Shown here: positions 1 through 31,435 of the stretch, piece after piece | Numbering within the stretch: position 1 is the stretch's first letter | Layout: each line of letters opens with the position of its first letter | From: a virus | Length of the DNA: 31,435 nucleotides | Virus record (IMG/VR): IMGVR_UViG_3300009183_000246 | Coordinates: 1-31,435 of that record | Direction: 5' to 3' (one strand) | Notes under the pieces: model-generated | What the model saw: the letters and a program-made list of their open reading frames with translations, nothing else | Database searches by the model: none | Told to the model about the DNA's origin: nothing | Position numbers and translations under genes: made by a program

Positions 1-90
1 AGTCTGAGTGTCACCAGCATTCGCTTGGTAATAATTCAGATTATCGTTAAATATATCTTTGTAGTTTCTACTTATTAATGTTATCGGCAT
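1..90 (-). CDS. Large tail/baseplate protein, N-terminal fragment (cut by window edge)
   Basis: The first 30 codons, starting at the ATG at 90, of the same protein that is complete at 28995-31187. The encoded residues match except the last one visible, which is Thr here and Ile in the full copy. The gene is not broken: it runs off the start of the window because the sequence wraps around. It overlaps the end of the 74-residue gene by 23 nt, exactly as at the other end. Confidence 0.9.
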   Translation of the reverse strand, partial: MPITLISRNYKDIFNDNLNYYQANAGDTQT

Positions 91-292
91 TTTTATATTT
101 GTTTTGTAATTCGTTCAATGCTGTTAAATCTCCGTCCTTTGCTAACTGAAAAATGTTCGTAAAATCGTTTGTAATTTGAGCGCACAAATTAGGATTTTCG
201 TTTTGAATTTCTTTGAGTTTTTCATTCAATCCTTTTTGCATTTCTAAAATGCTTTTGCCTAAATTTTTAATATGGTTTTCGAATTCCTGCAT
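68..292 (-). CDS. Small helical tail-region protein, 74 aa (left copy)
   Basis: I do not recognise a family. The 74-residue protein is rich in Lys, Glu, Asn and Gln, with a predicted amphipathic helical N-terminal half (about residues 5-32, heptad-like Leu/Ile spacing) and a second short helix around 40-70. Two cysteines at most and no signal peptide or membrane segment. The ATG overlaps the TAA of the upstream baseplate-like gene by one base (TAATG), and its own end overlaps the next large tail gene by 23 nt, so all three are translated as a unit. Such a position suggests a small tail or baseplate component or assembly factor. The copy at 31165-31389 differs by a single residue (Leu here, Ile there). 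Confidence 0.8.
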   Translation of the reverse strand: MQEFENHIKNLGKSILEMQKGLNEKLKEIQNENPNLCAQITNDFTNIFQLAKDGDLTALNELQNKYKNADNINK

Positions 293-2019
293 TAATTTAT
301 TTTTTCAGTAATTACTCGATTTGTCGCCCACGTTCCCGGTCTTCGATATGTTATTTCGCAGTAACTTTTTTCATCGATCCAAGTCATTTTCAATATTTCA
401 CAAATTTGGTTTCCGATAAACGCGTAATTATTTGACTGTAAATTTACGAAATCCTGCGCTGAAATTCTCGTCCTTGCGTTTTCTATTATTTCAAATTGAT
501 TTAATTGTATTTGGTTAATGTAGTGGTATTTTAACCAAAGCGCAGTCGCTGAATTGTTTTGATCGTAGTTTTGATTTATTAAAACCGTGTTATTTGGACG
601 ATTATAAACATATAAACTTTTAGTTGTGGAAAAATATTGTTGACTAAGTTTCAAAGCATCTACACGAGATCCAATTTGAGCTGCGTAATTAGTTCCATTT
701 CCAAAGGTTAAAACATTTGTTAAATCGTCCCACTCTTGCGCCAACGCTCGTCCAATTAATTCAATTAAGTTCAAACGGTCCTTATTAAAGCCCATCGACA
801 AACCAATTGGAACGTCGTTCAATCCTTTAATTGTTACTAAATCCACATTCGCACCCGCAACCGCATTTTCTGTTGAATATTCAGCATCGGAATATTGGTA
901 ATTAATACCCTCGACCGTGTTTAAATCTGAAAAATCAATTGAATAGTGAATGTAATATCTACGCCAAGCGTCCTCCGTATTGTATGTTAACGCCTCGTCC
1001 CTATCGGCCTGTAAATTTAGTGCCGGTTGCATAACTAAATTTGCCGTGTTCACTAACCAATCTCGACGTTGAAAGTGTACATCTTTTCCGATTACAAAAA
1101 ACCTTCCGTTAAATTGCTTTTCGCACTCATCAAAAAATTGCCCAACCAAACCAACCGAATCCGAAGCCGTTGGAATACCCGTATTAAAATCATTTCCCAA
1201 ATCGCCAAATATTTTTTCAAATATTGAATCTGGATTACTTCGATTAATTGGAACCGGTAAAACAAACCAACCTGCATCCGTATCAAAAATTGACGTTTGT
1301 AAATCGTAACCAATAAATTTACAGGCTTTTAAAATCAATTCTTTGTAATAACACCCGTATAAATATTTTTTAACAGGAAATAATAACTTCATTAATTGAA
1401 TTAAATACGCAATCGCAGCCGCTAAAATTGCAGCAAAATAAATCAACGCTAAAATGAAATTTGCAGCCGCAACAGCCAAACCTCCGGGACTTGGATTTAA
1501 TAAATTCGCATAGGCTTTCGCCAATTCATTTGCCGCACTAATTATTTCTTTAGTCATTACAAATAAAGAAAGCGATAACGTTAACGATTGCTCGGTTACA
1601 TTGTCTTTTACTACGAAATAAGGTAATCGTTTTACATCAAAGTAATTCAATCCTTTTTGTTGAACTATTAAATCGAATGAAGTACCGTCCGCTTTACTCC
1701 TGAAATCGTCTAATCCTTTTGCCTTTTTTATTTTTACCTCGATTTCGTGTTCCCTTACAACAGGTTTCGAACCCGGATCGCATAAATCAATGTAATAATT
1801 TAAATTAATACCGCCATCGAGTTGTATTTGATATGGAATACCAACAAATAAGCCGCTCGTTTGGATATGCTGTTTAACCAATTGATTCGCCTCACGTGGT
1901 AAAACTAATGTATCCGTATTTACGCTTAAAATATCTGGATTTCCTGTAAAATCGCAAATTACTCCGATTTCCTCGCGGTTTCGTGGGCTTATTTCAATGC
2001 CGTTTAAAAAGTGTTTCAT
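292..2019 (-). CDS. Tail tip/baseplate protein, candidate
   Basis: A 575-residue protein directly after the tape measure gene, its ATG sharing bases with that gene's stop. In long-tailed phages this slot holds distal-tail and tail-hub proteins, and the N-terminal 140 residues (beta-rich, beginning MKHFLNGIEI) fit such a role, but I cannot name a family with certainty. Residues about 180-213 are strikingly hydrophobic (Ala/Ile/Leu-rich) and end in Lys-rich residues, resembling one or two membrane segments. The C-terminal 340 residues are mixed alpha/beta with many Asn, Tyr and Asp. The hydrophobic stretch could be buried in the virion or could enter the host membrane during DNA entry. Role inferred mainly from order. 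Confidence 0.75.
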   Translation of the reverse strand: MKHFLNGIEISPRNREEIGVICDFTGNPDILSVNTDTLVLPREANQLVKQHIQTSGLFVGIPYQIQLDGGINLNYYIDLCDPGSKPVVREHEIEVKIKKAKGLDDFRSKADGTSFDLIVQQKGLNYFDVKRLPYFVVKDNVTEQSLTLSLSLFVMTKEIISAANELAKAYANLLNPSPGGLAVAAANFILALIYFAAILAAAIAYLIQLMKLLFPVKKYLYGCYYKELILKACKFIGYDLQTSIFDTDAGWFVLPVPINRSNPDSIFEKIFGDLGNDFNTGIPTASDSVGLVGQFFDECEKQFNGRFFVIGKDVHFQRRDWLVNTANLVMQPALNLQADRDEALTYNTEDAWRRYYIHYSIDFSDLNTVEGINYQYSDAEYSTENAVAGANVDLVTIKGLNDVPIGLSMGFNKDRLNLIELIGRALAQEWDDLTNVLTFGNGTNYAAQIGSRVDALKLSQQYFSTTKSLYVYNRPNNTVLINQNYDQNNSATALWLKYHYINQIQLNQFEIIENARTRISAQDFVNLQSNNYAFIGNQICEILKMTWIDEKSYCEITYRRPGTWATNRVITEKIN

Positions 2020-4937
2020 TTGCTTATTCTAAATCGGTTGTAAACTGTTGTATTTCCTGTTCGTTTCGATTCAACTATATTCATCGCGCTTTGTGTTATT
2101 TCACCGAGTGCGATATTGGTTTCTGGCTTGTTTTTAATAACCTCTTTTAAATCTCGCATTTCATTTACTAAAATTGCCATTTCGAGCCCTGAATTTGAAT
2201 TACTTTTTGAAACCAAACGCCCGTTTTGGTATTCCTGCGCTATTTTAGTCAACTGTTCGTTACTCATCGATCCGATTTGTTCATTCAATGACTTCGGCAA
2301 AACTCTTTCGTTAGGGTGCAATACAGCGTGAAATCCGCCCTTACCGTCGATTCCTTGACCATTTGACCCTGTGTCTTCCGTACCATCGTAAAACATCGGT
2401 AAACTCGATATAAACGCCAATAAACCCGTTGTATCTTTAATCGTTGCCGCTAATGGATTCTTTTTATCCGCATTCGCTGAAAATAATTTAAATATCGCCA
2501 AACCTGCCTCGATTCTTTGCTGTTTTTTAAGTTGTTTTTCTTTACGTAAATTTGCTTGGTCGATAATCCTTTGATTTTCTGCTAACGATTGTTGCGCATT
2601 TATATTTCCGCTTTCAGCTAACGCTTTTAAAGTTTCACTTTGTTTTTGAGCCGCTGCGATTTCTTTGTCTATTTGTGCAATTTTCTCATTTGATTTTTTT
2701 ATAAAGTATTCCGAAGTTTTATTTGCAAATTGTTGGATTGTTTCTTGTCGTTTTTTTGCCGTCTCCGCTGTTTTATCAAAATACTTTTTATCCAATAAAG
2801 CAACCGCTTTGTCGTAATCTTCTTGACTTGCGAATGCTCCGTCTTGTTTTAATTTATTCAGTTCATTCAATTCTTTTTGAAACGCTAATCTTTTTTCGTA
2901 TTCCGTTTTTTGTTCACCGTCCAAACTTGCTAATTTTGCCGCATTTTGCTTTTCCTCAAAAGCCAATTCGTCCTGCCCGATTTTAATATTTGCATTTCTT
3001 TCGTCCTCCGCTAATTGCTTTCTGTAATTGGCTAACCATTCCGCGTCCGCTATTTCTTTTTCAATTCGCTCTTTTTCCTCCGCATCTTTTTTCTCGTAGT
3101 ATTCCTTATCGAGTTTATCCAATTCAATGACTAAATTTTCTTCGATTGCTTTTATTAAAGCCGCTTTTTGTTTTTTATCCGCTACCGTATTTTTAACATC
3201 TCTTTTACGTCTTTCAGATTCAACGATTAACTGCGTTTGCGCTCTTCGATCATCGTCCTGAATAAGTTTTATTTGCTCGTCCACAATTTGATCGTGTAAA
3301 TCAGTTATTTCGACCGCAGTTCCTGCAAAATTTTGTACGTTTTCCCTACCTGCTTCGGCAATATCCGCGTCGATTTCTTGGATTGTTATTTGAGCCTCTT
3401 TAGTTTTTTGAACTGAATCCAAATACGCTTTTTCTACTTTTGCAAAATTTTCCGCTGTTCCTGTTTTTGACTGTTTTAAATATTCAGCTCTCAAACCATC
3501 CGTCTCCGCTTGCAATGCTCGTAACCTATCTTGTGCGCCAGCTTTTGTAATCGCTGTTAATTCCTTTTGTGACGCCCCTCGTTGCCTTGCGAGTGCTAAT
3601 TCCGAACGGGTTGCATTGTCTATCGTTTGAATAACCGCATCCGTTGCTCTTCCGTAGCTTTCGATTGTTCGTTCTAAAGATTTGGTTTGTTTTTCAAGTA
3701 ATTTCTGCGCTTTTTCTTCGTCCCCTGTTTTGTCCTCAAACAAGCCCATCGCATCCGCTGCAAATCCTAATAAAACAACGATTGCACCGATACCCGAAGT
3801 AATCAAAGCCATTCGCAGTAATTTAGTCGCCCGGGTTGCCGCTGTTGTGGCTACTGTTGTCGCTACTATTGCACCGCCTTGTACTTCAGTCGCTACCGTA
3901 TTAACAGCCGTTGCAACCGTGTCCGCCTCTTTTGCAACTGTAAACAGCCCCATTTTTGAAGCTGCCGCCACGAATCCGGCTTTAATTTCAGTTAACATAT
4001 CGCCCAAACCGCCCAAAGTTTTTAAAGCATCGCCCAAACCTGCCAACGCCTGTAATTTTTGCATTGACTGTAAAACGGCTTCGTTTTCAACGCCCAATAA
4101 AACCATGCTCGACTCCATACCCTGAAATGCTGCGACTCCGATTTGACCTGCCTTTGCAACCGACCCCGCAAAATTTTCCATTGCCGAACCTGCCGTGGCT
4201 TTTACAACCGCCTGCGTGTCCTGAATTTGATCTTTTAATTCCCCGGCCCTTTGCGCCATTTGTTGAAATTTAGGATCGCTTTCGCTCATGTTCATTAACT
4301 CCCTTGTTAACGCCCTTAATTCAGTTTTTAAATTTTTTGTCGCTCCTTCGTAATTACCGACATTTCTTTGGTGTTGCCCAACCGTTGCATCTACTTTTTT
4401 AAGTTGTGCGTCTAAATCCGTAACCTGTTTTAAAAGCTGTTGACCTTCCGCAGTATTTTCTTGATTTTGAACTGCTAAATCTTTGTACGCTTTTCGTGCG
4501 TTATTTAGATCCTTTGATAATTTAGAATACGCACTCGCTTCGCTTTCTGCCGCTTTTACTTGTTTTGCACTTTCAGCCGCTAATCTCGATTTTTCTTGCG
4601 CTTCGGCTTTTTGGGTTTTTATTCGTTCCTGTTGTAAACGCTCCTGTTCCTTTTCGCTTTTTATAGCCTGTTGGCGAACTTGTTCCTGTAATTTTTGTAT
4701 CTCGATAGCTTGTTTCTGGATCTTATTCGCCTCCGCCGTTGCCGCTGTAAACTTTTTTATTGAATCCGAACTATCAAATTTTGCATCGCCCAAAGATTGT
4801 TTTAACGTGGTCGCTGTTTGCTTAAACTCATCGTTAATTTTGTTCAAACTAATTAAAGTTTTTTCAGCTGAATCTCGAATACCTTTGAAAATATCCTCCG
4901 ATTCGAATAAATCTTTACTGCTAATTTTTTTTGCCAT
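2016..4937 (-). CDS. Tail tape measure protein
   Basis: The longest gene in the window (973 residues) and placed where tape measures always are, after the tail tube and two chaperone-like frames. The first 200 residues are nearly continuous coiled coil rich in Lys, Glu, Gln and Ala. Residues about 330-400 are Ala/Val/Thr-rich and lead into a hydrophobic stretch (ITSGIGAIVVLLGFAADAMG) typical of tape measures. Further long coiled coils follow around 540-800. The C-terminal part holds a motif like FHAVLHPNERVLP seen in tape measures of related phages. It sets tail length and leaves the tail at infection. Start overlaps the preceding gene by 17 nt and the end overlaps the next ATG. Confidence 0.93.
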   Translation of the reverse strand: MAKKISSKDLFESEDIFKGIRDSAEKTLISLNKINDEFKQTATTLKQSLGDAKFDSSDSIKKFTAATAEANKIQKQAIEIQKLQEQVRQQAIKSEKEQERLQQERIKTQKAEAQEKSRLAAESAKQVKAAESEASAYSKLSKDLNNARKAYKDLAVQNQENTAEGQQLLKQVTDLDAQLKKVDATVGQHQRNVGNYEGATKNLKTELRALTRELMNMSESDPKFQQMAQRAGELKDQIQDTQAVVKATAGSAMENFAGSVAKAGQIGVAAFQGMESSMVLLGVENEAVLQSMQKLQALAGLGDALKTLGGLGDMLTEIKAGFVAAASKMGLFTVAKEADTVATAVNTVATEVQGGAIVATTVATTAATRATKLLRMALITSGIGAIVVLLGFAADAMGLFEDKTGDEEKAQKLLEKQTKSLERTIESYGRATDAVIQTIDNATRSELALARQRGASQKELTAITKAGAQDRLRALQAETDGLRAEYLKQSKTGTAENFAKVEKAYLDSVQKTKEAQITIQEIDADIAEAGRENVQNFAGTAVEITDLHDQIVDEQIKLIQDDDRRAQTQLIVESERRKRDVKNTVADKKQKAALIKAIEENLVIELDKLDKEYYEKKDAEEKERIEKEIADAEWLANYRKQLAEDERNANIKIGQDELAFEEKQNAAKLASLDGEQKTEYEKRLAFQKELNELNKLKQDGAFASQEDYDKAVALLDKKYFDKTAETAKKRQETIQQFANKTSEYFIKKSNEKIAQIDKEIAAAQKQSETLKALAESGNINAQQSLAENQRIIDQANLRKEKQLKKQQRIEAGLAIFKLFSANADKKNPLAATIKDTTGLLAFISSLPMFYDGTEDTGSNGQGIDGKGGFHAVLHPNERVLPKSLNEQIGSMSNEQLTKIAQEYQNGRLVSKSNSNSGLEMAILVNEMRDLKEVIKNKPETNIALGEITQSAMNIVESKRTGNTTVYNRFRISK

Positions 4938-5502
4938 CGTTCATTTTATTATATCGATCCATTTCTTTTTGTAAATCAAAATATTCTTTTGCAGTTATAT
5001 TTTTTGGGTTTATCCACTGCCCTAACCACTTCGAAATATGGATCAAACTTTGTTCAATCGTAACTCCTGAACCGTTATTATTTAACATCGCAATCAAATT
5101 TTGTTCAACCATTTCGATCTGAGTTAATTTAAACCTTTCATTTGTTAAAATATACTCGCATTCGTAAATCGCTTTTTTCTGCATTGTTTTTAATAGCTTT
5201 AAATAAAGTTTTCCTAATCCGTATTCTTTTAAATAACTATCGTAAATCAATTCCCACGCTGCTAAATCATTCTCGTCAGTGCCGTTTTTAGCCGTTCTAA
5301 CGAACTTTAATTCTCCGTTAATACATTTTATCCAATTGTACAACGGTAACTCATAAATCGAGTGAAAATAATCGTTCGATTTCAAGTTGGTATCTTCGCT
5401 TTGTTTCAACTTGTAATTTTTCAAGACTTTCTTCCGTAAGTCCGATAATACCCTCGCCGTATTTTGTAAATAAGTTCGCATTTTCTTTAATTGGATCCGC
5501 AT
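4921..5502 (-). CDS. Tail assembly chaperone, T-like second frame
   Basis: Lies between the tail tube and the tape measure, the position of lambda gpG/gpGT. The conserved-looking part starts around the residues YFHSIYELPLYNWIKC and continues as an acidic, helical domain of about 150 residues. The reading frame is open far upstream and overlaps the preceding gene by about 150 nt in the frame one base downstream (+1, or -2). ATG codons exist at 5502 and 5481 and a TTG at 5385, just before the likely domain start, so the protein could be initiated on its own or made as a fusion by programmed frameshifting. I give the outermost ATG. Overlaps the tape measure start by 17 nt. Confidence 0.7.
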   Translation of the reverse strand: MRIQLKKMRTYLQNTARVLSDLRKKVLKNYKLKQSEDTNLKSNDYFHSIYELPLYNWIKCINGELKFVRTAKNGTDENDLAAWELIYDSYLKEYGLGKLYLKLLKTMQKKAIYECEYILTNERFKLTQIEMVEQNLIAMLNNNGSGVTIEQSLIHISKWLGQWINPKNITAKEYFDLQKEMDRYNKMNDGKKN

Positions 5503-5800
5503 CGATTTCAAAATAATTTGTTCCGAGCAAAATTACCATACTTTTATAGAAATCTCCAGTGTCGAATAAATTATATGGTTCGCCTGCCTTTTTTCTGCCG
5601 TTTGTTAACTCTTCCGTGTATCGAGTGTAATAACCAATTATTTTGCCGTCTTCATTTACTCCTTTTTCTGTTAACTGATCGTCCCTAATTAAATCTAAAA
5701 TCCAAACTTGAAATTGTTTATCCGAAAAAACATGGTTCCAAATAATATCTGGATCCATTAGGATTTTAGTATTCCGCAGTAAATCGTTTAACATTTGCAT
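5351..5800 (-). CDS. Tail assembly chaperone G-like or tail completion protein
   Basis: A 149-residue soluble, acidic protein following the tail tube gene. The frame extends upstream to a TTG, but that lies inside the terminator hairpin, so I chose the first ATG at 5800 (start MQMLNDLLRN). A central segment, YNLFDTGDFYKSM, resembles phage neck or tail completion proteins, so that is the main alternative to a chaperone role. The last third (about 50 codons) overlaps the next frame. Its placement upstream of the tape measure and the long overlap are what suggest a G/GT pair. It sits behind a strong terminator, so its level should be well below that of the tail tube. Confidence 0.7.
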   Translation of the reverse strand: MQMLNDLLRNTKILMDPDIIWNHVFSDKQFQVWILDLIRDDQLTEKGVNEDGKIIGYYTRYTEELTNGRKKAGEPYNLFDTGDFYKSMVILLGTNYFEIDADPIKENANLFTKYGEGIIGLTEESLEKLQVETKRRYQLEIERLFSLDL

Positions 5801-5805
5801 AGTAC

Positions 5806-5837
5806 AAAAAAAACGGGCCAACCTGAGCCAACCCGTT
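5806..5837 (-). terminator. Intrinsic terminator after the tail tube gene
   Basis: Read on the minus strand, an 11-bp stem (5837-5827 with 5822-5812) closes a 4-base loop and runs into eight T. Four central pairs are G-U wobbles. It begins 18 nt after the tube gene stop. Probably a partial terminator giving a step down in expression between the abundant tube protein and the genes for assembly factors. Confidence 0.85.
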
Positions 5838-5854
5838 CAATTTTAAGGTTGAAA

Positions 5855-6760
5855 TTAAACCGCTGTAAACGTTAACGATCCGATGAAACCATCTTTCGCC
5901 ACACTCAAAGTATAATCGTCACCAGAAACCAAAGGTTCGCTGATTAAATAAGTTCCCGCAGGTGCCTCAACAACCGAAGTTGGAACGCCTATCAAAGTGT
6001 TATTTGTAACATCGAATAAACTCCAATCCGCAACTAAATTAGCACCCTGAAAAATTATTGGATTCAATGCAGTTCCGTAATCGAATGCCGCTGAAACAGT
6101 AATCGAAGCCGTTGTTACCTGCGCAACTTCCGTTAAATTAACATCGATTAAACCATTTAAATCGTTAAAATTAACCAACGCTTCGGTAGTCGTAATCATG
6201 TACATTGTTGACTCATCGAATAAACGATAAAAATCAAATCCAAGCATAATTTTTTGAACTGTTGAATCGGTCGCGAACATAAATTTAGGATCCCACGATT
6301 GCTCGTCTACCGGAATAGGATATAAATATCCATTTGATTTAGAACCGATCAAATTTCCGTTAACGTCTACTATGTAAACACCGAATTGAACGCATCTACC
6401 AGCCGATAATTTACCTAATAAGGTTGGTGTTGAATCGTCGCCCCAAAGTTCACCTGCGAAGCTCCTTTTACCTTGACGTAAAAAAGCCATACGGCCACTG
6501 TTTGCCTCTTCGAATTGTGAATCCGCTTTCGCTAATTCTACGTTTTCAAATTCTGGAATCGGAAACCATCTTTTTGACGAATCCGCTTCATTTATTAAAT
6601 CGCTCCAAGTTGGTAGCGCTGCTGCTAAATCAATACCGTTCAAATTACCCTGATTATCCGCTAACGGTACCATGATTAATTTGCTCGTTACTGATTGCAA
6701 AGGAACGCAACCCGGGCGCCCTGTGTTGGATAAACCAACGTTACAATTACATCCTGCCAT
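5855..6760 (-). CDS. Major tail tube protein
   Basis: A 301-residue, beta-rich protein upstream of the chaperone-like frames and the tape measure, where the tube protein is encoded. No sheath gene follows, so the tail is non-contractile. Residues 1-200 form the likely tube domain. Residues about 205-301 look like a separate Ig-like domain (Val/Thr/Ser-rich, alternating beta strands), comparable to the C-terminal decoration of lambda gpV. The N-terminus has Cys at 4, 6 and 18, an unusual feature discussed as a finding. The start is preceded by long A runs, expected for a highly translated Bacteroidota gene, and the stop is followed directly by a terminator. Confidence 0.85.
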   Translation of the reverse strand: MAGCNCNVGLSNTGRPGCVPLQSVTSKLIMVPLADNQGNLNGIDLAAALPTWSDLINEADSSKRWFPIPEFENVELAKADSQFEEANSGRMAFLRQGKRSFAGELWGDDSTPTLLGKLSAGRCVQFGVYIVDVNGNLIGSKSNGYLYPIPVDEQSWDPKFMFATDSTVQKIMLGFDFYRLFDESTMYMITTTEALVNFNDLNGLIDVNLTEVAQVTTASITVSAAFDYGTALNPIIFQGANLVADWSLFDVTNNTLIGVPTSVVEAPAGTYLISEPLVSGDDYTLSVAKDGFIGSLTFTAV

Positions 6761-6778
6761 TTTTTTTATTTTTTTTAA

Positions 6779-7447
6779 TTAACATTTACAATTTTCTTTG
6801 TATTTTTTTAGTGTTATTTTCAGCTCAACACCGCTCAAATTTGCGTCCAATATGTTTTTAAAATATCCATTTTCCTGTTCACTTCCGAACCTACTAAATT
6901 CTAAAATTTCCCACTCATCAATACGTTGGTATTGTCGGTTATTTTTTACAACTTTTATAAATTCTTCCGCTAATTTAGTCATTGGAATTACCACGTTATT
7001 TAAATGGTCTTTAGTGTAATAATTTAACACGTCCGTCTCATCTAAAAAAAAGATTCTTAAATCGCTTTCCCACGCCAAAACAGATTCTTTACCAAATGAA
7101 TTATATCGTATTCCGTGAAGTAACCACACCAAAGGCGTTTTTTTGGTTAAATCATTTTCGGCGATAGTCCATTCTCGATTAGCTTCGATTTTAGTTCCCG
7201 GTACAAAGTATGGATTCGGCAAAGTTATTTCCCCGTCAATTATTCCTGCTTTAATCCAATTATCGTAATTGATTTCAGTAATCAAAAACTCGTTGTTTTG
7301 AGCGTCTTTAATTGTTTTTCCAACACGAGCCCATTTGGTATTGCATACCGTTGTGTATTCGCTCGGAGCGGGCAAATAAACGCCTTCGATTGTCGTACTG
7401 ATTGAGTTAACTAAATCCTGTATTGATTGTGAAATATCGTTTATCAT
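6779..7447 (-). CDS. Tail terminator/neck protein, candidate
   Basis: A 222-residue protein between a head-tail adaptor candidate and the tube gene, the usual place for the tail terminator or another connector protein. No family is recognised with confidence. It is mixed alpha/beta with charged residues and ends in a short Cys-containing tail (ENCKC). An upstream TTG extends the frame by two codons, but the ATG at 7447 overlaps the stop of the gene before it as ATGA, so I prefer it. Function is inferred from position only. Confidence 0.75.
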   Translation of the reverse strand: MINDISQSIQDLVNSISTTIEGVYLPAPSEYTTVCNTKWARVGKTIKDAQNNEFLITEINYDNWIKAGIIDGEITLPNPYFVPGTKIEANREWTIAENDLTKKTPLVWLLHGIRYNSFGKESVLAWESDLRIFFLDETDVLNYYTKDHLNNVVIPMTKLAEEFIKVVKNNRQYQRIDEWEILEFSRFGSEQENGYFKNILDANLSGVELKITLKKYKENCKC

Positions 7448-8229
7448 AACCAATAAGCCGTTGATTTAGCAACCCCTCGAAATTTACTGTAATCGCCCGT
7501 ACCGATATACTCAACTAAAAACGTACACGAAACATTTAATCCGTCTTTTACTGTTACCACGTCACCAACTTTAAAATTAATTCCATTATTGGTAAAAATA
7601 ATTTCCTCGATAGTTCCGAATGCGTCGATTTCAATATCCACAACAGCCCCCGTTCCCGATCCATTTACACACGTTAAACCTGTTAAGGTCGAGTAATTTA
7701 AACCCCCGTTTATTATTGAAATAGTAACAATTTGACCTAACGGGGGGTTGTTTGTGTAACGAATGTATCTTTGTATCGCTCGATAGGAATTAATTGCCTC
7801 GTTATATCGCGTGTACATCATTGAAAAAAGCGTATTTACAACCTCTGAATTTTCTGAAATTGGTTTGACGTTTCCGTATGGTGTCATTTGGTTATTTAAA
7901 TCCTTCGCATATTCAAAATAAATAAAGCCTTTTAGCATTTCCTTTATTCCTTCGCTGATAATCATCGTATTCACGTTATTAAAGCCGTTACGCCAATAAA
8001 ATGAATATCCTAAATCTTCGCTCAAAGGATTAAAAACAGCTAAAAAATTCGGGCTTTGTGGAACGTTGTTTAATAAATCGCCTGCGAACTGATTGTATAA
8101 ATCAATTCCAAACAAGTGTTTTAAATACATCGGTTCGTAAATATCAATATAGTTTTGCAACTTAGATTGAACATAAATTCCCGTATGTAATTCATACTTT
8201 CCGACAAAATCCGAGGGGCTTAAAATCAT
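7444..8229 (-). CDS. Head-tail adaptor with inserted beta domain
   Basis: A 261-residue protein. Residues 1-160 are helical and resemble connector/adaptor proteins of Bacteroidota phages (DUF6712-like, family assignment tentative), ending in a basic helix (RYNEAINSYRAIQRYIRY). Residues about 166-244 are a distinct beta-rich, Gly/Asn/Val-rich segment with two similar halves (ISIINGGLNYS and IIFTNNGINFKVGD), and the last dozen residues return to the parent protein (FRGVAKSTAYWL). This suggests a surface-exposed domain inserted near the C-terminus. The ATG is preceded by nine A. Expected to sit on the portal and connect to the tail. Confidence 0.75.
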   Translation of the reverse strand: MILSPSDFVGKYELHTGIYVQSKLQNYIDIYEPMYLKHLFGIDLYNQFAGDLLNNVPQSPNFLAVFNPLSEDLGYSFYWRNGFNNVNTMIISEGIKEMLKGFIYFEYAKDLNNQMTPYGNVKPISENSEVVNTLFSMMYTRYNEAINSYRAIQRYIRYTNNPPLGQIVTISIINGGLNYSTLTGLTCVNGSGTGAVVDIEIDAFGTIEEIIFTNNGINFKVGDVVTVKDGLNVSCTFLVEYIGTGDYSKFRGVAKSTAYWL

Positions 8230-8235
8230 TTTTTT

Positions 8236-8457
8236 TTACTTTAAATTTCCGTAACCTTTCGCGATAAATTTTGAAGCTAATTCGCCGTTTATTTTCCAAA
8301 CAGACCCTTTCGGCAAAGTTCTAAAAACTCCATTACCAATAAATTCGTAGATCGCAGTTGGATCCAATTCAATCGGTTTTTTTGGTTTTATAAGCTTTTC
8401 TGTTTTGGTTTCTAAATCAACGCTTAGAACCTTTTTTTTACGTGGTTTCTTTTCCAT
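8236..8457 (-). CDS. Small basic protein between capsid and adaptor
   Basis: A 73-residue protein. The N-terminal 28 residues are Lys-rich and probably disordered; the remainder (about 30-73) forms a small compact domain with the motif IYEFIGNGVFRTLPKGSVW. No family recognised. It follows the capsid gene with 14 nt between and precedes the adaptor, so a minor head or connector role is likely. Other readings, such as a capsid decoration protein, cannot be excluded. Confidence 0.7.
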   Translation of the reverse strand: MEKKPRKKKVLSVDLETKTEKLIKPKKPIELDPTAIYEFIGNGVFRTLPKGSVWKINGELASKFIAKGYGNLK

Positions 8458-8471
8458 ATTGGATTAATTTA

Positions 8472-9695
8472 TTAGATCTCTAACGCAGCAATAGCCGTTG
8501 CCAAATCCGCTTCAACAAATGCGTTAACATCGTTATTTCTGATATATTGAACCAAACGAGCTTCTGCGATGATTGTAACCATGTTACGAGTAAAGTCGTC
8601 ATTTTCGTAACCAACTGTTAAATTAACAGCCTCACGAACTTTAACGATTAATTTGCTATAATCACCAACTAAAATCGTACCTGCTGTAACGTTATTTGAA
8701 GCAATAACGATTAAACCTGCAACGTTTTCTGCTCCTGTAAAAAACATCGGATAAGTATATTCACCCGTTGACGTTTTTGTCAATTCAAATTTCGCTTTAT
8801 CCTCTGGATTCATTACTACGTGAGTCGGTTGGAAATTAGCCGCTTGTATTTGAGCTTTACAAACTTGAATAACATCGATAATGTTCGCACCTACGATAGT
8901 TCCTGCAAAGTTACCAGCGTTAAAATTTGGTACGTTTCCGATTAAACCGTTCAAATCAGTACCGCCCGCTCCGTTAATCATTGAATAGTCAATCGCTTGT
9001 TCGATTTGTTCCATTAAAACCGTATTGATTTCAGATCTAACGAACGCTAAATCCTCCAACATTTCTTTTGAAACTTTTACAAAACCTGCGATTTTTTTCA
9101 CTTCGCTTGAAACCTCTTCCCATTTGATTTCGCCGTTTTCTTTTTTAACTGATTCCGCAGTCCAATCGCTTGACGCTTGTTGTGTTTGTTGAATATAAAC
9201 AACAAATTTTGAAGCTGTCGTACCTACGTTTGCGATTTCCATCATTCTACGTGTTGGACGTGCAATTCTGTTAACCTCTGGATCTAAAGTTGAAAGTGCG
9301 TAAGTTCCTGAATAATCGTTATCGATTGTCATATCGCCAGCCGCTTTGATTTCAAGTGTGAAATTTTGACCTTTCGCAACTGAATCTTTTATCGTAGTAA
9401 TATTGTCCGCATACGCTTTTGACAATTTACCCGCCAATCCTTTTGGTGCTTTTGGCTCCGTTCCTTTGTGGCTTTTTTCACTTTGAGCTTCGATACGACC
9501 CTCCATTTTGGCTATCGCTTTCATTAACTCGTCGCTTTTTAGCTCCAAAGATTTAATTCCGTTTAATTCAGATTTTACTGAATCTAAATCCGCTTGTGTT
9601 AATAAATTTTGTAGTTTATCAGCTACTAATTTATTGATTTGTTCGATTGCCATCTCTGGCGTCATTGCTGACGTTTCTGGGGTTGGATTTTCCAT
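8472..9695 (-). CDS. Major capsid protein, HK97 fold
   Basis: 407 residues, the usual length for HK97-type capsid proteins with a built-in scaffold. Residues about 10-75 are a coiled coil (delta domain), followed by a Lys/Gly/Pro-rich linker where the prohead protease would cut. The rest fits the HK97 fold: an N-arm, then segments such as FVKVSKEMLEDLAF and MEQIEQAIDYSMINGAG (E-loop/P-domain region) and a C-terminal A-domain stretch (LIVKVREAVNLTVGYENDDF) typical of this family. The protease gene lies immediately upstream. The ATG follows nine A. Builds the icosahedral head. Confidence 0.95.
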   Translation of the reverse strand: MENPTPETSAMTPEMAIEQINKLVADKLQNLLTQADLDSVKSELNGIKSLELKSDELMKAIAKMEGRIEAQSEKSHKGTEPKAPKGLAGKLSKAYADNITTIKDSVAKGQNFTLEIKAAGDMTIDNDYSGTYALSTLDPEVNRIARPTRRMMEIANVGTTASKFVVYIQQTQQASSDWTAESVKKENGEIKWEEVSSEVKKIAGFVKVSKEMLEDLAFVRSEINTVLMEQIEQAIDYSMINGAGGTDLNGLIGNVPNFNAGNFAGTIVGANIIDVIQVCKAQIQAANFQPTHVVMNPEDKAKFELTKTSTGEYTYPMFFTGAENVAGLIVIASNNVTAGTILVGDYSKLIVKVREAVNLTVGYENDDFTRNMVTIIAEARLVQYIRNNDVNAFVEADLATAIAALEI

Positions 9696-9701
9696 TTTTT
9701 T

Positions 9702-10448
9702 TTAAAAGTTTAAATTATTTATTACATTACTCCAATTAAACGGCTCATTGAACGGCTCGCTTTTAACGGATTGAATCATTATCGGATCCGCACTCGCAAG
9801 TGTTATTAATTCACTGTTTAAATATTTTATTTTCATTTCCATTTCGTGCAATCTTTCGTCGGTTCCTTTACCGTTTACAAGCGCCTTTAAACAGATATTT
9901 AATTCATTTGTTATTCGTTCAATTCTCGCGTGTTTTTGTTCTCCTTTTATCACGCCTACAACGTTTGTCATTTCATTCGCTCCAAAAGTAACCGCACTAC
10001 CTTCGTAAAGTTTGACTTCATTAACTGAAAAATAGCCGCCAGCCTCAACGCTTGAATCTGGAATCCATTTTGTTTTGTCCGCTATGTATTGAAACCCGAT
10101 CGAGTGTTCACGAATAATGCCGTCCTCGTAATCTCTAAACGCATCTTCGCCCTGCGTTGAAGTGCCTAATTCACCGACAGCAAATAAACCGTTCTCGTCC
10201 TCGTTTAATTCCAAAAATTTACCGATCTGCATTTCCCAATTATGGTGCCGTAAAAAAGCGATTTTTCTATTTCCTGCGCTTTGCGGGCCTCGTTCCTGAA
10301 TTGATTTCGTAAACGCTCCCTTTGTAATCATGTCATTATCTGAATCGATATTGTCAAACTTTGCCAAATAAACCGCTACTTTGCGACCAACTGAATCCAT
10401 GTCGCGAATTTCTGCCGATGCTTTTATATTATAAAGGTTATTTCTCAT
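9702..10448 (-). CDS. Prohead maturation protease, HK97 family (S78)
   Basis: A 248-residue serine protease that processes the capsid protein delta domain. The family signatures are visible: a beta-rich N-terminus with FDNIDSDNDMITKGAF at about 31-46, the catalytic His in RHHNW (68/69), and the catalytic Ser in EHSIGF (116). The C-terminal 80 residues are helical and probably interact with the scaffold. It lies between portal and capsid genes, the normal order, and 6 nt before the capsid start. Confidence 0.95.
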   Translation of the reverse strand: MRNNLYNIKASAEIRDMDSVGRKVAVYLAKFDNIDSDNDMITKGAFTKSIQERGPQSAGNRKIAFLRHHNWEMQIGKFLELNEDENGLFAVGELGTSTQGEDAFRDYEDGIIREHSIGFQYIADKTKWIPDSSVEAGGYFSVNEVKLYEGSAVTFGANEMTNVVGVIKGEQKHARIERITNELNICLKALVNGKGTDERLHEMEMKIKYLNSELITLASADPIMIQSVKSEPFNEPFNWSNVINNLNF

Positions 10449-10494
10449 TTTTTATACTATTTCTTTTGTTTTATCGGTTAAACATTGTCATTTT

Positions 10495-11931
10495 TTACAC
10501 TGTTACGGGTATTATTACCTCTTTTGGTTGCGTAATTAAACTATTTGCAGTAATTGAATCGTAACCGTAGTACGAAATAAGCATATTTACAGCCGTTTGG
10601 CGATCCATTTGACCCGTAGAAACCGCAGTATTTAAACTGATTATACCGTCCAAACCTCCGACAGTACCTTTTAAATTTGTTTGCGCTTGTGCGAGTGCCG
10701 CCTGTTGGCTTTGAGTTCTATCGATAGGTTGTAATTCAATCTCGAATTCGCTTGCATATTGCTCGGCATTTATTATTCCGTCCCGTAGCATAACAGAATA
10801 TGTATCGACTTCGATTTTATTTGTTTCCGCATGCTGTTTTTCATCGTCCTGTAATACAGGTAAATGCGAGAAATCCGCCTCGAGGTAATATCCTTGTTGA
10901 CTAAGCCCCATTTGGTGCATTATTGAATCGTACATCGCTTGCGTTTCGGGTTGTATCGTATCCTGATAAACCATTCGCATCGAATCCCGTACATTTGAAA
11001 ATGTAGATCCTTTTTCGCTTGAAAATAAATTAGCATTCAAACCAAATGTATCGATAATTGCGATTAAATCCGCGCTTAATTCCTCAAATAATAACAAGTC
11101 CCGTGTCGGGTAACTCATCGGATTCCACTGCAAATTCGACTCCGTAATCATTATTTCGTCTTTTTGTCTACGATACCAATCTCGTTGAATTTTTTCACGC
11201 TCTTCGGGTGTCATTGGAATCGTTCCGCCCATATCTGAATTCGAAGCCGAAAGTATTCCTATCGCTCCCAAATTTTCAAGTAACACGTTTCTTTTATGGT
11301 ATTGCGCTTGAATGTTTGAAAGTGGATATCTTAACGAATCAATTCTGGAAATTGGTTTAACAATATTCATTCCGTCTGCCGTAGTCAAATAAATTGCTTC
11401 GATCCAATCAATTGTTTCGCGCGTGCCGTCATCGTAGGTAAAAACAAAAGAATCGATTAAATTCTCTTTGTCCATTTGTTTTAACTTTTTGCCGGATAGG
11501 TTTATTTTGAGTTTATTATTTGGTAAAACTACCATGAGATTACGAATGTCAAAAGATCTTTTCGGACAATATGCCACTACATTCGAATATAAAGCGTCCT
11601 GAACGCTCATTGAATAAACTACATCGCTCCAACTTTGAACCGCATTTGGTTGTTTAATCAAATCGTTTAACCAGTGGTTTTCGACTAAGTTTTTTTGTTT
11701 GTCGTAAAGTTTTGGAACGTTGGCACTCATCATTGACGCTCGTTTATTTATTACAGTCCTTAACTCTGGAATGTCAACAAACAATCGCCAAGCATCGCCT
11801 GTATCGAGCCAAACGGCTTCTTTTTTTCCCCAAACTTGTGAGCTCGGAGGTAATAAATTTCGAGTAATATTTGAATATCGACCGCGATCGAAAAGATTAT
11901 CTGTAAACGCTGTAATAAAATCAAACGCCAT
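10495..11931 (-). CDS. Portal protein
   Basis: A 478-residue protein after the large terminase and before the protease, the standard place of the portal. It has the features of the HK97/SPP1 portal group: an N-terminal alpha/beta wing, a conserved stretch near residues 265-300 (PTRDLLLFEELSADLIAIID), then GLNANLFSS and a long helical stem/crown with DSMRMVYQDTIQPETQAMYD. The C-terminus is helical and Gln-rich. Forms the dodecameric DNA channel at one head vertex. A possible promoter lies just upstream (11947-11972), which would let head genes be expressed independently of the terminase genes. Confidence 0.92.
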   Translation of the reverse strand: MAFDFITAFTDNLFDRGRYSNITRNLLPPSSQVWGKKEAVWLDTGDAWRLFVDIPELRTVINKRASMMSANVPKLYDKQKNLVENHWLNDLIKQPNAVQSWSDVVYSMSVQDALYSNVVAYCPKRSFDIRNLMVVLPNNKLKINLSGKKLKQMDKENLIDSFVFTYDDGTRETIDWIEAIYLTTADGMNIVKPISRIDSLRYPLSNIQAQYHKRNVLLENLGAIGILSASNSDMGGTIPMTPEEREKIQRDWYRRQKDEIMITESNLQWNPMSYPTRDLLLFEELSADLIAIIDTFGLNANLFSSEKGSTFSNVRDSMRMVYQDTIQPETQAMYDSIMHQMGLSQQGYYLEADFSHLPVLQDDEKQHAETNKIEVDTYSVMLRDGIINAEQYASEFEIELQPIDRTQSQQAALAQAQTNLKGTVGGLDGIISLNTAVSTGQMDRQTAVNMLISYYGYDSITANSLITQPKEVIIPVTV

Positions 11932-11946
11932 TTAATTGGTTTTTGA

Positions 11947-11972
11947 CAAAATTAGTCGAAAATAATTAACAA
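11947..11972 (-). promoter_or_regulatory. Possible promoter for the head genes
   Basis: On the minus strand TAATTTTG (11954-11947) fits the Bacteroidota TAnnTTTG element; a TTG lies 15 nt upstream, slightly closer than usual. It lies in the 62-base gap between terminase and portal, so a transcript would start only about 10 nt before the portal ATG. Confidence 0.4.
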
Positions 11973-11993
11973 ATGACTTGCAAATGAAAAAAA

Positions 11994-13346
11994 TTAAATT
12001 AAGTGTTTAAACATTGACTGCGTAAATATGGATAAACCTGCCAAACAATCGGGCGCATCGTCATTTTTATTTTTCCCCTCTTTTGAATAGGATTGTAGAT
12101 TTGTAATAAAAAGTTCGCTTTCATGAGTTCCAACCCTGACGAAATTTATTTGATTTTGAATAAATACGCTATTCATTAAAATTCGGGTTTCTTTGTTTGT
12201 TGTATTGTGAACTTGTAAAATTTTTGTTTTAACCTCTTTTTGGATTTGTCTCGCAAACATTGCACCCATTGAATTCGATTCGACCCTGCAATATGAAACG
12301 TTCCATTGGTTTAATTTATTGACAATTAAAGGCAAAGTAACGTCCGTATTTGCTTTATTAAAAACGTAATCCACTAAATAAAATTCTTTGTTTACAACTG
12401 CTAAAATTGCGAGTGCCGTATAATCGTTTCCCTGATCCGCAACGTCAATGTAACCAACACAACCCTCGATTTTATCTTTGAGTTCATTAAACTCGCTTAA
12501 ATTAATGAATTTCAGGTCGCTAAACAGTCGCCCTTTAATATCGACGGGCTCCTGCATATATTCAGCAGCCCAAATACTCGGCTCCGTTCTGGATTTTTTG
12601 GTTAAATATTCCTGTGTAGTCATTACATCGGTACAAAACGACTCGTTTTTGTCATTCAATGCGCTAACTATAATTGATTTATCGTAAATCTTTTGTTCAA
12701 TATTCCTGCCGATTACATCGTTTATACTCCAGCGCGTGCCAATATCAATCCGGGCGCATCCACTTTCAAAACGTGAATCGTGGGTTGCCTCTTTCCATTG
12801 AATAATACGGTCGTTTACGGTATCGCTTAACGCATCCTCGAGGTTTCTGTAAAGGTCATCAGTAACTCCAATCTTTGTCGCTCCAAAACCGATTATAGTT
12901 CCCCCAACGCCCGCGCCAAAATATCCAACTTGTTTACTGAGGTTAGTATTCCATCCCTGTAAATTTGCTTTGTCATCGCTCAAATGAATATTGTTAAAAA
13001 CTAACTTGAATTTATCGGATTTTACAATCGTTCTAACATCGTAACTGAATTTTAAATATAGGGTTGCCGTACACGTGTTACGCATTACTGACTCCGTTGG
13101 ATTTCTACCAATTACCCACGCGCAAAATAATGAAGTAATATAACTTTTACCCGCTCTCGGCGGCATCGAAACGCTCAAAGAATTGATTTTTTTTTCTTCG
13201 ATTTCCTGAAAACTTAACGCGATTTCGTGTAAAAATATACGCTTGGAATAGAATTCGTAATCGTAGAATAAACAAAATTGCCAGAAATCACGCCGGCAAA
13301 GTTCGAATAATAATACCTTTTTAATTGCTTGTTCGCGCTCATTCAC
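11994..13346 (-). CDS. terL: Terminase large subunit
   Basis: A 450-residue DNA-packaging motor. Residues 61-68 (MPPRAGKS) are the Walker A-like loop, and the IGVTDDLYR segment carries the Walker B acidic residues. The nuclease half starts with IDVADQGNDYTALAIL, whose Asp residues would bind metal, and further conserved points are RVESNSMGAMFARQIQ and the C-terminal DDAPDCLAGL. The gene starts with GTG at 13346, overlapping the small subunit stop by 8 nt; no in-frame ATG occurs before residue 61, so GTG is needed to keep the ATPase intact. Cuts and translocates the genome into the prohead. Confidence 0.95.
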   Translation of the reverse strand: MNEREQAIKKVLLFELCRRDFWQFCLFYDYEFYSKRIFLHEIALSFQEIEEKKINSLSVSMPPRAGKSYITSLFCAWVIGRNPTESVMRNTCTATLYLKFSYDVRTIVKSDKFKLVFNNIHLSDDKANLQGWNTNLSKQVGYFGAGVGGTIIGFGATKIGVTDDLYRNLEDALSDTVNDRIIQWKEATHDSRFESGCARIDIGTRWSINDVIGRNIEQKIYDKSIIVSALNDKNESFCTDVMTTQEYLTKKSRTEPSIWAAEYMQEPVDIKGRLFSDLKFINLSEFNELKDKIEGCVGYIDVADQGNDYTALAILAVVNKEFYLVDYVFNKANTDVTLPLIVNKLNQWNVSYCRVESNSMGAMFARQIQKEVKTKILQVHNTTNKETRILMNSVFIQNQINFVRVGTHESELFITNLQSYSKEGKNKNDDAPDCLAGLSIFTQSMFKHLI

Positions 13347-13686
13347 TTTTTAACATTTGCTTTATTTCGTCGGTTGTTAAATCGCTCAAATCAATATTTG
13401 TTTGGGTTTGTTCTATTTGTTGAACTGGCGCGCCGTAACCTGAATTCATTAACTCCCTGTACGCTGAAACATCGCCCTCACGAGCCTTTTTAATTAGCGC
13501 CAACGTCATTAAATCCTCTTGACTCATTACTTGTTCTGAGCCTGTTAATGGATTTTTTAAATTCTGGTTTACATCCATCCAATAACGCGCAACCGTACTT
13601 CGATTTTTTTTCCCTACCGGATAACCTTTTGGATTTCCGCTTTCGCCTTTTTTAAACGGTTTTAAATTGTCTAATTTATTCGCCAT
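13339..13686 (-). CDS. Terminase small subunit-like (DUF5681-type) protein
   Basis: A 115-residue protein immediately before the large terminase, overlapping it by 8 nt. The N-terminus has the pattern of DUF5681 proteins, FKKGESGNPKGYPVGKKNRS (residues 12-31), a basic Gly/Pro-rich motif found in proteins next to phage terminases. The middle is helical (EDLMTLALIKKAREGDVSAYRELMN) and the C-terminal 25 residues are acidic and likely contact the large subunit. Probably recognises the packaging start. Confidence 0.8.
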   Translation of the reverse strand: MANKLDNLKPFKKGESGNPKGYPVGKKNRSTVARYWMDVNQNLKNPLTGSEQVMSQEDLMTLALIKKAREGDVSAYRELMNSGYGAPVQQIEQTQTNIDLSDLTTDEIKQMLKSE

Positions 13687-13768
13687 TATCTTTGTTATTT
13701 CACTGATATTTGAGCGTCGAGGTGGTATCGCACCCCTTCTTTAATCTGGAATGATTAACGCATTACTT
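13687..13768. other. Non-coding gap between modification and packaging genes
   Basis: 82 bases without a gene, locally richer in G and C than the rest. On the minus strand a 6-bp stem with one G-U pair (GGGGTG / CACCTC) closes a 6-base loop (around 13718-13735). No T run follows, so it is not a normal terminator. A packaging recognition site or an mRNA processing site is possible; nothing in the sequence decides this. Confidence 0.4.
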
Positions 13769-14470
13769 TTATGCTTCCGACGCTTGTTGTTTTCTTTGTT
13801 GTAAAGTTACTTTTTTTCCTTTATACATTCCCGCTCCTAATTCATCTATTTTTGAAAACGGTAAAATTGGAACGGTTATTTTATTTGTTTTATCTATTAA
13901 GTAAATATATCTAATTTGAAAACCATCTAATTTTTTACCGCCATTATCTTTTATCCAACTTGTTCCGCTTTTACCGTTACTTTCTTTTGTTCTATGCGCG
14001 GAACTTGTTAAACTGCATACTACTTCGCCATTTGGCATTTGATAAGTACTTGTATTTTTATTAACTCCTATTAATTGAAAACCACTTGCCCTGTAAATTG
14101 TTCCGTCCCCGCATAAATTACCATCTGAAAAACTTAAAATCCATTTTATTTGTGGCGCGTTTTTTTTTATTAATTTAATACTTATTGCAATACAACGGCT
14201 TTCGCTATATTTTGGTAAATAATCGTCAAAAGCCATTCTATTTAATTCTATTACTTCATTCCATTTTGTGTTTTCAACATAATGAATAACTTTTGATTTA
14301 ACCATCGGACTTCCGTAACTCATAACTCCATGCAACTGATTATCTAAAAAACAACCAAAATGCAACGTACTATTTGGAACCACTTTGCCGCTGTAATGAT
14401 TTTTTTTTACAAAATCATTAGCAATTTTACTTGGAATTACTTTAACTATTATTTCCTTTGCCCGACCCAT
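13769..14470 (-). CDS. Mom-like adenine modification protein (GNAT fold)
   Basis: A 233-residue homologue, by motif, of phage Mu Mom, which converts adenine in DNA to N6-methylcarbamoyl-adenine and protects against restriction. Visible features: the N-terminal NHYSG (24-28) corresponding to Mom's conserved His-Tyr pair, VIELNRMAFDD at 73-83, and ILSFSDGNLCGDGTIYRASGF at 111-131, where Asp116 and Tyr126 match the conserved active-site positions. The C-terminus is Lys/Gln-rich. It overlaps the ParB-domain gene by 22 nt, a frequent pairing in phages, and precedes the terminase genes, so DNA could be modified just before packaging. In Mu the expression of mom is tightly delayed; here the near-leaderless promoter at 15271-15300 probably drives it. 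Confidence 0.85.
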   Translation of the reverse strand: MGRAKEIIVKVIPSKIANDFVKKNHYSGKVVPNSTLHFGCFLDNQLHGVMSYGSPMVKSKVIHYVENTKWNEVIELNRMAFDDYLPKYSESRCIAISIKLIKKNAPQIKWILSFSDGNLCGDGTIYRASGFQLIGVNKNTSTYQMPNGEVVCSLTSSAHRTKESNGKSGTSWIKDNGGKKLDGFQIRYIYLIDKTNKITVPILPFSKIDELGAGMYKGKKVTLQQRKQQASEA

Positions 14471-15054
14471 TGCATAATAATTAAATAAAGTGCGTTTCCA
14501 TTCGTGTTTTCGTTTCCTAACGTTTCACAATATTTATATTCTTCAGTAGTTTTAATATCTGTTATCGCGTTTTTTATTTGTTCCGCTTGTTCATCCGCTA
14601 ACGTAAAAGTCATTTGTTGAAAAGGCGCCTTGTCGCCGTCTGGCAAACTAAATTCCGTTCCTAATTCATCGCTATCATTAAAAAATATAGGAACATCTAA
14701 ACCCCAATCGTCTAATTTTTCAGCGTCCCACTCATTCGCAAGTTGGTCCCAATCCCATTCACCAAAACCAACATTATCTTTAATTAAAAATTCCGCTTTT
14801 TGTTCTTCCGTCCATTCGTCTGCGATTATAACCGGTATTTCGGTGTATTTTAGCTCGTTTAACGCTTTTAAGCGCATGTTACCACCCAATACGCAATATT
14901 TACCGTCAACGTCCGTAAAAACGATTAGAGGGCGTTTATTTAGCATGTCTGGAAATTCCTTTATTGATTGAACTAACTTTTGAAATTTGCCGTCACGAAT
15001 TACACGCGGATTTTTTGGGTTTGGTTTAACTTGTGAAATATTTACTTTTATCAT
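14449..15054 (-). CDS. ParB/Srx-domain protein paired with the Mom-like gene
   Basis: A 201-residue protein. Residues 1-105 are a ParB N-terminal domain: NPKNPRVI at about 12-19, then VLGGNMRLKALNELK, the GGxxR motif of the CTP/phosphate-binding pocket, followed by IPVIIADEW. Residues 95-125 (KDNVGFGEWDWDQLANEWD) are typical of phage ParB-like proteins encoded beside DNA methyltransferases or Mom. The C-terminal 70 residues form a small extra domain of unknown role. No plasmid partition partner (ParA) is present, so the role is more likely in DNA modification, nicking or packaging than in partition. Confidence 0.85.
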   Translation of the reverse strand: MIKVNISQVKPNPKNPRVIRDGKFQKLVQSIKEFPDMLNKRPLIVFTDVDGKYCVLGGNMRLKALNELKYTEIPVIIADEWTEEQKAEFLIKDNVGFGEWDWDQLANEWDAEKLDDWGLDVPIFFNDSDELGTEFSLPDGDKAPFQQMTFTLADEQAEQIKNAITDIKTTEEYKYCETLGNENTNGNALYLIIMQWVGQRK

Positions 15055-15056
15055 TC

Positions 15057-15266
15057 TTAAAATATTAATTCAAACAGTCCATAAATTGAAAGTGCCACAA
15101 TTACCCGGATTAAACTTTTATATGCGTGTGATTCATCGTAAATCCACTTTTGAATCGGTATTGAAGTGATCCACCAACACGCAGTTAAAATAATTCGATC
15201 CATTACAAACAAAGCCGTAAAAATCGGTAATATTAAAAACCCTGTAATTACTTTTAGTTTTTTCAT
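15057..15266 (-). CDS. Small membrane protein, two segments
   Basis: 69 residues with two hydrophobic stretches, about 5-37 (ending WWITSIP) and 52-69 (IRVIVALSIYGLFELIF), joined by a short polar loop. No family recognised. Its ATG lies only five bases from a good promoter core (15271-15300), implying a nearly leaderless mRNA, and the ParB-domain and Mom-like genes follow with 2 nt between. It could be a membrane-acting phage protein such as a superinfection-exclusion or lysis-control factor, but that is a guess. Confidence 0.7.
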   Translation of the reverse strand: MKKLKVITGFLILPIFTALFVMDRIILTACWWITSIPIQKWIYDESHAYKSLIRVIVALSIYGLFELIF

Positions 15267-15270
15267 GTGT

Positions 15271-15300
15271 CAAATTTAGTTTAAATATTTCTTAAATCAA
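15271..15300 (-). promoter_or_regulatory. Promoter for membrane protein-ParB-Mom genes
   Basis: TTG (15300-15298), 19 bases, then TAAATTTG (15278-15271): the Bacteroidota -33/-7 pattern with ideal spacing. It overlaps the last codons of the gene at 15281-15481. The downstream ATG starts 5 bases after the -7 element. Confidence 0.65.
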
Positions 15301-15481
15301 TTTTCTGCTCCGTTCCGTTTGGATGCGTTACAATTAATGAAGTTAGTTTTCCTATATTCCATGTTCCAAATTCAACTTCGTATGTTTCAAAGTTTATTTT
15401 TAAGTGGTTATCATTTGGTAACTGCGTAAAACATTTAGTTTTTGGCGCGTTTTTTATTTCAGGGCAAATATTTTTACTCAT
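15281..15481 (-). CDS. Hypothetical protein, 66 aa
   Basis: A 66-residue soluble protein with two Cys in the first 17 residues and a beta-rich second half (YEVEFGTWNIGKLTSLIV). No family recognised. The start is preceded by a long A run. Its last codons carry the -33 and spacer bases of the next promoter. Third gene of the short transcription unit that begins at the 15976-16007 promoter. Confidence 0.65.
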   Translation of the reverse strand: MSKNICPEIKNAPKTKCFTQLPNDNHLKINFETYEVEFGTWNIGKLTSLIVTHPNGTEQKIDLRNI

Positions 15482-15495
15482 TTTTTTTTGTTTTT

Positions 15496-15585
15496 TTAAT
15501 TATCGCGATTTCTGCGGTTTATTTCTAATGTATAAACCGCTATCGCTACGTACAAAATGATATTAATAATTATTACTTCGGGCAT
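15496..15585 (-). CDS. Membrane micro-protein, 29 aa
   Basis: A 29-residue frame, MPEVIIINIILYVAIAVYTL then a basic tail (EINRRNRDN). One membrane segment with the positive charges after it. It begins inside the end of the upstream gene (23-nt overlap) and ends 15 nt before the next gene, so translation coupling is likely. Too short for homology-based naming. Predicted by structure and placement only. Confidence 0.5.
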   Translation of the reverse strand: MPEVIIINIILYVAIAVYTLEINRRNRDN

Positions 15586-15952
15586 ATTCTTTTTTAATCT
15601 GAGCGTTTAAATCCGCGTGCCATTCCATTTGATCGTTTTCGTATGCTTCCATATCAAAACCAAAGCTTTCAGGATCGTTCATAGCTATTGATTCAATTGC
15701 CTCACAAATTAACTTTGTATTTCGCTTGTTTAGGAATCCGTTAACGTCTATGTGTTCCCAATCGTAACGCTCCAACATTACATCAACGCTTTCAATTACG
15801 TGATCGCCATTTTCAACTGTAATATTGAATTCAATTTCACCGCAAAAATTCATTTGCTTAGATCCTATCTGAATACTAAAATAAATATCGCTGTTTACAT
15901 TTTCTAAATCCGCGATTTTGAAATTTCTGTTTTTAAATTCGATTGCTTTCAT
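15563..15952 (-). CDS. Acidic hypothetical protein, 129 aa
   Basis: A 129-residue acidic protein, beta-rich in the first half (IEFNITVENGDHVIESVDVM) and helical and very acidic around 95-115. No family recognised. Strongly negative small early phage proteins can mimic DNA or bind host enzymes, but nothing specific is visible. First gene after the promoter at 15976-16007, with its ATG 24 nt from the -7 element, matching the other early promoters. Confidence 0.7.
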   Translation of the reverse strand: MKAIEFKNRNFKIADLENVNSDIYFSIQIGSKQMNFCGEIEFNITVENGDHVIESVDVMLERYDWEHIDVNGFLNKRNTKLICEAIESIAMNDPESFGFDMEAYENDQMEWHADLNAQIKKEYARSNNY

Positions 15953-15975
15953 ATTGCTTTGTTTAATTATTTTAT

Positions 15976-16007
15976 CAAATTTAATCTAAATTTTTAATAT
16001 AGCAACT
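15976..16007 (-). promoter_or_regulatory. Early-type promoter, member of a repeated family
   Basis: TTG, 19 bases, TAAATTTG on the minus strand, 24 nt upstream of an ATG. Over 32 bases it is nearly identical to the element at 19202-19233 and closely related to those at 18344-18374 and 24932-24962. It follows a terminator, so it restarts transcription for the next module. Confidence 0.8.
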
Positions 16008-16015
16008 ATATTTTG

Positions 16016-16046
16016 AAAAAAAAAGCGAAATTTTTTACGTTCCGCT
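16016..16046 (-). terminator. Intrinsic terminator after the HTH gene
   Basis: Minus-strand stem of 7 bp with one G-U pair (16046-16040 with 16030-16024), a 9-base loop and about nine T. It starts 9 nt after the stop of the helix-turn-helix gene and closes the replication/recombination transcription unit. Confidence 0.75.
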
Positions 16047-16054
16047 CTTATTTA

Positions 16055-16264
16055 TTACATTCCTTTTGAATAAAGATACGCAGCAACCCGTTGTATTGTT
16101 TGATTTGTAAGCGATTTGCCGTTTAAAAACGTGTGAATGTTACTTTGGTGTAATTTAGCATCCAAACAGAAACTATTTAACGTTAAACCTGTTTTATTCA
16201 AATATTCTCGAAGTAGGTTCCGCGTAATTTGGTCGCTGTTTGCAATTATTTTTGTCGCTTTCAT
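16055..16264 (-). CDS. Helix-turn-helix DNA-binding protein (Cro/CI-like)
   Basis: A 69-residue protein formed by one small HTH domain: the segment LTLNSFCLDAKLHQSNIHTF (about 27-46) has the two-helix pattern of XRE-type regulators, followed by a third helix, QTIQRVAAYLY. I chose the ATG at 16264; an upstream TTG two codons earlier overlaps the stop of the previous gene. It is the last gene before a terminator and an early-type promoter, so it may act on the repeated promoter family. No oppositely oriented repressor is present, so it looks like a Cro-like or timing regulator, not a lysogeny switch. Confidence 0.75.
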   Translation of the reverse strand: MKATKIIANSDQITRNLLREYLNKTGLTLNSFCLDAKLHQSNIHTFLNGKSLTNQTIQRVAAYLYSKGM

Positions 16265-16266
16265 TT

Positions 16267-16518
16267 TCAAAAAGGTAGATCGTTGTTTACAATTGGCGGC
16301 AAAGTTTCGGTTTTAACTTCAATTCTAACCTCGTTTTTATCGCGTGGTTCCTCAAATGTTAAACTCATGTACTTTAATCCTTTTGCGCTGGTATTAATCC
16401 ATGCGCTAATTTGTTTGGGTTCGCCATTTATAATTGCGTTCCCTTTGTAGTCGGGTTGCGTTTCTTTTGTTTTGTTGTCGTTTTTAAATAACGCTCCAGC
16501 ATTGTTTTTTGGTTCCAT
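16267..16518 (-). CDS. SSB-like small protein
   Basis: An 83-residue protein. The core, from YKGNAIINGEPKQISAWIN to KYMSLTFEEP (about 24-60), is a compact beta-rich segment reminiscent of an OB fold. The last residues are NNDLPF, resembling the acidic DDIPF tip by which bacterial single-strand-binding proteins recruit replication and repair enzymes. The N-terminus has GALFKNDNKTKETQPDY, common to small Bacteroidota phage proteins (DUF736-like). It lies beside ERF and exonuclease genes, where a single-strand-binding function fits. No longer SSB gene is present in the window. Confidence 0.7.
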   Translation of the reverse strand: MEPKNNAGALFKNDNKTKETQPDYKGNAIINGEPKQISAWINTSAKGLKYMSLTFEEPRDKNEVRIEVKTETLPPIVNNDLPF

Positions 16519-16523
16519 TTTTT

Positions 16524-16733
16524 TTATTTTAAAGTTATTGCACTTTGATAATTATTATCTGTTAAAATCATTTCGTTTCTAAACGTAAAATGAATATTTA
16601 AAAAATTTACTAATTCACAAAACGATTGAAAAACGTATCGCTCGCATGATTCAAGTGAACAATTTAATCCAATATGTAAAATATAACCGTTTTCCGTTTG
16701 TTGTATTTCTACATTTCTTACCTCTTTTTTCAT
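16524..16733 (-). CDS. Hypothetical protein, 69 aa
   Basis: A 69-residue protein with a beta-rich first part (VEIQQTENGYILHIGLN) and a helical middle (YVFQSFCELVNFLNIHF). Three Cys. No family recognised. It sits between a coiled-coil small gene and the SSB-like gene with small gaps and shares their transcription unit. An accessory replication or recombination role is possible from position only. Confidence 0.65.
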   Translation of the reverse strand: MKKEVRNVEIQQTENGYILHIGLNCSLESCERYVFQSFCELVNFLNIHFTFRNEMILTDNNYQSAITLK

Positions 16734-16743
16734 TTTTATTTTA

Positions 16744-16911
16744 TTATTTGTTTTTGATTCCTAATTCAGCCCGGCAAATTTTAATTATAGTCGAATTACT
16801 ATGTAATGGCGTGCCGTTATCCATTTGTTCTATAATGTGCATTAAAACGCTTTTTAACTCTTTTATTTCGTGTTTTAATTCTTTTATTTCTTCGTTAACT
16901 TCAGGATTCAT
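16744..16911 (-). CDS. Small coiled-coil protein, 55 aa
   Basis: A 55-residue frame whose ATG directly abuts the exonuclease stop (TAAATG). Residues 3-30 form a regular Glu/Lys/Leu helix (EEIKELKHEIKELKSVL), an obvious coiled coil; the remainder is short and basic. Two successive stop codons end it. No family recognised. The tight coupling supports that it is real. Confidence 0.65.
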   Translation of the reverse strand: MNPEVNEEIKELKHEIKELKSVLMHIIEQMDNGTPLHSNSTIIKICRAELGIKNK

Positions 16912-17688
16912 TTATTGAAATTTTAATAGTTTATAATTCATTCGTAATTTTTCTTTCCAAAATTCAGATTCGTTTTTATAGGCTTCGCAAATCGCCCGAA
17001 ATTTTCCGTACGTTGAATTTTTTGAGTAAATTATTTTTTTTGCTTTTATTTCTCCGATTCCTTTCACGCCTTTTATATTATCGCATGCATCCCCAACTAA
17101 AAACAGTTCACAAAGTAAATTTTCGCAGTCGGTTTTTGTCATGTTTTTAAACCCTTTGCGGATCTTAAATTCTTCGCCGTTTTCGTCGTATCTTTTGATT
17201 TGGTAATAATCAAAATGTAGGCCTTCAATTTGCTTTAAATCTTTGTCAATTGAACAAATTATATAATCGCTTACGTTTAACAGTTGAGCGTTATAAAAAA
17301 TAAGGTCGTCGGCTTCGTATTCGTCATGCGCAAAGGAGTTATTCCAATACTCAATCAAATAATCGCGTAATTCAGAAATCCATCGATTTGGCTTTTTACG
17401 ATTCGCTTTGTATTGTGGATCTATTTCTTTTCGAAAGTTGTTTTTACATTTGGTAAAAAAATATAGTGTTTTTTCTACGTGAAAATGTTCCTCGATTTCG
17501 TTCAAAATATCAAAACTTATTTTTTCAAAACGATCGTAACCGCGTTGTAAAATTTCCATTTCAATTTCAAATCGTAATTTTCCGCTTTTTAGCATGTCTC
17601 GAATTTCTCCGAAACTAATAACCTTGTAAATCGATTGATAAACAAGGCTATCCGCGTCGAATAATACTGTTTTAGATTTCATTTTCAT
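16912..17688 (-). CDS. 5'-3' exonuclease, FEN/PIN-like
   Basis: A 258-residue nuclease of the DNA polymerase I N-domain/T4 RNase H type. Metal ligands are visible: FDADS (Asp11, Asp13), EYEADDL (123-129), CSIDKDL (Asp148, Asp150), and VGDACDNI (Asp200, Asp203), followed by the helix-hairpin-helix KGVKGIGEIKAKKI. The YKANRKKP segment (93-100) is the basic arch region. Overlaps the ERF gene by 17 nt. With ERF it forms a resection-plus-annealing recombination pair; RNA primer removal during replication is the other expected job. Confidence 0.92.
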   Translation of the reverse strand: MKMKSKTVLFDADSLVYQSIYKVISFGEIRDMLKSGKLRFEIEMEILQRGYDRFEKISFDILNEIEEHFHVEKTLYFFTKCKNNFRKEIDPQYKANRKKPNRWISELRDYLIEYWNNSFAHDEYEADDLIFYNAQLLNVSDYIICSIDKDLKQIEGLHFDYYQIKRYDENGEEFKIRKGFKNMTKTDCENLLCELFLVGDACDNIKGVKGIGEIKAKKIIYSKNSTYGKFRAICEAYKNESEFWKEKLRMNYKLLKFQ

Positions 17689-18187
17689 TTAAGAAATTGA
17701 TTTGTTCCTTTGTAAGTTCAAAATTTGCTTGTAATGATTCTCGCGGATATTCACCGCTTTGGATTTTTTGAACTGCTAATTTAAACCGCGCCGTGTCCAA
17801 AACTTGTTTTCCTGATGCGTCGTTGTCCACGTCCGTAACCAAACCTAAAATACTGCTCAAACAGTAACGACGATAATAAGTTATTCCGGATCCAAAACAT
17901 TGATGTTCGTTCATTTTTGCTAATTGAACGTTTGGAATTAAAGTTGAACTTTCAAGTTTTTCACCGCTTTCGCAATGGAATACAATCGTAACTAAATAAT
18001 TTTGCCCTTCGTGGCTGTTAATCATTTGCGCGAATCCTAATCCGTGTTTTTGCATTAATGGATTGATGGCCTCAAAGATTTTAGGTAAATCCGCAAATTT
18101 GTATTGATTTGCGTAACCTGTAGATCCTTTGTGAATCACTTTAATTTCCTGTTGGAATGCTGCTAAATTTTTAAATAAATTAATCAT
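17672..18187 (-). CDS. erf: ERF-family single-strand annealing protein
   Basis: A 171-residue recombinase. The hallmark FGSGITYYRRYCLSSILGL (98-116) corresponds to the ERF core motif, preceded by GYANQYKFADLPKIFEAINP (24-43), also conserved. The C-terminal part after residue 125 is short and helical, ending in acidic residues. Anneals complementary strands for phage recombination, repair and possibly genome circularisation. It overlaps the 45-residue gene before it as ATGA and the exonuclease after it by 17 nt. Confidence 0.92.
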   Translation of the reverse strand: MINLFKNLAAFQQEIKVIHKGSTGYANQYKFADLPKIFEAINPLMQKHGLGFAQMINSHEGQNYLVTIVFHCESGEKLESSTLIPNVQLAKMNEHQCFGSGITYYRRYCLSSILGLVTDVDNDASGKQVLDTARFKLAVQKIQSGEYPRESLQANFELTKEQINFLNENEI

Positions 18188-18321
18188 TTGCTTTCGTTTA
18201 AATTGTTTCTAAATTCAATTGCTTCTTTTTTGGAATAAAAAGCCTTAATTACTTCTTTTCCGATCATTACCGTAAACGTTGGAAACGTGTATGGATTTTT
18301 TGTTTTTACTGTTGCTTTCAT
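18184..18321 (-). CDS. Small hypothetical protein, 45 aa
   Basis: A 45-residue basic protein whose stop overlaps the ERF start as ATGA. Segments TVMIGKEVIKAFYSKKEAIEF suggest a beta hairpin followed by a helix, similar in layout to small phage proteins with a 'key-in, sequence-out' fold, but no family is recognised. First gene after the promoter at 18344-18374, with its ATG 23 nt from the -7 element. It may serve to couple translation of the recombination genes. Confidence 0.65.
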   Translation of the reverse strand: MKATVKTKNPYTFPTFTVMIGKEVIKAFYSKKEAIEFRNNLNESK

Positions 18322-18343
18322 TACTATAATTATTAATTGTTTA

Positions 18344-18374
18344 CAAATATAATCTAAATTTTTAATATAAACCT
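18344..18374 (-). promoter_or_regulatory. Early-type promoter for the recombination genes
   Basis: TATATTTG at the -7 position, 23 nt before an ATG. The 31-base element shares most bases with 15976-16007 and 24932-24962. Its -33 position reads TTT, so it lacks the exact TTG and may be weaker or activator-dependent. Confidence 0.7.
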
Positions 18375-18390
18375 AATTTTTAAAAAAATA

Positions 18391-18750
18391 TTACAAAAAT
18401 TCTTTTAATCCGTTAGCGCATCGCTCTATTGAATTTGCACGCTCGTAAAGGCTTTTAATTTGGTTTTCAATAGTTATACTGCAATCAGTTGTAAAGTAGC
18501 CTTGTGAGGTCGCAATTAACGGTAATAAGCTATTTGAACGAATATAATTAACCAACTTTCGTAATCGTGGACCGGTTAATCTTATTTTATACCCGCGATC
18601 CGTTAAAAATTGATTCATGCGCTTTACTATTAATTCCGCTTTGATCGGATTATTTTTTTTATACGCCCTAAATCCATGAATTACAATCGGTAAAATTTCC
18701 ATTTCTTGGTCGGTTAATTCATGCGTGTAATTTTCAAAAGTTGTTATCAT
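18391..18750 (-). CDS. Winged-helix-like phage protein
   Basis: A 119-residue protein. The segment TGPRLRKLVNYIRSNSLLPL and the following IATSQGYFTT look like the recognition helix and wing of a winged-helix domain, a pattern I associate with small Bacteroidota phage proteins of unknown role. The C-terminal 30 residues form a helix. It overlaps the RadC-like gene as ATGA and is directly followed by an early-type promoter, so it could be a regulator. A role in DNA replication is equally possible. Confidence 0.7.
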   Translation of the reverse strand: MITTFENYTHELTDQEMEILPIVIHGFRAYKKNNPIKAELIVKRMNQFLTDRGYKIRLTGPRLRKLVNYIRSNSLLPLIATSQGYFTTDCSITIENQIKSLYERANSIERCANGLKEFL

Positions 18751-19178
18751 AATTTCCCGTTATCAGCAAATGAATAAAAAGAATCAGCCGTTAAAATAAC
18801 GTGATCTAAAACAGTTGAATCCACTAAATTACAAAGCTGTTGTAAATCCTTAGTTATGTTTAAATCCGCTTGGCTTGGGTTTGCGTTTCCGCTTGGGTGG
18901 TTATGCGCTAAAATTATTCCACTTGCGAGGCTTTCAACTACGTACTTCAATAGTATTTTTTTATCTACTACCGTTCCAACGATTCCGCCCTGTGAAATTT
19001 TAGCATATCCAATAGTTTCGTTTGCCCTATTCAAAAGTAAAATAAAAAAACTTTCGAATATTTCTAAATCGTCACCGTAAAATTGCCGTATAAATTTTTC
19101 AGCGCTTTCAGATCCTGTAATTTTTACTTTCGTGAATTCAGAATCAGTTGCTTTTAAATCGAATTTCTTTGCTTTCAT
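18747..19178 (-). CDS. radC: RadC-like JAB/MPN (JAMM) domain protein
   Basis: A 143-residue protein made of the RadC JAB domain only. The metal-binding motif is complete: HNHPSGNANPSQAD (His92, His94, Ser/Asp to 105), with the acidic residue Glu in the earlier helix (around 42-55). It lacks the N-terminal helix-hairpin-helix part of full RadC. Such short versions are common in phages and mobile elements; they may act as peptidases or DNA-related enzymes, the exact reaction being unknown. Its own early-type promoter lies 24 nt upstream. Confidence 0.9.
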   Translation of the reverse strand: MKAKKFDLKATDSEFTKVKITGSESAEKFIRQFYGDDLEIFESFFILLLNRANETIGYAKISQGGIVGTVVDKKILLKYVVESLASGIILAHNHPSGNANPSQADLNITKDLQQLCNLVDSTVLDHVILTADSFYSFADNGKL

Positions 19179-19201
19179 AACCTTTTGTTTTTAATTGTTT
19201 T

Positions 19202-19233
19202 CAAATTTAAACTAAATTATTAATATAACAACT
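19202..19233 (-). promoter_or_regulatory. Early-type promoter for the RadC-like gene
   Basis: TTG, 19 bases, TAAATTTG on the minus strand, the closest match in the window to a consensus Bacteroidota promoter. Nearly identical to 15976-16007 over 32 bases, and the distance to the ATG (24 nt) is the same. Confidence 0.8.
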
Positions 19234-19240
19234 ATATTTT

Positions 19241-19771
19241 TTAATTATTTTCAAAACTTTTTACTTTTGCCTTGTAAACACTGATAATTTCTTTTAATTC
19301 ATCAATTGAAAATTTGCGTGTTTTATCGGATTCATGTTTTAAAATAGAAAATTTGTAAAATCCAATTTTAGTAATTAAATTTTCGCGATATTCTATTAAA
19401 TTGCCGTGTAAATAAGTATTGCAATATTCACATTGTAAATGTACGTTGTCCTCGTTAAAACGAACGTTCCAATGGTTATTCGCGTTGTAAAAATGTCCCG
19501 CGTTTTCCTTTAATGCTGGTTTATTGCATGAAATACAATTTTGCCCCGCGTCGCGAAGTCGAATAAATTTATTAAAAACCTGCTGCGCTAATTTTATATA
19601 ATCCTGGACCGTCATTAAATCCGCTTTTAACTTTGCTTTTTTTCGTTTCCAATTTTTTTCTTTTGTTTCCTGAATCCAATCCATTACACAACCAGGATCA
19701 AAACAATTTTTTTGTAAAAATGCAATCGGTTCGAAACTGTTTTTACAATACTTACATTTTCGTGTTTTCAT
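19241..19771 (-). CDS. ninG: NinG/Rap-like recombination protein
   Basis: A 176-residue protein of the lambda NinG (Rap) family, a structure-specific nuclease acting on recombination intermediates. Two zinc-binding clusters are visible: Cys6, Cys9, Cys23, Cys28 at the N-terminus, and CISC (79-82) with AGHFYNANNHWNVRF and LQCEYCNTYLHGN (112-124), a typical HNH-like arrangement. A basic helix (KEKNWKRKKAKLKADL) lies between them. Overlaps the methyltransferase stop as ATGA. Fits a recombination module with ERF and the exonuclease. Confidence 0.92.
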   Translation of the reverse strand: MKTRKCKYCKNSFEPIAFLQKNCFDPGCVMDWIQETKEKNWKRKKAKLKADLMTVQDYIKLAQQVFNKFIRLRDAGQNCISCNKPALKENAGHFYNANNHWNVRFNEDNVHLQCEYCNTYLHGNLIEYRENLITKIGFYKFSILKHESDKTRKFSIDELKEIISVYKAKVKSFENN

Positions 19772-20436
19772 AGTTCATCAAATATTGAAGTTTGTTTAAT
19801 GTCCGATTTTCTAAATATATTTAAAGCTGTTTCAAGTATTGTTTTTCCCGCTTCATAATCTACTAAGTTACGCGCCATTTTTGACCTTCTTTGTTCACCT
19901 TTATATTTAAAAAAATCATAATCGTGAAACTCACATAATTTTCTAATAGCTTCATAATCATCTTTTGCTATTAAACCACTTATTTTATCCCTTTCGCTTA
20001 ATATAGAAGGTAAATTAAAGTTTGTCCAATATAAATGACGACCTCTTTTTTGTGCTGTAATTAATGGTTCGTAATAAGGAATTACATTTTCAACACAATA
20101 TTTACCGTCAAAAAAATTATCTAAAAAAAGTATTTCTTCATAAAGTTTCATATCTGAATAATACGGCTTTGTATTTTCTCTATTTTTTTGGCTAAACTTT
20201 ACTCTTGAATGACTTGGACACGGTGGCGAACTCCAAATAAAATCAAACTCTTTGTAATGGTCCAAAAGATATTGGTGCGCATCAGCTATTATTACTGTAT
20301 CATTTGGAAAACGTTCTTTGTATAAACGTGCCGCTTCGGGGTCTAATTCAACCGCTGTAACTTCAATATCTCCGTTTACTTCGTTCCATTTGTATCTGTT
20401 ACCGCCTAAACAAGCGTATAAATTAAGTATTTTCAT
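19768..20436 (-). CDS. C5-cytosine DNA methyltransferase, small
   Basis: A 222-residue enzyme. Motif I is LNLYACLGGNRYKW (4-17), motif IV contains the catalytic Cys in PPCPS (Cys73), motif VI is ENV (116-118), motif VIII QKRGRHLYW (129-137), and motif X is a divergent RNLVDYEAGKTI near the end. The target recognition region is only about 50 residues, so it is much shorter than bacterial enzymes of 300-400 residues, yet all catalytic motifs are present. No restriction endonuclease is beside it. Likely protects phage DNA from host restriction; modifying a short site is probable. Confidence 0.9.
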   Translation of the reverse strand: MKILNLYACLGGNRYKWNEVNGDIEVTAVELDPEAARLYKERFPNDTVIIADAHQYLLDHYKEFDFIWSSPPCPSHSRVKFSQKNRENTKPYYSDMKLYEEILFLDNFFDGKYCVENVIPYYEPLITAQKRGRHLYWTNFNLPSILSERDKISGLIAKDDYEAIRKLCEFHDYDFFKYKGEQRRSKMARNLVDYEAGKTILETALNIFRKSDIKQTSIFDEL

Positions 20437-20720
20437 AATCCATTTAATAAATTACCGATATGAATATTCAAACTTTTATTTTCCTGTTTCAACTTTAAAT
20501 TTTCCAACTCTAAATCGTGGTTTCTGCTATTCGTGGCGCGTGTTACATTCTCGCAGTGTGTAAAGTACTGAATTGATTCCGCAACCTCATTTAAACTTTC
20601 GCGCATAGGATCCAATAAATCATTTCTTTCAGGGTGTTTTGCTTCAATCTCTTCAATCGAGTTTTTTAATCTGTAATAAAGTACATTTAAACCCGCTTTT
20701 CTTTTTAACATTTCTAACAT
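20433..20720 (-). CDS. Coiled-coil hypothetical protein, 95 aa
   Basis: A 95-residue protein, helical throughout, with a clear coiled coil near the C-terminus (LELENLKLKQENKSLNIHIG). The N-terminal part has two amphipathic helices around a His-Pro-Glu turn. No family recognised. The stop overlaps the methyltransferase start by 4 nt, and it lies between two nucleic-acid-modification genes. Confidence 0.7.
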   Translation of the reverse strand: MLEMLKRKAGLNVLYYRLKNSIEEIEAKHPERNDLLDPMRESLNEVAESIQYFTHCENVTRATNSRNHDLELENLKLKQENKSLNIHIGNLLNGL

Positions 20721-20732
20721 AATTTTTATTTT

Positions 20733-21566
20733 TTAAAGTCCACAATATCCACTATCGCAATCGCCAAAATCGGCATCGAATAAATCTAATTGTAATTTAT
20801 GATTTTTTATTTTTTGATACGTAATTCCTTTTTTAAAAGTGCAATTATTTTCATTTTCTTTTGAAATAAACCAATCAAATTTTTCGTTATATTTTTCACT
20901 CATTAATTTTAAAAGCAATTCGTTACGATGAAAGCAACCGATACAATTATTCATGTAAGCAAATCGAACCGGTTTATTTTTCCAAAATTCCTCGACAGTA
21001 TCTTTGAAAATAATATCTTTTATCAATGGAAATTCAACAGATCGATACGGTAATTCGGCCCATTTATTTCGGTTGTTTTTTTGTCCGACCTTAAATTTAA
21101 AATTTTCTAATCCGTTAACTTGTTTTTCAATCATTCTATTTGCCCGTGAAATTTCGTTTGCCCTAAATCCAATTCGCATTTTTACAGGCAATTCCATATT
21201 TTCAAAACACCACTGCGCAATCGGTTCGACTTTCATTTTTGAAGTGCAATAACGCGTCATTATATTTGGCAAATAACCACCGGCTTTTTTTATTATTTTA
21301 TCAAAAGATTCGCCTGTAATCCAATCAATTTTTTTTCCGATAAACTGTTCTAAATCGAGCATTGTGTAAATTATTAAATCGTCCTCGAGCGTTCCAATAA
21401 ATTCAGTACCTATTTTATCCGAAACAATTTGCCGTATTTTTGGATCTGGAAATAAACATTTTTGATCGTCTGTTCGAACCAATGCAAAAACATTGTAATC
21501 CGCAGGATAATTTACCGCAATATAGCTTGACGTTTTTCCACCGCTAAGTGAGTTTACTGTTTTCAT
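20733..21566 (-). CDS. PP-loop ATPase, PAPS reductase-like
   Basis: A 277-residue protein of the adenine-nucleotide alpha-hydrolase fold. The PP-loop is SGGKTS (8-13). A conserved segment RYCTSKMKVEP (105-115) is typical of PAPS reductase-like phage enzymes. The C-terminal half has NNCIGCFHRNELL (207-219), a Cys pair likely to bind a metal or Fe-S cluster, and the C-terminus itself is Cys-rich (DCDSGYC). True sulphate assimilation is unlikely in a phage; thiolation of DNA or tRNA, or another adenylation-based modification, fits better, but no dnd-type partners are present. Lies between the helicase and the methyltransferase group. Confidence 0.85.
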   Translation of the reverse strand: MKTVNSLSGGKTSSYIAVNYPADYNVFALVRTDDQKCLFPDPKIRQIVSDKIGTEFIGTLEDDLIIYTMLDLEQFIGKKIDWITGESFDKIIKKAGGYLPNIMTRYCTSKMKVEPIAQWCFENMELPVKMRIGFRANEISRANRMIEKQVNGLENFKFKVGQKNNRNKWAELPYRSVEFPLIKDIIFKDTVEEFWKNKPVRFAYMNNCIGCFHRNELLLKLMSEKYNEKFDWFISKENENNCTFKKGITYQKIKNHKLQLDLFDADFGDCDSGYCGL

Positions 21567-21567
21567 T

Positions 21568-22596
21568 TCAAAATGGTAATTTATTCTCGTTTGCTATTCT
21601 TATTTTTTCACTCGTTGACATTAATTCAGGTATATTTTCGAACTTTATTTTAGTTGGAAATTGGTTAGAAATTTTCACCTCTTTATTTCTTTGCCCATAA
21701 ATTTTATTCCCGTAAATATCTTTCATGTAATATTGATATTTTTCAACGTCCAAATATAATTTATAAGTTCCATTTTTTGATACGCCCTTTGGTTTACTTT
21801 TAGCAACTTTTAAATGTACTTCGTTTTCTGCGTAGATATTTCCATCTCGATCGATTAAACCCGCAGGAGGTCGCCACATTATTAAAACAGTCAATCCTTT
21901 ACGAAACCAAACCTGCCCTCCTGCAAAGTCGCGAGCCGTTGGCATCGGATAAAATGTTTGTTCATTTTGTGTTATTGGTGCCTGATCTCGAACATGGTTA
22001 ATAATACAATTGTGTCTTTTGCTTTTACGTGCGTTTTTTCGAGCCATTCCTAATATTCTACTCAAATATTTGTCTTCGCGTCCTAAATCCGCTTGTATAT
22101 ATTCCTCGGTTAACTCATTCCACGGATCAACCGTAGTCGTGTTAATTGTTATTTCGTGCGTTTTTTCAATCTCATCGACTAATTTGTAAAAATTTTCAAG
22201 TGTTAAATCTTCGTCTATTGGATCCACGACAATAAAGTGATCGTTAACAAACATTTCAGCCGTTATTTGTTCGCCTTGACTCATCGAAAATTCTCCTATT
22301 GTGTACGGTTTCCCGATATATTTATGACAAAGTTCTGAATAAACTTCGGCTGCGCTTCCTGTTTCAGGTGAAAAAATTACATGTTTCCAACCGTGTAAAC
22401 AACTTAAATTAATTAAGAATTCGAACCAAATTTCAGTTTTTCCACTCGCTGGCGCTGCTCCTATGTAAGTTGTGCAACCTTCTTTTACGGTGTAAGGTAA
22501 TTGTTCAAAGTCCCATCCTATGGATTTTCCACGTACATTTTTTATATTGCGAATATTGTTTAATTCAGGTTGTAATTCGCTTAGTCTTTTATACAT
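21568..22596 (-). CDS. DnaB/RecA-type replicative ATPase
   Basis: A 342-residue RecA-fold ATPase. Walker A is GAAPASGKTE (46-55); the region after it (HVIFSPETGSAAEVYSELC) and the later INTTTVDPWNEL and RKSKRHNCIINHVRD resemble the helicase domain of DnaB/T7-type enzymes. It lacks the DnaB N-terminal domain and primase. ARDFAGGQVWFRKGLTVLIMWRP near the C-terminal third is the usual DnaB-like end. Probably the phage replicative helicase, loaded by the preceding gene product. Starts two bases after the preceding gene stop. Confidence 0.88.
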   Translation of the reverse strand: MYKRLSELQPELNNIRNIKNVRGKSIGWDFEQLPYTVKEGCTTYIGAAPASGKTEIWFEFLINLSCLHGWKHVIFSPETGSAAEVYSELCHKYIGKPYTIGEFSMSQGEQITAEMFVNDHFIVVDPIDEDLTLENFYKLVDEIEKTHEITINTTTVDPWNELTEEYIQADLGREDKYLSRILGMARKNARKSKRHNCIINHVRDQAPITQNEQTFYPMPTARDFAGGQVWFRKGLTVLIMWRPPAGLIDRDGNIYAENEVHLKVAKSKPKGVSKNGTYKLYLDVEKYQYYMKDIYGNKIYGQRNKEVKISNQFPTKIKFENIPELMSTSEKIRIANENKLPF

Positions 22597-22597
22597 T

Positions 22598-23203
22598 TTA
22601 TTCGTGTATTATAGGATTTACGTAAACCAAACCTTGTTTTGTAGTGTCAAATCCATATTTATCAATTATATCGGTTCTACTGAAAAATTCAGGGGTGCAA
22701 TATTGATAATTATTTTCTTTATGGTGCGTATTTTCTTTGCAGTTAATTATAGCGTTTGTAATTTGCTTTTTTTCGTAGCCTTGTTTTAATAGTGATTTGT
22801 ATTTTGATTTAATTTTATCATTCATTACTTGAAAATTTCTACCAAAACACAAATTAATAAATTCAAGCAACGCTTGGTAATCTATTTGCTCTTTCTCTTT
22901 CTCTTTCTCTTTCTCTTTCTCTTGTACCGGAGGGGCTAAAATACCCCCTACCGAACCCCCTTCCGTAGGGTCTTCAATAGGTGTATTTATTTTCTGTTTT
23001 GTTTTGTCTTCGTATCCTTTAATTTGTGCATCAATCGAATGTTTTTGAGAAACGTAGGCGAACTTAACAAGCCCAGTTAATTCAACCTCGACCCCTGTAA
23101 ATTGACGCATTAATAAAGCATCGTAAAACGCTAAACGATCTTTGTCATTTAATTCGTTTGCAATTTCCCAATAGCTACGATAAAAGTTAAATGCTTTTCT
23201 CAT
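22598..23203 (-). CDS. Replication initiation protein (DUF6291 plus phage C-terminal domain)
   Basis: A 201-residue protein with two parts. Residues 1-75 (FNFYRSYWEIANELNDKDRL onward) match the DUF6291 type; residues about 110-190 (NDKIKSKYKSLLKQGYEKKQ, then YCTPEFFSRTDIIDKYG) match the conserved C-terminal domain of phage replisome organisers (Phg_2220_C-like). A disordered Pro/Gly linker with five Lys-Glu pairs separates them; it is encoded by a hexanucleotide repeat. Placed just before the helicase, as expected for an origin-binding helicase loader. The ATG overlaps the preceding gene by 4 nt. Confidence 0.87.
   Translation of the reverse strand: MRKAFNFYRSYWEIANELNDKDRLAFYDALLMRQFTGVEVELTGLVKFAYVSQKHSIDAQIKGYEDKTKQKINTPIEDPTEGGSVGGILAPPVQEKEKEKEKEKEQIDYQALLEFINLCFGRNFQVMNDKIKSKYKSLLKQGYEKKQITNAIINCKENTHHKENNYQYCTPEFFSRTDIIDKYGFDTTKQGLVYVNPIIHE
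22889..22923. repeat. Hexanucleotide microsatellite in the replication gene
   Basis: The unit ctcttt occurs nearly six times in tandem on the plus strand; on the coding strand it encodes alternating Lys and Glu in the linker. The unit length of six keeps the reading frame when copies are gained or lost, so the linker length can vary without inactivation. Confidence 0.9.
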
Positions 23204-23403
23204 GGTTTAACGCATTGAATGTTTTTAACCTGAATTAAAACGCGGTAATCCTGTTTAACACCGGTTGCCCGTTCCATTGTTTTTAATTCTGAATTTTCAG
23301 CTGTTAATTCTAACCAAATTTTTTCAAGTAAAATTAACCCTCTAATTTGCCGATAAGTTTCTTTGACGTTTATAACGCCATCCATTAAAATAATTTTTGC
23401 CAT
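23200..23403 (-). CDS. Hypothetical protein, 67 aa
   Basis: A 67-residue protein, helical in the middle (RGLILLEKIWLELTAENSEL) with short strands at each end. No family recognised. It is the first gene after the structured RNA element and terminator (23423-23505), so its expression depends on read-through of that element. Its stop overlaps the start of the replication protein gene, so any control acting here would also act on replication. Confidence 0.7.
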   Translation of the reverse strand: MAKIILMDGVINVKETYRQIRGLILLEKIWLELTAENSELKTMERATGVKQDYRVLIQVKNIQCVKP

Positions 23404-23419
23404 AATAATAATTTTTAAG

Positions 23420-23505
23420 CATAAAAAAAACCCTTTAGCGTTCGGGTGCAGCCTACTAACTAAAGAGTTTTAACTCAAATTTCTATAAGTTCCTGCACGA
23501 ACCGT
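23420..23505 (-). ncRNA. Candidate structured RNA with kissing loop
   Basis: Starting a few bases after a promoter, the minus-strand RNA can form a 4-bp hairpin (GTTC/GAAC, 23502-23489) whose six-base loop GTGCAG is an exact complement of CTGCAC (23451-23446) in the 21-base loop of the terminator hairpin that follows. A longer alternative pairing joins GTTCG-TGCAG with CTGCA-CC-CGAAC. A third small hairpin (GAGT/ACTC) competes with the base of the terminator stem. This fits either a short regulatory RNA of about 85 nt or a leader that controls read-through into the replication genes. Confidence 0.5.
23423..23469 (-). terminator. Intrinsic terminator of the structured RNA
   Basis: Minus-strand 10-bp stem with one G-U pair (23469-23460 with 23438-23429), a 21-base loop and eight T. 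It lies between the tiny-gene block and the replication genes. The unusually long loop carries the sequence complementary to the upstream hairpin loop. Confidence 0.8.
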
Positions 23506-23508
23506 TTA

Positions 23509-23535
23509 CAAATATACAAATTATTTTTTAATCAA
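23509..23535 (-). promoter_or_regulatory. Promoter of the structured RNA
   Basis: TTG (23535-23533), 16 bases, TATATTTG (23516-23509) on the minus strand: a consensus -7 element with a slightly short spacer. It overlaps the end of the 44-residue gene. Transcription would start right at the first hairpin of the RNA element. It does not share the extended sequence of the other early promoters. Confidence 0.65.
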
Positions 23536-23662
23536 ATTCATTATTAATACAATTTCTGAATATTTTTCTTTTGTAGTTTTGCCAAATTCGGTTATTTCGA
23601 ACCGTTAAACTACTGAAATGGTAACGAGTTAAATTCCTTCTTACTTTCATTCTTTTTTTCAT
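23528..23662 (-). CDS. Tiny, very basic protein, 44 aa
   Basis: A 44-residue protein with about 13 Arg/Lys, starting MKKRMKVRRNLTRYHFSSLT. Its ATG overlaps the stop of the preceding gene as ATGA. No family recognised. The composition fits a nucleic-acid-binding peptide. It is the last gene of the overlapping early block. Confidence 0.6.
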   Translation of the reverse strand: MKKRMKVRRNLTRYHFSSLTVRNNRIWQNYKRKIFRNCINNEFD

Positions 23663-23946
23663 GAGTTTTTTATTATTTGATTTCTTATTAAATAATTATA
23701 TTTCAAACTATGCGACATTTTCAACTTAAAATTATTAAACTCCCAAACGGTCCCTATTTCCTGAACGCTAAATAATTTCATTTCTTTGCGAATATTCAAA
23801 AAATAATTAATTTCAGCTCCGACCATGTCTTTTGATCTAATCAATCTATCGTGATAAATAACGCTGTAATTGGTTCCCGTTATTTCGTGGGAAATAATTA
23901 CCGCAAACGGCTGGTTTGTTTGGTGCAATTCAATTAGTAATGACAT
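23659..23946 (-). CDS. Hypothetical protein, 95 aa
   Basis: A 95-residue protein with a beta-rich first half (PFAVIISHEITGTNYSVIYH) and a helical, basic second half. No family recognised. It is coupled to both neighbours: its start lies inside the 27-residue membrane peptide gene (17-nt overlap) and its stop forms ATGA with the next gene. The length and coupling suggest it is real. Confidence 0.68.
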   Translation of the reverse strand: MSLLIELHQTNQPFAVIISHEITGTNYSVIYHDRLIRSKDMVGAEINYFLNIRKEMKLFSVQEIGTVWEFNNFKLKMSHSLKYNYLIRNQIIKNS

Positions 23947-24013
23947 AACAAATCGTAACCGCTGAAATAATGGCTGTAATTAACCAACTGTAAAAAATTA
24001 TTTTATCGAACAT
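23930..24013 (-). CDS. Membrane micro-protein, 27 aa
   Basis: 27 residues, MFDKIIFYSWLITAIISAVT and a short end: a single hydrophobic segment with one Lys at the N-terminal side. It overlaps both the frame before it (16 nt) and the gene after it (17 nt). Coding status rests on the unbroken chain of overlaps and on composition. Confidence 0.45.
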   Translation of the reverse strand: MFDKIIFYSWLITAIISAVTICYVITN

Positions 24014-24090
24014 ATTGCAAATATTAAATAAATTACAGATAAAATCGAACTAATTACAATAAAATAGGAAAAATAAAGTAAATATTTCAC
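23998..24090 (-). CDS. Membrane micro-protein, 30 aa (GTG start)
   Basis: 30 residues, MKYLLYFSYFIVISSILSVI onward, almost wholly hydrophobic, with one Lys at each end. The GTG start shares bases with the stop of the frame before it (GTGA). One membrane segment. Like its neighbours it is too short for family naming, and the GTG start makes it less certain. Confidence 0.4.
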   Translation of the reverse strand: MKYLLYFSYFIVISSILSVIYLIFAICSIK

Positions 24091-24158
24091 GAAAATTTTG
24101 TTGAATAATAAATCGCTTTCCAAGCCAAAACTAATCGAGTGGGGTTTTTGATTTTCAT
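24087..24158 (-). CDS. Tiny basic peptide, 23 aa
   Basis: A 23-residue frame beginning MKIKNPTRLVLAWKAIYYST. Its ATG overlaps the previous stop (ATGA) and its stop overlaps the next GTG. Possible amphipathic helix. It may act only as a translation-coupling relay. Low confidence that the peptide itself has a function. Confidence 0.35.
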   Translation of the reverse strand: MKIKNPTRLVLAWKAIYYSTKFS

Positions 24159-24331
24159 ATATTACTTTTTTTTATTATCGCTTCAACTTCATTCCAATAC
24201 TTTCGTAAATCCAATGGCGCCAAAATTCGAACCTGATCCACTACTTTTAAAACCTCATCTTTTGCAGTTTTTACGCCATGTAATTTAATTGAATAATAAA
24301 TTAACTGTTCCGCCTTGTCTTTTGCTTTCAT
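24155..24331 (-). CDS. Small hypothetical protein, 58 aa
   Basis: A 58-residue helical protein (MKAKDKAEQLIYYSIKLHGV, later DLRKYWNEVEAIIKK). ATGA overlaps on both sides. No family recognised; the charge pattern indicates a soluble helical bundle or a small protein that binds a partner. Part of the early block. Confidence 0.68.
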   Translation of the reverse strand: MKAKDKAEQLIYYSIKLHGVKTAKDEVLKVVDQVRILAPLDLRKYWNEVEAIIKKSNI

Positions 24332-24597
24332 AACTTCGCTTTTATTACAAATTTTAATTCTCCGTTAATTTCAGATTCTTTACTTTCGTGAATTGAATCC
24401 GAATAATATTGAACGAAATTAAATCGATTAACTATTTCCTCGTTTTCAACACTTTTTAACGTGTCCGAATATATTTCATTGCCTAAAGTAATTAAATCGC
24501 TTAAAACGTCTAAAATGCGCTTTAAATCCGCTTTGTGAGTGTATTCCAAAGATATATTAACCTCTTTATTTCTTTGATTTCTATTTTTCCAATTCAT
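24328..24597 (-). CDS. Hypothetical protein, 89 aa
   Basis: An 89-residue protein with a basic N-terminus (MNWKNRNQRNKEV), a central helix (LKRILDVLSDLITLGNEIYS) and a beta end. No family recognised. Coupled by ATGA on both sides to other small genes. Typical of early phage proteins that alter host functions, but no motif supports a specific target. Confidence 0.7.
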   Translation of the reverse strand: MNWKNRNQRNKEVNISLEYTHKADLKRILDVLSDLITLGNEIYSDTLKSVENEEIVNRFNFVQYYSDSIHESKESEINGELKFVIKAKL

Positions 24598-24755
24598 TTT
24601 ATAGGGTAATCGTTTATTACTGCTAAATAATCCAAATAAAGTTCAACGTTAAAAGATCCACTTTTTTCGTATTTCGTGTTTTTGGATCTCCATTTCCGAA
24701 TAATATACATTAAATTCGGTTTTAAAGGTATAAAAGTATTTACTGCGTTTTTCAT
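24594..24755 (-). CDS. Small hypothetical protein, 53 aa
   Basis: A 53-residue protein beginning MKNAVNTFIPLKPNLMYIIR, basic in the middle and acidic/hydrophobic near the end. Its stop forms ATGA with the next gene, and it starts one base after the preceding gene's stop. No family recognised. Confidence 0.6.
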   Translation of the reverse strand: MKNAVNTFIPLKPNLMYIIRKWRSKNTKYEKSGSFNVELYLDYLAVINDYPIK

Positions 24756-24756
24756 T

Positions 24757-24909
24757 TTATTTTGTTTTTAAAATTTCAATTTGTTGTTTATAGCTTTCAA
24801 TTGCACTTTTGCAATTTTCAACGTACCCTTTTTGGAATGTGTACGCCATTGAAATAGTATATTCCAATCTTTTAATGTTTTCCTGTAATAATTCGATTTG
24901 CTTTTTCAT
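24757..24909 (-). CDS. Small coiled-coil protein, 50 aa
   Basis: A 50-residue helical protein, MKKQIELLQENIKRLEYTIS onward, with heptad-like Leu/Ile positions at both ends and a short turn in the middle, so a helical hairpin is likely. First gene of the early block, with its ATG 23 nt from the -7 element at 24932-24962. No family recognised. Confidence 0.65.
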   Translation of the reverse strand: MKKQIELLQENIKRLEYTISMAYTFQKGYVENCKSAIESYKQQIEILKTK

Positions 24910-24931
24910 ATCCTTTTCGTTTTTGTTTCAA

Positions 24932-24962
24932 CAAATTTAATATAAATAAATAATATAAACCT
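24932..24962 (-). promoter_or_regulatory. First early promoter
   Basis: TAAATTTG on the minus strand 23 nt before the first small early gene. Its upstream half (AGGTTTATATTA) is identical to that of the promoter at 18344-18374, and the -33 position reads TTT like that one. It lies in the gap 24910-25126, between the late terminator and the early genes; the remainder of the gap is AT-rich with no gene visible. Confidence 0.72.
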
Positions 24963-25056
24963 AATTTAATTCTAATTATTTTCGAATTATTTTAAAGTTT
25001 TTTCTGAAACACTTGTAAACATTAGGATTTTTAAATAAAAAAAAATGCTGTAAAAC

Positions 25057-25086
25057 AAAAAATCCACCTATTTCTAAGTGGATTTT
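25057..25086 (-). terminator. Intrinsic terminator of the late genes
   Basis: Minus-strand perfect 9-bp stem (AAAATCCAC / GTGGATTTT, 25086-25078 with 25067-25059), a 10-base loop and a run of six T. It follows the last gene of the lysis group by 41 nt. It separates late transcription from the early promoter that lies about 100 nt further on. Confidence 0.85.
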
Positions 25087-25126
25087 CCGTATAATTAAAA
25101 AACAAAGTATATCAAAGCCCTCAAAT

Positions 25127-25408
25127 TTAGCGTTTAAATTTATTTAAAACAAATTTTACTATTCTTTTTGCGATAATTTTCCATAACGCCCCGCTGGTTT
25201 CAACTTTTACATCGATTCCTGAATCTGTTTTTTTAATATCAATGTCAATATTTTTACTATCGTATTTAAACTCTTTGTTTAAATCGTCTTTTAATAAATG
25301 TATATCGACGTTTTTAGTATCTAAATCAATTTTGATATTGGTTCCGTCCTTTTCCAAATTCAGATCAACGTTTTTAGTGTCAATTTTTACCGTTTTTTTC
25401 TTTGCCAT
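25127..25408 (-). CDS. Repeat protein with cationic C-terminal helix
   Basis: A 93-residue protein. Three copies of a 20-residue unit start at 10, 30 and 50 (DTKNVDLNLEKD, DTKNVDIHLLKD, DSKNIDIDIKKTD): alternating polar and hydrophobic residues as in a beta sheet or solenoid. The last 20 residues (ALWKIIAKRIVKFVLNKFKR) would form a strongly cationic amphipathic helix like membrane-active peptides. No signal peptide. It is the last late gene, 5 nt after the L,D-transpeptidase-like gene and before the terminator, so a role in lysis or membrane disruption is attractive. No family recognised. Confidence 0.75.
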   Translation of the reverse strand: MAKKKTVKIDTKNVDLNLEKDGTNIKIDLDTKNVDIHLLKDDLNKEFKYDSKNIDIDIKKTDSGIDVKVETSGALWKIIAKRIVKFVLNKFKR

Positions 25409-25413
25409 TTTAT

Positions 25414-25962
25414 TTAAAATTCATTAATTAAACATATTGAAACGGCGCTGTAATCTTTCGCCATTTTAATCATTTTTTCGTAATCCGGATTATTATTTAA
25501 AACTAAACAACCCTCGGACCATCCACCAATTTGCGTTGCGACTTGCTGCGATCCACGGTTATAAGTTGCGCCGTGAATATTCATGTTAATAATATCGGTT
25601 TTTATTTCCGTTGTCGGGTTCGTTTTTCCATCCGCTGTAAAATCGCGCTGGTATGGAATACGTTTAACTTGCCGTAACGCTTCCATTTTACCCTTATGCA
25701 ATCCGTAACAATACGCGTCGTAATTCCATTGGTCCGCAACCATAACGGCCGTTCCTTTATTTCCTTTATTTGTCGTGCAACTTGTTACAAATTGAAATTG
25801 ATTGAATTTAAAAATATAGCATTTATCGTCAAAAACATCGTTTTGATCTTCATTTGATCGTACGAATAAAAGCCACATTCCTGCAGGAATAAAAGTAAAG
25901 GATTTTAAACTCATTACTCGATCAAGTAATTGTTTATCGGTGTAATTTTTTACATTACTCAT
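25414..25962 (-). CDS. L,D-transpeptidase-like (YkuD-type) endolysin candidate
   Basis: A 182-residue protein. The stretch from NMNIHGATYNRG to GGWSEGCLVL (127-155) contains His130 and SEGC with Cys152, matching the catalytic H...S-x-G-C pattern of the YkuD fold. The N-terminal half is beta-rich with no signal peptide. No muramidase, amidase or other wall hydrolase is seen in the window, and a small membrane protein precedes it, so this is the best candidate for the cell-wall lytic enzyme, probably cutting peptide cross-links. A true transpeptidase activity is an alternative. Overlaps the preceding gene as ATGA. Confidence 0.8.
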   Translation of the reverse strand: MSNVKNYTDKQLLDRVMSLKSFTFIPAGMWLLFVRSNEDQNDVFDDKCYIFKFNQFQFVTSCTTNKGNKGTAVMVADQWNYDAYCYGLHKGKMEALRQVKRIPYQRDFTADGKTNPTTEIKTDIINMNIHGATYNRGSQQVATQIGGWSEGCLVLNNNPDYEKMIKMAKDYSAVSICLINEF

Positions 25963-26186
25963 AATAATCTACGTTTTTTATTATCGGTTAATATTGCTAA
26001 CGTATCGCGTTTTTCAGGTGCGTTTTTTCTTTCGTTACGATCTAAAAATTCCCTTCGTTCTAAGCAATTATATAAACGCTCCTTAAGTTCTTGTACTTCG
26101 AAATGCGTATACGTTAGCCAAAACGCTAAAACACCGATTGAACCGTGTTTTTTAATAGCTTCTAAAAATTTATCAATTGGTATCAT
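25959..26186 (-). CDS. Holin-like small membrane protein
   Basis: A 75-residue protein with one likely membrane segment (HGSIGVLAFWLTYTHF, 14-29), a short amphipathic N-terminus and a highly charged helical C-terminus (QELKERLYNCLERREFLDRN and a basic end). This layout fits small holins of the one-segment, XhlA-like kind or a spanin partner. It lies just before the endolysin candidate with an ATGA overlap, as lysis genes often do. The sequence alone does not decide between holin and spanin. Confidence 0.65.
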   Translation of the reverse strand: MIPIDKFLEAIKKHGSIGVLAFWLTYTHFEVQELKERLYNCLERREFLDRNERKNAPEKRDTLAILTDNKKRRLL

Positions 26187-26437
26187 GCTTCAAAAGGTGG
26201 GGGTGTTGGTTTTGGTTCGTATGGTATTAAGTCAAGGTCTTTTACCCAAAGATAATCAGGGTTTACGCACTGCTCCATTTCCTCAACTGAAATAATCCAA
26301 TTATTATTCAAGTCCTGAATAGGATTAAAGTAAGAATCAGGTGCGTACCATTGACCTAATAATTCGTCTTTTTGTAGTTCTGTTAATAAACCTACATAGG
26401 TTAACTTTTGTTCTATTGTTAATTGTGTTAGTTTCAT
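26183..26437 (-). CDS. Small protein after the receptor-binding candidate
   Basis: An 84-residue acidic protein, with a helical N-terminus (TIEQKLTYVGLLTELQKDEL), a middle segment with YFNPIQDLNNNWIISVEEME and a Pro-rich end (PKPTPPPFEA). I associate this type with small genes beside tail fibre genes in Flavobacterium phages, but no function is known to me. Coupled by 4-nt overlaps on both sides. A fibre chaperone or small tail protein is possible. Confidence 0.7.
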   Translation of the reverse strand: MKLTQLTIEQKLTYVGLLTELQKDELLGQWYAPDSYFNPIQDLNNNWIISVEEMEQCVNPDYLWVKDLDLIPYEPKPTPPPFEA

Positions 26438-27507
26438 ATTTGACGTGATAATGTAGTTTGAAATGCTTGTACCGCAGTGTAAAAGTTAGCTGCTTCGGTA
26501 TCACTTAAGCCGTCTCCTATTGAGGCAAAAGCCGTTTGCTTAGATGAATATCCACTTGCAGTATTCGCATTACTATATGCTCCTAAAAACATTTTGTAAG
26601 TAGATTTAGCATAAGAAATAATGGTCAACGTATTAATCAAAGTCCCTTTATGGTAATATTTTTCAGTAGTTGAGCTGTTTCTACTTCCTATTAAAAAACC
26701 ATTTGTTGGTGTGTATGTACTTCCTCCAGCAGCTTCTAATCTATTTATTGCTTTAAAAGCTAAATTATTATAATTATAAAGTAAATAACAAGCAGCGGAT
26801 GTTTCAGTAACACCCATGTCAACTTGTGGACCTGTTATGTTAGTTCTTGAATAATAGCTTAAATGCGTTGAATCTAAAGATAAATTTGTATTAGGAATAA
26901 TAAATGTATCTGCATAAGCATTTGTCCCGTTAGGTGTAGCCCCATTAGCCGAATGTGTCCACCCACCACTAAATACTAACCTAAATGCTGCATTTGTATC
27001 TAAAGGATTTTTTAAGTTGAATTTATGAGTTGTAGCAGTACCACCTACAAATGGATACAAAGCTTTCATTTTTGTCCACACGTTATACCCTTTCAAGTCA
27101 ACTACCAAAGTATTGATTGCCGCTTGTTGTGTTGGGTCTGTAATTGCAGCCGCTGTAATGAATGCTTGCGCATCTGGATCAACCGCTGCGATTGGTGTTA
27201 CACTATTCGAATCAGCCGAAGCGTTTCCTATTCCATTTGTAGCCGTTACCGTACATTTAATTGATTGGCTTACGTCAGCCGTTACAAGTGTATAAGTTGA
27301 ATTTGTAGCGCTTAAAATATTACTTCCGTTACGTTTCCATTGATATGCAAAGGTAATCGTTGGCGTACCCGTCCATGTTCCTGTTGAACTTGTTAAAATT
27401 TGACCCTCCTGCGCCGTTCCTGTAATTGCAGGCGCAACCGTATTAACAGGAGGCAAACCAGCTTCGAAATTCCTACGTAAAAATACACTATTTCCGTACC
27501 CAATCAT
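26434..27507 (-). CDS. Receptor-binding candidate with Ig-like and lectin-like domains
   Basis: A 357-residue virion protein. Residues about 20-108 are an Ig-like domain of the phage surface type (PAITGTAQEGQILTSSTGTW, AYQWKRNGSNI, CTVTATNGIG). After a helical linker (110-145) comes a beta-rich domain of about 200 residues with features of concanavalin-like (LamG) folds: AFRLVFSGGWTHS, ISYAKSTYKMFLGAYSN and the C-terminal IGDGLSDTEAANFYTAVQAF. Position after the baseplate genes and before lysis suggests a fibre or adhesin that contacts the host. Overlaps neighbours by 4 nt. Confidence 0.8.
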   Translation of the reverse strand: MIGYGNSVFLRRNFEAGLPPVNTVAPAITGTAQEGQILTSSTGTWTGTPTITFAYQWKRNGSNILSATNSTYTLVTADVSQSIKCTVTATNGIGNASADSNSVTPIAAVDPDAQAFITAAAITDPTQQAAINTLVVDLKGYNVWTKMKALYPFVGGTATTHKFNLKNPLDTNAAFRLVFSGGWTHSANGATPNGTNAYADTFIIPNTNLSLDSTHLSYYSRTNITGPQVDMGVTETSAACYLLYNYNNLAFKAINRLEAAGGSTYTPTNGFLIGSRNSSTTEKYYHKGTLINTLTIISYAKSTYKMFLGAYSNANTASGYSSKQTAFASIGDGLSDTEAANFYTAVQAFQTTLSRQI

Positions 27508-27809
27508 TTTATCAATGTTACGGATCCAGAAGTTAACGCGATTTTTTCAAATCTTTTACCGTTGCTCGGTGTAATAATCGCACCCGCTTTTATTGCAGTT
27601 CCAACCGCAGCGATATAATTTGCTTTTACGTCCGTTGCCGAACCCGCTTCCTTTATTGACGTGAAAATAGTATCGGATAAAACCGCTATCGCCCTGCATT
27701 TGTACGTTTTTTCTACTGTATTATTCACAATAAATACCCCTTTCGAAGCTGTTAAAACTGAATCCGAGCCATTTGCCGAAGTCATTTCGTAAACCGTTGG
27801 TGTTGCCAT
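27504..27809 (-). CDS. Small beta-rich virion protein, 101 aa
   Basis: A 101-residue protein rich in Ala, Thr, Val and Ile (VLTASKGVFIVNNTVEKTYK, later KAGAIITPSNGKRFEKIALTSGSV). No signal or membrane segment. It overlaps the receptor-binding candidate by 4 nt and begins behind A/T runs suited to strong translation. Probably a small surface or tail protein forming a trimer or ring; no family recognised. Confidence 0.7.
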   Translation of the reverse strand: MATPTVYEMTSANGSDSVLTASKGVFIVNNTVEKTYKCRAIAVLSDTIFTSIKEAGSATDVKANYIAAVGTAIKAGAIITPSNGKRFEKIALTSGSVTLIK

Positions 27810-27822
27810 ATTTTTTTTATTT

Positions 27823-27830
27823 CAAAGTTA
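27823..27830 (-). promoter_or_regulatory. Weak promoter-like -7 element
   Basis: TAACTTTG fits TAnnTTTG in the 41-base gap before the small virion protein, 14 nt from its ATG. No TTG is found at the right distance upstream, so it may be a weak or regulated site, or chance. Confidence 0.25.
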
Positions 27831-27850
27831 GTAAATTAAAAAACTCGTTT

Positions 27851-29002
27851 TTAGTAGAAAGTTCTTTTTGTTTTAAATTTATCCGAAACCTTTGCTTTTA
27901 CGCCTGCTTTTCGAGTAAATGGATCTAAATATATAATTTCTGGGCTTTCGCTAACGATTACAGGTAAATCTTTTATACAATAATCGTGGTTGTGGGCGTT
28001 GTAATCTGAAATAAATAGTTCGTTTTCACTCAACAAATAAAGATTAATTAAAGGCGCCGTAATACATTTTAAAGTGGCATCTACAAGAATTTCGTAATCT
28101 GTTAAATTTTCACGAATATTTGACTTCATTTCCCTATTTGAATAAATCAAATTATCAATTTCCATATTCGGTTGCGAATTTCCAATAAATCCACTGAATC
28201 GCAAACTACTTTCAACGTTAGATCCTGTAAAATTTATACCCTCGATTTCTTGCCTCAAATTAAATAAAGCCCGAACCCGTGCCGTTCCAATAGCGTTTTG
28301 AATTGTATACGGTTTCAATTGATAATTTCCCCAAACATCCGAGCCTGTAATTCCTGAAATATTCCAATTTCTTCGTAGCTCGTAACAACCTGCTGCGTCC
28401 GATAGTAGTACATCGTACCAATTAATAACGGCGTAGAACGCATTAGGCTCTTTAACGAAAGAAATAGGTGTAATTGTATAGGCTGTTAAATTACCGTCTT
28501 TATATAGCTTAAAATCGAATGTATCTGAAACGCTTGAAAGTTTAATCCAAACCGCTGTTTTATCATTTTTCCAAGTGTCCGAACCAGCATTTGCCAGAAC
28601 TAACTGCTCGCAACAGCAATCAATATACCCTCGATCCTCTTCGATGCACGTTTTTGGTAATCTAATTGATTCGTAATCTTTAAAATTACGATCTTCGTGG
28701 TTACAATCGCCCTCGCATTCCTCTGTTTTTGTGTAAAAACTTGTTGAAACCCAAACGGGACTTTCTGCAATTGGGCACGGATCCTCGTTATCTTTTAATT
28801 CATTCTTATAAGGTGAACTGCCTAACGTTTGGGAAATATACCAATTATCGGTAGCGTTATGCCATACAAAATACTCCGTTCCGAAATAAATAAACTGATA
28901 ATAATTGTATCCGTTTAAAGTTCCTGAAACTTGCATTTCAAAAGTTAGATTTGGCAATCCACTTTCAACGTTTCCAAACGTTATTTTTAAACAATTACAC
29001 AT
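27851..29002 (-). CDS. Cysteine-rich tail/baseplate protein
   Basis: A 383-residue beta-rich protein. The first 140 residues have an unusual number of Cys: MCNCLK at the start, DPCP, ECEGDCNH, a TCIEED segment and DCCCEQ. This suggests bound metal or disulphides in a virion protein. The second half is typical tail-protein-like beta structure with Asn/Asp-rich segments. It overlaps the large tail gene by 8 nt and precedes the small virion protein, so a baseplate or fibre-base role fits. No family recognised. Confidence 0.72.
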   Translation of the reverse strand: MCNCLKITFGNVESGLPNLTFEMQVSGTLNGYNYYQFIYFGTEYFVWHNATDNWYISQTLGSSPYKNELKDNEDPCPIAESPVWVSTSFYTKTEECEGDCNHEDRNFKDYESIRLPKTCIEEDRGYIDCCCEQLVLANAGSDTWKNDKTAVWIKLSSVSDTFDFKLYKDGNLTAYTITPISFVKEPNAFYAVINWYDVLLSDAAGCYELRRNWNISGITGSDVWGNYQLKPYTIQNAIGTARVRALFNLRQEIEGINFTGSNVESSLRFSGFIGNSQPNMEIDNLIYSNREMKSNIRENLTDYEILVDATLKCITAPLINLYLLSENELFISDYNAHNHDYCIKDLPVIVSESPEIIYLDPFTRKAGVKAKVSDKFKTKRTFY

Positions 29003-31187
29003 AACAGGATTTTATTTTAGTGGTGAACTTTGCACCGTTGGACAAATTAATTTTATTTGGATCAAAAAAACATTCGATTTGCGCTACATCTGGGGTTGGA
29101 AATGTTAATGTCGCCGTTGTTCCTGTAATCGGGCTCAAAGGATTTAAAATATTTCCATCCGTAGGAATTACAGTTGAACAAATCCATCGAGGCGAACTTT
29201 CAGTTGGTTCGATTGTAATCATTCCCCAAATATTTAAAACGTCCCAAACGCTCGAATCTATATTTGTATGCGTGGCAATTACTCGATGCAATTCACCTTC
29301 GACAATTACTTGAACGTTTTGATTTGTGGCTTCGATATATAATTCTATTTCCTGAAATATATTTGGATCTGAATTGTAGTCTTTAATAATTAAATCATTT
29401 GTAAACTCAAAACTCAAACCGTTTTTTATCATTCCTAAATTCAACCGAACACCCCAATTTCCCGTATTATCGAATGGAACGTAATTTCTATTCTGTTCGT
29501 TAGGATAAAAATCCGCATTTGCACCCGGTAAAGCAATCCAATAACGCCAATCATTCAAGAATGGAAACGCTAAATTAATTCCATATTTCAATGCCGTATC
29601 ATAAACAGGCGCTAAATACAAATATGCGCTTCGTTTTTCACTCGTTGTCGGTAATTCAGTATTTAATAAAACGCTTTGATTAACTTGGTGTTTTCCGCCT
29701 ACTATTGGAACCGCTGTTAAATCAAAATTTGCGCTAAATAAAGTAAAGGATTCGCCCGTAACGGAATTAAAAGCCTCCAAACGTGGCGTAATACTTGTAA
29801 TTACTTCATTAAATTTAATCATTAACACCGCTAAAAAAGACAAATCGTCCTCCGTGTTTGCTTCGTATTTTGTTTGATTAATTACAGGCGCAATTATATT
29901 TTCCGAATGGTCGACAAATTGACTAATTAACACGTCAATCGCTCCCGCAGGTGGCTCGGGTTTTGTTAACTGATCCGCAAATAACAATAAATTAACTGTT
30001 CCGTACTTCGCCCAAACATAAAACAACCTATCGCCCTCGATTCTGGCATCAATAAAATCTGTAAAATCTGTATTTGGTGTGAATTCATAGTCCCACGTTG
30101 TTACGGTCCCAACTGTTACCGGATTACTAAATTCAATTGTGTATTGTGCGCCGTCTGGATTCGTTGAACTTGTTATCGTAATTGGTGCCGCACTTGTTTG
30201 GGACGGGCAAAGCATACCCAAATTTGATTGACTTGTAAACTGCGCATGAAAATAAGTATCGTCTGTTGGAATGTAACACGCCCCGAATCCGAATTTTGTA
30301 CTCGCTGAATCAATAGCAATTTGACCCGTATTTACAGCTGAATAATCTAAAATAGAAATTCCTTGAACTAAAGTCGCATTAATTACTCCAGAATTAAACG
30401 GCTCATCAAACCAACCCGTGTTCGAATCTTCCGAAATTACTAACCTCGTCATGTTATTTGGATTTCCAACTTCACGCTGCCAATTTAAACCGAAATAAGC
30501 CTTTAAACAATTTGAAAATAAAAACGGTGTAATATCGTAAACTCCGCTTTGAATAATTCCAACAGTTAACTCGTATTTTCTTGTATTATTTGGATATGTT
30601 GTAACATCTTTTATCGAAGTTGCGACATTAAATTGACCGCTAAAAAAACCAACTTGAATACCTGAAACAACCGAACCGTTAACCGTTCCCGTTAAATTGA
30701 ACGTAAATTGTGTTTTTTGCCCGTCAATTAAACTATTTGCATTTCCAACGGACCCGCTGTTTACATGGTTACATTCAAGTAATAAACCCTTTCTTTTTAC
30801 ACCGCCTTTATAATTTACTTCGATTAAAAGTGTTTCCCCTGCCGCAGCATCGTACCAATGCGTATGTACGGTTATTTTTATTTGGTTTGGATCACAAATT
30901 AATATCGTACTCGTATAAGTATGGTTAACGTTTCCGTTGGGGTGGAATACTGTTATTTGAACTTCATCGCCAACACGAAAGCCCTCGTCCAAAAAATTGC
31001 CGTTTAACCACGTTATTAAATCGTTTCCTGCGTCTAAACTTAACGAGCTACCAGAATTACCATACGCACGAATATTTTCCCACACTTCGAACTTTGCGAT
31101 TTGAGTATCTCCCGCATTCGCTTGGTAATAATTCAGATTATCGTTAAATATATCTTTGTAGTTTCTACTTATTAATGTTATCGGCAT
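28995..31187 (-). CDS. Large tail/baseplate protein
   Basis: A 730-residue, mostly beta-structured protein rich in Asn, Thr, Ser, Gly and Val, beginning MPITLISRNYKDIFNDNLNY. Several repeated beta-domain features occur but no enzymatic motif. Encoded in the tail region after the 74-residue protein (23-nt overlap) and before the Cys-rich protein. Size and place suggest a baseplate hub or a shaft that carries the receptor-binding protein. The first 30 codons occur again at 1-90. Confidence 0.78.
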   Translation of the reverse strand: MPITLISRNYKDIFNDNLNYYQANAGDTQIAKFEVWENIRAYGNSGSSLSLDAGNDLITWLNGNFLDEGFRVGDEVQITVFHPNGNVNHTYTSTILICDPNQIKITVHTHWYDAAAGETLLIEVNYKGGVKRKGLLLECNHVNSGSVGNANSLIDGQKTQFTFNLTGTVNGSVVSGIQVGFFSGQFNVATSIKDVTTYPNNTRKYELTVGIIQSGVYDITPFLFSNCLKAYFGLNWQREVGNPNNMTRLVISEDSNTGWFDEPFNSGVINATLVQGISILDYSAVNTGQIAIDSASTKFGFGACYIPTDDTYFHAQFTSQSNLGMLCPSQTSAAPITITSSTNPDGAQYTIEFSNPVTVGTVTTWDYEFTPNTDFTDFIDARIEGDRLFYVWAKYGTVNLLLFADQLTKPEPPAGAIDVLISQFVDHSENIIAPVINQTKYEANTEDDLSFLAVLMIKFNEVITSITPRLEAFNSVTGESFTLFSANFDLTAVPIVGGKHQVNQSVLLNTELPTTSEKRSAYLYLAPVYDTALKYGINLAFPFLNDWRYWIALPGANADFYPNEQNRNYVPFDNTGNWGVRLNLGMIKNGLSFEFTNDLIIKDYNSDPNIFQEIELYIEATNQNVQVIVEGELHRVIATHTNIDSSVWDVLNIWGMITIEPTESSPRWICSTVIPTDGNILNPLSPITGTTATLTFPTPDVAQIECFFDPNKINLSNGAKFTTKIKSCYV

Positions 31188-31389
31188 TTTTATATTTGTT
31201 TTGTATTTCGTTTAAAGCTGTTAAATCGCCATCCTTTGCTAACTGAAAAATGTTCGTAAAATCGTTTGTAATTTGAGCGCACAAATTAGGATTTTCGTTC
31301 TGTATTTCTTTGAGTTTTTCATTTAATCCTTTTTGCATTTCTAAAATACTTTTGCCTAAATTTTTAATATGGTTTTCGAATTCCTGCAT
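31165..31389 (-). CDS. Small helical tail-region protein, 74 aa (right copy)
   Basis: The same 74-residue gene as at 68-292, with nine base differences. Eight are at third codon positions and silent; the other changes Leu to Ile near the C-terminus. The pattern shows that both copies are under purifying selection for the protein. Probably the same gene seen twice because the window wraps around. Confidence 0.8.
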   Translation of the reverse strand: MQEFENHIKNLGKSILEMQKGLNEKLKEIQNENPNLCAQITNDFTNIFQLAKDGDLTALNEIQNKYKNADNINK

Positions 31390-31435
31390 TAATTTATTTT
31401 TTCAGTAATTACTCGATTTGTCGCCCACGTTCCCG
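31389..31435 (-). CDS. Tail tip/baseplate protein, C-terminal fragment (cut by window edge)
   Basis: The last 14 codons and stop of the protein that is complete at 292-2019 (ending GTWATNRVITEKIN). Identical in this stretch to the full copy. It is cut by the end of the window, not truncated in nature. Confidence 0.9.
   Translation of the reverse strand, partial: GTWATNRVITEKIN

Follow-up and report, generated by a model that had tools for sequence, protein, structure and literature searches.

A leader or terminator RNA with a hypervariable kissing loop pair, predicted ahead of phage replication operons

Our analysis of a viral DNA of 31,435 nt (hereafter the window, meaning this whole stretch at its full length) revealed a putative leader/terminator RNA on the minus strand with an unusual hypervariable kissing loop. 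Neither Rfam nor the literature searched contains its family. We propose, with a probability of roughly 0.55, that this kissing-loop terminator serves as a promoter-proximal attenuator of the replication operon and would also release a stable RNA of ~80 nt. The main genes of the 31.4-kb window are likewise read on the minus strand. The promoter occupies positions 23535–23509 and the RNA about 23505–23423, with the replication operon directly downstream. The features are as follows.

23509–23535, minus strand: promoter, TTG-16-TATATTTG, recognised by sequence (TTG at 23535–23533, 16 nt, TATATTTG at 23516–23509).
23488–23503, minus strand: predicted 5′-terminal hairpin H1, stem GGTTC/GAACT, loop GTGCAG (23498–23493), which by covariation kisses the terminator loop.
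23472–23487, minus strand: A/U-rich single-stranded linker of 16 nt (11–19 nt in nearly all relatives, 17% G+C overall).
23427–23471, minus strand: terminator hairpin, lower stem AAAACTCTTTAGT/GCTAAAGGGTTTT (arms 23471–23459 and 23439–23427).
23457–23454 opposite 23443–23441, minus strand: loop E-type internal loop of the terminator, AGTA opposite GAA, recognised by sequence.
23451–23446, minus strand: terminator apical loop CTGCAC on the apical stem GG/CC, recognised by sequence and covariation.
23423–23430, minus strand: T-tract of the intrinsic terminator, whose 5′ half pairs with A's of the lower stem.
23528–23662: 44-aa ORF on the far side of the element from the replication operon.
23200–23403, minus strand: 67-aa ORF without a family match, first gene of the downstream operon.
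22598–23203, minus strand: DUF6291/phage replication-initiator-like protein, 201 aa (PF19808 and phrog_428 matches).
21568–22596, minus strand: primase/helicase-like replication protein, 342 aa (phrog_239, phrog_5482).

The original prediction, made from the letters of the window, had described a promoter, a hairpin with the loop GTGCAG and a terminator carrying CTGCAC, and had placed them before the replication genes. All of these parts were found on the minus strand, and the RNA lies immediately 5′ of the replication operon. The “21-base terminator loop” of that prediction does contain CTGCAC; it is not an unstructured loop, being composed of an internal loop, a mini-stem and the apical loop. 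TTG-16-TATATTTG is a promoter of the Bacteroidota type. Since a −7-like element ends 2–7 nt before the H1 arm in 47 of the 52 distinct RNAs, transcription is expected to start at the foot of H1, which would be the 5′ end of the transcript. Three other promoter-like sites of the window (19231, 16005 and 15300, minus strand) share parts of the TATATTAAnAATTTAgnTTAAATTTG pattern and stand directly before genes without such an RNA; they are perhaps a second promoter class of the same phage. Two repeats were also observed within genes: a CTTTCT-type tandem repeat (22886–22923) that encodes a EKEKEKEKEKEQ linker within the replication initiator, and a 37-bp repeat (25285–25381, two copies 60 bp apart) that gives repeated lysine/aspartate-rich segments in a 93-aa gene.

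Taken by itself, the window sequence provides weak evidence. A 6-base loop match is expected at ~16 × 4^−6 (0.4%), and the minus-strand fold energy of the element is not unusual (z −1.36). The covariance model R2 matched positions 23427–23502 of the minus strand with 77.4 bits, the window RNA being part of its training set. Despite these weak single-sequence statistics the element was accepted as real, because its relatives share the architecture and have covarying loops.

The relatives were gathered by an IMG/VR scan with the 201-aa protein, which gave 80 loci, 76 of them with upstream sequence. Comparison showed the predicted structure, loop-loop pairing, promoter spacing and position to be common to them: the element was present in 74 of the 76 viral loci having a related replication gene and upstream sequence. 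Our element finder demanded a loop match; the rate was nevertheless not produced by the search, because the loci had been chosen by protein and just two were left without an element, both confirmed by eye as truly lacking it. The terminator ends 5–28 nt before the next ORF in most loci and 45–49 nt in others; in the window, 19 nt separate the last T of the T-tract from the next start codon. The cultured Flavobacterium columnare phages FCL-2, FCV-11, V186 and FCOV-S2 carry the element, as does L128, a metagenomic relative of FCL-2, and in FCL-2 the terminator ends just a few bases before the start codon of gp54. L084/L126 possesses a different replication initiator and the element is present there too, so that the same layout is found in unrelated phages (FCL-2, FCV-11, L128 and L084).

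No such element was seen by eye in the ~200 nt upstream of the related replication gene of Riemerella phages, and other Bacteroidota phages with a similar promoter sequence (hemulen6-1, Cellulophaga phi18:1) have no such RNA. A search of plasmids with one RNA allele gave no match. Chromosomes were examined through the protein, in a scan of 84,980 genomes of bacteria and archaea that found one locus, in a MAG contig. At one of the two element-less loci (L076:3889-3992), a promoter-like TATCTTTG stands in place of the element. Behind it comes a stretch that may be structured: GGTAG...CTACC precedes a T-run, with CCGAGTT...AACTCGG around it. The folding energy of this stretch is not unusual. A similar element with a ATGGACGC loop and an 8-bp match was observed at L120:7696-7798, in a contig filed under a Rickettsiales MAG, an assignment that may be binning contamination. 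It does not precede the replication gene of that contig; it lies ahead of a gene cluster leading to a terminase-small-subunit-like ORF, and its homology is uncertain given its shorter terminator and longer linker. The replication-gene match in OQ791282.1 (Shigella phage Henu10) has the same coordinates as that in a Riemerella phage record, and the former is possibly mislabelled.

The H1 and terminator loops are hypervariable yet mutually complementary, with 29 different terminator apical loops among the distinct RNAs. The pairs of 6–7 nt include GTGCAG/CTGCAC, GAGCAG/CTGCTC, AGGCAG/CTGCCT, GTTGCAG/CTGCAAC and GGACAG/CTGTCC. Further pairs are GCTTCGAC/GTCGAAGC, GGTCTCAC/GTGAGACC, GCTCCTAC/GTAGGAGC, CATCCGAC/GTCGGATG and GCGTAGGA/TCCTACGC, and cultured phages have CATCCAC/GTGGATG and GTAGAGAG/CTCTCTAC. 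FCOV-S2 comes nearest to an exception, with 7 paired bases out of the 8 in the loop. Pairs were counted on two alignments, one for each of the size classes A and B. Both kissing helices, of 8 bp in class B and of 6 bp in class A, were 100% paired. In class B, 6 of 8 pairs showed double compensatory changes; in class A it was 3 of 6 pairs, the remaining three being invariant. In neither class did any of 500 shuffles reach the covariation score of the whole structure, while the number of further pair types in class A was not above chance (125/500 shuffles). Class B loops paired at 74% when their partners were swapped, versus 100% for the true partners. Hairpins were also sought blindly, without regard to the loop match, and complementarity of 6–9 nt was recovered in 43 of 51 RNAs; in the others the finder mostly picked a hairpin of the promoter region, and the matching pair was found once the search was steered to the RNA. 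The compensating changes that the original prediction had set as its test are thus clearly found among relatives, and two hairpin loops of covarying complementarity identify the element as a putative kissing-loop RNA. A DNA operator palindrome at H1 was also considered and rejected, as it is unable to explain covariation with a loop ~50 nt off.

Above the lower stem, the terminator consists in order of an internal loop, an apical stem of 2–6 bp and the kissing loop. The internal loop is AGUA opposite GAA in the window and in about half of the distinct RNAs, and in four RNAs this motif is flipped. Most other RNAs have UGAA/GGAU or other tandem-GA-like internal loops, and a few have pyrimidine loops. 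T box leaders have been described with AGUA/GAA as their loop E/S-turn consensus (PMC4695836), and by this sequence match the internal loop is predicted to be a motif of the loop E (bulged-G, S-turn) kind. Four size classes at least were distinguished: class A, with 6–7 nt on both sides; class B, with an H1 loop of 8+6 and an apical loop of 2+8; class C, the L018 type; and class D, found in FCV and L128. Taken alone, the terminator hairpin folds stably (median −17.4 kcal/mol over 52 RNAs), and in each of these RNAs a T-rich tail follows it, as found in intrinsic terminators.

Two other pairings that had been thought possible in the window, a bulged 10-bp pairing (GTTCGTGCAG/CTGCACCCGAAC) and a competing small hairpin (GAGTT/AACTC), occur only in the window and its closest relatives. 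Both are lost in L006, L007 and L011/L012, where H1 is altered to ACCT/AGGT and the kissing loop is retained. No conserved alternative (antiterminator) structure was found among the relatives, the window's competing hairpin not being kept.

The total height of the terminator hairpin is near-constant (16–20), the lower stem, internal loop and apical stem trading off against each other. Its variance was 1.16 versus 6.11 for independent parts, a result reached by none of 10,000 shuffles, with L120 omitted as an outlier and with a partly arbitrary split between stem and internal loop. The constancy may come partly from common descent and from the parsing. Together with the linkers of 11–19 nt, the single element per genome and the occurrence of the 8-mers almost always only as the two arms, the near-constant height suggests that the kiss would form within one molecule, on a fully formed terminator.

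Based on this comparison, we propose the following course of events. Polymerase would start at the phage promoter, and the first nucleotides would fold into H1. Past the short linker the terminator hairpin would form, and its apical loop would pair with the H1 loop of the same molecule, the kiss locking an ~80-nt RNA with both ends protected. Most polymerases would be released at the T-tract, in most phages 5–28 nt before the start codon of the operon, and the fraction that reads through would make the replication initiator and helicase. The element would in this way set or switch the amount of replication proteins. With promoter and first start codon on opposite sides of the terminator, every transcript of the operon must cross it, and it is this cis arrangement that favours a leader or attenuator. 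That the loops pair within one molecule, that the kiss tunes termination and that read-through is regulated are what we infer, and for the last no conserved antiterminator was found. The terminator should work without the kiss, which may instead serve RNA stability, and the terminated RNA may itself act.

This last possibility leads to the main rival of the attenuator, a stand-alone small RNA. In that case the ~80-nt molecule would be the product, with an effect in trans on some target of the phage or host (as a decoy or by binding a protein, for instance), and its location would merely give early timing. Its own promoter at a fixed distance, the 5′-terminal hairpin, the strong terminator and the compact fold are the design of a stable sRNA. 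It is swapped as a unit between promoter and T-tract, and the similar element of L120 is not before the replication gene there. However, the coupling to the replication operon is tight and near-invariant in unrelated phages, there is no long conserved single-stranded seed (the linker is merely A/U-rich), and the loops that pair are hypervariable. We regard this explanation as possible, though on the unlikely side.

In several pairs of related phages the RNA differs between near-identical flanks. L030/L031 and L032/L034-L036 match at 91–93% upstream and 98% downstream, versus 69–70% in the RNA. The corresponding upstream, downstream and RNA values are 85, 92 and 66 for L047/L054 versus L050, which involves a change of class; 93, 85 and 62 for L039 versus L060; and 82, 85 and 61 for L048 versus L049/L052. 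In two aligned pairs the changed stretch runs from just past the promoter to the T-tract, and similar RNA alleles recur within different flanks. The cultured phages FCL-2 and FCV-11 have the upstream gene and promoter in common but not the RNA, and their downstream operon also differs. These replacements show the predicted RNA to be a module, whose letters would be replaceable wholesale provided that the pairing is kept. Since phage mosaicism is common at these loci, the exchange is no proof of selection for diversity.

Such exchange is also what a type-specific recognition RNA, acting in homotypic exclusion or copy control, would lead one to expect. The RNA of one phage would recognise, in a co-infecting phage, a leader whose loop letters are identical and would lower the replication operon behind it, so that rare types are favoured and alleles turn over. 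The repeated replacement between near-identical flanks, the similar alleles in different flanks and the FCL-2 and FCV-11 pair all agree with it; ordinary mosaicism could account for the swaps as well, and the difference in the FCL-2/FCV downstream operon weakens that example. Moreover, each loop already has its partner in the same molecule, and whole 8-mers have almost no second complementary site. The 8- or 9-base loop word was found only as the two RNA arms in 11 of the 12 genomes having one. With covariance models of the two main classes, 21 genomes were searched and 18 gave a single element each; the other three, two class C genomes and FCL-2, were reached weakly or not at all by the models, yet the element is present there. 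Loop words elsewhere in the 21 genomes were neither avoided nor enriched overall (431 observed, 435 expected). GTGCAG is absent from the window outside the element, but given this count we did not retain loop-word avoidance. No integrase was found in the 21 records, and no integrase or repressor was named among the window proteins scanned; the phages look lytic, which also speaks against recognition. We therefore consider it doubtful that the exchangeable loop pair is a self-recognition tag by which the terminated RNA of a lytic phage attenuates the replication operon in co-infecting phages that share its type.

Very improbable, in our judgement, is a role at a replication origin near the initiator gene, where the transcript would prime DNA replication and its structure would control primer release. 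The element adjoins replication genes in 74 of the 76 loci, but it ends in an intrinsic terminator, the GC skew has one sign throughout the window and does not switch at the element, and no iterons were found around it. We give slightly less credence still to a pRNA-like RNA, several copies of which would join through their loops into a chain or ring that serves packaging or some structural purpose. The pRNA of phi29 does join two distinct complementary loops between molecules (PMC7357161); the near-constant hairpin height and limited linker fit intramolecular pairing, and it is replication genes, rather than packaging genes, that the element precedes. That the terminator is an ordinary one whose loop matches by chance, as the weak single-sequence statistics might suggest, is practically negligible as an explanation: covariation already refutes it, with 29 distinct terminator loops that have matching partners.

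The attenuator that we prefer resembles several known systems in part. In the prophage state of P4, transcription of the replication genes is ended by an antisense RNA that acts at separate sites (PMC4825925). The P4 CI RNA with seqA and seqC, and the c4 antisense RNA of P1/P7, are likewise phage small RNAs tied to premature termination upstream of replication genes. However, the P4 CI RNA pairs in trans with the separate seqA and seqC, whereas here both partners lie within one ~80-nt RNA, whole 8-base loops lack a second site in nearly all genomes, and the phages have no integrase. A P4-like trans target was accordingly rejected, only one genome having a second site for the whole 8-mer, and a P4-type prophage immunity RNA is unlikely with one copy per genome and no integrase. 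The finding of the one bacterial or archaeal locus in a MAG contig also gives such a scheme no support. T box and other terminator-based leader attenuators and riboswitches share with this RNA a leader ending in an intrinsic terminator, the AGUA/GAA loop E and a long-range contact (PMC4695836). Unlike them, it has no tRNA-binding domain, conserved ligand pocket or conserved antiterminator, its contact loops are variable, and it belongs to Bacteroidota phages. The phi29 pRNA is also a phage RNA of two hairpins with distinct complementary loops; it pairs between molecules in the packaging motor, whereas the geometry here suggests intramolecular pairing and the RNA stands before replication genes (PMC7357161).

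The original prediction had recognised no known riboswitch class here, and no Rfam family was matched. In Rfam 15 nothing scored above the gathering threshold for the window or eight relatives, and with permissive settings the window element and FCL-2 found weak matches only, and L035 none. RT-14 RNA (RF02921) aligned weakly over the terminator region of the window (23.5 bits, E 0.4; gathering score 48.1) and was rejected; the related RNAs tested gave no match to it. A 2010 list of 104 bacterial motifs names several Bacteroidetes motifs (PMC2864571), which were compared here as far as they are in Rfam. No published description of the element was found in the literature searched.

The structured RNA family added by our results shows very strong covariation between its loops. 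It is common in phage contigs of the Flavobacterium type and also occurs in cultured phages that infect a fish pathogen. To our knowledge, little is known of transcription control in Bacteroidota phages. The family provides a natural series for studying the effect of a tertiary contact on intrinsic termination. It also poses the question why a whole regulatory RNA is swapped between otherwise similar phages. If the self-recognition tag were true, the loop letters would constitute a superinfection or copy-number system kept diverse by selection.
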